This document shows positions 1 through 64,000 of a stretch of DNA of 64,000 nucleotides, piece by piece (the stretch's first letter is position 1; each line of letters begins with the position of its first letter). The position numbers were made by a program, and so were the translations under genes. This stretch comes from Rhodoluna lacicola (GTDB lineage: Bacteria; Actinomycetota; Actinomycetes; Actinomycetales; Microbacteriaceae): positions 682,001 to 746,000 of the forward strand of contig NZ_CP007490.1 of NCBI RefSeq assembly GCF_000699505.1, read 5' to 3'. A model generated the notes under the pieces. It searched no databases. It saw only the letters and a program-made list of their open reading frames with translations, and was not told the origin of the DNA.

Positions 1-289
1 TGTCTATTTGGCAGAAGTCACAACGTCTTGTGCACTGTGAGCCACCAATCAAGAATGTTGCTTCTCTGTCTTCCCAGCATTCAAAAATGTTCGGACAACC
101 AGCCTCTTGGCAAACAGTGTGTAAGTTCTCAGTCTTTACCAGAGATTGAAGAGCCTGATATTCCGGACCCATTTTCGCGGTGGTCTTGATCCAATCGGGC
201 TTTTTCTCAATAGGAACCGAGCTGTTTCTAGCCTCGATGCGAAGAAGCTTTCGCTCTGGCTTTTTTTCAGGAACTGAGCTTTCGGTCAT
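1..289 (-). CDS. lipA: Lipoyl synthase LipA, N-terminal part (runs off the left edge)
   Basis: Radical-SAM enzyme that inserts two sulfurs into octanoyl groups on lipoyl domains. Only the first ~96 codons are in the window. The translated part shows the LipA-specific auxiliary-cluster cysteines ([13 protein letters not shown]) and then the radical-SAM cysteines (CTRRCDFC) at the truncated end. The ATG at 289-287 overlaps the lipB stop by one base (TAATG), so the two are translationally coupled. Its product would modify the lipoyl domain of the E2 encoded at 1650-3008. Confidence 0.95.
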
Positions 290-948
290 TACAGAGAAAC
301 CTTGCCTATCTTTTTTAGGTGCTTCTTAACGACTTCTGCCGCCATCGAAGGCGTGACATCTCTACCTAGAAGTTCGCTAATGGTACTGGTCTTAGCATCG
401 CGAATACCGCACGCAACAATCGTGTCATACGGATCCAGCGAATTGTTGCAGTTCAGGGCAAATCCGTGCATTGTCGTGTGCTCGGCAACTCGAATTCCAA
501 TGGCGGCTAGCTTAACGTGGGTGTCACCAACTGGAGCCCAAACCCCACTTCTACCCTCAACCCGCTCGGTTTTTAGACCAATCTCAGCGATGGAGTCAAT
601 CAGTACCTGCTCAAGCCATCTCACATAACCAACGACGTCGATTGGCATCGGCAGTTTCATGATGGGATAACCAACCAATTGGCCGGGGCCATGCCAGGTA
701 ATCTTGCCTCCGCGATCAACATCAATCACGGGAGTCCCATCGGTGGGTCGCTCAGAATCCTCAGTGCGCTTGCCAGCGGTAAAAACGCTCGAGTGCTCAA
801 GCAGAATTACGGTATCGGGTGTTTTGCCGGCCGCCACCTCAGCATGAATTTGACGTTGAAATTCCCAGGCATCTTCGTACCCAATGAAGTCTGGGTCCAA
901 TCCAAGGGTGAGGAATTCAGGACCCTCAGGGGTTTCGGCTGAGGTCAT
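289..948 (-). CDS. lipB: Octanoyltransferase LipB
   Basis: Transfers octanoate from acyl carrier protein to lipoyl domains, the step before LipA. The 219-residue protein carries the family motif [17 protein letters not shown] (about residues 79-95), the catalytic lysine in [10 protein letters not shown] (K146) and the catalytic cysteine in IVACGIRD (C180). Length is normal. The start is supported by a TAGAAT hexamer six bases upstream and no Shine-Dalgarno sequence, so the transcript is probably leaderless. First gene of a lipB-lipA operon. Confidence 0.96.
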
Positions 949-954
949 AGTTCA

Positions 955-960
955 ATTCTA
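955..960 (-). promoter_or_regulatory. -10 element of lipB (leaderless type)
   Basis: TAGAAT on the minus strand, followed by six bases and the ATG of lipB. No clear -35. The spacing puts the transcription start at or next to the start codon. Confidence 0.65.
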
Positions 961-1037
961 GTTTTTGCGATGTCGCTCTTATAAACATTCTCCAGACACA
1001 ACAAAATTCCCGGAACTTAGTCGTAGATGATTTAGGG

Positions 1038-1628
1038 ATGCGAAAACCTAACATTCGTGGAGTACCCAAAAACACCCTTCGATTTCGTCTAGGCGGGTGG
1101 CTTGATTTATCTGGAGCGCGAATTTTTGAACACCGATGGTTGCTCAGGAGTTCTTGGATTCACCGCATAGCGAAAGATATTTCGATTCAGCCAATAATCA
1201 CTCGTTCGGGAATCGTATTAGTGTCTCGATTACATGTGGCAAGGCAATCTAAAACCCGTTTTGTGAAGCCCAAGATTCTGATCTATGCCGTGACGATTTC
1301 TGGATTGTTTTTAGGAATTGGACTTTTTGACAATCATGCTCCCTTGACTCAGAGCACGGTTCAGGACATTGCCAAGGGGGAGCGAGAGACTCAAGGTATT
1401 ACTTGCGCTAATTTGCTGCAAAATCCTAGGCCTGAACTAGATCTTTGGATATCAAAAGGCGCTAGCACTCGCGTGAAGATCCAGGAGGTCGCTGAAACGG
1501 TGATCGGTGGGGTCAAATCAAAATCAATCAAGTTTTCGTGCGGCCAGCAAAGTAGCTCGTTTAGATTGTCCCTGGTTAAGAGAGACGAGAAATGGCTTTT
1601 AAACAATTTTGCCCGACTAGAAAACTAG
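1038..1628 (+). CDS. Hypothetical single-pass membrane protein
   Basis: I do not recognise this 196-residue protein. The first ~75 residues are basic and Arg/Trp-rich, then comes one hydrophobic segment (about residues 77-97, ILIYAVTISGLFLGIGLF) and a C-terminal domain of about 95 residues with two cysteines (TCANLL and FSCGQQ) that could form a disulfide. The end (LVKRDEKWLLNNF) resembles the last strand of NTF2-like or lumazine-binding-type extracytoplasmic domains; this is only an impression. Start uncertain: no Shine-Dalgarno sequence, and a weak GATGAT six bases before the ATG. Its stop codon lies inside the terminator shared with sucB. Confidence 0.6.
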   Translation: MRKPNIRGVPKNTLRFRLGGWLDLSGARIFEHRWLLRSSWIHRIAKDISIQPIITRSGIVLVSRLHVARQSKTRFVKPKILIYAVTISGLFLGIGLFDNHAPLTQSTVQDIAKGERETQGITCANLLQNPRPELDLWISKGASTRVKIQEVAETVIGGVKSKSIKFSCGQQSSSFRLSLVKRDEKWLLNNFARLEN

Positions 1629-1640
1629 CCGGGCAAAATT
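1605..1640. terminator. Bidirectional terminator between the hypothetical gene and sucB
   Basis: Inverted repeat with 16-base arms (1605-1620 and 1625-1640), one mismatch and an AAAA loop. Each arm carries a run of A or T at its outer end, so the hairpin reads as a Rho-independent terminator on both strands. It contains the stop codon of the plus-strand gene. Confidence 0.85.
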
Positions 1641-1649
1641 ATGAAGAAA

Positions 1650-3008
1650 TTAGATGCCTAGAACACCGTCAAAATTCGCTTCTTCAAGTCGTGACTTAAC
1701 ATCAACTAGGAAGCGGCTGGCATCCGCACCATCAACCAAGCGGTGATCGTATGACAGAGCCAAGTAGACCATGCTGCGGATAGAGATGGAATCTTGGCCA
1801 TTCGCGTCAGTGACAACCACCGGGCGCTTGGTGACAACTCCAGTGCCAAGAATCGCTACCTGTGGCAGGAACACTACCGGAGTGTCGAACAAAGCTCCTC
1901 GAGAACCAGTGTTGGTGAGCGTGAATGTTCCTCCGCCGAGCTCATCTGGTTTCAGTTGACTTGCACGAGTGCGTGCCGCTAGGTCTGCAATCTGTTTTGC
2001 AATCTGGGCGATGTTGAGTGTTGAAGCGTCACGAATTACCGGAGTCAACAAACCCTTCTCGGTGTCAACCGCAAATGAAATGTTTTCAGTGCCGTGGTAA
2101 ACGATGTTTTCGCCGTCGATTGTTGCATTGAGTTTTGGGTGAACTCGCAGCGCCTCTGCTGCGGCAAGCGCGAAAAACGGCATGAAATTTAATTTTCCAC
2201 CGGTAGCGGCCACGAACTGTGCCTGAATTCGCGAGCGCAATGCTGCGATTTTTGTGACATCAACTTCCACCACGGTGGTTAATTGAGCCGTTGAAACCAT
2301 AGACGCTACGGCACGCTCGGCAAGCACTTTGCGAAGGCGGCTCATCGGTTCAGTGGTACCGCGAAGTGGTGATGCTGCCCCTGGAACGAACGTTGCTGCG
2401 GGCGCAGAGGCTGCAACTGGTGCGGCAAACGCAATCGGAGCTGCGGCTGGAGCTGATGACGCTGCCAGCACATCATCCTTGCGAATTCTGCCGCCAACTC
2501 CGGTACCGGCAATCTTTGAAAGATCAATACCGATTTCTGATGCCAGTTTTCTGACCAGTGGTGTCACATATCCCGCATCAACATTGGTTGGGGTGGGGGA
2601 GGTAGTTGGAGTGGAGGGAGCGGCGACCGGGGCTACCGGGGCTACCGGGGCAGCAACTGGTGGAGCCACAGGTGCTGCAGGTGCTGCCACAGGTGCAGGA
2701 GTTTCGGCAATCGGTGCCGGAGCTACAGGCGCCTCAGCAACTGGAGCTGCAGCCGGAGCTGCGGCCCCTGAACCACTGCCGATTACTACAAGCACTGCGC
2801 CAACCTGAACAGTCTCGTCCTCCTGCACAAGAATCTGTTCGATTACACCGGCTACCGGTGAAGGAATCTCAGTGTCAACTTTGTCGGTTGAAACTTCAAC
2901 AAGTGGCTCGTCCACAGCAACTGTGTCGCCCACTTTCTTTAGCCAACGTGTGACGGTGCCTTCTGTTACGCTCTCGCCCAGTGCTGGAAGAACTATTTGT
3001 TCGCTCAT
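1650..3008 (-). CDS. sucB: Dihydrolipoamide acyltransferase (E2 of a 2-oxoacid dehydrogenase complex)
   Basis: Core E2 of a 2-oxoglutarate- or pyruvate-type dehydrogenase. Order of parts: one lipoyl domain (residues ~1-77, lipoylated lysine in STDKVDTEI), a long Ala/Pro/Val linker (~80-145), a peripheral-subunit-binding domain ([19 protein letters not shown]), a second Ala/Pro linker, and the catalytic acyltransferase domain ending with [11 protein letters not shown]. Only one lipoyl domain is present. Shine-Dalgarno AAGGAG precedes the ATG. Lies 39 bases downstream of lpdA. E2o (SucB) is the usual actinobacterial assignment for this position, but the substrate cannot be settled from sequence. 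Confidence 0.9.
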
Positions 3009-3047
3009 TTACTAATTGCTCCTTGTGGGATTTTTCTGTTTAATTTT

Positions 3048-4424
3048 TTAGGCGTGTGCGTGCAGAGGCTTGCCAGCGAGGGCCAAGTGCGCCTCGCCAA
3101 TTGCTTCATTCATTGTTGGGTGCGCGTGAACCAGCGTTGCAACATCTTCTGGGTATGCCTCCCAGTTCACAATCAACTGTCCTTCTCCAATTTGTTCGCC
3201 CACTCTTGAGCCGATCATGTGTACACCGATTACTGGGCCGTTGTTGCGACGAATAAGTTTGATGAACCCAGCAGTGCCAAGAATCTGGCTCTTTCCGTTG
3301 CCACCCAAGTTGTACTCGTAGGTCGAAATGTTCTCTGCGCCAAATTTCTCTGCGGCCTTTGCCTCACTGAGACCCACGGAGGCAACCTCTGGCTCGCAGT
3401 AGGTGACCTTTGGAATTCCGGTCTCGTCAATTGCAGTCGGCTTTAGTCCGGCAATCTCCTCGGCGATGAAAATTCCTTGCTGGAATCCTCGATGAGCAAG
3501 CTGTAGGCCAGGAACAATGTCGCCAGCAGCGTAAACGTTTGGCAAATTTGTCTGTAGGCGATCATTAGTCAAAACGTAGCCACGATCCATAGCCACACCT
3601 TGTTCCTCGTAACCCAAACCGGCAGTATTCGGACCACGGCCAACGGCAACGAGAAGAAGATCGGCCTCTAGCTGCTCTCCACTCTCGAGTGAAACAACAA
3701 CGCCAGTCTCGCTCTGAGTCACACCGGCAAATCGGACTCCAAGTTTAAAGTCGATTCCACGCTTGCGGAAGGCACGCTCAAGGCCCTTGCTTAGCGCCTC
3801 ATCCTCGTTTGGTACCAGGTGAGGTAGGCCTTCAACGATGGTGACATCGGTTCCGAAAGATTTCCAGATTGAAGCAAATTCAACACCGATAACGCCGCCG
3901 CCGAGGACGATTGCTTTCTTTGGAACAAAGTTAAGTTGCAAGGCATGTTCAGATGTAATTACTCGGCCACCAATGTCCAAACCCGGAAGGGTTCGGCTGT
4001 AGGAGCCTGAGGCAAGAACTACGTTTTCGCCCGTGTAATAGTCTTGGCCGACCTGAATCGTGCGCGGTCCCGCCATGCGACCTTCACCAGCTACAACGGT
4101 GATGTTCTTCGAAGAGACTAGGCCGGTTAGACCCTTAAATAGCCGGTCGACGATTTGGTCACGGTAGTTGTTCACCGCAGGCATGTCGATTGATCCGAAG
4201 CTTGCTTGCACACCGTAGTGAGCGGCGTCTTTGACGTTGTCGGCTATTTCTGCCGAGTGCAGCAGCGCTTTGGTGGGAATGCAGCCACGGTGAAGGCAAG
4301 TGCCGCCGAGTTTGTCTTTCTCGATGAGTGCAACACTTTTTCCAAGTTGTGCCGATCGAAGAGCAGCAGCGTAGCCACCGCTTCCGCCACCAAGGATTAC
4401 AACGTCAAAGTTGTGGTCAGCCAA
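3048..4424 (-). CDS. lpdA: Dihydrolipoyl dehydrogenase (E3)
   Basis: FAD flavoenzyme that reoxidises dihydrolipoamide with NAD+. Residues 8-17 form the FAD-binding GxGxxG (LGGGSGG), the redox disulfide is C43/C48 in GGTCLHRGCIPTK, the NAD-binding motif is VLGGGVIGVEFA, and the catalytic His-Glu pair sits in HAHPTMNEA near the C-terminus. The start codon is TTG at 4424-4422, supported by GAGGAG six bases upstream. Second gene of a pepA-lpdA-sucB row, 54 bases after pepA. Confidence 0.96.
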   Translation of the reverse strand: MADHNFDVVILGGGSGGYAAALRSAQLGKSVALIEKDKLGGTCLHRGCIPTKALLHSAEIADNVKDAAHYGVQASFGSIDMPAVNNYRDQIVDRLFKGLTGLVSSKNITVVAGEGRMAGPRTIQVGQDYYTGENVVLASGSYSRTLPGLDIGGRVITSEHALQLNFVPKKAIVLGGGVIGVEFASIWKSFGTDVTIVEGLPHLVPNEDEALSKGLERAFRKRGIDFKLGVRFAGVTQSETGVVVSLESGEQLEADLLLVAVGRGPNTAGLGYEEQGVAMDRGYVLTNDRLQTNLPNVYAAGDIVPGLQLAHRGFQQGIFIAEEIAGLKPTAIDETGIPKVTYCEPEVASVGLSEAKAAEKFGAENISTYEYNLGGNGKSQILGTAGFIKLIRRNNGPVIGVHMIGSRVGEQIGEGQLIVNWEAYPEDVATLVHAHPTMNEAIGEAHLALAGKPLHAHA

Positions 4425-4478
4425 TTATTTCTCCTCAAAACTTCGTCAATACCTTCAAACTTTACTACTGAAAAACTG

Positions 4479-5957
4479 CTATTTGGCCTTTGCGAGACCC
4501 GATGCAACTTCAACCATGGTGCGCAAAATGGCTCCGGTGCCGCCCTTTGGCGTGTATCCGTAAGCGGCCCCGCCATTGTCAGCCGGCCCTGCGACATCCA
4601 AGTGAGCCCAAGCAATTGTTGAGGGCACGAATTCTCGAAGAAAATGACCGCCGATCAGCATGCCGCCGGCTCGGTTTCCGATCTTAACGTTTGCTATGTC
4701 AGCCACGTCGGAGTTCAGTAATTGTCTCAGTTCGATTGGCAATGGCATGTGCCAAACCAATTCGCCAGTATTCTTGGCGGCCTGCTGAACCACGCTAACA
4801 GCCTTCTCATCTCCCATTAGTCCGGCGTACCTATTACCTAGGGCAATTGTGGCGGCACCGGTTAGCGTTGCAATGTCCAAAATGAGATCGGGCTTGGCCT
4901 CAGCAGCCACCGATAGGCCGTCGGCTAAGACGAGGCGCCCTTCGGCATCGGTGTTTAGCACTTCAACGGTCTTGCCATTGCGTATTTTGATCACGTCGTC
5001 AGGGCGCTGTGCGGTACCAGAGGGCATGTTCTCGGCGAGGCAGAGCCAAGCTGTGACCCGGACCGGCAGTCCCAGTTTGGCAATTGCGACCACCGACTGA
5101 AAAGCCGTTGCAGCCCCGGTCATGTCGTATTTCATTCCAACCATTGACTCGGCTGGCTTCAGGCTCAGGCCGCCTGTATCGAAAGTTATGCCCTTACCCA
5201 CCAAAGCCAGGTGATTCTTGGCGCCCTTGGGTCGATATTCGATTTTTACCAGGCGAGGAGGCCGGCTTGACCCCATACCAACCGCAAGTATTCCTCCGAA
5301 TCCATCCTTGGCAAGTGCTTTTTCATCCCATACCGTGATTGAAAGCCCAAGCCCCTTGCTCGCTGATTGAACTTCTTTGACCATCGCTGCCGGGTACATC
5401 AAATTAGGGGGAGTATTTACTAGATCTCTAGTTGACTGAACGGCACCGGCGATGATTTGAATTCTAGATAGGTTCGCTGCTGTGACTTTTAGGTCAGTTA
5501 TGACTGTGACTTTTGAAAATGCTATTGGTTTTACATTCGCCTTGCTCTTGAGGCCGTTGTACTCGTAGTTTCCAAGTTGAATTCCTTCAATCAGTGCCAG
5601 TAGGTCATCCTGTTTAGTGATTCCCAGATCAACAACTACTTGAGCGATGCCCTTGAGGTTTCGAGCAATCGCCCCACCCAGAGCGCGATATGCATCCGGA
5701 TTCAGTTTCTCCACAGCTGAATCACCAAGACCAAGAAGCGCAAAAATGGCTCCATTGGGTGCAGCAACTCGCGACATGCTTTCAAGGTTGAAGTTTGCGC
5801 CAAGGTGCTCAAGGTCATGTTTCGAAAGTACGGACACATCTGTCTTGGAGGTTGTCAGACCCATACCTTTAGATGAATTTCTAACACCGATAACGAATGC
5901 GGTTCCTTTTTTGAAAGCTGGGACTTTGTTGCTCACATTTATCGCTAGTTTGCTCAT
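4479..5957 (-). CDS. pepA: Leucyl aminopeptidase (M17 family)
   Basis: Cytosolic two-metal exopeptidase releasing N-terminal residues. The C-terminal catalytic domain has the M17 signature NTDAEGRLVLAD, the catalytic lysine and metal ligands in GKGITFDTGG, and downstream MKYDMTGAA. The N-terminal ~170 residues form the less conserved hexamer domain. Length (492 residues) is typical. Start set by TAACAT six bases upstream of the ATG. Divergent from the PAC2 gene with only 36 bases between the start codons. Confidence 0.95.
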   Translation of the reverse strand: MSKLAINVSNKVPAFKKGTAFVIGVRNSSKGMGLTTSKTDVSVLSKHDLEHLGANFNLESMSRVAAPNGAIFALLGLGDSAVEKLNPDAYRALGGAIARNLKGIAQVVVDLGITKQDDLLALIEGIQLGNYEYNGLKSKANVKPIAFSKVTVITDLKVTAANLSRIQIIAGAVQSTRDLVNTPPNLMYPAAMVKEVQSASKGLGLSITVWDEKALAKDGFGGILAVGMGSSRPPRLVKIEYRPKGAKNHLALVGKGITFDTGGLSLKPAESMVGMKYDMTGAATAFQSVVAIAKLGLPVRVTAWLCLAENMPSGTAQRPDDVIKIRNGKTVEVLNTDAEGRLVLADGLSVAAEAKPDLILDIATLTGAATIALGNRYAGLMGDEKAVSVVQQAAKNTGELVWHMPLPIELRQLLNSDVADIANVKIGNRAGGMLIGGHFLREFVPSTIAWAHLDVAGPADNGGAAYGYTPKGGTGAILRTMVEVASGLAKAK

Positions 5958-5963
5958 GATTCA

Positions 5964-5969
5964 ATGTTA
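5964..5969 (-). promoter_or_regulatory. -10 element of pepA (leaderless type)
   Basis: TAACAT on the minus strand, six bases before the pepA ATG. It lies 12 bases from the opposing -10 of the PAC2 gene, so the two promoters overlap. Confidence 0.6.
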
Positions 5970-5981
5970 AACGCGTCAAGT

Positions 5982-5987
5982 TAGGAT
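5982..5987 (+). promoter_or_regulatory. -10 element of the PAC2 gene (leaderless type)
   Basis: TAGGAT followed by six bases and the ATG at 5994; no Shine-Dalgarno sequence. Confidence 0.65.
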
Positions 5988-5993
5988 GGTCAC

Positions 5994-6908
5994 ATGAACC
6001 ACTCAAGAAGACTGTTCGAATTTTTGGACGGGTTTGAAGAAGTGCCAACTGGCTTGCATTTAATCGCGGGTCTAACTGGTTTCACCGATGCGGGCTCGAC
6101 GCTAAGTCAGGTAGCCGATCAGATCTTTGCAAACCTTGAAACTAAATTGGTCGTCAAGTTCAAAAATGATGAGTTGCTTGACTACCGCTCAAGAAGGCCC
6201 GTCATGTTTTTTGAGCGGGATCACATTGAGCACTACGAGCCTCCAGTTTTAGGTCTATATCTCGTCCACGACGAGGTCAATCAGCCATTCCTCTATCTTC
6301 ACGGCTACGAGCCAGATTTCCGGTGGGAAGAATTTGCCGAGGCGGTGCTTGATCTGGCCGAGGGTCTAGAAGTTTCTGACTTCACCTGGGTACATTCGAT
6401 TCCATTTCCAATTCCTCATACCAGAGCTGTCGGCGTCACGGTCTCAGGAAATCGAACAGAAATAATCGACGCAGTCTCCGAATGGAAACCTCAAACTCAA
6501 GTCCCAGGAAATGTTCTTCACCTTTTGGAGTACACGTTTAGCCAGGTAGATCTGCCTACGGTTGGCTACGTCATGTTGGTGCCGCACTACTTGAGTGAAA
6601 GTGAATTTCCGCAGGCTGCCGTTAAGGCCTTCGAACAAATCGCTTCAACTACAGGGCTAATTTTTCCAACCGACGCACTTCGTGATGAGGGAGCGGAATT
6701 TGTTTCCAAGCTGCAAGAGCAGATTGAGAAGAATGAAGAACTTGCCAAGATGGTTGCCACTCTTGAGCAGGGTTACGCAAACGAAAAAACCGGCCCTAAC
6801 CGTGCCCCAATTGCTAAGCCTGAGACAAAAATGCCAACTGCCGAGGAAATTGCAGCTGAACTTGAGGGATACTTAGCAACCCGTCGCAAAAACTCCCTGG
6901 ATGACTAG
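5994..6908 (+). CDS. PAC2-family protein
   Basis: Actinobacterial member of the PAC2 (proteasome assembly chaperone 2-like) family. The 304-residue protein opens with the family's GLxGFTDAGSTLSQ-like stretch (about residues 26-40), followed by VMFFERDHIEHYEPP and WVHSIPFPIPHTR. The last ~80 residues are charged and helical, probably a short coiled coil. The molecular role of bacterial PAC2 proteins is unsettled and I infer none here. The stop overlaps the convergent SDR stop by four bases. Confidence 0.85.
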   Translation: MNHSRRLFEFLDGFEEVPTGLHLIAGLTGFTDAGSTLSQVADQIFANLETKLVVKFKNDELLDYRSRRPVMFFERDHIEHYEPPVLGLYLVHDEVNQPFLYLHGYEPDFRWEEFAEAVLDLAEGLEVSDFTWVHSIPFPIPHTRAVGVTVSGNRTEIIDAVSEWKPQTQVPGNVLHLLEYTFSQVDLPTVGYVMLVPHYLSESEFPQAAVKAFEQIASTTGLIFPTDALRDEGAEFVSKLQEQIEKNEELAKMVATLEQGYANEKTGPNRAPIAKPETKMPTAEEIAAELEGYLATRRKNSLDD

Positions 6909-7714
6909 ATCGCAAAGCTAACTCCGGTTAATCTTTCGCTTTCATTCCAAAAATCCAGAACAGCAGCTGAATCCGTTCTAACTGAGCGTGCCTCGCTCGG
7001 GGATCCCCAAAGTTCAAGGAACCTTGGTGCCAAGTATTTTCCGTTTGATGTGTTCGCTGCTTGCCAAATAGACTCCGATCCAGTTACAGCCGAGTGCGCA
7101 AAACAGTACTCTGCCGCGCGAATCATCCGGTTTCCGTAATAACTTGCCCTGGCAAATCCAGGATGTGCCGCCACTGATTTATGTCCGGTCCCGCTTAGTC
7201 GGCGGGCAAGCTCTTGACTGAATACAAGGTTCATAAGCTTGGAATTTGCATAGGCTTTGCGTTCATCAAAAACTTCTAACTCAAACTCCAAAGTTCCTCG
7301 TCGGGCGACTATCGAACTCACGGTCACAATCGTTGCGTTTTCGTTGGCTTTAGACAGCAGGCTTCCGGTTAGTGCAAAGTGACCTAGGTGGTTTACCCCT
7401 ATGTGCCATTCGTGGCCCTGGCTGGTTTGCTTGAAAGGTTTTTCGATTTTTGCGCCCGCGTTATTTATTAGCAAGTCCCAGTTACCTTCAAATCGTCCGA
7501 CGAAACTTCTTGCGGATTCCAAATCAGACAAATCCAAAAGTACGACGCTCACTCTTGATTTGGGAAACCTGTCTAACAATCTTGACTTAGCCGCTTCCGC
7601 TTTATCGATGTTTCTGCAGGCAAGTGTCACGTCAAACCCGTTGACAATTGCTCGTTCGGCGCAGTGAAAGCCAAGTCCGGCATTCCCGCCGGTAATTATT
7701 GCTGCCTTTCGCAT
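6905..7714 (-). CDS. Short-chain dehydrogenase/reductase
   Basis: NAD(P)-dependent oxidoreductase of unknown substrate. Classical SDR layout: TGGNAGLG cofactor motif near residue 8, NNAG at ~88, the catalytic Ser in VTVSSIVA and the YANSK (Tyr-x-x-x-Lys) active site. The C-terminal half resembles retinol-dehydrogenase/WW-oxidoreductase-like SDRs. Length 269. Start supported by TAGTCT six bases upstream of the ATG. Divergent from the MFS gene, 32 bases between starts. Confidence 0.88.
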   Translation of the reverse strand: MRKAAIITGGNAGLGFHCAERAIVNGFDVTLACRNIDKAEAAKSRLLDRFPKSRVSVVLLDLSDLESARSFVGRFEGNWDLLINNAGAKIEKPFKQTSQGHEWHIGVNHLGHFALTGSLLSKANENATIVTVSSIVARRGTLEFELEVFDERKAYANSKLMNLVFSQELARRLSGTGHKSVAAHPGFARASYYGNRMIRAAEYCFAHSAVTGSESIWQAANTSNGKYLAPRFLELWGSPSEARSVRTDSAAVLDFWNESERLTGVSFAI

Positions 7715-7720
7715 AAGAGC

Positions 7721-7726
7721 AGACTA
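7721..7726 (-). promoter_or_regulatory. -10 element of the SDR gene (leaderless type)
   Basis: TAGTCT on the minus strand, six bases before the ATG at 7714. Confidence 0.6.
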
Positions 7727-7734
7727 ATCCTTGA

Positions 7735-7740
7735 CAGAAT
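7735..7740 (+). promoter_or_regulatory. -10 element of the MFS gene (leaderless type)
   Basis: CAGAAT, six bases before the GTG at 7747. Only eight bases separate it from the opposing SDR -10. Confidence 0.55.
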
Positions 7741-7746
7741 GTATCG

Positions 7747-9075
7747 GTGAAGAGGTCAAGCGCGTCGTTGGTAATGATTGCCGGTGCAATTGCTTATTTG
7801 ATGACCGTGACAAATCGAAGCAGCATGGGTGTTGCCTCCCTGCTAGCCGCCGAAAAATTTGAAGCTGCCGCCACATCACTTTCAACTCTTGCAGTCGCCC
7901 AACTTGTTGTTTACGCAGCCATGCAAATTCCGGTCGGAATTTTGCTTGATCGTTTCGGCTCAAGAGTGATGCTTGTTTTCGGCACAGCAGTTATGACTGC
8001 GGGGCAGTTATTGGTGTCACTTGCGGAAACCCTTGGGCTTGCTGTTGCTGGGCGAATGCTGGTTGGGCTTGGCGATGCCTTTGTATTCATTTCAGTAATT
8101 CGATTGGTAAATGGTTGGTACGTCGGCGCTCGCGCAACGAGAGTTCAACAACTCATCACCAACACCGGTCAACTTGGGCAAGCTGTTTCTGCAATCCCGT
8201 TCGCGTTTTTTCTAGCGGAATATGGTTGGAACACCTCGTTCATGGCTCTCACCGGATTAAGTTTTGCCGTGATTTTTATTTCGGCATTTTTTATCATTAA
8301 TGACCGTGATCCGGCTCCGTCAAATCAGCCAACAAATTCAATCAGGTTAGTGACGAGGCAACTCTTCGAAAATATTCGCCATCCTGGAGTTCGAATGGCT
8401 TTTTGGACACACTTTGTTCTACAGTCGGCTCCGTCGGTGTTTTCACTTTTGTGGGGTTACCCATTTTTGGTAGGCGGTCAGGGAATTCCACCAGCCATAG
8501 CGTCGCTGTTGCTGAGTAGTTTTGTGATCATCGGCTTCGTCGTCGGACCACTAATTAGTGCATTTTGTACCAAATTCCCTAGGCGCCGCTCCTTTCTTGT
8601 GCTCAGCACAGTCGCGGCGTTGGCTATGGTTTGGTTGCTGGTGATTCTGGTGCCAGGCAAGGCTCCTACTTGGCTTCTTCTTTTACTTTGTTTGGTGCTG
8701 GCAGTTAGCGGTCCAATGTCAATGATTGCCATGGACTACACAAGAAGCTTTATCGACAAGTCACGTTTGGGAACTGCTACCGGCTTTGTAAACATAGGTG
8801 GATTTGTTGCAACTTTCAGCATGATGTTTCTGGCTGGAATAATTCTGGATTTGGTGAAGGCGGCTTCGGACGCAGAGGGAACGAACGCAGCGTTGTACAG
8901 CATGGATGGATTCAGGGCGGCCATGAGTGTCCAATTCCTGGTGCTTGGCTTAGGTGGTTTGATGTTTTTGCTTGAGCGTCGAAAGGCACGCGCAAAGTTG
9001 TTCCTTGATGAAGGAATACTTCTGCGGCCCCTAAGGGTTGCTCTTATTGATCGATTAAGAGACAAAACTCGCTAA
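7747..9075 (+). CDS. Major facilitator superfamily transporter
   Basis: 442-residue membrane protein with about twelve hydrophobic segments. The MFS motif between TM2 and TM3 is visible as GILLDRFGSRVMLV. The shape resembles the nitrate/hexuronate-like branch of MFS, but I cannot name a substrate. The start is GTG, chosen because of the CAGAAT hexamer six bases upstream and the lack of an alternative. A Lys/Arg-rich cytoplasmic tail follows the last segment. Confidence 0.85.
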   Translation: MKRSSASLVMIAGAIAYLMTVTNRSSMGVASLLAAEKFEAAATSLSTLAVAQLVVYAAMQIPVGILLDRFGSRVMLVFGTAVMTAGQLLVSLAETLGLAVAGRMLVGLGDAFVFISVIRLVNGWYVGARATRVQQLITNTGQLGQAVSAIPFAFFLAEYGWNTSFMALTGLSFAVIFISAFFIINDRDPAPSNQPTNSIRLVTRQLFENIRHPGVRMAFWTHFVLQSAPSVFSLLWGYPFLVGGQGIPPAIASLLLSSFVIIGFVVGPLISAFCTKFPRRRSFLVLSTVAALAMVWLLVILVPGKAPTWLLLLLCLVLAVSGPMSMIAMDYTRSFIDKSRLGTATGFVNIGGFVATFSMMFLAGIILDLVKAASDAEGTNAALYSMDGFRAAMSVQFLVLGLGGLMFLLERRKARAKLFLDEGILLRPLRVALIDRLRDKTR

Positions 9076-9102
9076 ATAAGCCCGCAGCCTTGATTTGAGG
9101 GC

Positions 9103-9108
9103 TATAAT
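9103..9108 (+). promoter_or_regulatory. -10 element of the sigA promoter
   Basis: Perfect TATAAT in the gap after the MFS gene; no convincing -35 at 16-18 bases. It predicts a start near 9115 and a leader of about 100 bases before the GTG at 9216. Confidence 0.6.
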
Positions 9109-9127
9109 CGTGATAAGACCCAGTCGG

Positions 9128-9145
9128 TCCCTAAATTTTTAGGGA
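9128..9145 (+). other. Hairpin in the sigA leader
   Basis: Perfect inverted repeat TCCCTAAA-tt-TTTAGGGA just downstream of the predicted transcription start. No T-tract follows, so it is more likely a leader structure or an operator than a terminator. Confidence 0.5.
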
Positions 9146-9215
9146 ACTTGACATGGGTCTTAGTAATGCCCGAAACGGTATGCACCGATTCGGTGGGGGC
9201 ATCGAGAGGTATCAA

Positions 9216-10946
9216 GTGGCAAAGAAGGATTCTCAAACCGGTAAGAAGCGTGGCGGCTTGCTTTCCAGTCTTTTGCGTTCTGCCACAGATAAAAGCTCAT
9301 CGACAAAGAAAACTAAAGCTAAGGAAACCCCCGTCATCAGCGCTTCAACCAGTAAATCAGCGGCAAAGACAACAAAGCCAGCTGCCAAGCCAGCAACAAA
9401 GACTGCAGCTAAAGCCCCAGTGAAAGCCGCAGCAAAGCCTGCTGTCAAAGCGGCTTCGAAGACGGTAGCCAAAGCTGCCCCAAAAAAATCCGCCAAGCCG
9501 GTTGCGAAGGTAACTGCCAAGGCAAAAACCGCTGCCAAGGCCGCAGCAAAGCCAGCTGCCAAGACCAGTGCTAAGGCTCCTGCCAAAGCATCAGTCAAGG
9601 CGTCAGCTAAGCCAGCCGCAAAAGCCGCGCTAAAACCTGCTAAACCAGCAGTAAAAAAAGGTGAAAAGACCACCGGTAAGACTGCCGCCAAGCCTGAGGC
9701 CAAGGCGGCGCTAAAAAGTACCACCAAACCGGCCGCTAAAGGTAAGGCTGCAGCCGTTCCGGCCTCAAAGGCTAAGCCGGCAAAGTCCAGTAAATTGCCT
9801 AAGGAATTAGCTGAAGACGAAGATGAAATCGACGATGAGGCCGACCTGGAATCGGTTGATGAAATCGTCGCTGAGGCTGCCGCGGTCGTAGACATTTCAG
9901 CGGTTGAGGAAGAACTTCCAGAGGAAGAGCCTGAAGAAGACAAAGCCAAGAATGAGATCGCAAAAATCGGTGGAATGGTTCTTTCCAACCGTGAAGAAGA
10001 CGACATTCCTGCCCAGACCACAACTATTACCGGTGCAACTGCTGACCCGGTTAAGGACTACCTAAAGCAAATTGGTAAAGTCGCTCTGCTCAATGCCGAG
10101 CTAGAGGTTGAGTTGGCCAAGCGCATTGAGGCCGGGCTATTTGCAGAAGAAAAACTTGCCACCGATAAAAAGATTTCTCGCGACGTTGAGCGCGATCTCA
10201 AGTGGGTAGTTAAGGACGGCCAGCGAGCCAAGAGTCACCTGCTAGAGGCAAACTTGCGTTTGGTTGTAAGCCTTGCGAAGCGCTATACCGGTCGAGGAAT
10301 GCAGTTCCTGGATCTGATCCAAGAGGGAAATCTGGGTCTTATTCGAGCCGTTGAGAAATTTGACTACACAAAGGGTTACAAGTTCTCTACATATGCAACC
10401 TGGTGGATTCGCCAGGCAATCACTCGCGCTATGGCAGATCAGGCTAGAACTATCCGTATTCCGGTTCACATGGTTGAAGTCATCAACAAACTAGCCCGAG
10501 TTCAACGTCAATTGCTTCAGGACCTTGGCCGCGAACCAACCCCAGAGGAACTAGCTCGCGAACTGGACATGACCCCTGAAAAGGTTGTTGAAGTACAGAA
10601 GTACGGTCGTGAACCAATTTCTCTTTCCACTCCTCTTGGCGAGGATGGCGACAGCGAGTTTGGTGACCTTATCGAAGACACCGAAGCGGTTGTTCCAGCC
10701 GACGCTGTTGGTTTCACGATGCTTCAGCGTGAACTTGAAAGAATTCTTGATTCACTGCACCCGCGTGAGGCTGGAGTTATTCGCTCACGCTTTGGCCTTG
10801 GTGACGGTGTTCAAAAGACCCTTGATCAAATCGGCGAAGAATTCGGTGTCACCCGCGAGCGTATCCGTCAGATCGAGTCAAAAACCATGTCAAAACTTCG
10901 TCACCCGTCTCGTTCACAGATGCTTCGCGATTACCTAGAAAACTAA
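9216..10946 (+). CDS. rpoD: Primary RNA polymerase sigma factor (SigA/HrdB type)
   Basis: Housekeeping sigma-70 factor. An N-terminal ~170-residue Lys/Ala/Pro-rich stretch (KPAAK-like units) is followed by an acidic region (~195-245), then sigma regions 1.2 ([16 protein letters not shown]), 2 ([20 protein letters not shown], with the -10-reading [14 protein letters not shown]), 3 and 4 (helix-turn-helix [16 protein letters not shown]). Start uncertain: an in-frame ATG at 9153 would add 21 residues, but the GTG at 9216 has GAGAGG six bases upstream and begins [11 protein letters not shown]. MurT- and GatD-like genes follow after 17 bases with no terminator. Confidence 0.95.
9360..9790 (+). repeat. 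Degenerate Lys/Ala/Pro codon repeat inside sigA
   Basis: Repeated short units of AAG/AAA, GCC/GCA/GCT and CCA/CCT codons encode KPAAK, KAAAK and similar pentads. The units vary by point substitution. The stretch also creates a long open frame on the opposite strand that is not a gene. Confidence 0.7.
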
Positions 10947-10963
10947 GACCCGGGTACAAACAA

Positions 10964-12232
10964 GTGTTCTACGTTCCGGCCATTCTGATCGGACGCCTAG
11001 TGCGACTTGCGGTTCGCCTGGTGAGGCCTGGCGGCGGAAGTGCCTTGCCCGGTCTTGTGGTTAGTAAAATTGCGCCGGGTTTACTGGCGCGAACCCTTTC
11101 CAAGTTTCCCGAGGGCTTGGTCGTAATCACGGGATCCGCCGGAAAATCTACGACAACCAAAATGGTTGTTGCTATAGCTAGAGCGCACGGTAAAAAGGTT
11201 TTTACAAATCCCTCAACTGCAAACATTACTCAGGGCTTCTTCTCTTCGATTATTGAGCGCTCTGACATTGCCGGAAGAATTCAGGGTGACGTGGCAATTC
11301 TGGAAATGGACGAGGGGCACGCAGCCGAAATTACCAAACGCATAAAACCGCAGCACGTCACGGTGCTGAACGTTTTAGATGATCAGTTGGATCGTTTCGT
11401 TGACCCACTTCTGGTGAGAAATAAACTTGCCGATGTTGCTCAAAGAGCCACAGAAGCACTTATTTTGAATGCGGATGATCAGAACATCCTTCAAATCTTT
11501 AATTCAATCAAAAGCCAAAAGGCTTCTTGGTTTGGGCTCAGCTCACAGCTGATCTCAAACTCGGAGCATGGGCTTGGGAATTCACCTACCTACTTAGCCC
11601 CACTACCTCGACCTATCCCAGCAACCGAGGTGGTGGAATTCAAAAATTCCCTTGCTAAGGGCTTTGTTGCGGGCGAGCAAATCGAATTTGCGCTGCCTAA
11701 CCGTGGAATTCATTTTGCTCTCGATGCAGCTGCCGCTTTGGAGACATCGAGACGTTATTTGGCCTCGGAATTTGATACCAAACTTGCAACCAAAACTCTG
11801 AGTGAACTGCCACCTGTTTTTGCGAGAGGGGAACTCACCAAAGTCAATGGGGTAGATGTTGAGTTTATATTGGTGCAGAATCCAATGAGCTTTCAGTTGA
11901 ACCTAGACAATCTTCCAGCCGACCAAGAACAAATTATGGTGGCAATAGGCACAGATGTTCATGACCCGTCGTGGTTATGGACAGTTGATCTCAAGAAGCT
12001 CCCCAAGGTGGACATAGTCTCAGGCTTTAACTATGCCGAGATGGCGTTGCGTTTGGCATATGAAGAAATAGAAATAGATCGCATTGAGCCGAATTTAGAA
12101 AAAGCTATCGATGACTTTTTTGCTCTACCTAAGCCAACAGCGGGCCGACGAACTGTAATTTTCTCGGCCGATGCGATGAGGAGAACTAGACGATACTTGG
12201 GTTTCACAGATCCAGAGGCGGTCGAGAGATGA
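10964..12232 (+). CDS. MurT-like Mur ligase without a zinc ribbon
   Basis: Homologue of MurT, the ligase that with GatD amidates the alpha-carboxyl of D-Glu in lipid II. Features: basic/hydrophobic N-terminus, P-loop TGSAGKSTT (residues 56-64), LEMDEGHAAEI (113-123), NADD (169-172), and the MurT C-terminal motif DPSWLWTVD. Odd points: the protein contains no cysteine, so the four-Cys ribbon inserted in MurT after the central domain is absent, and the usual KNP motif reads QNP. GTG start without a clear Shine-Dalgarno sequence, 17 bases after sigA. Ammonia ligation is not assured; see the partner gene. Confidence 0.8.
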   Translation: MFYVPAILIGRLVRLAVRLVRPGGGSALPGLVVSKIAPGLLARTLSKFPEGLVVITGSAGKSTTTKMVVAIARAHGKKVFTNPSTANITQGFFSSIIERSDIAGRIQGDVAILEMDEGHAAEITKRIKPQHVTVLNVLDDQLDRFVDPLLVRNKLADVAQRATEALILNADDQNILQIFNSIKSQKASWFGLSSQLISNSEHGLGNSPTYLAPLPRPIPATEVVEFKNSLAKGFVAGEQIEFALPNRGIHFALDAAAALETSRRYLASEFDTKLATKTLSELPPVFARGELTKVNGVDVEFILVQNPMSFQLNLDNLPADQEQIMVAIGTDVHDPSWLWTVDLKKLPKVDIVSGFNYAEMALRLAYEEIEIDRIEPNLEKAIDDFFALPKPTAGRRTVIFSADAMRRTRRYLGFTDPEAVER

Positions 12233-12864
12233 AATTGATTTTTGCAGCGCTCTATCCAAGTCATCTCAATCTAAACGGTGATCAGGCAAACCTTTTGGTT
12301 GCCAAAAAGCGGTTGGGCTGGGCTGGGATTGATTGCGAGATTGCGAGTATCGGCAAGGGTGAAGCAATCCCAAAGAACGCAGACCTGATATTTATTGGAC
12401 ACGGATCCATCGCCGCGTGGGAAGACATAGAAGACGATCTGACAGCAAGAATTCCAGAGATTGGATTTCTAGTAGATAGCGGTGCAGCTCTAATGGCCGT
12501 TGCAACCGGACACGAGTGGGCAATTAATTCTGGATTTTTTGAAAATCGGATTTCAAAGATCGATCGGATTTCAAAATTCGAAATCTCAAGGCTGGGTGAA
12601 CTTGAAGTACTGGGCTATCTCAACACTTCAACGAATGCACCGGTGATTCAGAAAATCAATCTTTTGATTGGAACTCAGTTGCATGGTCCGGTGTTGGCAA
12701 AAAATCCTGTCCTAGTTGATCAATTCCTTGAAGAGATCATTGTTTCTAGGTACGGTTCAGTGTCAGCTGAAAAGCTTCGTCATTCAAACAGCAACCAGGC
12801 TGAGACAGTCAACAGCATTGTTAGCGAAGTTTGGAAACTTGAGCGAGATTTAGCGAGCGAGTAG
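12229..12864 (+). CDS. GatD-like class I glutamine amidotransferase homologue lacking the catalytic Cys
   Basis: 211 residues, ATGA overlap with the MurT-like gene. Family features remain: an N-terminal nucleotide-like YPSHLNLNGDQANLLVAKKR in place of GatD's YGDxGN, and the histidine motif GTQLHGPVLAKNP (H152). However, the nucleophile-elbow position reads FLVDSGAALM, so Ser84 stands where GatD has Cys in CGG(Y/F)Q, GGGQD reads GHGSI, and the GFENHGGRT-like segment before the histidine motif is missing. The frame is intact. It is probably not a glutaminase; a scaffold role or a different ammonia/amine source are possibilities. Confidence 0.78.
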   Translation: MKLIFAALYPSHLNLNGDQANLLVAKKRLGWAGIDCEIASIGKGEAIPKNADLIFIGHGSIAAWEDIEDDLTARIPEIGFLVDSGAALMAVATGHEWAINSGFFENRISKIDRISKFEISRLGELEVLGYLNTSTNAPVIQKINLLIGTQLHGPVLAKNPVLVDQFLEEIIVSRYGSVSAEKLRHSNSNQAETVNSIVSEVWKLERDLASE

Positions 12865-13125
12865 CTTTTCAGTCTCGTCCTGCCATGCAATCGCAATAGG
12901 TTCAAGCTTTGAACGCTTCTCATTTCCGTGGTGTGAGCAAAACATCAGTTCACCCGTGGAGAGCGAAACCCTTATGTAGGCCTGGGCACCGCACACGTCG
13001 CATCTGTCGGTTGCATTTAGTTCGCGAACCTGGGAAACCTCAACGTCACTGGAAGTTGCTGATGTTTCTAATGCGTCATCTACTGGTTGCATGTATTTGG
13101 CCTTTCGTCTGAACAATCTCAACAC
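12850..13125 (-). CDS. DUF7455-type small zinc-binding protein
   Basis: Small conserved actinobacterial protein, 91 residues. The core reads DRCDVCGAQAYIRVSL then LMFCSHHG, a CxxC...CxHH set that should hold one zinc. The family often sits next to the topoisomerase/sigA locus, as here, but its function is unknown. Start uncertain: GTG at 13125, or an internal ATG (MQPVD) at 13092 that would give an 80-residue protein. Its 3' end overlaps the convergent GatD-like gene by 15 bases. Confidence 0.82.
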   Translation of the reverse strand: MLRLFRRKAKYMQPVDDALETSATSSDVEVSQVRELNATDRCDVCGAQAYIRVSLSTGELMFCSHHGNEKRSKLEPIAIAWQDETEKLLAR

Positions 13126-13230
13126 AGGATTCGCCAGAAAAGTCCCATTATCCGAGGTATTTCGCTAACTGCGAAGTTTGCCAATTTTCCGTACTACCGT
13201 GTCAGAACCTAGCATTCAGCTAGTCGCGGT

Positions 13231-13236
13231 TAGCAT
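13231..13236 (+). promoter_or_regulatory. -10 element of parE (leaderless type)
   Basis: TAGCAT followed by TTTCAG and the GTG start at 13243; no Shine-Dalgarno sequence. Confidence 0.6.
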
Positions 13237-13242
13237 TTTCAG

Positions 13243-15324
13243 GTGTCAAACAACGATTATTCAGCCCGCCACCTCTCTGTACTAGAGGGTCTAGAAGCCG
13301 TTCGCAAGCGGCCTGGTATGTACATCGGGTCTACAGACAGTCGCGGCCTCATGCATTGTCTTTGGGAAATCATCGATAACTCAGTTGATGAGGCGCTTGC
13401 AGGTCACGGTAACCGAATCGAAGTCACCCTGCATAAGGACGGAAGCGTTGAGGTAACCGACAAGGCGCGTGGAATCCCGGTTGACATCGAACCTAAAACA
13501 GGGCTCTCTGGTGTGGAAGTTGTTTTCACAAAGTTGCACGCCGGAGGAAAATTTGGCTCTGGTTCATACGCTGCCTCTGGCGGTTTACACGGAGTTGGCG
13601 CCTCTGTAGTAAACGCTCTATCACAGCGACTGGATGTAGAAGTGGACCGTGGCGGAAAAACCTACGCAATGTCTTTTCGCCGAGGTGAACCTGGGATTTT
13701 TGATGACAAAAAAGGCATTAAACCCGACAACCCATTCAAGCCTTTCGAGGACGGTTCAATTCTTCGTGAGGTAGGCAAGGTCGGCAAGAATGTCACCGGT
13801 ACCAGGGTTCGATACTGGGTTGACCCACAAATTTTCATCAAAGATGCTGTTTTTGCTTTGGAGGAACTTTCAGCTCGAGCTCGTCAAACTGCCTTCCTGG
13901 TTCCTGGGCTTTCGCTTGGTATCAATGACGCCAGAGACGGTAAATCCAGCAAGCAGGAATTCAAGTTCGATGGCGGAATTATCGAGTACGCCGAGTACCT
14001 TGCTAAAGATCCAGCGCTAACCTCAACCTGGCGCTTGTCAGGAACTGGTTCATTTACCGAAACTGTGCCAGTCCTGGATGCAAGCGGAAACATGGTTTCA
14101 AAAGAGGTTGAAAGAAGTTGCGATGTTGATATTGCGGTTCGTTGGGGCACAGGCTACGACACCGATGTCAAGTCATACGTAAACATAATTGCCACACCTA
14201 AGGGCGGAACTCATATTCAAGGATTCGAGCAATCGCTCTTAAAAACTCTGCGCACGCAGATTGAAAGCAATGCAAGAAAACTTAAAGTTGGCAACGACAA
14301 AGTTGAAAAAGAAGATGTTTTAGCCGGCCTAACAGCCGTTGTCACGGTTCGGCTCGCAGAACCGCAATTTGAGGGACAGACCAAAGAAATCTTAGGAACT
14401 CCAGCGGTTAAGAACATCGTTGCCAATGTCGTTGCAAAGTCTCTCACCGCCAGATTCGCTAGTTCGAAAAGAGACGACAAAGCGCAGTCTGCTCTATTGC
14501 TTGAAAAAGTTGTTGCAGAGATGAAATCAAGAATTTCTGCTAGAAGCCACAAAGAGACTCAGCGGCGGAAAAACGCTCTAGAGAGCAGCTCATTACCCAC
14601 CAAGTTGGTTGACTGTCGTACCCAAGATACTGCGGGATCTGAGCTATTTATTGTTGAGGGCGACTCAGCTTTGGGCACTGCCAAACTTGCGCGCGACAGT
14701 GAATTCCAAGCGCTATTGCCCATTAGAGGAAAGATTCTGAACGTCCAAAAAGCATCAATTTCCGATATGCTCTCGAACGCAGAATGCGCTTCTATAATCC
14801 AGGTGATTGGGGCTGGTTCAGGGCGTAGCTTTGATTTGGATTCTGCCCGGTACGGAAAAGTTATCTTGATGTCTGATGCTGACGTAGACGGGGCTCACAT
14901 TCGAACCCTTTTGCTAACCCTCTTTTTCCGTTACATGCGCCCATTGGTGGAGGCTGGCCGGGTATTCGCGGCTGTTCCTCCGCTGCACCGCGTTGAGGTT
15001 GTGAATGCCGGCAGCAAGGCGAATGAGGTCATCTACACCTACTCACAGGCAGAGCTCGAGGACTTACTCAAGAAGCTTGAGAAGGCTGGAAAGCGTTACA
15101 AGGAACCAATCCAGCGCTACAAGGGTCTTGGTGAAATGGATGCCGATCAACTTGCCGAAACCACCATGGATAAGAATGCACGCAGCTTGCGCAGAGTTCG
15201 AGTAGAGGACGCTGCCGCGGCCGAGACCGTTTTTGAATTGCTGATGGGCAACGAGGTTGCTCCACGTCGAGACTTCATCATTGATTCAGCTGACGGTTTC
15301 GAGCGCGAAAGAATCGACGCGTAG
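13243..15324 (+). CDS. parE: DNA topoisomerase IV subunit B (type IIA ATPase subunit)
   Basis: ATP-driven subunit of a type II topoisomerase. The N-terminal GHKL domain shows NSVDEALAG, DKARGIPVD (Ala in place of the usual Gly of DxGxG) and GGLHGVGASVVNALS. The Toprim domain shows LFIVEGDSALG, LPIRGKILNVQKAS and MSDADVDGAHIRTLLL. Length 693 is normal for ParE. Called ParE rather than GyrB because the pair is away from dnaA and fits the actinobacterial second-topoisomerase locus; an exclusive gyrase role cannot be ruled out from this window. The partner subunit faces it, 22 bases apart. Confidence 0.9.
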   Translation: MSNNDYSARHLSVLEGLEAVRKRPGMYIGSTDSRGLMHCLWEIIDNSVDEALAGHGNRIEVTLHKDGSVEVTDKARGIPVDIEPKTGLSGVEVVFTKLHAGGKFGSGSYAASGGLHGVGASVVNALSQRLDVEVDRGGKTYAMSFRRGEPGIFDDKKGIKPDNPFKPFEDGSILREVGKVGKNVTGTRVRYWVDPQIFIKDAVFALEELSARARQTAFLVPGLSLGINDARDGKSSKQEFKFDGGIIEYAEYLAKDPALTSTWRLSGTGSFTETVPVLDASGNMVSKEVERSCDVDIAVRWGTGYDTDVKSYVNIIATPKGGTHIQGFEQSLLKTLRTQIESNARKLKVGNDKVEKEDVLAGLTAVVTVRLAEPQFEGQTKEILGTPAVKNIVANVVAKSLTARFASSKRDDKAQSALLLEKVVAEMKSRISARSHKETQRRKNALESSSLPTKLVDCRTQDTAGSELFIVEGDSALGTAKLARDSEFQALLPIRGKILNVQKASISDMLSNAECASIIQVIGAGSGRSFDLDSARYGKVILMSDADVDGAHIRTLLLTLFFRYMRPLVEAGRVFAAVPPLHRVEVVNAGSKANEVIYTYSQAELEDLLKKLEKAGKRYKEPIQRYKGLGEMDADQLAETTMDKNARSLRRVRVEDAAAAETVFELLMGNEVAPRRDFIIDSADGFERERIDA

Positions 15325-15346
15325 TTCCTCGATTTTCTGGTTTTTT

Positions 15347-17776
15347 CTAGCTTAATCGGTGACCAATGGAGCCGATAGTTCCGGCCGACTTCGACCCCGA
15401 AGCATCGCGCTTACTTGGCTCTGCAGGTAGTTCCGCCGGTTTGCCATCTGCCGACAGCGCAATTGCTTCGCTAGGTCCGGCCCAACCAAAGTACAACTGA
15501 TCCTCAGTCCTAATGAACTTGTGCGCCCTCACGCCACCAGTGGCCCTTCCCTTGGCAGGGAACTCGCTAAGCGGAGTCCACTTCACGCTGCCGGCATCGG
15601 TGCCCGATAGAGAGCCTGAACTGTTTGCGGCGGTTACCGCAATGTTTTGCATTCCGGCTTTAGCAACGCAGAAGGTTATTGCCTCTGCTCCATCGGAAAG
15701 GTTAATTCCGGCAACGCCAGCGGCACCGCGTCCCTGAGGACGAACCGTCTTTGCCGCAAACCTTAGTAGCTGCGCGTCGTTAGTAATAAACACGAATTCG
15801 TCATCATCGGTGGCCAAGTCTGCTCCGACAAGCCTGTCGCCAGGCTTTAGCGAAATGATTTCAAACTCGGCCTTTGGTGCAAAGTCGGCGCTCACTCGCT
15901 TCACAACTCCCTGCGCCGTGCCCATTGCTATTGAGGTCGAATCATTGAGTTCGAAAACGTTAAGAACCTTTTCCGACTTGGGTAGACCAAGGAAAGAGCT
16001 TGCAGAAACCATTGAGCTCAAGTCAAAGACATCACTGAGGGCCGGGACATCACCAACATGGATACGGTGCATCACGCCTGTCGAAGTAACAAACCCAAGA
16101 TCTGATCGTGTTGTTGTAGCAATCACGTTTTTAATGGCGTCATTCTTTTTACGTTTACTTGGGGGAGCCGCTGTGGTGTCCCAAACATTGGTCTTGCCGA
16201 CCATTCCAGAGGCCGTAAACACGATTACGCAAGGGGTGTCCGCAAGCTCGGCATTGATGCTGGCAGCCTTCGCGGTCGTGATTGGCCTGACCTCTTCGTA
16301 GTTACTTACCAGAGTCGTTCTGCGATCGTCGCCGTACTTATCGGCAACATCCTGCAGTTCTTTCGCAACTAACTCGCGCAAGGCCTCATCAGATCCCAAG
16401 ATTTTCTTGAGGGCTTTGATTTCTTCTAAAAGGCTCTTTTTCTCAGATTCAAGTTCTATTTTCGAAAATTTAGTTAGTCGACGAAGCCTCAACTCAAGTA
16501 TGTACTCTGCCTGAATTTCAGAAAGGTCGAACACTTTCATTAGTTTGACTCGGGCCTGGTCGACTTCATCGCTCGCTCGAATGACTTGAATAACTTCATC
16601 AATCGAAAGGATTGCAATTAGCAAACCTTCAACCAGGTGTAGCCTTGCCTGCTTTTTGCCAAGCCTGTTCTCACTTCGGCGTCGGGTCACTGTAATCCGG
16701 TGGGCAAGGTAGACACCAAGCATGTCTCGCAGACCAAGCGTTTGTGGGCGACCATCAACGAGCGCTACGTTGTTGATTCCGAAGCTGTCTTCCATTGGCG
16801 TGAATCTATAAAGAAGGTCAAGAACGGTTTGCGGATCAAAACCTGTCTTCAATTCGATCACAAGACGCAAACCGTTGGTGCGGTCGGTTAGGTCGGTGAC
16901 GTCTGCAATTCCTTGAAGTTTCTTGGAATTAACACCATCTTTGATCTTTTCAATAACTTTTTCAGGGCCAACTAGGTAAGGCAGTTCGGTGACAACAATC
17001 CCAAGTTTGCGTGGTGAGACGCTTTCAACCGATACGCGGGCACGAGTCTTGAAGACTCCACGTCCGGTGTCGTAAGCCTCGATCACCCCGTCCAAACCCA
17101 TGATGATTCCACCATTTGGAAGATCAGGTCCGGGGACGTGTTTCATTAATTGCTTAGTGGTGGCATCTGGATTGTTCAGCAAAAAGATTGCTCCGTTGAT
17201 GACCTCACGCAGATTGTGTGGCGGCATGTTCGTTGCCATTCCAACCGCGATTCCCGAGGCGCCGTTTACGAGAAGGTTTGGGAATGCGGCGGGCAACACC
17301 TCTGGCTCAGTAAGTTGAGCATCGTAGTTTGGCTTGAAATCAACTACATCCTCGTCAAGCCCTTCGTTCATCAGCATCGACGCCTGAGACAACTTTGCCT
17401 CTGTGTAGCGAGCGGCAGCAGGACCGTCGTCCAAACTTCCAAAGTTGCCATGGCCGTCAATCAAGGGGACTCTTAGCGAGAATGGCTGCGCCATGCGCAC
17501 TAGTGCATCGTAAATTGCGCTATCGCCGTGAGGGTGCAATTTACCCATGACTTCGCCGACCACACGAGCAGACTTAACGTGCCCTTTGTCTGGGCGAAGT
17601 CCCATGTCACCCATTTGGTAAACAATTCGGCGATGGACCGGTTTCAAACCATCGCGGGCGTCTGGCAAAGCGCGAGCATAAATTACCGAGTAGGAGTATT
17701 CCAGAAAGGAATCCTGCATCTCCTTTGACAAATCAATGTCAACGATGCGCTCTTCGTTTTGAAGTTCCTTGCTCAT
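15347..17776 (-). CDS. parC: DNA topoisomerase IV subunit A
   Basis: DNA-cleaving subunit of a type IIA topoisomerase. Catalytic Tyr124 is in [11 protein letters not shown]. The quinolone-determining loop reads [10 protein letters not shown] with Ser86 and Asp90, the usual sensitive-type residues. A coiled-coil/tower region (~360-480) is followed by beta-pinwheel repeats (~500-790). 809 residues. The start overlaps the region upstream of the divergent phosphodiesterase. Convergent with parE, unlike the usual co-directional parE-parC order. Confidence 0.9.
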
Positions 17777-17817
17777 GTGCTCTCAGTCCTTATAAAACCG
17801 CTCAAATCTGGCTGTGG

Positions 17818-17823
17818 CAGAAT
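17818..17823 (+). promoter_or_regulatory. -10 element of the phosphodiesterase gene (leaderless type)
   Basis: CAGAAT six bases before the ATG at 17830. Confidence 0.55.
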
Positions 17824-17829
17824 GACCTT

Positions 17830-18957
17830 ATGATGCTACCTTCGGTTCCACGTTCCCTCGGGAGGCTATCCGATGTGTTCATCTCTGCATTGGGGAGCAT
17901 CACGGGCAAACACAACCGCCTTGGTCTGCCTAAAGTTCAGAGTGCGTGCGTGGTGGTTGTTGATGGACTTGGCTCAGCAAATCTTAGGTATCGAGCCGGC
18001 CACGCCCCATTTCTGGCAAACCAGCTAAACACCGATGGCTCAATCATGTGCGGCTTTCCCTCGACTACGGTTGCGAGCTTGGCTAGTTTTTCCACAGGCG
18101 TTAGTGCTGGCGAACACGGCTTAGTCGGTTATCAGATTTACGACGTAAAAAGTAAGCGCAATCTGAACCTACTCAGCGGGATATCCGGCATTACCGAAGC
18201 CATGGTCCTTCAGCCAAAAACCACAGTCTCAGAGCTAGCCGCCGAGGCAGGAGTTGATTGCTACTTCGTTGGCCCTCCGGAGTACGAGGGCTCCGGTTTT
18301 ACCGGCGCCACCATGCGCCAAACAAAATATATATCGGCACGCACCATTGATGATCGCGTTTCTGCGGCAAAAAAACTAATGGCCCAAAAAGGTAAATCTT
18401 TGATATACCTGTACGTTCCCGAGCTTGATCAGCGTGCACATTCATTTGGGTCGAAATCGGGCCAATGGGTTGAAAAACTAGAAGATTTAGACCTAGGGAT
18501 TCGCCAACTCGTCACGAACCTACCAAGTCAGTGCGGTGTTTTGGTCACTGCTGATCACGGAGTGGTGGACGTAGCCCGGGAAAGACATGTGTACCTTGAC
18601 GAGTTAGAACTGCCTGGCCTAGCCTCGGTTGGCGGTGATCCGCGAGTACTGTTTCTGTATTTTGATCAAGTTGTTGCAACTTCTACGTTAGATAAACTGC
18701 GCAACTATCTTGGAAAGCGAGCAATTGTTGCAGACCGAAATGAGATTGTTGCTGCGGGTTGGTATGGAAAAACAACTTCTGATGCATTAGAACGGATGCC
18801 AGAAATATTTTTACTAGCAGTGGGAGAGACCGCTCTTTATCACCGGCACTATGCAAAGCCACAGAGCCTAAATATGGTGGGTCAGCATGGCTCAATTAGT
18901 GACGACGAACTGTTTGTTCCGCTACTTCGCCTAGGCGGATATAAGAAAAATCTTTAG
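17830..18957 (+). CDS. Alkaline-phosphatase-fold nucleotide pyrophosphatase/phosphodiesterase
   Basis: Two-metal hydrolase of the type I phosphodiesterase/NPP group. Metal and nucleophile motifs in order: VVVVDGLGSAN (Asp), FPSTTVASLA (Thr nucleophile), VPELDQRAHSFG (Asp, His) and VTADHGVVDV (Asp-His). Substrate unknown. An upstream in-frame ATG at 17725 lies inside parC and is rejected; the start at 17830 has a CAGAAT hexamer at leaderless spacing (ATG at 17833 is also possible). No signal peptide is visible. Its stop overlaps sepH by four bases. The gene sits at the conserved parE/parC-sepH locus. Confidence 0.85.
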   Translation: MMLPSVPRSLGRLSDVFISALGSITGKHNRLGLPKVQSACVVVVDGLGSANLRYRAGHAPFLANQLNTDGSIMCGFPSTTVASLASFSTGVSAGEHGLVGYQIYDVKSKRNLNLLSGISGITEAMVLQPKTTVSELAAEAGVDCYFVGPPEYEGSGFTGATMRQTKYISARTIDDRVSAAKKLMAQKGKSLIYLYVPELDQRAHSFGSKSGQWVEKLEDLDLGIRQLVTNLPSQCGVLVTADHGVVDVARERHVYLDELELPGLASVGGDPRVLFLYFDQVVATSTLDKLRNYLGKRAIVADRNEIVAAGWYGKTTSDALERMPEIFLLAVGETALYHRHYAKPQSLNMVGQHGSISDDELFVPLLRLGGYKKNL

Positions 18958-20045
18958 TCGTCGGCTTTTGTGCCAAAAACTATTTCGTCCCAACTGGGCA
19001 TGGTTGCGCGGCCCTTTTTCTGAGGTGGCGGGTTCACAACATTGCCATCTTCTATAACTTCTGATTTATCTTCAGTTGTTATGTCAACGTCATCGATTAC
19101 TGGTGTTGGTTCAATGTCAATAACCCGAATCTTTTCGGTGTTGGGATGATTTTCAAGGTCCAAATTCCCGCTTTTTGGTTCTTCACGCTCTGTGCGTTTT
19201 CTACGAAGCGCCTCTAAAAGATCGGCTGTAGCGCTTAGCGGTTCAGGTGTTGTCGGTGGCGTCATTGAGGTTGGCGGCGATACCTCCGATGGTTCCGCCT
19301 GTACCGGCTTGAGAAAAGCGGCCGGAGTTGACGGGGCCGGACGATCCTGCTCAGGCTCTATCGCTGTGGGCGTCTCGAATTCTGAGCCACGCCCGATTGG
19401 AATCACATCATCCATAACTACCGTGGCGTTTGACTCACTTGCATAAGATTGCTCCACGGTGCGCAGCTTGGGAATTATCGAATTGTTTATTGTTTCTTGA
19501 CTGGACAATGTCACCGCGGTTTCACTCTCTGGCGAAAGAGTTAACCGTCTTGGGTCAAAAGTCCAAGTGGCGGAGCCTTCGGCCCCATTCAGTGAGTAAT
19601 TGGCGATAACATGCCAACTATTCGGCTCAATCTTTTTTGCGACCCAATTGATGGCGGTTGCTCCGCTTGTTATTAGGCGTCCGTTTATGATTTCGCCAAA
19701 TTCAACCTGTGTCGAGTCGTTGTATCGATCACCGGCAATCGTCAATCGAACGCTCAGTGCTGAGGAGACGATGTGTTCTAGCTCGGCAATGACCGGTGCA
19801 GCAAATTTCTCAACGTAATCAAAATCTGCTCCAGATCGTTGCATGAGATCTTCGATTGTGGCGCCATTGCGAATTTCTTCTTGGATCTCTCTTGGGGTAA
19901 TAGTTATCGAATCCAACTGAGGGAGCTTGTCGCGCTTTATTGAAGAGCGAACGGCATCGTCCACCAGCAATCTAAATTTCTGGCCATCTTGTGCCTCGAG
20001 CACGAGAAAATCACCGTCTGTCTCAAACAGTCGAATGTCATCCAT
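18954..20045 (-). CDS. sepH: Septation protein SepH (DUF3071)
   Basis: Actinobacterial cell-division factor that in Streptomyces and mycobacteria binds FtsZ. The conserved N-terminal DUF3071 part (residues ~1-190) includes the helix-turn-helix-like ITPREIQEEIRNGATIEDL. The C-terminal ~170 residues are Pro/Glu/Thr-rich and probably disordered, ending with a short conserved MPSWDEIVFGT motif. 363 residues. Shine-Dalgarno GGAGG is upstream of the ATG. No other division gene is adjacent. Confidence 0.9.
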   Translation of the reverse strand: MDDIRLFETDGDFLVLEAQDGQKFRLLVDDAVRSSIKRDKLPQLDSITITPREIQEEIRNGATIEDLMQRSGADFDYVEKFAAPVIAELEHIVSSALSVRLTIAGDRYNDSTQVEFGEIINGRLITSGATAINWVAKKIEPNSWHVIANYSLNGAEGSATWTFDPRRLTLSPESETAVTLSSQETINNSIIPKLRTVEQSYASESNATVVMDDVIPIGRGSEFETPTAIEPEQDRPAPSTPAAFLKPVQAEPSEVSPPTSMTPPTTPEPLSATADLLEALRRKRTEREEPKSGNLDLENHPNTEKIRVIDIEPTPVIDDVDITTEDKSEVIEDGNVVNPPPQKKGRATMPSWDEIVFGTKADD

Positions 20046-20143
20046 TTAGTAATGCCTCCTACGTTTGAAAGTTTGCCATCCAGAGCGAACAAAACGGCTC
20101 TATTCCCGTGGTGTGCCGTGTCGGGATTTCTAGCATTTCTGCG

Positions 20144-20149
20144 TATACT
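20144..20149 (+). promoter_or_regulatory. Possible -10 element of the DUF4193 gene
   Basis: TATACT in the 218-base gap between sepH and the DUF4193 gene, with a nearby upstream TG; no good -35. It would give a leader of about 105 bases. I see nothing else firm in this gap. Confidence 0.3.
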
Positions 20150-20263
20150 CGGCGTTGCTGGTTTGCTATTGCAGGTTTCTTGTTGCAAACTATGCACATT
20201 CGGGCCTGATTAGGTTCGATTCAAAACAAGCAAAGAAGCTAACAGGAAACGAGAGGAAGCCGA

Positions 20264-20551
20264 GTGGCAACCGACTACGACGCACCGAGAAAGAACGACG
20301 ACGATACTGAGTCGATCGAGGCTATTAAGGAGCGCATCCCAGACAAACTCTCCGGAGTTGTCGATGTTGATGAGGAACATGGCGAGGGTTTCGCTATTCC
20401 TGACGTGGTTTCCGAGGACCTTGATGTTCTTGTTCTACCGCCACAGGACGATGAATTTACCTGTTCTGAGTGCTTCATTGTGAAGCACCACTCACTCCTG
20501 GCCGCCAAAAAGGGCAAGTACGGCAAGGTTTGTATTGAGTGTGAGGGCTAG
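20264..20551 (+). CDS. DUF4193 small zinc-ribbon protein
   Basis: 95-residue actinobacterial protein that starts MATDYDAPRK and is acidic through its first two thirds. The C-terminal ~25 residues carry FTCSECFIVKHH and VCIECEG, a four-cysteine zinc ribbon. Function unknown; the family accompanies sepH and dut in many actinobacteria. GTG start with GAGAGGA upstream at normal spacing. Its stop overlaps the convergent DUF3093 gene by four bases. Confidence 0.9.
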   Translation: MATDYDAPRKNDDDTESIEAIKERIPDKLSGVVDVDEEHGEGFAIPDVVSEDLDVLVLPPQDDEFTCSECFIVKHHSLLAAKKGKYGKVCIECEG

Positions 20552-21030
20552 ACCCTAGCTTTTGCGACGGCGGACTTGGCCTGCTCAACCGCTCTAATTA
20601 CTTTGTCCGGGCTCCTACTGGAAAACACCCAGTATGGAGTGGGGTCATTTTTATCGGTAATGTCCATCTTTAGAAGACCCTTGACTGAGTTTTGCAGGGC
20701 CAAGTAAGCATTCGCGTCCAAATTAGGAATGCGGGCTGCCAGCCTTGGGCCTTTAGGGGCTATTTCAATTGCTCCAACCAGGCCAACTGGAATCCTTGCC
20801 TTTCCGACAGCGATTTCCCCGTTTCCGATACGAATAACTGGAGCATTGAAGAACATAAACAAAACCGCTACCAGGGTAATGATGGAGCCGGATGCAATGC
20901 CTGCAAAAGAATTAATTGGCGCGAAGGCTAGCCAAAAAGTGGGGAAAATCAGTAGTAGCGGAAGAAAGGCACTCCAACCTGGCAGTACCCGTTCCCGGTA
21001 ATTGACATCCCGATTTGACGATTTGTCCAT
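20548..21030 (-). CDS. DUF3093 membrane protein
   Basis: 160 residues. The YRERVLPGW motif (about residues 11-19) opens two adjacent transmembrane segments (~20-65), followed by a small cytoplasmic beta-rich domain containing APKGPRLAARIP and PYWVFSSRSP. This fits the actinobacterial DUF3093 family; function unknown. Divergent from dut with 22 bases between start codons and overlapping -10 elements. Confidence 0.85.
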   Translation of the reverse strand: MDKSSNRDVNYRERVLPGWSAFLPLLLIFPTFWLAFAPINSFAGIASGSIITLVAVLFMFFNAPVIRIGNGEIAVGKARIPVGLVGAIEIAPKGPRLAARIPNLDANAYLALQNSVKGLLKMDITDKNDPTPYWVFSSRSPDKVIRAVEQAKSAVAKARV

Positions 21031-21036
21031 GGTCTT

Positions 21037-21042
21037 AGATTA
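21037..21042 (-). promoter_or_regulatory. -10 element of the DUF3093 gene (leaderless type)
   Basis: TAATCT on the minus strand, six bases before the ATG at 21030. It shares two base pairs with the dut -10. Confidence 0.6.
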
Positions 21043-21046
21043 CGCT
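21041..21046 (+). promoter_or_regulatory. -10 element of dut (leaderless type)
   Basis: TACGCT followed by CTTACC and the GTG at 21053. It decides the dut start. Confidence 0.6.
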
Positions 21047-21052
21047 CTTACC

Positions 21053-21490
21053 GTGAATAAGAATCTTCCCGTCCTGATCGTTGCCGAGGATGGCTTCGTA
21101 CCAACTTACGCCCAACCTGGAGACGCTGGAGCGGACCTTAGGTCTAGAGTCGCCGCCGTGGTGCCGGCTCATGGCCGAGCACTAGTTCCCACTGGAGTTT
21201 CGATTGCCTTGCCGAATGGTTATGTTGGTCTGGTGCATCCGCGATCGGGCTTAGCCCACAAGCACGGCATCACTGTTCTGAACACTCCAGGCACGATTGA
21301 TGCTGGTTATCGCGGGGAAATAGCTGTAAATCTCTTCAATAGCACCGATGTGGATTTTGCTGTTGAAATTGGAGATCGAATTGCTCAACTAGTGATTCAG
21401 CAGATCGAGCATGCTCAATTCATCACGGTTGAACGCTTGCCAGAGAGCGATCGCGGCGAAGGTGGCCACGGGTCAACTGGAAAGAAGTAA
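21053..21490 (+). CDS. dut: dUTP diphosphatase
   Basis: Trimeric dUTPase hydrolysing dUTP to dUMP. All five motifs are present, including PGDAGADLRS, HPRSGLAHKHGI, NTPGTIDAGYRGEI and the C-terminal RGEGGHGSTGK. With the GTG start the protein is 145 residues, the usual size. A TTG-initiated longer reading from 21002 would overlap the divergent gene and is rejected. The stop overlaps the next start (TAATG). Confidence 0.95.
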   Translation: MNKNLPVLIVAEDGFVPTYAQPGDAGADLRSRVAAVVPAHGRALVPTGVSIALPNGYVGLVHPRSGLAHKHGITVLNTPGTIDAGYRGEIAVNLFNSTDVDFAVEIGDRIAQLVIQQIEHAQFITVERLPESDRGEGGHGSTGKK

Positions 21491-22092
21491 TGACTGACTC
21501 ATATGCATCAGATAAGTCCGCTCCCGCTGATCGGGCAACCGCGGGGCCGCTGGATCTATCAGAAATCCAAGGTGTCAGGCCCTACGTTGATTTCGGCTCA
21601 ATGCGGATTCCATCCAGAGACAATGTTCAGATGAGACTAGAGGTTGAGGAAGCCACTCAGCGAATCGTGGCAATCAGCATGGACTACCAAGGTTCATCGC
21701 TGCAGCTTCAGGCATTTGCAGCTCCAAAAAATGAGGGTATCTGGCATGAGATTCGATCTCAAATGAAGCAGAGCATCGTAAATCAGGGCGGTGAGACAGA
21801 AGAGCGGGTCGGTTCTTTCGGTCCGGAACTTATTGCAAAAATTCCACTGGTTGATGAATCTGGCAACAAAACAGGTCATCGATTGGCCCGGTTCATCGGT
21901 GTCGACGGACCTAAATGGTTTTTACGCGGGGTAGTCGGCGGGGCCGCATTGAACGACGCCCGAGCAGCGGCCGACATTGACGACCTGTTCAGATCTGTTG
22001 TTGTGGTCAGAGAAGATGTTCCACTTCCTCCGAAAGATTTACTTCCACTCACTATTCCGGGCGGCACCGTCGCTCCACCGCGGTCCATATAA
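21490..22092 (+). CDS. DUF3710 protein
   Basis: 200-residue soluble protein of the actinobacterial DUF3710 family. Recognisable stretches are PYVDFGSMRIP, VRFIGVDGP-like FIGVDGPKWFLRGV and ADIDDLFRSVVVVR. The N-terminal ~25 residues are likely disordered. It lies in the conserved dut-DUF3710-DUF3159 row and is probably cotranscribed (one-base overlap with dut). Function unknown. Confidence 0.87.
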   Translation: MTDSYASDKSAPADRATAGPLDLSEIQGVRPYVDFGSMRIPSRDNVQMRLEVEEATQRIVAISMDYQGSSLQLQAFAAPKNEGIWHEIRSQMKQSIVNQGGETEERVGSFGPELIAKIPLVDESGNKTGHRLARFIGVDGPKWFLRGVVGGAALNDARAAADIDDLFRSVVVVREDVPLPPKDLLPLTIPGGTVAPPRSI

Positions 22093-22094
22093 CT

Positions 22095-22760
22095 ATGGTC
22101 GACAACGGTTCATCGGCCGCAAGGAGACTTGGGCTCAACAATGAAGACGGCCAACTGAGCATCAATCGAAAATCAGTGCTGGCCGCCGTCGGAGGCTGGC
22201 TGGGAATCGTTGAGTCGATTCTTCCGGTGATGCTATTTGTAGTGATCTTGGCAATTAGCAAGCAAACTCTGATTGCCGTGATTGCTGCGGCTTCGGTCAG
22301 TGCAGTTTTTCTTCTACTTCAAATAATCAGAAGAAAACCGGTGACCCAAGCGATTGCTGGAGCGGTTGGCATAGCAATCTCGGCCTTTTTACCCTTGCGA
22401 GATGGCGGGCAGGCGGCGGACTATTTTCTTCAGGGGTTCTTTACTAACGGTATTTACCTATCGGTGCTTCTGATTTCAGTGCTAGTCCGTTGGCCAATTA
22501 TCGGGGTGCTGGTAGGACTGTTAGTTGGGGATTCCAAGTCCTGGCGAGCCGATAAAACCAAGTTACGCAGATTCCAGGTTGCTACAGGGGTTTGGGTTGC
22601 CTTATTTGCCAGTCGTCTCATAGTTCAGGTACCCCTCTATTTTGCCAACCAGACCGAATTGCTAGGAATTTTTAGAATCGTTATGGGAGTGCCACTTTAC
22701 GCGATCTGCATTTGGTTGACCTGGCTGTTGGTGCGCGGTTCAATAAATCAGCGTGGGTAG
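22095..22760 (+). CDS. DUF3159 integral membrane protein
   Basis: 221 residues with about six hydrophobic segments from residue ~35 on. It matches the actinobacterial DUF3159 family in position and in stretches such as GIVESILPVMLFVV, PVTQAIAGAVGIAISA and RFQVATGVWVALFASRLIVQ. Function unknown. It starts two bases after the DUF3710 stop, so it is translationally coupled. Confidence 0.85.
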   Translation: MVDNGSSAARRLGLNNEDGQLSINRKSVLAAVGGWLGIVESILPVMLFVVILAISKQTLIAVIAAASVSAVFLLLQIIRRKPVTQAIAGAVGIAISAFLPLRDGGQAADYFLQGFFTNGIYLSVLLISVLVRWPIIGVLVGLLVGDSKSWRADKTKLRRFQVATGVWVALFASRLIVQVPLYFANQTELLGIFRIVMGVPLYAICIWLTWLLVRGSINQRG

Positions 22761-22805
22761 TGGTATTTTGGAACAGTTAACACAGAAAGCTAAGGGTCGA
22801 CAAGG

Positions 22806-25484
22806 ATGTCTAAAGTAAACAGTTTCGGATCTGCAGATCTTCTAAAGGTGGGTTCGAAAGAGTATCGAATTTTTAGATTGAATTCGGTCGACGCAAAAAC
22901 ACTTCCTTACAGTTTGAAGATTCTGCTTGAGAATCTTTTGCGAACTGAAGACGGCGCAAACATTACCGCCGATCACATAAACGCTTTGGTTAATTGGGAT
23001 CCACAGGCGGAACCAGATGTCGAGATTCAGTTCACGCCGGCTCGAGTAATCATGCAGGACTTCACCGGTGTGCCTTGTGTTGTAGACCTGGCCACCATGC
23101 GCGAAGCCGTTGCAGAGTTAGGTGGCGACCCTAAGCGAATTAATCCACTTGCTCCAGCCGAGTTGGTTATCGACCACTCAGTTCAGATTGACGTGGCCGG
23201 TTCAGCCGATGCCTTCGAGCGCAACGTTGAGTTTGAATACAAGCGAAACGGTGAGCGATACCAGTTCCTTCGCTGGGGACAGACTGCCTTTGACGACTTC
23301 AAGGTTGTCCCACCTGGTACTGGAATTGTGCATCAGGTAAACATCGAGTATCTAGCCAGAACCGTTATGGCTCGTGAAGTGGCCGGCGAACTTCAGGCTT
23401 ATCCAGACAGTTGCGTCGGCACCGACTCGCACACCACCATGGTTAATGGCTTGGGTGTGCTTGGTTGGGGAGTTGGTGGAATTGAAGCCGAGGCGGCAAT
23501 GCTTGGCCAGCCTGTTTCAATGCTGATCCCTAAGGTTGTTGGCTTCAAGTTAACCGGTCAGATTTCAACCGGAGTGACTGCCACCGATGTGGTTCTGACC
23601 ATCACTGAAATGCTGAGAAAGCACGGTGTTGTTGGAAAGTTCGTTGAGTTCTATGGTGCGGGTGTTACGTCTGTTCCGCTAGCTAACCGTGCAACCATCG
23701 GAAACATGAGCCCCGAGTTCGGTTCAACCGCTGCCATGTTCCCAATCGACGAAGTCACGCTCGACTACCTGCGAGTAACTGGTCGTGCTCAAGAGCAGAT
23801 CGATCTAGTTGAAACTTATGCCAAGGAGCAGGGTCTCTGGCATGATCCAAGCATTGAACCTCGTTTCAGCGAGTACCTAGAGCTCGACCTTGCCACAGTG
23901 GTACCTTCAATCGCCGGGCCTAAGCGTCCGCAGGACCGCATCGTTTTGAGCAAGGCAAAGGAATCCTTTGAGGCTGTTTTACCAAGCTACTCAGAGCAGC
24001 TATCAAAGCCAACGGCAGTCAAGGGAAAAGAGTTCGCGCTCGATAATGGTCACGTGGCTATTGCCTCGATAACATCCTGCACTAACACCTCAAACCCTTC
24101 AGTCATGTTGGCCGCCGGTTTGGTAGCGCGCAAGGCAGTCGCCAAGGGCCTCAAGGCCAAACCATGGGTGAAGACTTCGCTTGCACCTGGCTCAAAAGTT
24201 GTGACCGAGTACTACAACAAGGCTGGCCTTACCAAGGATCTAGACGCTCTGGGATTCAACCTTGTGGGCTACGGTTGCGCAACCTGCATCGGTAATTCTG
24301 GTCCACTCTCTGATGAAATTTCACAGGCCATCAATGACAACGACCTTGCTGTCACCGCCGTGCTTTCGGGCAATCGCAACTTCGAGGGCCGCATTAGCCC
24401 AGACGTGAAGATGAACTATCTTGCCTCACCGCCGTTGGTGATCGCCTACGCCCTTGCCGGAACAATGGACTTTGATTTTGACAAGGATTCATTGGGCGAG
24501 GGTGTTGACGGAAACCCGGTATATCTAAAAGATATTTGGCCTTCCGCTGAGGAAGTGCAGAAGACTATCGATGAGTCGATAAATTCTGAAATGTTCAAGA
24601 CTCAGTACGCCGGAGTGTTCGAGGGAGATGACCGTTGGAAGTCACTGCCAACACCAAAGGGCGCTGTCTTTGAATGGGATCCAAAATCCACCTATGTTCG
24701 AAAGCCGCCTTACTTTGAGGGAATGAAGAAAACCCCTGATGCCGTGAAAGACATTACTGGTGCGCGAGTACTGGCGAAACTAGGGGATTCCGTAACAACA
24801 GACCACATTAGCCCTGCCGGATCTATCAAGGTTGATTCACCAGCGGGTCAATATCTAACCCAGCACGGTATTTCACGAGTTGACTTCAACAGCTACGGTT
24901 CGCGCCGTGGCAACCATGAAGTCATGATCCGCGGAACATTTGCCAACATTCGTCTGCGCAATCAGCTACTCAATGGCGTTGAGGGCGGTTACACCAGAGA
25001 TTTCACGACTCCAGATGGTGCTCAGTCGTTTATCTATGACGCCTCGAGCAATTACCAGGCTCGTAACATCCCATTGGTGATTCTTGGCGGCAAAGAGTAC
25101 GGATCAGGTTCATCACGTGACTGGGCTGCAAAGGGTACAAGTTTGCTTGGTGTGCGCGCGGTAATCACCGAAAGCTTTGAGCGCATCCACCGCAGCAACC
25201 TAATTGGCATGGGTGTTCTTCCACTTCAGTTCCCGTCAGGTGAGACCGCTGATTCGCTTGGTCTTGACGGAACAGAGGAGTTTGAAATTACTGGCATTGA
25301 AGAACTTAATAGGGGAGTAACCCCTAAGACGGTTCACGTCGTCGCCAAGCCATCTGCTCATTCTGCAGCAGGCAAGCCTGTGATCGAGTTTGATGCGGTG
25401 GTTCGTATCGATACCCCGGGCGAAGCTGATTACTACCGAAACGGGGGCATTCTCCAATACGTACTAAGAAGTCTCGTAGCGTAA
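22806..25484 (+). CDS. acnA: Aconitate hydratase A
   Basis: TCA-cycle enzyme isomerising citrate and isocitrate via a [4Fe-4S] cluster. The cluster cysteines are in [11 protein letters not shown] and [11 protein letters not shown]; other signatures are [14 protein letters not shown] and [16 protein letters not shown] in the swivel domain. 892 residues, the normal AcnA length. AAGGG precedes the ATG by nine bases. Follows DUF3159 by 45 bases; a hairpin ends the gene. Confidence 0.97.
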
Positions 25485-25488
25485 AAGG

Positions 25489-25508
25489 AATAGCCCCGGT
25501 GGGCTATT
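25489..25508 (+). terminator. Hairpin between acnA and dxs
   Basis: AATAGCCC-cggt-GGGCTATT, perfect eight-base stem, four bases after the acnA stop. There is no T-tract, so it may attenuate or stabilise rather than fully terminate; the dxs ribosome site follows directly. Confidence 0.45.
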
Positions 25509-25521
25509 AGTTGAGGAGTTT

Positions 25522-27462
25522 ATGAGCGTACTAGAGAGAATCAACGGTCCACGTGACCTCGATTCGTTGAGCGCAGCGGAGCTTTCTCAACTCTGTCGAG
25601 AGATTCGTGCATACCTAATTTCTTCAGTAGCCAAGACTGGAGGGCACCTTGGGCCCAATCTTGGAGTAGTCGAAACTACAGTCGCAATTCATAGGGTCTT
25701 TGATTCGCCCAAAGATTCTGTTGTGTTTGACACAGGCCATCAGTCTTACGTTCACAAGATGCTAACTGGCCGCAGAGATTTAAGCTCACTGCGTCAAAAA
25801 GATGGGTTGGCTGGATACCCCCAGCGATCGGAATCAGAACACGATATCGTCGAAAGTTCACATGCGTCATCCTCGCTTTCATGGGCGGACGGAATTGCCA
25901 AGGCCTACAAACTCACAGGCCAGGACGATCGCTACGTTGTTGCCGTGGTTGGCGACGGTGCGCTGACCGGCGGAATGGCTTGGGAGGCACTCAACAATAT
26001 TTCAGACGATAACGATAGAAAACTCGTAATCGTTGTAAACGACAACGGACGCAGCTACGCGCCAACGATCGGTGGCTTAGCACGCTATTTGAATGATGTT
26101 CGCACCGATAAAAACTATCGCCGCCTCTATAAACTCAGCAAAAAACTTTTTTACAAGTTTGGTCTAGTCGGCAGGCTCGTATACTCCGCAGCTCGAGGAG
26201 CCGGCAAGGGCTTGCTTTCGACGTTTGCTCCTCAGGGCATGTTTCCAAATCTTGATATTAAGTACATCGGTCCGGTTGATGGCCATGACCTTGCGGCAAT
26301 GGAGCAGGCGCTTCGCCAGGCAAAGAAGTACGGTTCGCCGGTAATTGTTCATGCAATAACCCAAAAGGGTAAAGGTTTTGATCCGGCTACTCTTCATGAA
26401 GACGACCAATTTCACGCCGTGGGCAAGATTGATCCAAGTACCGGAGAGTCGCTTGAAGATTCAAGCGCAGAAACATGGACCGGCGCATTTGGCGATGAGA
26501 TTTTGAAAATTGCCGAAAAGCGTAAAGACATTATTGGAATCACAGGTGCCATGCTGATTCCAGTTGGTCTTGATAAGTTCGCCAAGAAATATCCCGAGCG
26601 AGTGTTTGACGTCGGAATCGCCGAACAACATGCTGTCACTTCAGCTGCCGGCATGGCATTTGGTGGCCTACACCCCGTAGTTGCAGTTTATGCAACCTTC
26701 ATGAACCGCGCCTTCGATCAGGTTCTTATGGATGTGGCTTTGCATAAGGCTGGTGTGACCTTTGTGTTGGACAGAGCAGGTGTCACCGGTCCAGATGGGG
26801 CGAGTCATCACGGAATGTGGGATCTATCTGTATTGCAAGTGGTGCCCGGAATTAGGATTGCCGCGCCTAGAGATGCCGACACTCTCCGTGAGGAGCTCAA
26901 TGAGGCGGTGGCGGTATCTGACGCGCCAACGGTGCTGCGATTTTCCAAAGGCACCGTGGGTCAGAGTATTCGTGCAATCAAGCGAACTGACGATGGAGTA
27001 GATGTACTTCTTCAGTCCGCAAGTAAAGATGTGCTCCTGGTGTGTGTAGGTGCTATGGCATCGGTAGGTCTTCAAGTTGCGGAATTACTCGCGGCACAGG
27101 GTATCGGTGCCACCGTTATTGATCCTCGTTGGGTTGTTCCGGTTGCAAAATCAGTTGTGCAGATGGCATCGGAACATAGGCTTGTGGTCACTATTGAAGA
27201 TGGCATCAAGGTTGGCGGCATCGGCACGCGCGTGCGTCAAGACATGCGAGCAGCTCAAGTAGATACGGCACTAAATGAGGTTGGTCTTCCCGATGAATTC
27301 CTAGAGCACGCATCTAGAGCTCAAATCATGGAGCGTGTTGGTCTGACAGCCCAAGCAATCGCGCGTGATATTGTCGCGCAAGTCGTTGGATCTAGGGTTC
27401 CGCATGCGCGCCCCATAGCTGACTCAGCTCAGGTTATTCGTTCGGAGAAGACTCAGAAGTAG
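25522..27462 (+). CDS. dxs: 1-deoxy-D-xylulose-5-phosphate synthase
   Basis: Thiamine-diphosphate enzyme joining pyruvate and glyceraldehyde-3-phosphate, first step of the MEP isoprenoid pathway. Seen: [14 protein letters not shown] near residue 38, the thiamine-diphosphate motif [16 protein letters not shown], the transketolase central region [17 protein letters not shown] and [15 protein letters not shown]. 646 residues. Shine-Dalgarno GAGGAG is upstream. The last 29 bases overlap the convergent rnd gene. Confidence 0.97.
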
Positions 27463-28720
27463 CTTGTTGGCCTGACGAGGGCAGATTCGATTCGGCAGGA
27501 CTAATCGAATTCAGGGCTGTAGCTAACGATTCAGCTGTGCACCCTATTTGCCATTCACGAGCACCCATTGTCTTGAGGGCCTTAGAAACTGTTTCAGGTG
27601 TGATGAGTTCCGGCGGCTCCCAGCAGAGCTGGCGCACCAAATCAGGGGTAAGCAAATTCTCAACTGGAAGTAATAACTCCTCACTAATTTTCACCAGGGC
27701 TGCCCGTGCATTTTTAAGTCGAGCGTCTGCCTCTGGATACCGATTAGGCCAAATTCGATGGTTTGGAATTCCAACCTGTGGCAACCTAGTCGGCGGCACG
27801 TCTCTAGTATTCAGGCCCTCATTCAATGCCGCCCACCAGGTGTCTAGATATGTTCTGCTAGCTCTGCCCGTAAAAGTTTTAGAGGCAGCAAGCTCAGGTT
27901 TTGATTTCAATGGATTTGCAGCAAGTCCGACAATTGACGCATCAGGAATCAGTCGACCCGGTGAAACATCTAACCGCTCTGCCAAAGCTTCACGAGCTGA
28001 CCAGAGTTCTCTTGCTATTGCCAGTGAACGAGCATCCTTAATTTCATGCATGCCACTCATTCCGCGCCATTTATCTGGTTTGGGCTCCTTCGGCTGCATT
28101 TTCGCAACGTGGGCAAATTCTTGCTCGGCCCATTCGAGTTTGTTTTGCGAAATAAGTAAATCCGCGACGCCATTTCGCAATTCGATGAGAACGTCAACGT
28201 CTAGGGCGGCATAGTTGAGCCATTCCGGATTTAGTGGGCGGGTGCTCCAGTCAACAGCCGAGTGTTCCTTTGCCAATCTAAGTTTTAGAAAGTGCTCTGT
28301 CACGGCCCCTAGGCCCACGCGGGCTAATCCTGCAAGCCTAGAGCCCAGTTCGGTATCAAAGATTCTTGTTGGCACGATGCCCAGTTCCCGAAGGCACGGT
28401 AAGTCTTGGGATGCAGCGTGCAGAATCCACTCATCTGTTTTGAGCAGTCGAGCAAGTTTTGAAATAGATTCTGTCGATGTCGTCTGAATCTCTATGGGGT
28501 CTATGAGAAAAATTGGTGTGCCGGCGCGGTGTACCTGGATCAAATAGGCCCGTTGACTGTATTTGAAGCCCGATGCACGTTCGGCATCCAGCGCGAATGG
28601 TCCGGTTGCCGAAGAAAGAATCGAAATAGCCGCCTCTAGATCTTCGGCGGTGTTTACAAGTCGTACGTCTTCAACCCTAGGTTTGGCTAGAAGAGGATGT
28701 TCGACAATCTCATCGGTCAT
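27434..28720 (-). CDS. rnd: Ribonuclease D
   Basis: 3'-5' exoribonuclease of the DEDD family. N-terminal exonuclease motifs: [10 protein letters not shown] (Asp-x-Glu), [10 protein letters not shown] and [11 protein letters not shown]. An HRDC domain follows (~residues 215-290), then a C-terminal helical extension. The start is the ATG at 28720, overlapping the stop of the DUF3000 gene (ATGA), giving 428 residues; a longer frame from 28795 lies inside DUF3000. The DUF3000-rnd pair is conserved in actinobacteria. Confidence 0.92.
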
Positions 28721-29301
28721 CGAGACAGGCCAAGGCTGGTTACGCCGGCAGGTAGATTTGGGAAACCAGACATGATGCAAACCAGGTCTTGCCAAGCTTC
28801 AAGGTGCGCCGCGGCATTTGTGTCAATTGGTGACCAAGAGGATCGGATTTCAAGTTCAGCATGGTCGCTTTGGTTGCTCAGCGCACCGTAGCCAGAAGAG
28901 ATTATGCGGGTTGCGGTTCCCGCTTCGGCGATAAATCGTGCGTTTCGATTTTGCAGCGCCTCCGTTAGCCAAGCCCAGGCCACATCAGAGATCTGCTCAT
29001 CGGCACCAATATCAGTTTCTAGTGGAGACTTTGCGAAAGTGATCACTCGAAAACGAGATTGCCAAGGCTCAGGTTCATCTTGGTCCCAAAGTAAGACGAA
29101 TCGACCGGTCCCTAGGTCTGAAGCCACATCAGTTGCCGAGGCGTCAACATTGGCAGAGAAGGCCACTTCGTACTTGGCTAGTTTCCCAGGCGCGGCTATC
29201 TGTTCGATAATCAATTCATCTCGAACACTTGCCGAGCGCAACGAATCCACCGCAAGTCTGAACTCGGCGGGGGCATCGCCCGGAATGTCAATCTCAATCA
29301 T
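28717..29301 (-). CDS. DUF3000 protein
   Basis: 194-residue soluble protein of the DUF3000 family, recognisable by FVLLWDQDEPEPWQSRFRV, DVAWAWLTEAL and LEIRSSWSP. It is almost always followed by rnd in actinobacteria, as here with a four-base overlap, so a shared RNA-related role is plausible but unproven. Start supported by a TAACCT hexamer seven bases upstream. Confidence 0.9.
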   Translation of the reverse strand: MIEIDIPGDAPAEFRLAVDSLRSASVRDELIIEQIAAPGKLAKYEVAFSANVDASATDVASDLGTGRFVLLWDQDEPEPWQSRFRVITFAKSPLETDIGADEQISDVAWAWLTEALQNRNARFIAEAGTATRIISSGYGALSNQSDHAELEIRSSWSPIDTNAAAHLEAWQDLVCIMSGFPNLPAGVTSLGLSR

Positions 29302-29308
29302 TGCCTAT

Positions 29309-29314
29309 AGGTTA
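29309..29314 (-). promoter_or_regulatory. -10 element of the DUF3000-rnd operon (near-leaderless)
   Basis: TAACCT on the minus strand, seven bases before the ATG at 29301. Confidence 0.5.
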
Positions 29315-29349
29315 TTTGCCTGCCGCGGATGCCGCCTGTAGCCACGCCG

Positions 29350-29976
29350 CTAGGCCGCTTTGAAGCCCCAGCGAGACACCAGGTTCGGACCGGCTACAAA
29401 GGCATCCTGCAGTTCGGCAGTGTCTGTTCTTGGCAAAACTTTAGCCAACATCGGTTTTAAGTCATCTGGACCAATTGATCCAAAATTCGAAATTGTGAGC
29501 ACTAGTTGTGAGTGGCTTGCGGTGGTGACCATTCGGCCTAGAGAACTCGTGCCACCCTCAAAAAGCATTGTGCTGAATCCTAATTCGTTTAGTTGCTGGC
29601 CTAGGTCATCGAAGTCGAGTTCGGCTGAATTGGGTTTTAGAAAGATATTTTTATGACTTCCAGGTTCTCTGATGGCTGGTAGATGCTCCAAAGTTTCAAG
29701 CTTCCGGGTGATAAAAGCTATCGGAGCGAACCTAGAGGCTCGGTAGTTTTCTGCTCTTGCGGTTCTTCCTGTGGTCACGATTAGTTCAGATTTTGATCTG
29801 AGTGCCAGCAGCAATTGAAGATCGGTGCTGTTGCTGATTGATTTTGACGTACCATCTCGGCCCACGGTGTTGCCGTCGGCATCAATCAACAATGAAGCCA
29901 ACCAACCCTGCCATTCAGGCAGTCGGGCGTAAAATTCGTTGAATTCTTGCCCTTTTGAAATTTGAAGATGGTCCAA
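29350..29976 (-). CDS. Dihydrofolate-reductase-fold (RibD C-terminal-like) reductase
   Basis: 208 residues with the RibD C-terminal/DHFR-like fold: SLLIDADGNTVGRDGTSKS at the cofactor-substrate site, VTTGRTARAENYR, and the NADPH-binding MLFEGGTSSLGRM. There is no N-terminal deaminase domain, so it is a stand-alone reductase; whether it acts on a riboflavin intermediate is unknown. TTG start directly after the sufE stop (TAGTTG), so translation depends on the upstream gene. Third gene of sseA-sufE-reductase. Confidence 0.78.
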   Translation of the reverse strand: MDHLQISKGQEFNEFYARLPEWQGWLASLLIDADGNTVGRDGTSKSISNSTDLQLLLALRSKSELIVTTGRTARAENYRASRFAPIAFITRKLETLEHLPAIREPGSHKNIFLKPNSAELDFDDLGQQLNELGFSTMLFEGGTSSLGRMVTTASHSQLVLTISNFGSIGPDDLKPMLAKVLPRTDTAELQDAFVAGPNLVSRWGFKAA

Positions 29977-30396
29977 CTACTGTTTCTCTCGCACTTGGCG
30001 TTTGATTCGAGCTAGCATTCCGCGCATGCCTCGGATTCGTAGCGGTGAAACTGCCTCGGTTAGGCCGATTTTAGAGGGAAAGTCGTCGTCAAAGGCTAGG
30101 GTTTCTTCAACTGACAAACCGTCCATCGCCGCTGAAAGAATCCCGGCGAAACCGCGGGTAGTTGGGGCTTCTGCTGGAGCGCTGAAAAACAGATTAACAA
30201 CGCCAGAGTTCACCTCGACAAAAAGGAAAATAGGAGATTGGCACTCCTCGACTCGCTCGAGTAAGTCCGGGTGATCAGCGTATCTTGAAGGCAGTTCAGG
30301 TAGTTGTTCGCTGAATTCGAGCAGCAGGTTAAGCCGATCCTGGAGACTAATCGAATTGAAATCTTCGATCAGAGTTTCGACCGATTCTCTTGGCAC
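29977..30396 (-). CDS. sufE: SufE-family sulfur acceptor
   Basis: 139-residue SufE-type protein. The sulfur-accepting cysteine is C52 in ERVEECQSPIFLFVEV; the C-terminal half contains ILSAAMDGLSVEETLAF. SufE proteins take persulfide sulfur from a donor enzyme, normally a SufS-type cysteine desulfurase. Here the co-transcribed donor candidate is the rhodanese SseA, and no desulfurase is in the window. GTG start at 30396, two bases after the sseA stop; an upstream in-frame start inside sseA is rejected. Confidence 0.88.
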   Translation of the reverse strand: MPRESVETLIEDFNSISLQDRLNLLLEFSEQLPELPSRYADHPDLLERVEECQSPIFLFVEVNSGVVNLFFSAPAEAPTTRGFAGILSAAMDGLSVEETLAFDDDFPSKIGLTEAVSPLRIRGMRGMLARIKRQVREKQ

Positions 30397-30398
30397 AG

Positions 30399-31301
30399 CT
30401 ACCTTGCTACCGGGGCTAGGCCAGGCTCTGCTCCCTTGGCGATTGGGACACCAACCAAACTGCCCCATTCAGTCCAAGACCCGTCATAGTTTCGAACATT
30501 CTTAAAGCCAAGAAGGTAGTTGAGGGCAAACCAGGTGTGGCTTGATCTCTCGCCAATACGGCAATAGGCAATCACGTCGTCCCCGGCCTTGAGGCCGGCA
30601 CCATCAAGGTAAACCTTTTCAAGTTCTTCTCGTGATTTGAATGCGCCGTCTTCGCCTACCGCCTTGGCCCAGGGGACTGAAGCAGCAGTTGGAATGTGGC
30701 CGCCACGCAGAGCACCTTCTTCAGGGTATGCAGGCATGTGGGTTCTCTCACCTGAATACTCCTCAGGCGATCGAACGTCGATAAGTGGGTTCCCAAAGTG
30801 CTTTAGCACGTCGTCTCTGAAGGCCCTAAGGGTTGAGTCGTCGCGCTTAACTACTGGGTAGTTGGCCGTGGTAATCGAGGGCTTCTCTTTGGTTAGCTCG
30901 CGTCCTTCGGCAATCCACTTATCGCGCCCACCATCTAGTAGACGCACATCGGGGTGACCATAAAGCTTGAAAACCCATAGTGCGTAGGAAGCCCACCAGT
31001 TTGACTTGTCGCCGTAGATTACGACTGTAGTCTCACGAGATATACCTTTGCTAGATAGAAGAGCCGCGAAAGCCTCGTCAGAAACGTAGTCTCGAAGAAT
31101 CGGATCGTTCAAGTCCGTGTGCCAGTCGATTTTTACAGCACCAGGAATGTGACCGGTTTCGTATAGAAGCACGTCCTCATCGGATTCAACTACCACTAGG
31201 CCATCCCTGCCAAGGTTTTTGCTGAGCCATTCAGTAGTCACCAGTACCTGAGGGTTTGCGTAACTCGCAATCTTTGGATCGTTGTCGAAGTCAATGCTCA
31301 T
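30399..31301 (-). CDS. sseA: Sulfurtransferase, SseA type (two rhodanese domains)
   Basis: Thiosulfate or 3-mercaptopyruvate sulfurtransferase. The N-terminal rhodanese domain (inactive, ~20-140) contains [18 protein letters not shown]; the C-terminal domain carries the active cysteine C247 in [12 protein letters not shown], the loop typical of actinobacterial SseA. 300 residues. First gene of the sseA-sufE-reductase operon. A GGAAGG lies rather far (about 13 bases) from the ATG. Confidence 0.93.
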
Positions 31302-31385
31302 TGGCTCGGTGATTCCTTCCGCTCATGTGTGTACCATCAAATAGGTTAACTGATGAACTTGAAACATCCAACGACAAGGTAATAA

Positions 31386-32387
31386 TTGGCAACTTTCCCA
31401 GGAGATTTTCGTTCGATTGTAACCTTGCAGCCCCAGGTGAGCACCAGCCAGCTGCTAGCAGAGCTTGTCCCACCAAGGGAATTTAGTCAGGCCACCTTTT
31501 CCACATACGTGCCCCACACTGAGTTTCCAAGCCAATCCCAAGCACGCGACAAAGCCAAAGCATTTGCTGAAGGCAAGGGAAGTAGAAAGCTTTTTGGGCG
31601 TTCCGAGTCAGAGTCCGTTGGAATTTACCTTGATGGTGGCTTTGGTGTAGGGAAGACCCACCTATTGGCCTCAATTTGGCACACGTTTAGAGGTAAAAAG
31701 GCATTTGGGAGCTTCATTTCATATACCAGCCTGATTGGCGCTCTGGGTTTTGCCGAGGCAATAGTAGCCCTCTCAAGATTTGAATTAATTTGCATCGATG
31801 AATTTGAATTGGATGATCCAGGCGACACCATGATGATGTCCCGACTTATCAATGAGTTGTCTGCAAAAGGAATTAAGTTTGCCGCCACGAGTAATACCCC
31901 GCCTAACGCCCTGGGTGAAGGAAGGTTCGCAGCAGCTGATTTTCAACGTGAGATTCATGGCATTGCAGACAAATTTCAGATGTTGCGAATTGACGGTGAA
32001 GACCATCGACATCGACCGATTGAACAGGTAGGTAAGGCTTATTCGGCTAGTGAGATGGAGATTTGGTTAGCCGGTTGTCAGAAGGCGGCCACCGCTCTGG
32101 ACGAATTTGACGCAGTTCTTAAGCACCTTTCCACCATCCACCCCTCACGCTATGGGCGGTTGCTTGAAGGTATTGAAGCTCTGGGCCTAGTGAACTGCCA
32201 TGTTCTTGATAATCAAGTCGACGCTCTGCGTTTTGTGGCTTTCGTCGACCGTGCTTACGAGGCACAACTCAAGATTCGCGCCACTGGTACGCCACTGACG
32301 GAAGTATTTTCGGCAAGCTATCTTTCCGGTGGATATCGAAAAAAGTATCTGCGAGCCGTTTCTCGACTGGGTGCAATGACCGAGTAG
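31386..32387 (+). CDS. zapE: Cell division protein ZapE (AFG1-like ATPase)
   Basis: AAA-type ATPase of the ZapE/AFG1 family. Walker A is GGFGVGKTH, Walker B is LICIDEFELDDPGDT, and the arginine-bearing sensor segment ADFQREIHGIADKFQ follows. 333 residues. TTG start with AAGG six bases upstream. Divergent from sseA. In E. coli ZapE associates with the Z ring; the role in actinobacteria is less clear. Confidence 0.88.
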   Translation: MATFPGDFRSIVTLQPQVSTSQLLAELVPPREFSQATFSTYVPHTEFPSQSQARDKAKAFAEGKGSRKLFGRSESESVGIYLDGGFGVGKTHLLASIWHTFRGKKAFGSFISYTSLIGALGFAEAIVALSRFELICIDEFELDDPGDTMMMSRLINELSAKGIKFAATSNTPPNALGEGRFAAADFQREIHGIADKFQMLRIDGEDHRHRPIEQVGKAYSASEMEIWLAGCQKAATALDEFDAVLKHLSTIHPSRYGRLLEGIEALGLVNCHVLDNQVDALRFVAFVDRAYEAQLKIRATGTPLTEVFSASYLSGGYRKKYLRAVSRLGAMTE

Positions 32388-32395
32388 AAACATCT

Positions 32396-32455
32396 TTTAC
32401 AAACACGAAACATTTGTGGTCTAGAACCGAAACTTTCTTCGTGGAAACTCAAAAC
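32396..32455 (+). promoter_or_regulatory. GlnR-like operator array upstream of amt1
   Basis: TTTAC-n6-GAAAC (32396-32411), GGTCT-n6-GAAAC (32418-32433) and CGTGG-n6-AAAAC (32440-32455) follow one another with six-base spacers, so the GAAAC boxes repeat every 22 bases. This is the layout of actinobacterial GlnR operators (gTnAC-n6-GaAAC repeats) and lies about 55-110 bases before an ammonium transporter. The first half-site fits best; the a-sites of the others are poor. Confidence 0.5.
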
Positions 32456-32508
32456 AGTAGCCGGACTCCTTCTGGCAACTATTTGTTTTCTTAGAGAGAG
32501 GTAAACAA

Positions 32509-33777
32509 GTGGATCAAGGCAACACTGCATTTGTGCTCATTTCCGCAGCACTGGTTCTACTAATGACGCCCGGCTTGGCGTTTTTCTACGGTGGCATGGT
32601 AAAGGCCAAGAGCGTTGTGAGCATGATGATGCTCAGCTTCGGCTCGCTAGGGCTCATTGCCGTGTTATGGGTTCTTTACGGATACGCCATTTCATTTTCA
32701 AACGCAGGCACAAGTACATTTTTTGGTATCGACGGCTGGTTTGGAATTGATACCTCATTCCTGGGCCTAACCGCTCAAGTTGCTGACGCGGCTGATCCTG
32801 CTGGTGCTTTCCCAAGCATGGCCTTTGTCGCCTTTCAAGCAACCTTCGCAATCATCACAGTTGCCCTGATCTCTGGAGCAATTGCAGACCGCGCCAAATT
32901 CGGCGCTTGGATGGTATTTGCAGGCGTATGGGCGACCGTGGTTTACTTCCCAGTTGCAAACTGGGTATTCAACTTCACGCTTGAAGATGGAAAAGTAGTT
33001 GATGGCGGTTGGATTGTTTATGGACTCGGTGTTATCGACTTTGCCGGTGGCACCGCAGTGCACATCAACGCCGGTGCAGCCGGTTTGGCCCTAGCAATTG
33101 TGTTGGGAAAGCGTTTTGGTTTCAGCAAAGGTATAACTCAGCCCCACAACGTACCGCTGACTTTGCTTGGTGTTGCATTGCTTTGGTTTGGTTGGTTCGG
33201 TTTCAATGCAGGCTCTGAACTTGCTGCTGATGGAATTGCGGCAATCGCGTTTATCAACACTCTTGCAGCTCCTGCCGCTGCGATGCTTGGTTGGATCATG
33301 GTTGAAAAGTTCAAGCATGGCAAAGCAACTTCTATTGGTGCCGGTTCAGGCGCCATCGCTGGATTAGTTGCAGTGACTCCAGCGTGTGCAGTTCTTGATC
33401 CCGTCTATGCGATCTTGCTTGGGCTAGTTGCCGGAGCTCTTTGTGCTCTTGCCGTTGATCTGAAGTTCTCGTTTGGCTTCGACGACTCGCTTGACGTTGT
33501 AGGAATTCACTTGGTTGGAGGAATCGTCGGAACTCTATGGATCGGTATTTTTGGAAATGGCGTAGGAGTCGCATTCGGAAACGGATGGCACCAATTCGCT
33601 ATGCAGGCACTTGGAGCCGGCGCCGTACTTGTTTACAGCTTCGTTCTGGCGTTGATCATTGGTTTCGTGATTGAGAAGACAATCGGATTCCGAGTTAAAG
33701 CTCAAGATGAAATTGCAGGTATCGACACTGTGGTTCACGGTGAAGAAGCTTATGCTTTTGGCGCAGACCGCGGCTAG
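32509..33777 (+). CDS. amt: Ammonium transporter Amt (twin-His type)
   Basis: Eleven-segment Amt/Rh channel-transporter for ammonium, 422 residues. Conserved parts: LMTPGLAFFYGGMV in TM1, the first pore histidine H185 in GGTAVHINAG, FNAGSELAADG, and the second pore histidine in DDSLDVVGIHLVGG. GTG start with GAGAGG upstream. A terminator follows and then a second Amt gene. No glnB/glnK gene is nearby. Probably nitrogen-regulated through the upstream GlnR-like repeats (inference). Confidence 0.95.
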   Translation: MDQGNTAFVLISAALVLLMTPGLAFFYGGMVKAKSVVSMMMLSFGSLGLIAVLWVLYGYAISFSNAGTSTFFGIDGWFGIDTSFLGLTAQVADAADPAGAFPSMAFVAFQATFAIITVALISGAIADRAKFGAWMVFAGVWATVVYFPVANWVFNFTLEDGKVVDGGWIVYGLGVIDFAGGTAVHINAGAAGLALAIVLGKRFGFSKGITQPHNVPLTLLGVALLWFGWFGFNAGSELAADGIAAIAFINTLAAPAAAMLGWIMVEKFKHGKATSIGAGSGAIAGLVAVTPACAVLDPVYAILLGLVAGALCALAVDLKFSFGFDDSLDVVGIHLVGGIVGTLWIGIFGNGVGVAFGNGWHQFAMQALGAGAVLVYSFVLALIIGFVIEKTIGFRVKAQDEIAGIDTVVHGEEAYAFGADRG

Positions 33778-33793
33778 AAAGTAATCGCCAAGG

Positions 33794-33819
33794 GGAGGAG
33801 CTTTCGGGCTCCTCCTTTT
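33794..33819 (+). terminator. Rho-independent terminator between the two amt genes
   Basis: GGAGGAGC-tttcgg-GCTCCTCC followed by TTTT. Eight-base perfect GC-rich stem with a short T-tract; likely partial or full termination before amt2. Confidence 0.8.
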
Positions 33820-33840
33820 GGTGTGTTTGAAGGGAAGACA

Positions 33841-35118
33841 ATGACTCATCAGGATACGACCATGTTCCTAATAATCTGCTCGGCCATGGTTTTGTTCATG
33901 ACCCCCGGGCTCGCATTTTTTTACGGGGGACTTGTCCGCGCCTCTAGCGTGGTCTCAATGATGATGATGAGTTTTGGGTCATTGGCTCTCATTGCTGTTA
34001 TGTGGGTTGTCTTTGGTTATGCGGTGTCTTTCGGAGCGGCTGGTTCTGGGAGCTTCGTTGGTCTCGATGGTGTGATCGGTATTGATTTAGACAAGATCTT
34101 TTTGGCCGATGCAATTGCGCAAGCCAAGGCTGGGGATGGCTTTAATCTTGCCTTTGCAGGTTTCCAAGGCACGTTTGCGATTATTACCGTCGCACTCATT
34201 TCTGGCGCAATCGCAGACCGGGCGAAGTTTGGTTCATGGATGCTTTTCGGTGCGCTATGGGCGTGCGTGGTGTACTTCCCTGTAGCCGGTTGGGTATTTA
34301 ATTCTTCGGTCACAGACGGCAAGGTCACCGACGGTGGTTGGCTGGTTTACAACATCGGAGTCTTGGACTTCGCCGGTGGAACCGTAGTCGAAATCGCTTC
34401 AGGTGCATCAGCACTAGCGTTATCTCTCGTTGTCGGAAAACGTTTTGGTTTCACCAAGGGCATGCATGCGCCACACAATGTGCCGCTGACCTTGATTGGA
34501 GCCGCAATTTTGTGGTTCGGCTGGTTTGGCTTCAATGCTGGTTCCGAGCTCGCTGCTGACGGTGTGGCCGCCCTAGCTTTTATGAACACACTCGCGGCGC
34601 CTGTTGGGGCAATGCTTAGTTGGATTGCCTACGAACAAATTGCGCACAAGAAACCTACTTCGGTTGGTGCTGCTTCTGGCGCCGTTGCTGGTTTGGTTGC
34701 GATCACGCCTTCCTGTGCTTTTCTAACTCCTGTCTTTGCTTTGCTTCTGGGTTTGATTGTTGGCGTGACCTGTGCCTTGGCTATCGAGCTGAAATACCTG
34801 CTTGGTTTCGATGACTCTCTTGATGTAGTTGGTATTCACCTAGTTGGTGGGCTTGTCGGCACCCTTTACATTGGACTCTTTGGTAATGGGGTTGGGGCGT
34901 TCTTTGGTTTTGGTTTTGAGCAGCTCGGAAAGCAGGCAATTGGTGCAGTCGTTGTCTTGGTATTTTCATTTACCGCTTCGTATCTAATCGGTTGGCTGAT
35001 TCAGAAAACTATTGGATTCAGAGTGACCAGCACCGATGAAATCGCCGGCGTTGATCGCGTTTTGCACGGAGAAACCGCTTACTCAGAGGCAGATCCAAGA
35101 TGGTCTTGGCGCGGCTGA
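33841..35118 (+). CDS. amt: Ammonium transporter Amt, second copy, with Glu at the first pore-histidine site
   Basis: 425 residues, closely similar to its upstream neighbour along the whole length, so the two arose by tandem duplication. The pore position equivalent to H185 of the first copy is E184 (GGTVVEIASG, codon at 34390-34392), while the second pore histidine (VVGIHLVGG) is kept. Fungal Mep1/Mep3 also carry Glu at the first site. The start is the ATG at 33841 with GAAGGGAAG upstream; a GTG at 33823 is rejected. No clear own promoter is visible after the terminator. Confidence 0.94.
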   Translation: MTHQDTTMFLIICSAMVLFMTPGLAFFYGGLVRASSVVSMMMMSFGSLALIAVMWVVFGYAVSFGAAGSGSFVGLDGVIGIDLDKIFLADAIAQAKAGDGFNLAFAGFQGTFAIITVALISGAIADRAKFGSWMLFGALWACVVYFPVAGWVFNSSVTDGKVTDGGWLVYNIGVLDFAGGTVVEIASGASALALSLVVGKRFGFTKGMHAPHNVPLTLIGAAILWFGWFGFNAGSELAADGVAALAFMNTLAAPVGAMLSWIAYEQIAHKKPTSVGAASGAVAGLVAITPSCAFLTPVFALLLGLIVGVTCALAIELKYLLGFDDSLDVVGIHLVGGLVGTLYIGLFGNGVGAFFGFGFEQLGKQAIGAVVVLVFSFTASYLIGWLIQKTIGFRVTSTDEIAGVDRVLHGETAYSEADPRWSWRG

Positions 35119-35135
35119 TTTCGCGCGTTTGAAGT

Positions 35136-35164
35136 TTGCCAAGGGCAAAAATTTCGGTTAGAGT
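35136..35164 (+). promoter_or_regulatory. Promoter of the tRNA operon
   Basis: -35 TTGCCA (35136-35141), 17-base spacer, -10 TAGAGT (35159-35164), about 25 bases before the first tRNA. This is the best two-box promoter in the window. Confidence 0.8.
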
Positions 35165-35188
35165 AGCCAAGTCTTGGAAACAAGACGC

Positions 35189-35261
35189 GCGGATGTGGCT
35201 CAGTTGGTAGAGCACAACCTTGCCAAGGTTGGGGTCGCGAGTTCGAATCTCGTCATCCGCT
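35189..35261 (+). tRNA. tRNA-Gly (anticodon GCC)
   Basis: 73-base cloverleaf: acceptor GCGGATG pairs with CATCCGC, discriminator T, anticodon GCC in the loop CTTGCCAAG, and T-loop GTTCGAATC. The 3' CCA is not encoded. Confidence 0.97.
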
Positions 35262-35291
35262 CGCATTAGGGCGTAAGCCTCGCAAAAGCAT

Positions 35292-35366
35292 GGTGGAGTG
35301 GCTGAGCGGCCCAAAGCAACAGCCTGCAAAGCTGTAAACCCACGGGTTCAAATCCCGTCTCCACCT
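35292..35366 (+). tRNA. tRNA-Cys (anticodon GCA)
   Basis: 75-base cloverleaf: acceptor GGTGGAG pairs with CTCCACC, anticodon GCA in CCTGCAAAG, T-loop GGTTCAAATCC. Discriminator T is followed by CC then A, so no CCA end is encoded in register. Confidence 0.95.
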
Positions 35367-35410
35367 CCAAGGAATTTCTCAATTGCATTGGGAGATTTGC
35401 AGCAAAGTAC

Positions 35411-35482
35411 GGTCGATTGGCGCAGCGGTAGCGCACTTCCTTGACATGGAAGGGGTCACTGGTTCGATCCCAGTATCGACCA
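35411..35482 (+). tRNA. tRNA-Val (anticodon GAC)
   Basis: 72-base cloverleaf: acceptor GGTCGAT pairs with ATCGACC, discriminator A, anticodon GAC in CTTGACATG, T-loop GGTTCGATCC. Third gene of the Gly-Cys-Val operon. Confidence 0.96.
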
Positions 35483-35483
35483 C

Positions 35484-35518
35484 AAAAATACCCCGGATAA
35501 TCCGGGGTATTTTTTTTA
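35484..35518. terminator. Strong terminator shared by the tRNA operon and mqo
   Basis: AAAATACCCCGGA-taa-TCCGGGGTATTTT followed by further T on the plus strand, and preceded by a run of A that serves the minus strand. It ends the tRNA operon and overlaps the mqo stop codon. Confidence 0.92.
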
Positions 35519-36994
35519 CTTAATTTTCAGAGTCTTCGCTGTCGACTCCAATGATGCTTTTGCCTTTTTCGCATCGGCCGACAGCTTGCTTCCGTAGCTC
35601 GGAACTAGTTTCTGAATCCGCTTTTTCAGATCCGGAATTCCAGCACTGAAACTTCTATCTAGAACTTCCAGCATGACGAAGACAGCCGTGGACGCGCCTG
35701 GCGAAGCACCTAACAGCCCAGAGATAGATCCGTCGTGGGAGGTAATCACTTCAGTTCCAAACTGGAGAACACCGCCCTTGACTTTGTCTCTCTTGATAAC
35801 CTGCGCACGTTGACCTGCGTTCAGCAACTCCCAATCTTCGGGGCTTGCGGTTGGCATGAAATCTTTGAGGGCGTCGAACTTCTTTGCCTTGGTCTTTAGT
35901 AATTCACCAACCAAATAGCGAATCAGTGAAAAATTTGTAAGTGCTACTGACAAATAAGGAATTAGATTGGACGGTCTTAGCGATGCCGGAAGATCAAAGA
36001 TGCTTCCGTTTTTAAGGAACTTTGGGTTTGCGGTCGCATAGGGCCCAAACAGCAACGAAGCTTTGCCATCGACCACGCGTTTATCGAGGTGAGGTACAGA
36101 CATCGGGGGTGCGCCAACCGATGCTTGGCTATAAACCTTTGCAGAATGCTGTTCAACAAGTTTTGGGTTTGAGGTGCGCAACCACTGACCCCCAACTGGG
36201 AATGTGCCGTAGCCCCGCGCCTCGGCAATGCCAGATTTCTGTAGCAGCTTTAGGGCCCAGCCACCGGCGCCAACAAAAACAAACTTGGCGTTCACATAGT
36301 CAGTCTCTGAGGTCTCAAGGTTTCTTACGGTTAGATTCCACGAACCATCAGAGTTGCGGTTCAGGTCCTTTACCTCGGCATTTGCTTGAAAATTTGCATT
36401 ATTTCTTTTCAAAAACTCAAACATTTGTCTAGTTACTGACCCAAAGTCAACATCGGTGCCCGATTCAACCCGGGTTGCCGCGATTGGTTGATCGCTCTTG
36501 CGACCCTTAATCAGAAGCGGTGCCCAAGATTCGATGACTTTTGGGTCATCCGAAAACTCGATACCTGCAAATAGGGGCTCATCCTTAAGTACCTCAAAGC
36601 GACGACGCAAGTAGTCGACATCCTTAGCGCCCCTGACGAAGGAAATGTGTGGAGTGGAATTTATGAACGATGACGGATCGCCCAGAGCACCGATTTCAAC
36701 AAGATGTGACCAAAATTGTCTACTCAACTGAAATTGCTCGTTGATTGCAATTGCCTTAGCCGGATTAGGTAGTGACCCGTCCTTTGAATCCGGCATGTAG
36801 TTCAGTTCGCAGAGCGCAGCATGACCGGTACCCGCGTTATTCCAAGGATTGCTGCTTTCTTGAGCCGGGGCATCAAGGCGTTCGAATACTTGAATAGAAA
36901 TTTCCGGTTTGACCAGTTTAAGAAGCGTTCCAAGGGTGGCACTCATTATTCCGCCACCGATAAGAGCTACGTCGAAACTTTTTGTTGAATTCAC
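35516..36994 (-). CDS. mqo: Malate:quinone oxidoreductase
   Basis: Membrane-associated FAD enzyme oxidising malate to oxaloacetate with quinone as acceptor; it can replace or supplement malate dehydrogenase. FAD motif DVALIGGGIMSATLG at the N-terminus, then NPWNNAGTGHAALCELNYMP, GAGGWALKLLQKSG and GASPGASTAVFVML. With the GTG start at 36994 the protein is 492 residues. The upstream ATG at 37054 would add a 20-residue tail and is rejected because TATGCT lies six bases before the GTG. Confidence 0.94.
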   Translation of the reverse strand: MNSTKSFDVALIGGGIMSATLGTLLKLVKPEISIQVFERLDAPAQESSNPWNNAGTGHAALCELNYMPDSKDGSLPNPAKAIAINEQFQLSRQFWSHLVEIGALGDPSSFINSTPHISFVRGAKDVDYLRRRFEVLKDEPLFAGIEFSDDPKVIESWAPLLIKGRKSDQPIAATRVESGTDVDFGSVTRQMFEFLKRNNANFQANAEVKDLNRNSDGSWNLTVRNLETSETDYVNAKFVFVGAGGWALKLLQKSGIAEARGYGTFPVGGQWLRTSNPKLVEQHSAKVYSQASVGAPPMSVPHLDKRVVDGKASLLFGPYATANPKFLKNGSIFDLPASLRPSNLIPYLSVALTNFSLIRYLVGELLKTKAKKFDALKDFMPTASPEDWELLNAGQRAQVIKRDKVKGGVLQFGTEVITSHDGSISGLLGASPGASTAVFVMLEVLDRSFSAGIPDLKKRIQKLVPSYGSKLSADAKKAKASLESTAKTLKIK

Positions 36995-37000
36995 TTGAAC

Positions 37001-37006
37001 AGCATA
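37001..37006 (-). promoter_or_regulatory. -10 element of mqo (leaderless type)
   Basis: TATGCT on the minus strand, then GTTCAA and the GTG at 36994. Confidence 0.6.
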
Positions 37007-37019
37007 ACTTGACTGGTAA

Positions 37020-37757
37020 TTAGATAGCCGTGCCAACCAAAGAGCCGATTGCAAATGTAATTCCCATGGTCAAAAGGCTCACAACCACGTTTCTAATAAT
37101 TGCAATACCAGATCGGGCGCCGCCAATTTTTGCCCCAACAAATCCAGTTATTGCTAGTGATGCAACTACGGCAATGACAGTAACTGGAATACGGGCTTCA
37201 ATCCAGGGGCCCGTCACGGCAAGAAGAGGAAGCAAGGATCCTGCCGCAAAGGCTACAAACGAGGCGAAAGCCGCTTGAGTTGGGCTAGCGTGTTGCTCGG
37301 AATCAATTCCCAGCTCTGCCTCTGCATGTGCCTTGATTGCGTCTCTGGCGGTTAGTTCTTTTGCAACCTTCGTGGCAAGCTCAAGGCTGAGACCCTTCTG
37401 CTCGTAAAACCAAGCTAATTCACGAAGTTCGCCCTCTGGGTCTTCGGCCAGTTCTCTTCGCTCTCTGCTGAGCGATGCTATTTCACTGTCCTTCTGAGCG
37501 CTCACCGAGGTGTACTCACCACCGGCCATTGAAATTGATCCGGCAACAAGACCAGCTACTCCTGCAATCAAAATCGAATTCGAATCAGTTGTTGCGCCGG
37601 CAACACCCATTACTAAGCCGGCTGTCGAGACAATGCCATCGTTGGCACCTAAAACACCAGCTCTGAGCCAATTTAGTTTTGCTGCCATCGAATTGCGCTG
37701 GAACTCTTGCTTGGCCATGACGGCTTCATCGAGTTTGGTCAACTTGGCTTTGCTCAT
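37020..37757 (-). CDS. VIT1/CCC1-family membrane transporter
   Basis: 245 residues of the vacuolar-iron-transporter family, which moves Fe2+ or Mn2+ in plants and fungi. Seen: [25 protein letters not shown] in TM1, GAxSMAxGEY-like [19 protein letters not shown], a charged cytoplasmic helical insert (~100-155) and three C-terminal membrane segments. The start is the ATG at 37757 (MSKAKLT); the longer frame up to 37943 overlaps thrS. Substrate in bacteria is uncertain. Confidence 0.87.
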
Positions 37758-37817
37758 AATTTTTGAAATTAGCACAGTTGCAGGTCTAGGAAGGCAGGCT
37801 CGCAGGTTTACCTTGGC

Positions 37818-37823
37818 TAGAAT
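37818..37823 (+). promoter_or_regulatory. Possible -10 element of thrS
   Basis: TAGAAT about 25-30 bases before the candidate thrS starts, so this transcript would have a short leader. No -35 visible. Confidence 0.45.
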
Positions 37824-37854
37824 TAGAGCAAATTCCAGCCAGATGAGGTTTTGT

Positions 37855-39852
37855 GTGTCTCCAATAAATTTGAGCGTTGACGGTTTGACCACGGCAGTCG
37901 AAGCCGGATCGGATGGCTTCAAGTTATTTGCAGATAGATCCATCGTGGCGATGCGGGTTAACGGAGAGCTTCGTGACCTGGCTCATCTGCTGAATGATGG
38001 CGACGAAGTTGAGGGAGTGGCAATAGCGTCCGCCGATGGCCTGAACATTCTCAGACACTCAGCTGCCCACGTGTTGGCTCAGGCAGTTCAAAACATTAAT
38101 CCTGAGGCGAAGCTTGGAATCGGGCCACCTATTAAGGATGGCTTCTACTATGACTTTGACGTAGAAACCTCATTTACGCCGGAAGACCTCAAGGCACTTG
38201 AAAAGTCCATGGAAAAAATCATCAAGTCAGGTCAAAGATTCATTCGCCGCGTAACCACAGACGGTGAGGCAAAGGTTGAGCTCTCTGCTGAACCATACAA
38301 GCTTGAACTAATTGGATTAAAGGGTTCTGAGTTGGGTGAGGGCGCAGCCGAAGTTGGTTCCGGAGATCTAACAATTTATGACAACGTTGACCCTCAAACC
38401 GGGGCAACAGTTTGGAAAGATCTTTGTCGCGGCCCGCATCTTCCCAACACTCGAATGATCGGCAATGGCTTTGCACTGACACGTGTTGCTTCTGCCTATT
38501 GGCGCGGAAATGAAAATAACAAACAGCTCCAACGCATTTATGGGACAGCTTGGCCAACCAAAGACGAACTTCGAGCTCACCAGGAGCGACTTGAGGAAGC
38601 TGCTCGTCGAGATCACCGAAGGCTGGGGGTAGACCTAGATCTCTTCTCTTTCCCGGAAGAGATCGGCTCAGGTCTAGCCGTGTTCCACCCCAAGGGCGGC
38701 ATCATGAGGCGTGTAATGGAGGATTACAGCCGAAAACGTCACGAGGAATCCGGTTACGACTTCGTTTACAGCCCTCACATTTCAAAAAGCAATCTGTTTG
38801 AGATCTCGGGTCACTTGCAAACCTATGCAGATGGCATGTTCCCACCAATTCGCATGGATGAAGAGCTTGACGAACAAGGCAACATCAAAAAGGCTGGGCA
38901 GGACTATTACCTAAAGCCAATGAATTGCCCTTTCCATATTTTGATTTACCGCAGCCAGCCACGCTCATATCGAGACCTCCCGCTGCGCATGTTCGAATTC
39001 GGAACTGTGTATAGAAATGAAAAGAGTGGAGTACTGCATGGTCTTACACGTGTTCGTGGTTTGACCCAAGACGATGCTCACCTTTTTGTTACCAAAGAAA
39101 ACATGGAGCAGGAACTCACCGATGTTTTGAGCTTTGTTCTTGGCTTGTTGAAAGACTACGGACTCAACGATTTCTATCTAGAACTTTCAACAAAAGAAGA
39201 GGGAAATCCAAAATTTGTTGGAAGCGATGACATCTGGAAAACCGCAACCGCAACTTTAGAAAAGGTCGCTGCAGATTCTGGATTAGAGCTGATCCCAGAT
39301 CCGGGTGGTGCTGCTTTCTACGGTCCTAAGATTTCCGTTCAAGCACGAGATGCCATCGGTCGAACCTGGCAGATGTCCACAATTCAACTTGATTTTAACC
39401 TTCCGGAACGTTTTGATTTGGAATACACCAGCGCCGAGGGCACAAAGGAGCGGCCGGTTATGATCCACCGTGCTCTGTTTGGTTCTGTAGAGCGATTCTT
39501 TGGAGTGCTAACTGAACACTACGCGGGTCACTTCCCTCCGTGGCTAGCCCCAGTTCAAGTTGTTTGTGTTCCAATCGCAGACGCGTTCTCAGACTATTTA
39601 CACGGCATTGCTGCAGAACTCAGAAAATCGGGTGTTCGAATCACGGTGGATGACTCTGACGATCGCATGCAGAAGAAGATCCGCAATCACACGATGAATA
39701 AGGTTCCCTTCATGCTTATCGCCGGTGAAGAGGATCAAAAAGCTGGCGCCGTCTCGTTCCGATTCCGCGATGGCACTCAAGAAAATGGAATTCTAGTTGC
39801 CGAAGCGATTGAGCGAATCCTTGGCGCAATTCGCGACAAGGTCCAGGTCTAA
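37855..39852 (+). CDS. thrS: Threonyl-tRNA synthetase
   Basis: Class II aminoacyl-tRNA synthetase. N-terminal TGS domain (~1-60), editing domain with [11 protein letters not shown] and RGPHLPNT, catalytic core with the zinc cysteine and histidine in KPMNCPFHI, motif 2 [33 protein letters not shown], and the C-terminal anticodon-binding domain. Start uncertain: GTG 37855 ([14 protein letters not shown] four bases upstream) or ATG 37843. The frame extends open to 37510, but that part lies antisense to the VIT gene. No T-box-like leader. Confidence 0.95.
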
Positions 39853-40395
39853 ATGAACCCAGAAAACATTCAGTCCTCTGCCGAGATGCCGGGTGTACCA
39901 AACGCCTTCCAACATCTATGGACCCCTCATCGCCTGGTTTACATTCAGCATGGTCAGCAACCAGCCGATGAAGATTGTCCTTTTTGTCTGGCGGTTGATA
40001 AAACGGATGAGGAAGCTCTCATAGTTTTCCGAGGTAAGCACAGCTACGTGCTGCTAAATCTATTTCCTTACAACTCCGGTCACATGCTGGTTTGCCCATA
40101 CCGTCACATTGCAACCTACGACCAGGCAAACACCGAAGAGGTTGCAGAAATGGCAGAACTCACCCAACAAGCAATGAGAGTGCTTCGTAAGATATCAGGT
40201 GCTCACGGATTCAACATTGGCATGAACCAAGGCGAAGTTGCAGGTGCTGGTATCGCTGGTCATCTTCACCAACACATTGTTCCTCGCTGGCGCAATGATG
40301 CTAACTTTTTCCCAATCATCGCCGAGACCAAGGCTTTGCCAAGGCTTCTGGGCGAGGTACGCAGAGACGTAGCTGCAGCATGGAGCGAGGCTTAG
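39853..40395 (+). CDS. HIT-domain protein (Ap4A phosphorylase/hydrolase type)
   Basis: 180-residue histidine-triad protein. HIT motif HLHQHIVPRW near residue 137, an upstream CPFCLAV pair that may bind zinc, and LNLFPYNSGHMLVCPYRH. It corresponds to the actinobacterial HIT gene behind thrS (like Rv2613c, an Ap4A phosphorylase). Begins directly after the thrS stop (TAAATG). Breakdown of diadenosine polyphosphates, a by-product of synthetases such as ThrS, would fit the neighbourhood. Confidence 0.9.
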   Translation: MNPENIQSSAEMPGVPNAFQHLWTPHRLVYIQHGQQPADEDCPFCLAVDKTDEEALIVFRGKHSYVLLNLFPYNSGHMLVCPYRHIATYDQANTEEVAEMAELTQQAMRVLRKISGAHGFNIGMNQGEVAGAGIAGHLHQHIVPRWRNDANFFPIIAETKALPRLLGEVRRDVAAAWSEA

Positions 40396-40432
40396 CCCGT
40401 TGATACGTTATTGGCCAGAGTTTTTTGGGGCG

Positions 40433-40438
40433 TAGACT
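40433..40438 (+). promoter_or_regulatory. Promoter of pdxST (leaderless type)
   Basis: TAGACT six bases before the pdxS ATG, with TTGGCC (40411-40416) 16 bases further upstream as a plausible -35. Confidence 0.65.
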
Positions 40439-40444
40439 TTACCC

Positions 40445-41341
40445 ATGAGCAATTCTCAGACTTTTAAATCAACACCACTAGTAAAACGTGGTCTCGCTGA
40501 AATGATGAAGGGTGGCGTCATCATGGACGTCGTCACCCCAGAGCAGGCAAAAATCGCTGAAGATGCCGGTGCTGTTGCGGTAATGGCTTTGGAGCGCGTA
40601 CCAGCAGACATTCGAGCTCAGGGCGGTGTCTCTAGAATGAGCGACCCAGACATGATCGATGGGATTATCAAGGCTGTATCTATTCCTGTGATGGCAAAGG
40701 CTCGCATTGGGCACTTTGTAGAGGCGCAGATTCTGCAGGCTCTGAAGGTTGACTACATCGACGAATCTGAAGTCTTGAGCCCAGCGGATTACGTTAACCA
40801 CATCGATAAGTGGAAATTTGATGTTCCATTTGTTTGTGGCGCGACCAATTTGGGAGAGGCTCTTCGCCGCATCACCGAGGGTGCAGCGATGATTCGCTCC
40901 AAGGGTGAAGCGGGAACCGGAGACGTTTCAGAAGCCATGAAGCACATTCGAACCATCTACGGTGAGATTCGAACATTGGCTGCCAAGTCTGAAGACGAGC
41001 TTTACGTTGCTGCAAAAGAACTTCAAGCTCCGTATGAACTTGTGCGTGAAGTTGCGAGCACCGGAAAGCTACCGGTCGTAATGTTTGTTGCTGGTGGAGT
41101 TGCTACACCTGCCGATGCGGCACTGATGATGCAGATGGGTGCCGACGGTGTATTCGTGGGCTCGGGCATTTTCAAATCTGGAAATCCAGCCGAACGTGCA
41201 AAGGCAATTGTTAAGGCAACCACGTTTTTCAATGACCCCGATGTTTTGGCTCAGGTAAGTCGTGGACTTGGCGAGGCCATGGTGGGTATAAACGTGTCTG
41301 ACCTTCCGGCACCGCACCGTTTGGCCGAACGCGGCTGGTAA
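40445..41341 (+). CDS. pdxS: Pyridoxal 5'-phosphate synthase subunit PdxS
   Basis: Lyase subunit that builds PLP from ribose 5-phosphate, glyceraldehyde-3-phosphate and ammonia delivered by PdxT. Conserved [20 protein letters not shown], catalytic lysine in [15 protein letters not shown], and the C-terminal phosphate loop [14 protein letters not shown]. 298 residues. First gene of a pdxST pair, five bases before pdxT. Confidence 0.98.
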
Positions 41342-41346
41342 GCATC

Positions 41347-41928
41347 ATGCCAGTTGGCGTGCTTGCTCTGCAGGGTGATTTCCGCGAACACATTGCAACA
41401 TTCGGCAAAATCGGTGCAGCAGCCGTTCCGATCAGAACGGTCCGCGAGCTTGAACTTTGCGATTCGCTAGTGATACCGGGTGGCGAGTCCACCGTGATTC
41501 AAAAACTTGCGGTCGCCTACGGATTGTTTGAACCAATCAGAAAAAAAATACAAGCAGGATTTCCGGTCTTTGGAACTTGTGCCGGGCTGATAATGCTTGC
41601 AGATGAAATTCTGGATGGTGTTTCAGGACAAGCGGGTTTCGGTGGTCTTCATGTATCGGTGAGAAGAAATGCATTTGGCAATCAACTTGACTCATTTGAG
41701 ACCAACCTTGAATTTGTTGGAGTTGCAGGATCTCCCGTACATGCAGCATTTATAAGAGCTCCGATAGTGGAGAGAGTTGGCAATGACGTTGAAGTTCTCG
41801 CAAAACTCCCAGACGACAGAATCATTGCCGTTCGCCAAAATAACATCCTTGGCATTTCGTTTCATCCTGAGCTGACTAACGAAACCCGAATTCACGAACT
41901 CTTCCTTCGGATGGTAGCCGGGTCATAA
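41347..41928 (+). CDS. pdxT: Pyridoxal 5'-phosphate synthase glutaminase subunit PdxT
   Basis: Class I glutaminase supplying ammonia to PdxS. Oxyanion loop PGGESTVI, nucleophile in FGTCAGLIML, and the His-Glu of the triad in SFHPELT. 193 residues, complete. It is an intact glutaminase and a useful contrast with the degenerate GatD-like protein at 12229. Confidence 0.97.
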   Translation: MPVGVLALQGDFREHIATFGKIGAAAVPIRTVRELELCDSLVIPGGESTVIQKLAVAYGLFEPIRKKIQAGFPVFGTCAGLIMLADEILDGVSGQAGFGGLHVSVRRNAFGNQLDSFETNLEFVGVAGSPVHAAFIRAPIVERVGNDVEVLAKLPDDRIIAVRQNNILGISFHPELTNETRIHELFLRMVAGS

Positions 41929-41969
41929 TCTAGACTTGACCACGTCAAAAAAATATACGTAGGAGCACT

Positions 41970-42728
41970 ATGTCTGGCCACTCCAAATGGGCGACCACCA
42001 AGCACAAAAAGGCGGTTATTGATGGCCGCCGAGCAAAACTATTTGCCAAACTAATCAAGAACATCGAGGTAGCTGCCAGACTAGGCGGACCTGATCTAGA
42101 CGGCAATCCAACACTTTACGATGCTGTGCAAAAGGGTCGTAAAAGCTCTTTGCCAAACGACAACATTGATCGCGCTATCAAGCGCGGGTCCGGTGTTGGT
42201 GCCGATGCCGTGGAATATCAGAACATCATGTACGAAGGCTATGGACCTAATGGCGTTGCGATTTTGATTGAGTGTCTTACCGACAATAAAAATAGAGCCG
42301 CAGCCGAAGTGCGACTAGCCGTATCGCGCAATGGCGGAACCATGGCAGACCCTGGCAGCGTGTCCTATCAGTTTGCGCGCAAGGGCGTCATCGTAGTTTC
42401 AAAAACAGAAGGTACCACTGAGGATTCAATTCTTGAGGCAGTCCTTGAAGTTGGAGTAGATGACGTTGAGGAACGCGCCGAACAGTTCGTAATCACGACC
42501 GATCCAAGTGAAATGGTCTCCGTCAGAACAGCACTACAGGCTGCGGGCATTGATTATGAAAGTGCAGACGTGGAGTTTGTTTCGTCAATGCCTATACAGG
42601 TTGACGCAGAGACCGCACGAAAGTCGATTGCCCTTATTGATGCGCTTGAGGATTCCGATGATGTTCAAAACGTCTACTCCAACCTAGACATCTCGCCGGA
42701 AGTTTTAGCTGAACTCGAAAACGATTAG
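41970..42728 (+). CDS. yebC: YebC/PmpR-family protein (TACO1 family)
   Basis: 252 residues with the family signature [21 protein letters not shown] at the start (first 20 residues), then [13 protein letters not shown] and [11 protein letters not shown]. The family is reported as transcriptional regulator or as a translation factor easing polyproline stalls; efp is also in this window. GGAG lies before the ATG. Its position before ruvCAB is conserved. Confidence 0.95.
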
Positions 42729-42731
42729 CTT

Positions 42732-43301
42732 GTGACCACTCGCGTTTTAGGAGTAGACCCCGGTCTGACTAGATGTGGAGTTGGGGTTATCCTGGCTGGT
42801 GCGTCTAGAAGAGTCTCTCTGGTTTCGGTAGACACAATTCGCACCGATGCGAGTTCTGAATTGGTCGATCGAATCGGCCACATCGGTGAAGAAATTGAGA
42901 AGTTAATTCTCAACGTCAAGCCAAGCGCAATTGCCATCGAAAGAGTCTTCTCGCAACAGAATCTGCGAAGTGTCATGGGTGTTGCACAGATTAGCGGTGT
43001 CGTCTTCATGCTGGCACACAAGCATGCAATACCAGTTTTCCTGCACACGCCCAGTGAGGTGAAAGCTGCAGTTACCGGCTCGGGTCGCGCTAACAAGCAG
43101 CAGGTTGGTCAAATGGTCGCGAAGATCTTGGGCCTGGAAGAGGTGCCCAAGCCCGCAGACGCTGCCGACAGTTTGGCAATCGCCATCTGTCACGCATGGA
43201 AAAGTGTTGGCGGAACCGTAAGTTCCTCTAGCGAAATGACGTCAGCACAAAAAGCCTGGCAGGCTGCCGAGCAGAATGCCACCGCCTCAAAGCGACGCTA
43301 G
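42732..43301 (+). CDS. ruvC: Holliday junction resolvase RuvC
   Basis: Endonuclease that resolves Holliday junctions with RuvAB. Catalytic acidic residues in VLGVDPGLTRCG, IAIERVFSQQN and DAADSLAIAICH. 189 residues with a Ser/Ala-rich tail. GTG start, three bases after yebC. Confidence 0.95.
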   Translation: MTTRVLGVDPGLTRCGVGVILAGASRRVSLVSVDTIRTDASSELVDRIGHIGEEIEKLILNVKPSAIAIERVFSQQNLRSVMGVAQISGVVFMLAHKHAIPVFLHTPSEVKAAVTGSGRANKQQVGQMVAKILGLEEVPKPADAADSLAIAICHAWKSVGGTVSSSSEMTSAQKAWQAAEQNATASKRR

Positions 43302-43316
43302 CGAACAAGCATTGGT

Positions 43317-43322
43317 TAGTCT
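43317..43322 (+). promoter_or_regulatory. -10 element of ruvAB (leaderless type)
   Basis: TAGTCT then TAACCG and the GTG of ruvA at 43329. ruvAB may thus be transcribed independently of ruvC. No LexA-type GAAC-n4-GTTC box is seen here. Confidence 0.6.
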
Positions 43323-43328
43323 TAACCG

Positions 43329-43937
43329 GTGATTGCATCTTTGGCTGGAAATGTTATCGCGCTAGAAGCTGGTAGCGCGATTATTGACGTTGCCGGAGTT
43401 GGATACCTTGTTCAAATAACCAGTAATACAGCACACCAACTCAAAATTGGTCAGTCGGCACTGATTAACACATCCCTCATCGTTCGCGAGGATGGCTTCA
43501 CACTCTTTGGTTTTACATCAATCACTGAGCAAAAGGTTTTTGACCTTCTCAGATCCGTCTCCGGGGTTGGCCCCAAATCTGCACTGGCGATACTTGGCAC
43601 ACTCACGGTTGAACAAATAATCGATGCGGTTGGTCTAGATAACGATGCGGCTTTCAGATCAGTTTCCGGTATCGGTCCTAAAACAGCCAAGCTGATTATC
43701 GTGACTCTGGCTGGAAAACTGGTTCCAAATCAAAAGCAGGTTTCGAGAAAAGATTCCGCTGCCATCGGGCTTGTCGTCACTGCACTGACCGGTCTTGGGT
43801 GGACCGAACGAATTGCACTCGAGGCTGCAAACCAGGCTGTCAGGGAGTTGGGCGAGTCTGCGAGTTCAAATAATTTGCTAAAGGCCGCTCTTAGTCAGCT
43901 TGGCTCTTCAAAGACTGTAAGTGCAAGCGATGAGTGA
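43329..43937 (+). CDS. ruvA: Holliday junction branch-migration protein RuvA
   Basis: Junction-binding tetramer subunit. N-terminal OB domain, then two helix-hairpin-helix motifs visible as [14 protein letters not shown] and [14 protein letters not shown], and the C-terminal RuvB-contact domain (ALTGLGW). 202 residues, normal. GTG start. Confidence 0.96.
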
Positions 43938-44952
43938 ACTAACTAAGGCTGAAGGCAGCGACAACGAACTAGCCTTTGAATCAGCGCTAAGACCAAAATC
44001 TCTAGGGGAGTTTATTGGTCAATCAAAAGTGCGCAACCAACTCAAGTTAATTCTTGATGCGGCGGCTATTCAAAATAGAACTCCTGATCACATCCTTCTT
44101 GCGGGCCCACCGGGTCTTGGTAAAACAACCCTGGCGATGATTGTTGCTCACGAAGGTGGCCAGCCTTTGCGGTTGACCAGTGGTCCAACGATCCAGCATG
44201 CGGGTGACCTTGCCGCAGTTCTGAGTTCTCTTGCCCCCGGAGAAGTCCTATTCATCGACGAAATTCATCGCATGGCCAGGTCTGCCGAGGAAATGCTTTA
44301 TCTAGCGATGGAGGACTATCGCGTTGATGTGATGGTTGGTAAGGGACCCGGCGCCACATCGATTCCGCTCGAGATTGCGCCATTCACCCTGGTTGGAGCA
44401 ACCACTAGGTCTGGCATGCTGCCGAGTCCGCTACGCGATCGATTTGGCTTCATCGCCCATCTTGAGTTCTACGAAAATCAAGAACTACAGCAGGTGATCA
44501 ATCGCGCTGCCAAGAAACTTGGACTTGAGATTGATGAAACCGCTCAGCAGGAAATTGCAAGGCGAAGCCGAGGCACTCCCAGAATCGCAAATCGCTTGCT
44601 ACGGAGGGTAAGAGACTTCGCACTAGTCGGGGGCAAAACCAAAATCGGTGTCGATGAGGCAATGGGAGCTCTGAAGCTTTACGAAGTGGACGATCTGGGA
44701 CTCGACAGGCTTGACCGCGAGATTATGAAGGTTTTGGTGGAGCGATTCTCTGGAAAGCCCGTTGGCCTTTCTACCCTGGCCGTTGCTGTAGGGGAGGAGC
44801 AAGACACAATTGAGGCCGTCGTTGAGCCTTTTCTGGTGCGGATGGGTCTAATTGCTCGCACTGCTCGAGGGCGCCAGGCCACGGCTGCGGGATTTGCTCA
44901 TCTTGGCCAAACGCCGCCAACTAACCTGCTAGACGGGCTGCTTGACCTATAA
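43930..44952 (+). CDS. ruvB: Holliday junction branch-migration ATPase RuvB
   Basis: AAA+ motor. Walker [13 protein letters not shown], Walker [10 protein letters not shown], sensor [18 protein letters not shown], and a C-terminal winged helix. The ATG at 43930 gives a 340-residue protein and overlaps ruvA by eight bases; an in-frame GTG at 43921 would add three residues. Translationally coupled to ruvA. Confidence 0.97.
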
Positions 44953-44953
44953 T
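44948..44953 (+). promoter_or_regulatory. Possible -10 element of yajC-secDF
   Basis: TATAAT overlapping the ruvB stop codon, in the same CTATAATCG context as the sigA promoter. No -35 at normal distance. Confidence 0.5.
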
Positions 44954-44958
44954 CGTCT

Positions 44959-44977
44959 AGACGCCGAAATGGCGTCT
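44959..44977 (+). terminator. Hairpin between ruvB and yajC
   Basis: AGACGCC-gaaat-GGCGTCT followed by TTTA. It could terminate ruvAB or form the start of the yajC leader. Confidence 0.5.
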
Positions 44978-45009
44978 TTACTGTGTTTAATCCCAAACGA
45001 TAGGCCACC

Positions 45010-45366
45010 ATGTCTCAGGACGTATTCCTCGTAGTCGCACTCGCAATTCTTATCGCGATGATGTTTTTGAGCTCTCGCAAGCGCAAGAAGCAGGCGGCAG
45101 AGCTGCTTGCTAGCGTAAAGGTTGGTTCAAAAGTAGTCCTGCACAGCGGGATCACCGGCAAAATTACCTCGATAGATGGCGATCGCGCCATCTTGGAAAG
45201 CACCCCAGGAACCAAAATTGCTTTCCTAAAAGGTGCAATTCGCAACGTTGAGGCAGCCCCGGCAAAGGGCACCGTTGAAGAAAAGTCAGAAGTAAAAACA
45301 ACTGCAAAGCCTGCTGCAAAAAAGCCAGCGGCTAAAAAGCCTGCCTCAAAGCCTGCGGCTAAGTAG
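45010..45366 (+). CDS. yajC: Preprotein translocase subunit YajC
   Basis: Small partner of SecDF. One membrane segment (residues ~4-21), a basic RKRKKQ turn, the conserved VKVGSKVVLHSGITGKI beta domain, and an unusual Lys/Ala/Pro tail (~95-118) of KPAAK units. 118 residues. AGG five bases before the ATG. Followed by secD after 23 bases. Confidence 0.93.
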   Translation: MSQDVFLVVALAILIAMMFLSSRKRKKQAAELLASVKVGSKVVLHSGITGKITSIDGDRAILESTPGTKIAFLKGAIRNVEAAPAKGTVEEKSEVKTTAKPAAKKPAAKKPASKPAAK

Positions 45367-45389
45367 CCAATCTAAATAAGGATTTTTCT

Positions 45390-47069
45390 GTGTCTGATTC
45401 TTCTGTAACAAAGAGCGCCCGAAAGCGACTGACCTGGCTCGGCGGCATCATTGTCGTATTGGTTGGTCTCATTGGACTTGGTTCAGTAACCGGTTCTGGT
45501 GCTTCATTCGCTCCAAAGCTTGCTCTGGACCTTCAGGGTGGAACGCAGATCATTTTGGCTCCTCAACTAGCTGATGGCGCAACCGTAACTGAAGAGCAGT
45601 TGAATCAGGCAGTAGGAATTATTCGTCAACGCGTTGACGCCACGGGCGTTAGCGAAGCATCTGTAAAAACCCAGGGTGCCAGCAACATCATCGTTGAAAT
45701 TCCTGGAACTCCCGATGAGAACACCCTGAAGCTAATCCGATCAAGTGCAAAGCTTCAGTTTCGCCCGGTAATCCTTGCATCACAATCTGCTACTGCAGCC
45801 ACATCCACAGATGCATCAAGCGAGGCTGCAAAACCTAGCGCATCACCGACTGACGCAAGTGACAGCGCGTGGGTAACCGCTGAACTCAAGGCTGCTTTCG
45901 ACGCGTTAGATTGCTCCAAGACTTTCCGCGAGCCAGGGCAAGTGGACGATTCAACCCTTCCACTGATCACCTGTGACTCAAGTGGTTATGAAAAGTTCGT
46001 GCTTGGTCCGGTGGAGATCGAGGGTTCTAATATCGCTGACGCGAACGCGGGAACCATCACGACATCTACTGGGGCATCAACCAACACCTGGGCTGTGAAT
46101 CTTGATTTTGATGCAACTGGCACAAAGCAATTCGCCGATGTGACGGCCCGCCTTTTCCCACAGACCGAGCCAAAAAATCGCTTTGCCGTCACTCTTGATG
46201 GCTACGTGATTACGGCCCCAACAACGAATGCCGTAATTAGCGGTGGGTCTGCCCAAATTACCGGAAATTTTGACAAGTTAACTTCCAAGGCTCTTGCCGA
46301 TTCTCTAAAGTACGGTTCGCTACCTATTGGTTTTGAAGTTCAAAGCCAAGAGAACATTTCTGCAACCCTGGGCTCTGAGCAGCTTGCTGGTGGTTTGTTG
46401 GCTGGAGCAATTGGTCTTCTACTCGTAATCATCTACTCGACATTCCAGTACCGTGGCCTCGCCATCGTTACTGTTGGATCTCTTGCCGTAGCTGCGATTC
46501 TGGTTTACTTGGTGATCACGATTCTCTCTTGGCGACAGGGCTACCGCCTGTCGCTTGCCGGAGTAGCCGGATTGATTGTTGCAATCGGTATTACAGCTGA
46601 CTCGTTCATCGTTTACTTTGAGCGTGTGCGAGATGAACTCCGCGATGGTCGTTCAGTCGCCGCTGCAGTTGAGCAAGGCTGGAAACGAGCATTCAGAACA
46701 ATCATTGTCTCTGGCTCTGTTAGCTTGTTGGCTGCGGTTGTTCTTTACTTGCTAACTGTAGGAAACGTACGTGGCTTCGCATTCACGCTTGGACTCACTA
46801 CGCTAATCGACTTGGGCGTCGCGATGATCTTCACCCACCCAATCTTGCAGTTGCTAGCCAGGGTTAATTTCTTCAGCTCCGGACACCCGTGGTCTGGTTT
46901 TGACGCCAAGGCTCTTGGAGCAACCGGTTATGTTGGGCGTGGTCAATTTAGAACTGCTAAGTCTGTTCCAGCAACAAAGGCAGCTCAGGCTTCAAAGGAA
47001 GCGGCAAAGCGTCAAACCATTGCGGAACGTAAGGCCGCACAAAATAATTCAGCTGAGGAGAGCAACTAA
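45390..47069 (+). CDS. secD: Protein translocase subunit SecD
   Basis: Proton-driven accessory subunit of Sec export. One N-terminal membrane segment (~13-33), the conserved LALDLQGGTQIIL motif, a large extracytoplasmic P1 domain (with a Ser/Ala/Thr-rich insert at ~130-155), then five membrane segments including GITADSFIVYFERVRDE. 559 residues. GTG start with AAGGA seven bases upstream. One-base overlap with secF. Confidence 0.95.
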   Translation: MSDSSVTKSARKRLTWLGGIIVVLVGLIGLGSVTGSGASFAPKLALDLQGGTQIILAPQLADGATVTEEQLNQAVGIIRQRVDATGVSEASVKTQGASNIIVEIPGTPDENTLKLIRSSAKLQFRPVILASQSATAATSTDASSEAAKPSASPTDASDSAWVTAELKAAFDALDCSKTFREPGQVDDSTLPLITCDSSGYEKFVLGPVEIEGSNIADANAGTITTSTGASTNTWAVNLDFDATGTKQFADVTARLFPQTEPKNRFAVTLDGYVITAPTTNAVISGGSAQITGNFDKLTSKALADSLKYGSLPIGFEVQSQENISATLGSEQLAGGLLAGAIGLLLVIIYSTFQYRGLAIVTVGSLAVAAILVYLVITILSWRQGYRLSLAGVAGLIVAIGITADSFIVYFERVRDELRDGRSVAAAVEQGWKRAFRTIIVSGSVSLLAAVVLYLLTVGNVRGFAFTLGLTTLIDLGVAMIFTHPILQLLARVNFFSSGHPWSGFDAKALGATGYVGRGQFRTAKSVPATKAAQASKEAAKRQTIAERKAAQNNSAEESN

Positions 47070-48040
47070 TGTCTAAGTTCAGCGATTTCGGCAACGATCT
47101 CTACACAGGAAAGCGTTCGATTAATTTTGTAGGTCGACGCAAGACTTTCTATGGCATCGCTATTGTGATGATTATTCTTGCCGTGGTTCTTCCTTCACTT
47201 CGTGGAGGTTTCAACTTTGGTATTGAATTCCGTGGAGGCTCCGAATTCCGAGTTTCAGGTGTATCCGATTCATCTCAGCAAATAGCAGTAGAAGCTGTCC
47301 AAAAAGTTGAGCCAGAATCCCAACCTCTAGTCACCAATGTGGGGACTAATGGCATTCGTGTGCAGACAGAGCAACTCACCGACATCAAATCAGAGGAAGT
47401 CCGAGTCTCACTGGCTCAGGCCTACGGGGTTGACAGTAGCTCAGTAGCCAGCTCTTTCATCGGTGCAAACTGGGGAGCCGATGTAACCGGCAAAGCCCTT
47501 AATGGACTTGTTGTGTTCATTGCTCTGGCTGCTGTTCTGATGGCTCTTTACTTCCGAACATTGAAGATGTCACTGGCCGCTGTTGCTGCTCTTGTGCATG
47601 ACCTAATAATTACCGCGGGACTCTATGGTGCACTTGGGTTCGAGGTCACACCGGCTGCGGTGATTGGCTTCTTAACTATTCTTGGATACTCGCTTTACGA
47701 CACCGTTGTTGTGTTCGACAAGATTCGTGAAAACACATTTGAAGTTGAATTTAGTGAGACTACAACTTTCGCTCAGCAGGTTAACTACGCTATCAACCAA
47801 ACTCTGGTCCGTTCCATCAATACTTCTATTGTCGCTGTGCTACCGGTTGCATCGATTTTGTTCATTGGTGCTACATTGCTAGGCGCAGGAACCTTGCGAG
47901 ACATTGCCCTTGCCTTGTTTATCGGAATCATCGTTGGTACCTACTCAACAATCTTCATCGCGGCGCCTCTTTACAGTCACCTTCGTGAAGGTGAAGCTAA
48001 GTACAAGAGGGCTTCGGAAAAGATTCTCGCAACCAAGTAA
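47069..48040 (+). CDS. secF: Protein translocase subunit SecF
   Basis: Partner of SecD. N-terminal membrane segment, FNFGIEFRGGSEFRV (equivalent of SecD's substrate-domain motif), and five further segments with GYSLYDTVVVFDKIREN. 323 residues. Start TAATG overlaps the secD stop. Confidence 0.95.
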   Translation: MSKFSDFGNDLYTGKRSINFVGRRKTFYGIAIVMIILAVVLPSLRGGFNFGIEFRGGSEFRVSGVSDSSQQIAVEAVQKVEPESQPLVTNVGTNGIRVQTEQLTDIKSEEVRVSLAQAYGVDSSSVASSFIGANWGADVTGKALNGLVVFIALAAVLMALYFRTLKMSLAAVAALVHDLIITAGLYGALGFEVTPAAVIGFLTILGYSLYDTVVVFDKIRENTFEVEFSETTTFAQQVNYAINQTLVRSINTSIVAVLPVASILFIGATLLGAGTLRDIALALFIGIIVGTYSTIFIAAPLYSHLREGEAKYKRASEKILATK

Positions 48041-48051
48041 TTCGCTCGTTG

Positions 48052-48057
48052 TAGGCT
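48052..48057 (+). promoter_or_regulatory. Possible -10 element of rel
   Basis: TAGGCT 22 bases before the rel GTG; a Shine-Dalgarno-like AAAGGAAGG lies between, so this transcript would have a short leader. Confidence 0.35.
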
Positions 48058-48079
48058 ATTCCTAAAGGAAGGGCCAGGC

Positions 48080-50326
48080 GTGAGTGATTCAACACCTACA
48101 GGTAGCATTTCAGTCCTGCGCAATCGCCTGCCCAAATTATTTTCAAAATCAGGGCCCTACGCAGCAGAGCTGGGCGATATCCTTCGTCTTGCCAAACAAA
48201 ACCATCCAAAAGCCGATCTCTCCGTAATCGAACGTGCCTTTGTTGTCGCCGAGGAGGCGCATCGTCCTCAGCAGCGCAAATCGGGTGAACCGTACATTAC
48301 CCACCCGCTGGCGGTCACGAAGATCCTCGCCGAATTGGGAATTGGCCCCATCACTCTTGCTGCTGCTCTTTTGCATGACACGGTTGAGGATACGGATTAC
48401 ACCCTTGAGATGCTTCGGAAAGAGTTTGGCGACGAGATTGCCATGCTCGTTGATGGAGTCACCAAGCTAGACAAGGTCAAATTTGGTGATCATGCCCAAG
48501 CCGAAACCGTCCGCAAGATGGTCGTTGCCATGTCAAAAGACATCCGTGTTTTGGTGATCAAGCTTGCCGACAGGCTACACAATGCTCGAACCTGGGGGTT
48601 CGTTCCCGAGGAATCAGCGAAGCGCAAAGCCCAGGAAACCCTAGAAATTTACGCACCACTTGCTCATCGGTTGGGAATTAGCACCATCAAATGGGAACTC
48701 GAGGATATTTCTTTCTCAGTTCTTTATCCAAAGGTCTACGAAGAGATCGTGAACTTGGTCACTCAGCGAACTCCAAAGCGCGCCGAGTTTATCGATAGCG
48801 TTATCGATTCCATCAATCAGGACCTTCAAGAAGCAAAGATTCGAGGGTCGGTAGCCGGCCGGCCTAAGCAGTACTACTCGATTTACCAGAAAATGGTCGT
48901 ACGAGGTCGGGAATTCGATGATATCTATGACTTAGTTGGCATTCGAGTTCTGGTAGATGAAGTCCGAGATTGTTATGCGGTGTTAGGTTCGATCCACGCT
49001 AGATGGAATCCAGTTCCGGGTAGGTTCAAAGACTACATTGCGATGCCAAAGTTCAATCTTTACCAGTCGTTGCACACCACGGTTATCGGACCTCAGGGTA
49101 GACCTGTTGAAATTCAAATTCGTACTCACGAGATGCACAACAGAGCGGAATATGGTGTAGCCGCACACTGGAAATATAAGGAACAGGTTGGAAAATCAGG
49201 GGAGACCGCCGATGAAGATCTGGTTTGGCTAAAGCACCTAACCGATTGGCAAGCTGAAACTCAGGATCCGTCAGAATTTTTAGATTCTCTCAGATTCGAA
49301 ATTGGTGCAAAGGAAGTTTACGTATTTACGCCCAAGGGTAAAGTGATCGGTCTTCCAGGCGGTGCAACCCCCGTTGACTTTGCCTACACAATTCACACCG
49401 ATGTCGGCCACCGCACCATGGGCGCAAAGGTCAATGGCAGACTGGTTCCTCTTGAGACTGCATTGCAGTCGGGTGATGTTGTCGAGATTTTCACATCTAA
49501 GTCACCAGATGCAGGACCAAGTAAAGATTGGCTCAACTTCGTAAAGTCTCCAAGGGCAAGAGCGAAAATCAAACAGCATTTCGCAATTGAGCGCAGAGAC
49601 GATGCAATCGAGCACGGCAAAGAGATGCTAGCCAAAGCGCTCAGAAAGCAAAATCTTCCGCTTCAACGTTTGATGGCCGCCGATGAGTTGGTGAAGCTTG
49701 CCGGGGAGCTTCGCTTTCCAAACGTTGAGGGACTCTACGCCGCCATCGGTGTCAATCATGTCTCGGCACAGTCAGTAGTTGAGAAACTGGTCAATGCAAT
49801 CACGCATGGCGAGAATGAAGAGAACGAATTCCAACTGCCACCTTCACCAAGAAGCGTAAATCGTCAACGATCAAATGACGCTGGAATTTTGGTAAAGGGT
49901 GACGCTGACGTCTTAGTTAAATTAGCGCGTTGCTGCACGCCAGTACCCGGTGACAAAATCATTGGCTTCGTGACCAGGGGTAGTGGCGTCTCAGTTCATC
50001 GCTCCGATTGTAAAAACGTTGAGCAACTAATGCTTGAACCAGAGCGATTAATGGATGTCAGTTGGGCACCAACATCTAAGAGCCTGTTTTTAGTTCAGAT
50101 TCAAATAGAGGCCCTGGACCGCGGTGGCCTCTTGTCAGATGTGACCCGAGTGCTCTCGGAACACCACGTGAACATTCTGTCAGCCTCAGTATCAACCAGA
50201 TCAGATCGAGTGGCACTAAGCCGTTTTGTGTTTGAAATGGGCGACGCGAATCTACTAGAGCATTTACTGAATGCGGTTCGCCGCATTGAAGCCGTCTACG
50301 ACGTATACAGGGTAAGTAACGCTTAA
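48080..50326 (+). CDS. rel: Bifunctional (p)ppGpp synthetase/hydrolase (Rel)
   Basis: Stringent-response enzyme. Order: HD hydrolase domain with intact ALLHDTVEDTD and DRLHNARTW, synthetase domain (VVRGREFDDIYDLVGIRV, FNLYQSLHTTV), TGS domain (VFTPKGKVIGLPGGATPVDF), a cysteine-containing zinc-finger region (ARCCTPVPGDKIIGFV) and C-terminal ACT. 748 residues, the normal long form. Both activities should be present. GTG start with a strong AAAGGAAGG. Confidence 0.96.
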   Translation: MSDSTPTGSISVLRNRLPKLFSKSGPYAAELGDILRLAKQNHPKADLSVIERAFVVAEEAHRPQQRKSGEPYITHPLAVTKILAELGIGPITLAAALLHDTVEDTDYTLEMLRKEFGDEIAMLVDGVTKLDKVKFGDHAQAETVRKMVVAMSKDIRVLVIKLADRLHNARTWGFVPEESAKRKAQETLEIYAPLAHRLGISTIKWELEDISFSVLYPKVYEEIVNLVTQRTPKRAEFIDSVIDSINQDLQEAKIRGSVAGRPKQYYSIYQKMVVRGREFDDIYDLVGIRVLVDEVRDCYAVLGSIHARWNPVPGRFKDYIAMPKFNLYQSLHTTVIGPQGRPVEIQIRTHEMHNRAEYGVAAHWKYKEQVGKSGETADEDLVWLKHLTDWQAETQDPSEFLDSLRFEIGAKEVYVFTPKGKVIGLPGGATPVDFAYTIHTDVGHRTMGAKVNGRLVPLETALQSGDVVEIFTSKSPDAGPSKDWLNFVKSPRARAKIKQHFAIERRDDAIEHGKEMLAKALRKQNLPLQRLMAADELVKLAGELRFPNVEGLYAAIGVNHVSAQSVVEKLVNAITHGENEENEFQLPPSPRSVNRQRSNDAGILVKGDADVLVKLARCCTPVPGDKIIGFVTRGSGVSVHRSDCKNVEQLMLEPERLMDVSWAPTSKSLFLVQIQIEALDRGGLLSDVTRVLSEHHVNILSASVSTRSDRVALSRFVFEMGDANLLEHLLNAVRRIEAVYDVYRVSNA

Positions 50327-50330
50327 ACTT

Positions 50331-51560
50331 TTACGCCATTGATGCTTTGACAACCTCTAGCCATGCCTTACGAGCCTCAAGGGCCTCAGTTGCATCCTTA
50401 ATTTTCTTAGCATCCTTGGATGCGGTGGCCTTTTCTAGGGCAGCTTCTAGTTTCTTGATTGAATCCTCAAGCTGAGTCGTGACGCTGTTCGAACGCTCAA
50501 TAGCAGCAGGGTCGGTCTTGCGCCACTGTTCTTCCTCAACCTTTCGAACTTTCGCCTCGATAGCACGCAGCTTGTCTTCTGTCTCACGCAATTTATCCTT
50601 GGGAACTTTTCCAGCTTTTTCCCAACGCTGCTGAATAACTTGAAGGGCCTTCTTTGCGCCCGCAAGGTCCTTTTCTGGATCAATGCTTGCTGCGTCTTTT
50701 ATGATTTCAAGCTTGATTGCCAAGTTCTTTTCTTGTTCTGCGTTCTCGACAACCGCGGTCTCTGACTTCTTTGCAAAGATGGTGTCACCGGCAGACTTGA
50801 AACGCGCCCACAGAGCATCATCTGATTTACCGGGAGTGCGACCGCTTGCCTTCCATTCGTCAAGCAGCTTGCGATAAGCAGCAATGTCATCTGAGCCCTT
50901 TGCAGCCAAAGCCTCAGCCGCTTCTACGATTGAATTCTTTTTTGCCTTGACAATCTTGTTAGTTGCGTCAAGCCCGGCAAAGTAGCCACGCTTTGCGGTT
51001 TCAAAACGGGTGCGGGCACTTGAGAATCGCTTCCAAATTGCATCCGCCTCAGACTTAGATACTTTAGGTCCGGATTTCTGAAGTTCTTGCCATTGCTCAA
51101 AGAGCTTTGTCATCTCTGCTCCGGAGCTCTTCCACTGTGTTTTTGAAGCGTCTTGATTTGCGATTTGCTCTGCGCGCTCTGCAATCTTGAGACGAGAGGC
51201 GAGTGCTTCGGCGGTGGCCTCTTTGGTTGCCTCGTGCTTCTCGGCCACAAGAGCGGTTATTTTCTCATCGAGGTTGTTTACGCGACGGCGAAGATCAGCA
51301 AGGTCACCTACCGCCGCTGGTTCCCTAAGATCCTCAACTAATTTTGCGGCAATCTTTTTCATGCCATGCGAGTCAACTTTGTTGGCAACACGTTGTTCGA
51401 GAATTCGGACCTGGGCAGCAAGATCCTCAAATTTACGAACAAAGTATGCAAGTGCCTCATCAGGAGTCACGCCGGGGTACTGGCCAACCTTGCGTTCTGA
51501 TCCGTCAATTACGAATACGTTGTTTTCGGCGTCTACGCGACCGAACTGTGTGGTTGACAT
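50331..51560 (-). CDS. DUF349 coiled-coil protein
   Basis: 409 residues, almost entirely helical, with three to four DUF349 units recognisable by WKxxGxxP/K-type motifs (for example EWKASGRTPGKSDDALWARF and RWEKAGKVPKDK). Rich in Lys, Glu and Ala; long coiled coils likely at ~50-120 and ~350-400. Function unknown. Convergent with rel, four bases apart. GGAG upstream of the ATG. Confidence 0.88.
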   Translation of the reverse strand: MSTTQFGRVDAENNVFVIDGSERKVGQYPGVTPDEALAYFVRKFEDLAAQVRILEQRVANKVDSHGMKKIAAKLVEDLREPAAVGDLADLRRRVNNLDEKITALVAEKHEATKEATAEALASRLKIAERAEQIANQDASKTQWKSSGAEMTKLFEQWQELQKSGPKVSKSEADAIWKRFSSARTRFETAKRGYFAGLDATNKIVKAKKNSIVEAAEALAAKGSDDIAAYRKLLDEWKASGRTPGKSDDALWARFKSAGDTIFAKKSETAVVENAEQEKNLAIKLEIIKDAASIDPEKDLAGAKKALQVIQQRWEKAGKVPKDKLRETEDKLRAIEAKVRKVEEEQWRKTDPAAIERSNSVTTQLEDSIKKLEAALEKATASKDAKKIKDATEALEARKAWLEVVKASMA

Positions 51561-51583
51561 TTATGGCTCCTATTTTTTTAGGC

Positions 51584-51599
51584 GTCTAGAAATCTAGAC
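51584..51599. other. Small hairpin between the cyclophilin and DUF349 genes
   Basis: GTCTAGA-aa-TCTAGAC, a perfect seven-base stem in the 54-base gap. On the minus strand it is not followed by a T-run, so termination is doubtful; a role in the DUF349 leader is equally possible. Confidence 0.4.
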
Positions 51600-51614
51600 C
51601 GGTGGACTTGCTCT

Positions 51615-52388
51615 TTATTTTAGGTCGATGGCGCCGAGCTTGGTTTCGATGGCTGGCTTGCCATCCGAAGAACCATCTTGAGTGCCGGCTTTGATTATCT
51701 TGTTGAGCCCACTAAGACCCTTAGTGACTTTTCCGAAAACGGTGTAACCACCGACGGCGTCACTTGGAATATTGCTGTCCTTGTAAACGATGAAAAATTG
51801 ACTGCCCATGCTTGATGCATCCCCGCCAACCCTTGCCATTGCTAAGACTCCCTCTTTGTAAAGATTGTCTGCTGGGGCATTCTCAATAGGCCCCCAGTTG
51901 TAGCCGGGGCCACCACTTCCATCTCCGTTTGGGTCACCGCACTGAAGGACGTAGATTCCAGCGGTGGTCAGTCGATGACAAGCTATGCCGTCAAAAAATT
52001 TCTTATTTGCCAAGCTCAGAAAGTTGGCCACAGCCTGCGGAGCTTTTGCTCCGTCAAGCGAGACAGCTAAGGTACTGCCACCAACCTCGATCGAACCAGT
52101 CCATTCGCGACCCAAAGCCAAATCCGGCGCGGGAACCAAGGATGAGTTTGTCGCCACTGACTCAGAAGCTGCTGGCGTCGACCCGGCCTGACCTGGACCG
52201 AATCCAAAGTATGCCAGTTGCAAAACCATGGCTGCAACAACGGCACCGCCCGAAACAATCAGGGCAAAACGATTATCGGAAGCCTGTTGGGCCTTCTTTA
52301 TCGCGGCAGCAGCCTTGTGAGCCTCAAATTTTTGAGCACTCGCTTGGGCTGAGGCATAGATGTTCTGGGTCTTTTTCTTTGAGGCCAA
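51615..52388 (-). CDS. Membrane-anchored cyclophilin-type peptidyl-prolyl isomerase
   Basis: 257 residues: basic Ala/Lys-rich cytoplasmic N-terminus, one membrane segment (~42-64), a short Ser/Ala linker and an extracytoplasmic cyclophilin domain (CHRLTTAGIYVLQCGDPNGDG, GSQFFIVYKDS, GYTVFGKVTKG). Probably folds exported proteins. TTG start with AAGGA seven bases upstream. Upstream of DUF349, possibly one operon. Confidence 0.9.
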   Translation of the reverse strand: MASKKKTQNIYASAQASAQKFEAHKAAAAIKKAQQASDNRFALIVSGGAVVAAMVLQLAYFGFGPGQAGSTPAASESVATNSSLVPAPDLALGREWTGSIEVGGSTLAVSLDGAKAPQAVANFLSLANKKFFDGIACHRLTTAGIYVLQCGDPNGDGSGGPGYNWGPIENAPADNLYKEGVLAMARVGGDASSMGSQFFIVYKDSNIPSDAVGGYTVFGKVTKGLSGLNKIIKAGTQDGSSDGKPAIETKLGAIDLK

Positions 52389-52468
52389 TTTACGTTCCTT
52401 TTTATTTTTCTCACTTGATTTTACGCACCTTTAGCAACCAATTCTCACGTCCGGCATCAGACATCGGC

Positions 52469-52474
52469 TAGCCT
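52469..52474 (+). promoter_or_regulatory. -10 element of rarA (near-leaderless)
   Basis: TAGCCT seven bases before the ATG at 52482. Confidence 0.5.
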
Positions 52475-52481
52475 GAAGGCT

Positions 52482-53834
52482 ATGTCAGACCAAACCGGGC
52501 TATTTTCGGGCGCCATGCCTTTGGCCGCCCGCATGCGCCCAACCAGTCTCGAAGAGTTAGTCGGGCAGGGCCACTTACTTAAGCCGGGTTCTCCGCTTCA
52601 GGCACTGGCCACGAAAGCCATCCCCGGTGAGAGATCCTCATCGGTGTCAGTGATTCTCTGGGGTCCGGCGGGTACAGGCAAGACAACCATTGCTCAGCTG
52701 GTGGCCCGTCTCAGTGGACGCAGATTCGTTGAACTAAGCGCAATTACTGCCGGAGTCAAGGACGTTCGCGAAGTTATGGAGCGGGCCCGCGCCGATCGGG
52801 ATGCCTACGGCGTGAACACCGTGCTTTTTCTAGACGAAATTCACCGCTTTTCAAAGGCACAGCAGGACGCATTGCTACCCGGTGTTGAAAACGGCTGGAT
52901 TGTGCTGATCGCAGCGACCACTGAAAACCCAAGTTTCTCGGTAATCTCGCCACTTTTATCAAGATCGCTGCTGCTAACCCTCACTCTGATATCTGACGCG
53001 GATTTGGTGACTGTGCTAAAAAGAGCTGTACTTGCTCCGCAAGGACTCGCTGGTGCGATTTCAGCTGACGAAGACGTACTTGCGCAAATTGCCCTGGTTT
53101 CAGGGGGAGATGCCCGCCGGGCGCTAACAATATTGGAGGCAGCGGCCACCGTCGCAATTGGGAATGCCCCCATAAGTGCTTCAAATTCAACCACGGCAGT
53201 TCTTGAGGAACACGTTTCGGCCGCCATGGATCGAGCGCTGGTTCGATACGACAAGGACGGCGACCAGCATTACGACGTAATCAGCGCCTTTATCAAGTCG
53301 GTTCGTGGTTCGGACGCCGATGCCGCCGTTCACTACTTGGCTCGAATGATTGAGGCTGGTGAAGACCCTAGATTCATCGCCAGACGCCTGATAATCCTGG
53401 CCGCAGAGGACATTGGTCTTGCCGATCCTCACGCATTGCCGCTTGCAGTTGCCGCTGCTGAGGCCGTGGCGATGATCGGCATGCCGGAAGGCCGCATTCC
53501 GCTTGCCGAGGCCACTATTTACCTGTGCCTGGCACCAAAATCTAACTCGGCATACAACGCAATCAATCAGGCAATTGAAGATGTGCGAGCCGGCCTGTTT
53601 GGCGAGGTGCCAAAGCCACTGCGCAGCTCTAATCATGCCGGCGCAAAGGGTGCCGGGGCGGGCGTTGGCTACCTATACCCACATGATGACCCAAAAGCGG
53701 TCGTCCCGCAGCGCTACCTTGACGACAAGACTCTGAACCGAAGCTATTTCAAGCCGAAGGATATCGGTGTTGAAAGAGAACTTGTTGAACGCTGGGCCAA
53801 GCTGCGCGGAATCATTCGCTCATTCAAAAAATAG
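52482..53834 (+). CDS. rarA: Replication-associated recombination ATPase RarA (MgsA)
   Basis: AAA+ ATPase acting at stalled replication forks. PLAARMRPTSLEELVGQGHLL at the N-terminus (first 20 of that stretch are the family signature), Walker A GPAGTGKTTIA, Walker B LFLDEIHRFSKAQQD, sensor TTENPSFSV, then the tetramerisation domain. 450 residues. Often adjacent to alaS/rpsD in actinobacteria, as here. Confidence 0.95.
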   Translation: MSDQTGLFSGAMPLAARMRPTSLEELVGQGHLLKPGSPLQALATKAIPGERSSSVSVILWGPAGTGKTTIAQLVARLSGRRFVELSAITAGVKDVREVMERARADRDAYGVNTVLFLDEIHRFSKAQQDALLPGVENGWIVLIAATTENPSFSVISPLLSRSLLLTLTLISDADLVTVLKRAVLAPQGLAGAISADEDVLAQIALVSGGDARRALTILEAAATVAIGNAPISASNSTTAVLEEHVSAAMDRALVRYDKDGDQHYDVISAFIKSVRGSDADAAVHYLARMIEAGEDPRFIARRLIILAAEDIGLADPHALPLAVAAAEAVAMIGMPEGRIPLAEATIYLCLAPKSNSAYNAINQAIEDVRAGLFGEVPKPLRSSNHAGAKGAGAGVGYLYPHDDPKAVVPQRYLDDKTLNRSYFKPKDIGVERELVERWAKLRGIIRSFKK

Positions 53835-53867
53835 CCAACTGCCCTTTATTCACGCGTAAGTCGCTGT

Positions 53868-53873
53868 TAGGAT
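53868..53873 (+). promoter_or_regulatory. Possible -10 element of rpsD
   Basis: TAGGAT 160 bases before the rpsD start; no good -35. It would give a leader of about 150 bases. Confidence 0.4.
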
Positions 53874-53879
53874 AGTCAG

Positions 53880-54032
53880 GTTGCCGACTGGAGCATTCAA
53901 TCGCGGCTGAACGAATGCTCAACTCACGGTGCGACCTTCTTATAGCCAGAGGGTCCGTGGCAGAGGATCTCCTCGATCCGACTTGTGAACAATTACCGCT
54001 ATAGGAATCTTCGGATTCAATGAAAGGAACAC
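53880..54032 (+). promoter_or_regulatory. Structured 5' leader of rpsD, candidate S4 autoregulatory RNA
   Basis: A 198-base non-coding gap precedes rpsD. It contains GAGCATTC (53891-53898) pairing perfectly with GAATGCTC (53913-53920), a second possible stem GACCTTCT/AGAGGGTC (53933-53955, one G-U type pair) and GGATC/GATCC (53965-53979). S4 autoregulates through leader structures in other bacteria; that this leader does so is inference. Confidence 0.45.
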
Positions 54033-54662
54033 GTGTCAAAGACAACACGTACCCGCAGCAAGACTCGCTTGTCGCGAGCTTTGGGACTAGCTCTTACTCC
54101 AAAGGCTGCAAAGTATCTAGAAAAACGCCCTTACGCTCCTGGTGAGCACGGCCGCACCAAGAAGAAGGCCGACAGCGACTTTGCCGTTCGTCTTCGCGAG
54201 AAGCAGCGTCTTCGCGCTCAGTACGGTATTCGCGAGGCACAGCTTCGTAAGACCTTTGCTGAAGCAAAGCGCGCCGAGGGTCTAACTGGTGAAAACCTAG
54301 TTGAGCTTCTAGAAATGCGTCTTGACGCGATCGTTTTGCGCGCAGGTTTCGCACGCACAATTGCACAGGCACGTCAGATGGTTGTACACCGTCACATTCT
54401 TGTCAACGGAGAGCGCGTTGACCGTCCTTCATTCCGCGTAAAGCCTGGACAGCTAGTTCACGTTCACGCGAAGAGTGAAGTTACCGAGCCATTCCAGGTT
54501 GCAGCTGCCGGTGGACACGTTGATGTTCTACCTCCAGTACCTGGCTACCTAGACGTTTCACTAGACAAGTTGCACGCAACTCTAGTTCGCCGTCCAAAGC
54601 GCGCTGAAGTTCCAGTTACCTGTGAAGTTCAGCTTGTGGTTGAGTACTACGCTGCTCGCTAA
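54033..54662 (+). CDS. rpsD: Ribosomal protein S4
   Basis: Primary 16S-binding protein and assembly initiator of the 30S subunit. 209 residues; N-terminal arm with YLEKRPYAPGEHGR, then the S4 RNA-binding domain (RLDAIVLRAGFARTIAQARQ, VNGERVDRPSFRVKPG). The N-terminal zinc-type cysteines of C+ S4 are absent, so it is the C- form. GTG start with GAAAGGA upstream. Codon use is strongly biased, as expected for a highly expressed gene. Confidence 0.98.
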   Translation: MSKTTRTRSKTRLSRALGLALTPKAAKYLEKRPYAPGEHGRTKKKADSDFAVRLREKQRLRAQYGIREAQLRKTFAEAKRAEGLTGENLVELLEMRLDAIVLRAGFARTIAQARQMVVHRHILVNGERVDRPSFRVKPGQLVHVHAKSEVTEPFQVAAAGGHVDVLPPVPGYLDVSLDKLHATLVRRPKRAEVPVTCEVQLVVEYYAAR

Positions 54663-54707
54663 TCGCGACACCGATATTCAACAACAATAGAAATTAGGGG
54701 AGTTCAG

Positions 54708-55058
54708 ATGAGCGGTGGAGACATTGCAGCATTGATAGCGGCCGGAGGCTTCGTGCTTCTAGTGCTTTTCATTGCAGTGCCGTTGCTAAAGCTTGGGCGC
54801 GTACTAGATGAGACTCGCAATTCAATTCGCGATCTTAACGAAAGCGTTGCTCCATTGCTCACTGAACTAACCGATACCGTGACTGCAACCAACAAGCAGT
54901 TGGCTCGCGTGGATGTAATCACCGAGAACGTCGCAGAAGTTACTTCAAACATCAGTTCACTTGTTGCTGTATTTTCTTCTGCAGTTGGATCACCTTTGGT
55001 AAAAATTGCGGGCCTAACTCAAAGCCTGCGTAGCGCCCTGACCGGTAAAAAGAAGTAG
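54708..55058 (+). CDS. DUF948 membrane-anchored protein
   Basis: 116 residues: N-terminal membrane segment (~6-28), then an amphipathic helical region (RNSIRDLNESVAPLLTELTD) typical of DUF948, ending in basic residues. Function unknown; in actinobacteria it lies between rpsD and alaS. GGGGAG before the ATG. No terminator separates it from rpsD. Confidence 0.88.
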   Translation: MSGGDIAALIAAGGFVLLVLFIAVPLLKLGRVLDETRNSIRDLNESVAPLLTELTDTVTATNKQLARVDVITENVAEVTSNISSLVAVFSSAVGSPLVKIAGLTQSLRSALTGKKK

Positions 55059-55066
55059 GAATCAAA

Positions 55067-55369
55067 ATGAAGAAGATCTTTTGGCTAGTCGTTGGTATTT
55101 TTGCCGGCGTTGAAATCAAGAAGCAACTTGATAAGAACCCAAATGCTCAGGCCCTTCTTGCTGATGCGACTGCGCGCGCTAAAGAACTTGGCGAAACCGC
55201 AACTGAGGCATTCCTAGACCGCACCGCAGAACTTACTGGAACTCCTCGTTCTTCAAAAGCAAGTGCTGCGAAGAAGCCTGCAGCCAAGAAGCCTGCCGCT
55301 AAAAAGCCGGCAGCTGCTAAGAAGCCAGCGGCAAAGAAGTCTCCAGCAACTAAGCCTGCAACTAAGTAA
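55067..55369 (+). CDS. Small membrane protein with Lys/Ala/Pro-rich tail
   Basis: 100 residues. A short hydrophobic N-terminus (FWLVVGIFAGVEI), a helical middle (~20-60), and a C-terminal ~40 residues of AAKKPAAK units. I know no function. It corresponds to the small protein before alaS in related genomes. The same type of tail ends YajC and fills the N-terminus of SigA in this window. Eight bases after DUF948, probably cotranscribed. Confidence 0.75.
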   Translation: MKKIFWLVVGIFAGVEIKKQLDKNPNAQALLADATARAKELGETATEAFLDRTAELTGTPRSSKASAAKKPAAKKPAAKKPAAAKKPAAKKSPATKPATK

Positions 55370-55371
55370 TC

Positions 55372-58029
55372 GTGCAGACCGCCGAGATACGCCGGCGCTG
55401 GCTCGATTTCTTCGAGAGCAAAGGCCACACAGTTGTACCTTCTGCTTCGCTGATTAGCGAAGACCCATCCCTGCTTTTCACCGTTGCCGGAATGGTTCCA
55501 TTCATTCCTTACATGAGCGGTCTTGTTCCAGCTCCCTACTCACGAGCGACTTCGGTTCAGAAGTGTGTGCGCACGCTAGACATTGAAGAGGTTGGCAAGA
55601 CTACCCGTCACGGTACCTTCTTCCAGATGAACGGAAACTTCTCGTTCGGCGACTATTTCAAAAAAGAAGCCATTGCTTACGCATGGGAATTTCTCACCGG
55701 CTCTAAGGATTCTGGTTGCTTGGGGTTAGACCCGCAACTGCTTTGGGTGACCGTTTTCCAGGACGACGATGAGTCAATAGGAATCTGGCGTGAGGTTGCC
55801 GACATTCCGATGGAGCGAATTCAGCGTCGCGGCATGAAAGACAACTACTGGTCAACCGGTCAGCCTGGTCCGGCCGGACCTTGCTCGGAAATTTACTACG
55901 ATCGCGGTCCAGCTTATGGTCGCGAAGGTGGACCAGAGGCCGACGAAGATCGCTACATCGAAATCTGGAACCTCGTCTTCATGCAGTACGAACGCGGCGA
56001 AGGAACCGGAAAAGACAGCTTCGAGATTCTTGGGGAACTGCCAAAGAAGAACATCGATACCGGTATGGGTCTAGAACGTGTTGCATTTTTGATGCAGGGT
56101 GTAGAAAACCTTTACGAGATTGATCAGGTCCGTCCGGTACTTGATCTGGCTGCAAAACTTTCTGGCAAGACCTACGGCGCAAGTGTTGAAGACGACGTTC
56201 GCATGCGTGTTGTTGCCGACCACGTTCGTTCAGCATTGATGCTGATTGGCGACGGTGTCACTCCAGCAAATGATGGCCGTGGCTACGTGCTTCGTCGTTT
56301 GCTTCGCCGCACAGTTCGCTCCATGCGTTTGCTTGGTGTTGAGCGCCCGGTATTTACCGAGCTGTTCACAGTTTCAAAAGACGCCATGAAGGCTGCCTAT
56401 CCAGAACTCGAGGCCGAGTTTGATCGCATTTTGCGCGCAGCAGTTGGCGAGGAAGAAACTTTCTTACGCACACTTACCGCAGGCACCGTGTTCCTTGATC
56501 AGGCGCTTGCCGATGTGAAGGCTGCAAAATCAACTCAACTTACTGGCGACGCTGCATTCCTGCTGCACGACACCTACGGCTTTCCAATCGATCTGACTCT
56601 AGAGATAGCCGAAGAAGCGGGTCTAACGGTTGACCGCGATGGTTTCAAGTCGTTGATGGCCGAGCAGCGCGATCGCGCTAAGGCCGATGCCCGCGAAAAG
56701 AAATTGGGCGGCACTGATCTTTCGGTTTACTCAGACTTCCGTGCCAAGGGCGTCACCAAGTTCACCGGTTACGAGTCTTTGGAAACCGATGCCAAGGTAT
56801 TGGGCTTGATTGTTGATGGTAAAGACACCAAGTCTGCAGCCCAAGGACAAATTGCCGAGGTAATTCTTGACGAGACTTCTTTCTACGCTGAATCTGGCGG
56901 TCAGGACTCCGACGCTGGTCTAATAATTGGCGACGGCATTGAACTTGAAGTGCTTGACGTGCAGAAACCAGTCAAGGGCTTGATTAGTCACAAGGTGCTG
57001 GTTCGCAAGGGATCAATCTCTATTGACCAAAAGGTATCAACCAGGGTTGACGCCGAATGGAGAATCGGTGCACGTCAGGCTCACTCCGGAACTCACATAG
57101 TTCACGCGGCCTTGCGTGAGGTACTTGGCCCAACTGCTCTACAGAGCGGTTCCTACAATAAGCCTGGTTACTTGCGTCTTGATTTCGCTTGGGGTCAAGC
57201 ACTCTCTGCCGAAACTAAATCAGAAATCGAAGAGGTCAGCAACCTTGCCATTCGCAAGGACCTGGCAGTTACTGCACAGTTCATGACTTTGCCGGAGGCA
57301 AAAAAGTGGGGGGCGGTAGCCCTCTTTGGTGAAACCTATGACGAAAGCGTTCGCGTCGTAGAAATTGGTGGGCCATGGTCGCGCGAACTCTGCGGGGGTA
57401 CCCACGTAGATCACAGCTCGCAAATCGGAATGATTTCACTAATCGGCGAATCTTCGGTTGGTTCAGGCTCTCGACGGGTTGAGGCTCTGGTCGGCATTGA
57501 AGCATTCCGCGCCTTTGCCGCAGAGCGTGCATTGGTTGCACGCCTAACTGAAGTATTGAAGTCGCCGAAGGAACAACTAGAAGAACGACTAACCTCAACC
57601 ATCGAAGACTTGAAGTTAGCTCAGCGAAAACTTGCTGCCCTTCAGGCAGGTCAGCTTGCGACTCGCATTCCAGAATTCGTATCTGCTGCGCAGCAAATTG
57701 GTTCCACCAAATTCATCGCTGCAGAACTTGGAGAAGTTGGCTCAGTAGACGATCTTCGTACTTTTGCGTCCTCAATACGCGAGAAGGTCTCTTCTGAAAA
57801 CGCGGTAGCGGCCGTCTTAGGGATCATCGACGCCAAGCCAATGCTGGTAATTGCCACCACTGAATCAGCTCGGGCAACTGGCGCAAAAGCAGGCGCTCTA
57901 GTTCACATTGCAAGCGCCATTCTTGGCGGTGGTGGTGGCGGTAAAGATGACATAGCTCAAGGCGGGGGCTCAGATGCTTCAAAAATTGCCGAAGCAATCA
58001 GTGCAGTCAAGGAAGCCCTGAGCGCGTAG
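55372..58029 (+). CDS. alaS: Alanyl-tRNA synthetase
   Basis: 885-residue class II synthetase. Catalytic domain from the first residues (MQTAEIRRRWLDFFESKGH, NGNFSFGDYFKKEAI), tRNA-recognition helices, editing domain with zinc ligands HSGTHIVHA and CGGTHVDH, and C-terminal oligomerisation domain with the GGGGGGKDDIAQGGG glycine motif. GTG start two bases after the upstream stop; no strong Shine-Dalgarno sequence, so translation is likely coupled. Confidence 0.97.
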   Translation: MQTAEIRRRWLDFFESKGHTVVPSASLISEDPSLLFTVAGMVPFIPYMSGLVPAPYSRATSVQKCVRTLDIEEVGKTTRHGTFFQMNGNFSFGDYFKKEAIAYAWEFLTGSKDSGCLGLDPQLLWVTVFQDDDESIGIWREVADIPMERIQRRGMKDNYWSTGQPGPAGPCSEIYYDRGPAYGREGGPEADEDRYIEIWNLVFMQYERGEGTGKDSFEILGELPKKNIDTGMGLERVAFLMQGVENLYEIDQVRPVLDLAAKLSGKTYGASVEDDVRMRVVADHVRSALMLIGDGVTPANDGRGYVLRRLLRRTVRSMRLLGVERPVFTELFTVSKDAMKAAYPELEAEFDRILRAAVGEEETFLRTLTAGTVFLDQALADVKAAKSTQLTGDAAFLLHDTYGFPIDLTLEIAEEAGLTVDRDGFKSLMAEQRDRAKADAREKKLGGTDLSVYSDFRAKGVTKFTGYESLETDAKVLGLIVDGKDTKSAAQGQIAEVILDETSFYAESGGQDSDAGLIIGDGIELEVLDVQKPVKGLISHKVLVRKGSISIDQKVSTRVDAEWRIGARQAHSGTHIVHAALREVLGPTALQSGSYNKPGYLRLDFAWGQALSAETKSEIEEVSNLAIRKDLAVTAQFMTLPEAKKWGAVALFGETYDESVRVVEIGGPWSRELCGGTHVDHSSQIGMISLIGESSVGSGSRRVEALVGIEAFRAFAAERALVARLTEVLKSPKEQLEERLTSTIEDLKLAQRKLAALQAGQLATRIPEFVSAAQQIGSTKFIAAELGEVGSVDDLRTFASSIREKVSSENAVAAVLGIIDAKPMLVIATTESARATGAKAGALVHIASAILGGGGGGKDDIAQGGGSDASKIAEAISAVKEALSA

Positions 58030-58496
58030 TGCGGTCTGGTCGTCGACTCTCGGTTGATGTTGGCAAGGTCCGCATTGGCGTTGCTGCAAGTGACTTTCAC
58101 TCGATTCTTGCCTCTGGATTGGAAACAGTTGCGCGTGGAGCCGAACTTGAGCCAAGCCTTAAGAGAATCGTCGAGTTAGTAGACGAGATAGAACCGATCG
58201 AGATCTACGTTGGTCTTCCGATTTCCATGTCTGGAAACAACTCGGCATCTACTCAAGATGCAATCCAATTTGCCAAGCAACTAAGTGTGTTGGTGGCTCC
58301 CGAAATTCGATTTATTGACGAGCGTATGACTTCTATCACCGCGGCGAATGCACTCAAAACTTCTGGCCGCGATTCAAAATCGGGTCGCAAGATAATCGAC
58401 CAGATTGCTGCAACCATTATCTTGGAACAAGCAATTGAACAGGAAAAGAGCACTGGTGAGAAGCCAGGCAAGGCGATAGGAGAAGTAATTGAATAA
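58029..58496 (+). CDS. ruvX: Putative pre-16S rRNA nuclease YqgF/RuvX
   Basis: RNase-H-like fold protein implicated in 16S rRNA 5' processing. LSVDVGKVRIGVAASD at the start, VGLPISMSGNNS, and IRFIDERMTSITA. 155 residues. GTG start overlaps the alaS stop (TAGTG). Confidence 0.93.
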   Translation: MRSGRRLSVDVGKVRIGVAASDFHSILASGLETVARGAELEPSLKRIVELVDEIEPIEIYVGLPISMSGNNSASTQDAIQFAKQLSVLVAPEIRFIDERMTSITAANALKTSGRDSKSGRKIIDQIAATIILEQAIEQEKSTGEKPGKAIGEVIE

Positions 58497-59532
58497 GTTA
58501 TCGCGTCGCCGTGTTCTTGCCGGATTTATTGTCTTTCTTTTGCTTCTGGGTGGCGCTGTTGCGTATGCGAACAAGGGCTTGATTCGTGCGGCCTTCGAGC
58601 AGATGCAAGGCAACGATTTTCCTGGTCCCGGAACGGGCGAGGTTCAAATCACTGTTAGGGCTGGCGATTCAGGGGAGTCAATCACAAAGCAATTGTTAGC
58701 TGCCGGCGTGATTAAGAATTTTCGCACTACGTATCAACTGATTCTGGACACGAATCCCACTTTTTATCCTGGAATATTTACGCTGAAGCTGCAGATGCGA
58801 TCAGCTGATGCAATCTCAGCGCTCACCGATCAAAATTCGGCATCACTGCGGCGTACAACCATAAAGGAGGGTCTGCGGGCAAGCGTGCTTTTTGGGGTAT
58901 TGGCCGAATCAACGGGTTTACCCAAGAGCCAATTTGAATCGCTATTTAACAAGCCAGAGGTGTTTGGGCTTAGCGCAGAATTGCCAAACATTGAAGGCTA
59001 CCTATTCCCAGCAACCTATACCTTTGCACCGGGCTCAACGGCAAAAGAGATACTGCAAACAATGGTTGACCGAATGCAGCAAGAAATTCGTTCCTTCGGA
59101 ATACCAGCAGCAAAGACACATGAGGTACTTACACTTGCCTCTGTGATTCAGAAAGAAGCCCGGATAAAAGAGGATTTCTACAGGGTTTCGCGAACTTTTC
59201 TTAATCGCATCGAAATAGGAATGCATCTACAGTCTGACGCCACGGTTAGCTATGGAGTTGGCGGTAATACCGTCAGCACATCTAGGGCGGATCGAGCGAA
59301 TAAAAACGGCTACAACACCTACCTATATCCTGGACTTCCAATTGGGCCTATTTCTGCTCCCGGCTCGGTAGCTATTGATGCGGCATTGAACCCGGCACAG
59401 GGGAAATGGTTGTATTTCTGCACAGTGAATCTTGAAACTGGTGAAACAGTGTTTAGCGAAACCTACGCCCAACATGAAAAGGCTGTTGCTCAATGGTTGG
59501 CCTGGATGAAGGAAAACCCCGGCTATGAATAA
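58489..59532 (+). CDS. mltG: Endolytic transglycosylase MltG
   Basis: Membrane-anchored peptidoglycan glycan-strand terminase. N-terminal membrane segment (~10-28), LysM-like region, and the YceG/MltG catalytic domain with the glutamate in LASVIQKEA and HLQSDATVSYGVG, YPGLPIGPISAPG. 347 residues. TTG start overlapping ruvX by eight bases, with AGGAGAAG upstream. Confidence 0.94.
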   Translation: MNKLSRRRVLAGFIVFLLLLGGAVAYANKGLIRAAFEQMQGNDFPGPGTGEVQITVRAGDSGESITKQLLAAGVIKNFRTTYQLILDTNPTFYPGIFTLKLQMRSADAISALTDQNSASLRRTTIKEGLRASVLFGVLAESTGLPKSQFESLFNKPEVFGLSAELPNIEGYLFPATYTFAPGSTAKEILQTMVDRMQQEIRSFGIPAAKTHEVLTLASVIQKEARIKEDFYRVSRTFLNRIEIGMHLQSDATVSYGVGGNTVSTSRADRANKNGYNTYLYPGLPIGPISAPGSVAIDAALNPAQGKWLYFCTVNLETGETVFSETYAQHEKAVAQWLAWMKENPGYE

Positions 59533-60355
59533 AAACTATGCGGTTCTGGGCTCGCCGATCGCGCATTCAAAATCACCCGCCATCCACGCTGCAGCGTATC
59601 GGGTACTTGGTGAAGATTGGAACTACTCACGATTTGAGGTCAAAAAGGGAGCACTTAAGCGATTCATTGAAACCCAAGGGTCTGACCTCAACGGATTTAG
59701 CCTTACGATGCCGTTAAAAGAAGAAGCGTTTCTTTATGCTCAGGTAATTGATGAATCATCTTCACTAACCAAGACTTCCAACACTTTGGTTCGAATCGAT
59801 GACCAGTGGCACGGTTTCAACACCGATATATTTGGCATCGTCCAGGCAGTTGGCAATCAACAGGTGACTCAAAGTCTAATAATCGGATCCGGCGCAACCG
59901 CAACCTCAGCCATGGTCGCAGTTTCAAGAATCGCTCCTGGTTCTTCCGTTATGGTTTTTGCACGTAATTCCAAGACCAGGAAGATACTCGTTGAGTTCGG
60001 CCGTGAGCTTGGCCTTAGCGCAACTGTTGTTCGAAGACTTAGAAAAGCAATAACCAAGTCGGATCTAACAATATCCACCTTGCCTGGTGGAGCCATGGAT
60101 AGTACAACTAAAAAAATCGTTGACTCCAGATTTTTTAGACCCCGTGGCATGCTTCTTGATGTTGCCTATGACCCTTGGCCAAGCCAGCTTGCAGAGGCTT
60201 GGATGAAACAGAACATAAAAGTTGTGAGCGGCTTAGAGATGTTGATATGGCAGGCAGTTGCTCAAATCCGTATTTTCAAGTCGGGAAATCCTGAGGCTGA
60301 ATTACCGAACGAGATAGCGGTCGTGCAGGCTATGAGGATCGCACTAGAGCAATAG
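59525..60355 (+). CDS. aroE: Shikimate dehydrogenase
   Basis: NADPH-dependent reduction of 3-dehydroshikimate. Shikimate-binding SKSPAIHAAAYRVL, catalytic lysine in LTMPLKEEAF, Asp in GFNTDIFG, and a nucleotide-binding IGSGATATSA. 276 residues. Its ATG overlaps mltG by eight bases. Confidence 0.93.
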   Translation: MNKNYAVLGSPIAHSKSPAIHAAAYRVLGEDWNYSRFEVKKGALKRFIETQGSDLNGFSLTMPLKEEAFLYAQVIDESSSLTKTSNTLVRIDDQWHGFNTDIFGIVQAVGNQQVTQSLIIGSGATATSAMVAVSRIAPGSSVMVFARNSKTRKILVEFGRELGLSATVVRRLRKAITKSDLTISTLPGGAMDSTTKKIVDSRFFRPRGMLLDVAYDPWPSQLAEAWMKQNIKVVSGLEMLIWQAVAQIRIFKSGNPEAELPNEIAVVQAMRIALEQ

Positions 60356-60388
60356 TCGCAATCGGCCTGACTATTGGGCGTACTGTGG

Positions 60389-60394
60389 CAAAAT
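60389..60394 (+). promoter_or_regulatory. -10 element of aroCKB (leaderless type)
   Basis: CAAAAT six bases before the aroC ATG at 60401. Confidence 0.55.
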
Positions 60395-60400
60395 GGGACT

Positions 60401-61603
60401 ATGTTACGTTGGATCACCGCAGGAGAGTCGCACGGGCCTGAGCTCGTTGCCGTTCTAGAAGGCCTGCCAGCAGGAATTGCCATCACCACGGCGGATGTGC
60501 AGACTGCACTTGCTCGTCGTCGTCTGGGATATGGTCGCGGTGCCCGAATGAAATTTGAACAAGATGAGGTTTCGATCTCGGGTGGCGTTCGCCACGGCCT
60601 GACTATGGGTGGACCGGTCGCGATTACCGTGGCTAACACCGAATGGCCAAAGTGGAAAGATGTGATGTCAGCCGATCCGGTTGATGAAGCCAAACTCTCC
60701 GGCGCCCGCGCGGAGGCGCTAACCAGGCCTAGACCTGGCCACGCCGATTTCACCGGAATGCAAAAGTATGGCTTTCTTGATAGTCGACCAATTTTGGAAA
60801 GAGCAAGTGCTCGTGAAACAGCGGCACGCGTGGCCCTTGGCGCGGTAGCTTCAAGCTTTTTGAGCGCACTTGGTATTGAACTTGTAACCCACACCGTTGG
60901 TATTGGTCCCGTCATGGCTGCTGCCGACTTAGCGCTGCCAAAGCCGGGTGACGTTGCTGCAATCGATGAGGACCCAATGCGCTGTTTCAATGCGCAACTA
61001 TCAGCAGCGATGATTGCTGAAGTTGATGAATGTCATAAAGATGGCGACACCCTAGGCGGGGTGGTTGAGACATTGGTTTATGGTTTGCCTCCGGGCCTTG
61101 GCAGTTTTGTGCACTGGGATCGCCGACTAGATTCACAACTGGCTGGAGCACTCATGGGAATTCAGGCAATTAAAGGTGTCGAGGTCGGTGATGGTTTTGA
61201 AACCGCCCGCCGTCGCGGCTCCGTGGCACATGATGAAATCCAACGTGATGCAAATGGTGTCGTGCATAGACTCACGGATCGTGCCGGTGGAATCGAAGGC
61301 GGAATGAGCAACGGCGAGGTACTGCGCGTTCGTGCGGCTATGAAACCAATTTCCACTATTCCAAAAGCTCTTGCGACCATCGATGTTGCAACTGGTGAAG
61401 CAGCAAAGGCACACCACCAACGCTCTGACGTTTGTGCAGTTCCTGCAGCAGGAGTTGTCGCTGAAGCAATGGTTGCACTTACTATTGCCAATTCCGTCCT
61501 CGAAAAATTCGGTGGAGATTCTGTGGCTGAAACCAAGCGCAATCTTGAGTCGTACCTTGCAAACATTCCCGCTGTGCTAACTTCGGCTGATTCAAGTAAC
61601 TAA
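60401..61603 (+). CDS. aroC: Chorismate synthase
   Basis: FMN-dependent last step of the shikimate pathway. [14 protein letters not shown] at the N-terminus, [27 protein letters not shown], the [10 protein letters not shown] signature, and [17 protein letters not shown]. 400 residues from the ATG at 60401; an in-frame GTG at 60374 is rejected because the natural [12 protein letters not shown] start fits the family and the -10 lies between them. One-base overlap with aroK. Confidence 0.97.
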
Positions 61604-62103
61604 TGCCGGCAAAATCCGAGGTCATAGTTCTTATTGGCCCCATGGGCGTTGGGAAAAGTACCGTTGGAAAGAAACTAGCTCGGGCTCTCAAGGTCCCTTT
61701 TACTGACACCGATAATCTAATCGTCGAAGAGCACGGCAAGATTGCAGAATATTTCGCCGAACATGGCGAGGAAGCCTTTCGTGAGATCGAACATCAGGCG
61801 CTCGCACGAGCACTCAAAAACCCGGGCATTGTTGCCACCGGTGGTGGGGCGGTGCTGCTGGAAAAGTCACGTGAACTCCTTAGAAATGCCACAGTGATTT
61901 ACCTAGCAACTGACGGAAAGCACATGGCCTCACGTCTTCGAAACGGCTCTAGGCCATTACTTAAGAATGGAATGGAAGATTGGAAGCGGATTTATGATTC
62001 TCGTAAACCCATTTACCAAGCTACTGCTGACCTAACAATTGATACTTCAGGACATCCACTTGCCCAGACCATTACCGAAATTCGGGAGAGATTGAGTATC
62101 TAA
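61603..62103 (+). CDS. aroK: Shikimate kinase
   Basis: Phosphorylates shikimate with ATP. P-loop GPMGVGKSTVGK, DTDNLIVEEHGK, FREIEHQAL, and VATGGGAVL with the lid arginines in RPLLKNG. 166 residues. Start and stop overlap its neighbours by one base each. Confidence 0.96.
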   Translation: MPAKSEVIVLIGPMGVGKSTVGKKLARALKVPFTDTDNLIVEEHGKIAEYFAEHGEEAFREIEHQALARALKNPGIVATGGGAVLLEKSRELLRNATVIYLATDGKHMASRLRNGSRPLLKNGMEDWKRIYDSRKPIYQATADLTIDTSGHPLAQTITEIRERLSI

Positions 62104-63182
62104 TGAGCGCTGCAAAAACGATTCACGTGAGCGGAGTAGATCCGTACGAGATTTTGATTGGCCGTGCACTTCTGGCTGAGGTGCCTGCCAGCCTTGGCCC
62201 ACAGGTAAGCAAGGTGCTTATTGTGCATCCTGTTGCCCTCACAGCATCTGCCGAACTCCTTAGGGAAACTCTGATAGCTGCAGGAGTTGACGCTATCCTC
62301 GCGGGTGTGCCAGACAGCGAAGATGCCAAGCGCGTCGAAGTTGCTGCTTTCTGCTGGGGAATCATGGGTAAGGCTGACTTCACCCGAACCGATGCGGTGA
62401 TTGGCTTTGGCGGTGGCTCAACCACTGATTTGGCCGGATTTGTTGCTGCAACTTGGTTGCGTGGCGTGAAACTAATTCAAATTCCGACCACCCTGCTTGG
62501 AATGGTTGATGCGGCGATTGGTGGCAAGACTGGAATAAACACCAGTGAAGGAAAGAATCTAGTTGGAGTGTTCCACGCACCAGCAAAAGTGATTATTGAC
62601 CTAGACACCCTGCAGTCGCTTGCGCGAAACGAAATTCTTGCCGGTTTTGGCGAGGTAGTTAAGTACGGTTTCATTGCTGACCCACGAATTCTTGAACTGA
62701 TAGAGGCGGATGTTCCGACTGCAACAGATCCAAGTTCTGCTGTCTTCCAAGAAATCATCGAGCGATCAGTTGCTATCAAGGCACGGGTGGTTGGAGAGGA
62801 TTTCAAAGAGGCCGGGCTGCGTGAGATTTTGAATTACGGCCACACTCTAGGGCACGCGATTGAGCATGCCGAGCGTTATAAATGGCGTCACGGTGCTGCC
62901 ATTTCTATCGGCATGGTTTTTGTGGCCGAGCTTGCCCGCCTTGCTGGGCGCCTAAGTGATGAAGTCGTCGATCGACACCGATCTGTGCTGACTCTGCTTG
63001 GATTGCCAATCGCATACTCTGCAGATAAATGGAATCAGTTGCTAGAAACGATGCAACGTGACAAGAAAACCCGATCGGGTACGTTGCGTTTTGTGGTGCT
63101 AGACGACTTGGCCAAGCCAACCATCATGAGCGCGCCAACTCCAGAAATGCTGCACGCAGCCTTCCAAGAAATCGTTGCCTAG
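62103..63182 (+). CDS. aroB: 3-dehydroquinate synthase
   Basis: NAD- and zinc-dependent cyclisation of DAHP. GFGGGSTTDLAGFVAATWLRG, IPTTLLGMVDAAIGGKTGIN, EVVKYGFIAD, and zinc-ligand region NYGHTLGHAIEH. 359 residues. Third gene of aroC-aroK-aroB. Confidence 0.97.
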   Translation: MSAAKTIHVSGVDPYEILIGRALLAEVPASLGPQVSKVLIVHPVALTASAELLRETLIAAGVDAILAGVPDSEDAKRVEVAAFCWGIMGKADFTRTDAVIGFGGGSTTDLAGFVAATWLRGVKLIQIPTTLLGMVDAAIGGKTGINTSEGKNLVGVFHAPAKVIIDLDTLQSLARNEILAGFGEVVKYGFIADPRILELIEADVPTATDPSSAVFQEIIERSVAIKARVVGEDFKEAGLREILNYGHTLGHAIEHAERYKWRHGAAISIGMVFVAELARLAGRLSDEVVDRHRSVLTLLGLPIAYSADKWNQLLETMQRDKKTRSGTLRFVVLDDLAKPTIMSAPTPEMLHAAFQEIVA

Positions 63183-63185
63183 CGC

Positions 63186-63191
63186 TAACCT
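63186..63191 (+). promoter_or_regulatory. -10 element of aroQ (leaderless type)
   Basis: TAACCT six bases before the ATG at 63198, immediately behind the aroB stop. Confidence 0.55.
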
Positions 63192-63197
63192 AGAGAC

Positions 63198-63632
63198 ATG
63201 CAGAAAGTATTGGTCTTAAATGGCCCAAACCTTGGCCGCCTTGGGTCTCGAGAACCAGACATCTACGGTGCCCTTGATTTTTCTGAGCTAACTGCGGCGG
63301 TTGAATCGGCTGCCACAAAGTTGGGTCTAAGCGCAGATGTTCGACAGACTGACAGCGAAAGCGAACTCATCGCTTGGATCCATGAGGCTGTTGACGCTCA
63401 ACAAAACGTGATCTTGAATCCGGCCGCCTTCACTCACTACTCATACTCCCTGCGAGATGCAGCCGTGCAAATTACCAAGGCTGGTTTGAAATTAATCGAG
63501 GTTCATCTGAGCAACCCACACACCCGTGAGGAATTCCGCCACACCAGTGTCATTTCTGGTGTTGCCACCGGAGTTATCGCAGGCTTTGGTTCGGATTCTT
63601 ACCTGTTAGCGCTTGCACAACTAGCCAAATAA
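63198..63632 (+). CDS. aroQ: 3-dehydroquinate dehydratase, type II
   Basis: Dodecameric dehydroquinase. VLNGPNLGRLGSREPDIYG with the catalytic tyrosine, NPAAFTHYSYSLRDA, and EVHLSNPHTREEFRH with the catalytic histidine. 144 residues. It follows aroB but appears to have its own promoter. Confidence 0.96.
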   Translation: MQKVLVLNGPNLGRLGSREPDIYGALDFSELTAAVESAATKLGLSADVRQTDSESELIAWIHEAVDAQQNVILNPAAFTHYSYSLRDAAVQITKAGLKLIEVHLSNPHTREEFRHTSVISGVATGVIAGFGSDSYLLALAQLAK

Positions 63633-63676
63633 GCGCTGGATGGCCTGTCTTGGGCCACTAGAATTGGGTAAGTTAT

Positions 63677-63691
63677 TGCGCTTCGAGCGCA
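63677..63691 (+). other. Hairpin in the leader of efp
   Basis: TGCGCT-tcg-AGCGCA, six-base perfect stem, in the 96-base gap between aroQ and efp. No T-run follows. Confidence 0.4.
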
Positions 63692-63728
63692 TCCGAATTC
63701 GCTAAAAATTGAAACGAGTGATTGCGTC

Positions 63729-64000
63729 ATGGCAACTTCAAACGACCTAAAAAACGGAATGGTCCTAAACATCGAAGGTCAGCTTTGGGCTGTGACCGAA
63801 TTCCAGCACGTCAAGCCGGGTAAGGGAGCAGCCTTTGTTCGCTCAAAGTTGAAGAACGTGCTCACCGGCAAAGTGGTCGAGAAGACCTTTAACGCAGGCG
63901 TAAAGGTAGAAGTTGCAACTGTCGATAAACGTGACATGACCTACCTCTACAACGATGGCGAGGGCTACGTTTTCATGGACAAGGACACTTACGATCAAGT
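63729..64000 (+). CDS. efp: Elongation factor P, N-terminal part (runs off the right edge)
   Basis: Relieves ribosome stalling at polyproline. The first 90 codons are present: the KOW-like N-terminal domain with [17 protein letters not shown] and the loop [14 protein letters not shown], whose tip lysine is the modification site in other bacteria, then the start of the OB domain ([17 protein letters not shown]). The aroQ-efp order is typical of actinobacteria. Confidence 0.96.

Follow-up and report, generated by a model that had tools for sequence, protein, structure and literature searches.

A MurT/pseudo-GatD gene pair next to rpoD in Rhodoluna lacicola, a candidate ligase for B-type peptidoglycan

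The gene pair and its two products

The window analysed here is a stretch of 64,000 nucleotides from Rhodoluna lacicola MWH-Ta8, the genome of which measures 1,430,433 bp. Four neighbouring genes of the window form the locus under study, a slot with a gene pair inside it:

9153..10946, + strand: rpoD/sigA-type sigma factor gene, bounding the slot on its left (ORF list)
10964..12232, + strand: putative MurT-like carboxyl-activating ligase of clade B1, 422 aa, GTG start, no Cys (ORF list, Pfam, NCBIfam, fold search)
12229..12864, + strand: putative GatD-like pseudo-glutaminase, 211 aa, ATG start (ORF list, NCBIfam, fold search)
13243..15324, + strand: ParE/GyrB-type topoisomerase subunit gene, bounding the slot on its right (ORF list)

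The borders are named from motifs: the left gene is taken to be of the rpoD/sigA type from its C-terminal motif, and the right gene to be of the ParE/GyrB type from the motif LEGLxAVRKRPGMYxG. The murT-like frame begins at a distance of 17 bases from the stop codon of rpoD and overlaps the gatD-like frame by 4 bases (12229-12232).

An earlier, sequence-only reading of this DNA had described a MurT-like ligase with ATPase motifs, a DPSWLW motif, and no cysteine at all. This description is confirmed for 10964-12232, where the P-loop reads GSAGKS, the ExDE stretch reads EMDE, and DPSWLW is present. The protein matches the Pfam families MurT_C (PF08353, E 2.7e-10) and Mur_ligase_M (PF08245, E 4.7e-09), both above cut-off. 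PF08353 has only this one match in the R. lacicola genome; thus, as that reading would have it, there is no second, canonical murT-gatD pair. The GatD-like protein has no Pfam match at E 0.1 and matches the NCBIfam GatD models with E 8.8e-12 and 2.2e-06, far under the cut-offs of these models. Both proteins miss the NCBIfam equivalog cut-offs (92 versus 800 bits for MurT, 27-45 versus 400/450 bits for GatD), a weak sign for an actinobacterial pair. AlphaFold2 models of the two proteins have mean pLDDT values of 88.6 (MurT-like) and 86.5 (GatD-like). In structure searches, ranks 1-11 for the MurT-like model are MurT chains from MurT/GatD complexes, and ranks 1-9 for the GatD-like model are GatD chains. 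Sequence and predicted fold mark the pair as a MurT/pseudo-GatD ligase of derived type, in which the MurT/GatD-like adjacency and folds are retained.

Glutaminase and ligase residues across the Microbacteriaceae

Pairs from the Microbacteriaceae were compared with 33 loci hand-picked to span nine other families of the same order. Besides 14 canonical pairs, the Microbacteriaceae contain two further classes: clade B (69 MurTs and 68 GatD rows, one MurT being without a GatD found), which is window-like and mostly has the P-loop GS[NSA]GKS, and clade C (9 pairs), in which MurT mostly carries a Cys4 ribbon. In the window GatD, the column of the catalytic Cys (S. aureus C94) holds Ala, IGHGSI stands where canonical GatD has GGGGQD, an internal stretch is shorter than in relatives, and the His of the HGP motif (S. 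aureus H189) is retained within QLHGPVLAKNP. GGGGQD itself is present in 36 of the 37 canonical GatD rows, and the remaining row has AGGGQD. The earlier reading had called the glutaminase dead, which holds throughout the rows read for clades B and C; its label "Ser-GatD" does not hold, the nucleophile column being occupied by Ala.

The Cys is retained in none of the 68 clade B rows and in none of the 9 clade C rows. The His is likewise gone from all 9 clade C rows; its column in clade B holds H in 44 of 68 rows and otherwise Y, N, A, Q, G or K. Both residues are retained in 14/14 canonical pairs of Microbacteriaceae and in 33/33 rows from the other families. Among the matches listed in a set of named loci, whose genomes partly overlap the main set, the GatD of the pair is without the Cys in all 28 readable loci. 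In S. aureus GatD, the mild change C94S is reported to abolish amidation activity (PMC6113224). Of 150 Microbacteriaceae genomes, 95 carry clade B, with nothing but fragments in two cases. The dead-glutaminase pattern is family-wide and not due to chance. A carboxyl-activating MurT-type ligase cut off from glutamine-derived ammonia, as had been suggested, finds support in a GatD predicted to be dead throughout clades B and C but in 0/33 other-family loci, and in the B-type wall measured for this strain. Outside the dead class are ten "odd" MurTs of other families and three further MurTs (L015-L017), all with GatD Cys and His retained; in three others (L027-L029) GatD is dead, yet they lie outside clades B and C. 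In a quick MurT tree (every third B1 and every fourth B2 sequence used; L029, L079, and L074, the last without a GatD found, dropped), clade B is monophyletic (SH-aLRT 100) and sits within the canonical actinobacterial MurTs, and clade C stands apart. Loss of the Cys requires a minimum of two changes on this tree, in which clade C and L027/L028 join through long branches, so that a single loss shared by these is unsure.

Loss of the MurT zinc ribbon had been given as the telling feature. The ribbon is indeed absent from the window MurT, but as a marker its loss was rejected, since the ribbon is missing from all 37 canonical MurTs as well: two CxxC motifs occur in 0/14 canonical MurTs of Microbacteriaceae and 0/23 of other families. 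Two of these 23 lack cysteine altogether and have an intact GatD next to them, and two CxxC motifs are present in 5 of the 10 "odd" MurTs (over-long reading frames can inflate Cys counts per MurT). The paper on S. pneumoniae MurT/GatD places the Cys tetrad in only "some Actinobacteria" (PMC6085368). The diagnostic feature is the dead GatD, not the missing zinc ribbon.

In the MurT half, the residues reported to serve ATP binding and activation of the D-Glu α-carboxyl are kept. S. pneumoniae K59, N85, D112, and E113, which are tied to ATP and the D-Glu carboxylate (PMC6085368), correspond to K61, N87, D116, and E117 of the window MurT, and their equivalents do not vary among the MurTs compared (37 canonical, 69 of clade B, and 9 of clade C). 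S. pneumoniae R135, a gate-closing residue in models (PMC6085368), is retained in 37/37 canonical and 9/9 clade C MurTs and in 0/69 of clade B; the window MurT has D139 at this position and Q305 at that of K321. The triad residue D349 of S. aureus, where the change D349N severely reduces amidation (PMC6113224), is retained as D334 in the window, and its equivalent is present in 69/69 clade B and 0/9 clade C MurTs. A "DNAAD" stretch, proposed to contact the stem peptide (PMC6113224), has given way to other residues in each of 24 rows inspected from clades B and C, and the window MurT reads GTDVHDPSW where canonical MurT has NDxYADGRDxSW. Clade B also has a specific motif, S-x-Q-x-N-x-D, after the KNP loop (S in 68, Q in 63, N in 69, and D in 62 of 69). 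Since the ATP/carboxyl residues are invariant and the gate and amine-side motifs are changed, the activating end of the enzyme has been kept and the putative amine end rebuilt.

Such conservation bears on whether the pair is in decay or serves as a scaffold without catalysis. The GatD active site does drift, as seen in the His column of clade B, and the window GatD is shortened. However, MurT catalytic residues are invariant in 69/69 clade B rows, the pair is retained in a streamlined 1.43 Mb genome, and clade B is widespread in the family; decay or a scaffold role is thus highly improbable. Pairs of clades B and C that are annotated as "lipid II isoglutaminyl synthase" probably bear the wrong name.

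Part of the old catalytic triad persists in these proteins, namely the His of the window GatD and the D349 equivalent of clade B MurTs, an observation that counts against the explanation favoured below.

The rpoD slot and a CofE-type ligase

An rpoD tail lies upstream of 66/69 clade B and 9/9 clade C MurTs (75/78 together), three clade B MurTs (L050, L063, and L125) being those for which it was not found. Within the flanks examined, it lies upstream of none of the canonical MurTs (0/14 in Microbacteriaceae, 0/23 in other families). The parE motif LEGLxAVRKRPGMYxG follows 33/69 clade B and 2/9 clade C pairs, in flanks that are often too short.

A pattern search of the genome collection for the rpoD tail gave the set of named loci (at least 80 loci of 8 kb each). 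Among 49 named genomes in the matches listed, the clade B profile finds the pair in 23, only a canonical pair in 1, and nothing in 25; in all 25 pair-less genomes among these matches, a CofE-like gene of ~230 aa follows rpoD. CofE is a nucleotide-dependent amide ligase with a fold unrelated to that of MurT. The 80 rpoD loci listed hold CofE (43), MurT-B (31), MurT-C (3), or neither (3), and never both. Of the three listed loci with neither gene, one is cut 5 bases after rpoD (L193), one is from a genome that has a clade B MurT at another site (L218), and one is from a genome with a canonical MurT (L220). All five slot CofE-like proteins scanned match PF01996 (F420_ligase) above the Pfam cut-off, and none of the five reaches the equivalog cut-off of TIGR01916 (F420_cofE), the best having 42 of 181 bits.

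The same exclusion is found in the 150 Microbacteriaceae genomes: 121 have a MurT of any clade (two as fragments), 21 have a strong CofE (360-424 bits), 8 have neither, and none has both, absence of a MurT match being defined as a best E above 1e-20 (Fisher p 1.9e-19, uncorrected for relatedness). Because the state differs inside nine genera, relatedness alone hardly explains this pattern. A remote CofE-like gene (129-154 bits) does occur in three MurT-bearing genomes; in two of them (G053 and G123) it lies beside an odd MurT with a dead GatD, the trio of G123 following rpoD, and in the third (G147) it lies away from MurT. Eleven of the 150 genomes have a canonical pair only. Where neither dead pair nor CofE is present, parE directly follows rpoD in the seven canonical-only genomes read and in five genomes with neither gene; other genes follow rpoD in G049 and G119, and the slot reading left out G022 and G061.

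Both slot states occur within each of Cryobacterium, Salinibacterium, and Microbacterium among the matches listed, which counts against the explanation favoured below. MurT-B is found in 3 of 4 named Cryobacterium loci and CofE in 3 of 4 named Salinibacterium loci among these matches. Microbacterium, whose bridges contain glycine, has CofE in 31 and MurT in 2 of 33 named loci in the matches listed. The sequence-only reading had offered the Cys-less MurT as a general enzyme of B-type walls, a proposal at odds with the scarcity of the pair in Microbacterium. A rule that B-type equals Cys-less MurT was likewise rejected, 29 of the 150 Microbacteriaceae genomes being without a MurT match.

Other families of the order are known for A-type walls. 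In three of these families, the CofE-like domain is the C-terminal part of a protein of ~900 aa (140-198 bits with a custom profile). Pfam finds asparagine synthetase (AsnB) domains in 9 of 10 such fusions read, the tenth being without a Pfam match; PF01996 itself attains E 0.001 in a single protein of this set, slightly below cut-off, and identification of the CofE end rests on the custom profile and alignment. Eight of the 10 have kept an N-terminal Cys together with an SGGLDSS loop; two proteins of one family, the one without a Pfam match among them, have lost both. Among 100 genomes of the three families, 52 have a canonical MurT, 41 have the CofE-like domain, 7 have neither, and none has both (p 3.7e-21, uncorrected for relatedness). 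A class-wide sample (n=236) adds five genomes outside the order with CofE-like genes (139-231 bits), none of which has a PF08353 match; the one of these five genes that was read is an AsnB fusion. For the most part, each ligase fold appears to be joined to a live glutaminase outside the Microbacteriaceae and to be free of one inside this family, which would mean amidation in the first case and amino-acid ligation in the second. The mutual exclusion suggests that AsnB-CofE, too, may act on D-Glu.

The slot may instead serve an amide-ligase function untied to D-Glu, in which case the pair would act on a substrate outside the wall or on some other carboxyl, such as the one carried by the bridge residue. 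NCBIfam names relatives of CofE after F420 and folate-like glutamylation, and the genes flanking the slot, rpoD and parE, are not wall genes. Nevertheless, the reported substrate of MurT/GatD is the D-Glu of lipid I/II (PMC6085368, PMC6113224), and outside the family CofE-like genes and canonical MurT exclude each other in 93/93 genomes with either (of 100). This alternative is consequently rather unlikely.

Wall chemistry and the attached amine

The sequence-only reading had expected a B-type wall in the host, and R. lacicola MWH-Ta8T is indeed reported to have one, of type B2β/B10 with 2,4-diaminobutyrate (Dab) (PMC4156110). The hydrolysate contains Dab, Ala, Gly, Hse, and Glu at 0.8:0.5:0.9:0.4:1.0, and products of partial hydrolysis include Mur-Gly and D-Ala-D-Dab (PMC4156110). 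With about one Gly per Glu, together with Mur-Gly and D-Ala-D-Dab, Gly is assigned to position 1 and D-Dab to the bridge. Hse presumably occupies position 3, which would fit a B10 wall.

The amine first proposed for the ligase was glycine, and attachment of glycine to D-Glu would agree with the substitution of the D-Glu α-carboxyl in B-type walls and with the glycine present in the R. lacicola wall (PMC4156110). However, that glycine is accounted for by position 1, D-Ala-D-Dab places Dab in the bridge (PMC4156110), and Microbacterium, with its glycine bridges, is without the pair in 31/33 named loci among the matches listed. Glycine was rejected as the substrate in R. lacicola on the wall composition as published, and a glycine-attaching MurT in this organism is quite improbable. 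Thus the general direction of the sequence-only reading stands; its marker, Cys loss, does not, nor, probably, does its amine for R. lacicola.

Wall types for other members of the family were taken from the literature for genera (one strain and six genera in all), not genome by genome. Among genera that carry the pair, walls of type B2γ are described for Agreia (L-Dab with D-Orn), Cryobacterium (Dab), Herbiconiux (D- and L-Dab), Agromyces (Dab, written D-Glu-L-Dab for A. aureus), and Clavibacter (Dab); the Salinibacterium wall is described with Lys and Orn. Across genera the pair tends, without this being a rule, to be found where walls contain Dab, and CofE where they contain other residues. 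The Dab walls of pair-bearing genera differ in detail, as in Agromyces aureus and Agreia, which counts against the explanation favoured here. A split of B1 and B2 by bridge residue is unsupported, Dab genera being found in both subclades. Among the matches listed, the Dab aminotransferase model TIGR00709 is above cut-off in 9/23 pair-bearing and 3/25 pair-less named genomes; in R. lacicola it is not above cut-off.

In the preferred reading, to which a probability of roughly 0.6 is assigned, the pair ligates an amine not derived from glutamine, most likely D-Dab in R. lacicola, to the D-Glu α-carboxyl. MurT would phosphorylate this carboxyl in a wall precursor, and GatD would be retained as an obligatory structural partner; S. 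aureus MurT is reported to require GatD even when ammonia is supplied (PMC6085368). The activated carboxyl would then receive an amine in place of the ammonia that glutamine supplies, most likely D-2,4-diaminobutyrate in R. lacicola, and cross-linking of the resulting D-Dab stub to D-Ala by D,D-transpeptidases would give the B-type wall. In relatives, the unrelated CofE-type ligase in the same slot would do the corresponding job, perhaps with glycine. If the 8 genomes with neither gene and the 11 with a canonical pair only have B-type walls, they would need another enzyme.

Free ammonia may be the substrate instead, the pair still amidating D-Glu or another wall carboxyl without glutamine. MurT/GatD of S. 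aureus is reported to use ammonia at pH 8.5 (PMC6085368), and clade B keeps the D349 equivalent throughout. Against this, the bridge occupies the D-Glu α-carboxyl in the B-type wall (PMC4156110), the gate residue is lost in 69/69 clade B MurTs with the amine-side motifs changed, and Leifsonia aquatica and L. virtsii have a canonical pair, Cys and His included, beside the dead one, as canonical and dead pairs also occur together in three further genomes (G054, G066, and G124). Amidation by free ammonia is therefore unlikely.

Attachment of a bridge amine by the pair, as preferred here, leads to a broader proposal that is put forward tentatively and is somewhat short of even odds: B-type peptidoglycan would have arisen by uncoupling two unrelated wall amidases (MurT with GatD; a CofE-type ligase fused to AsnB), both of which would amidate D-Glu in A-type relatives, from their ammonia supply at one slot in the Microbacteriaceae, with MurT/pseudo-GatD attaching diamino acids and free CofE attaching glycine or another residue, so that a gene swap changes the cross-bridge. 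AsnB-CofE would, in turn, be a MurT-independent isoglutaminyl synthase. To our knowledge, no enzyme that couples the bridge residue to the D-Glu α-carboxyl in B-type walls has been identified, and we know of no gene family named so far as the B-type cross-bridge ligase. The open-licence literature matches listed contain no report of MurT/GatD in Microbacteriaceae, of CofE in walls, or of a B-type bridge enzyme. The slot thus offers two mutually exclusive gene candidates for B-type bridge formation at one locus, the predicted products of which can be distinguished by mass spectrometry. If the proposal is true, glutaminase loss is one evolutionary route taken independently by two ligase folds, and AsnB-CofE fusions are an unrecognised isoglutaminyl synthase independent of MurT.

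Among known systems, MurT/GatD (S. aureus 6GS2, S. pneumoniae 6FQB, S. pyogenes 9SQ9) shares with the R. lacicola pair the gene order, the folds, the best structural matches, the P-loop, the ExDE stretch, and the equivalents of N85 and D349. Unlike MurT/GatD, the R. lacicola pair is without the glutaminase Cys, GGGGQD, the gate R135, and the Cys4 ribbon, has its amine-side motifs replaced, and sits between rpoD and parE. Relatives of CofE/F420-0:gamma-glutamyl ligase (PF01996) follow rpoD in pair-less Microbacteriaceae, where they stand alone, whereas 9 of the 10 other-family proteins read are fused to AsnB; no sequence link between CofE-type and MurT ligases was seen. With MurD, MurE, and MurF, the MurT-like protein shares the fold and carboxyl activation. 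It differs from them in its truncated N-terminal domain, as reported for MurT (PMC6113224), in its GatD-fold partner, and in a substrate that is probably lipid-linked; like MurD, MurE, and MurF, however, the pair would add an amino acid.

Genes at the position after rpoD, and a diverged pair

In Microbacteriaceae that have no MurT, rpoD is followed by a CofE-like (PF01996) gene in at least 43 loci matched by the rpoD-tail pattern (the three given here and 40 more), and Microbacterium accounts for the bulk of these among the matches listed.

CofE-like (PF01996) genes 3' of rpoD in MurT-less Microbacteriaceae members
L216:1331-2020
L165:1752-2441
L196:1664-2362

The position after rpoD is also common to clade B (window-like MurT with a dead GatD, whose catalytic Cys is gone) and clade C, the second dead-GatD clade (L019-L026, L090). 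Most clade C MurTs contain the Cys4 ribbon; both Cys and His are missing from the clade C GatD, and the histidine-bearing active-site loop is RNAHP in the aligned rows. A very small Microbacteriaceae member (G015, 0.93 Mb genome) retains a strongly diverged MurT/GatD-like pair (L079), with Ser in place of Cys in the GatD-like protein.

Mixed and double loci

Genes for CofE-like, Cys4 MurT-like and dead GatD-like proteins lie in series 3' of rpoD in one genome (L343 of G123; L321). In addition to the dead-GatD pair, Leifsonia aquatica and L. virtsii possess a MurT/GatD pair of the canonical kind, in which Cys and His are both retained (L310, L311).

AsnB-CofE fusions in other actinobacterial families

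In other families, an AsnB-type asparagine synthetase is fused to a CofE-like domain (L333, L335-L339, L341, L342). This fusion and canonical MurT/GatD are mutually exclusive there, and the fusion is a candidate alternative D-Glu amidase. Two of ten such proteins, both from family f12, have neither the N-terminal Cys nor the SGGLDSS loop left in their AsnB part; the L340 protein has zero Pfam matches.

AsnB-CofE-type proteins without the AsnB Cys and loop
L334:2362-5007, minus strand
L340:2979-5561, minus strand

This loss is the same type of uncoupling as that of GatD in the dead pairs.
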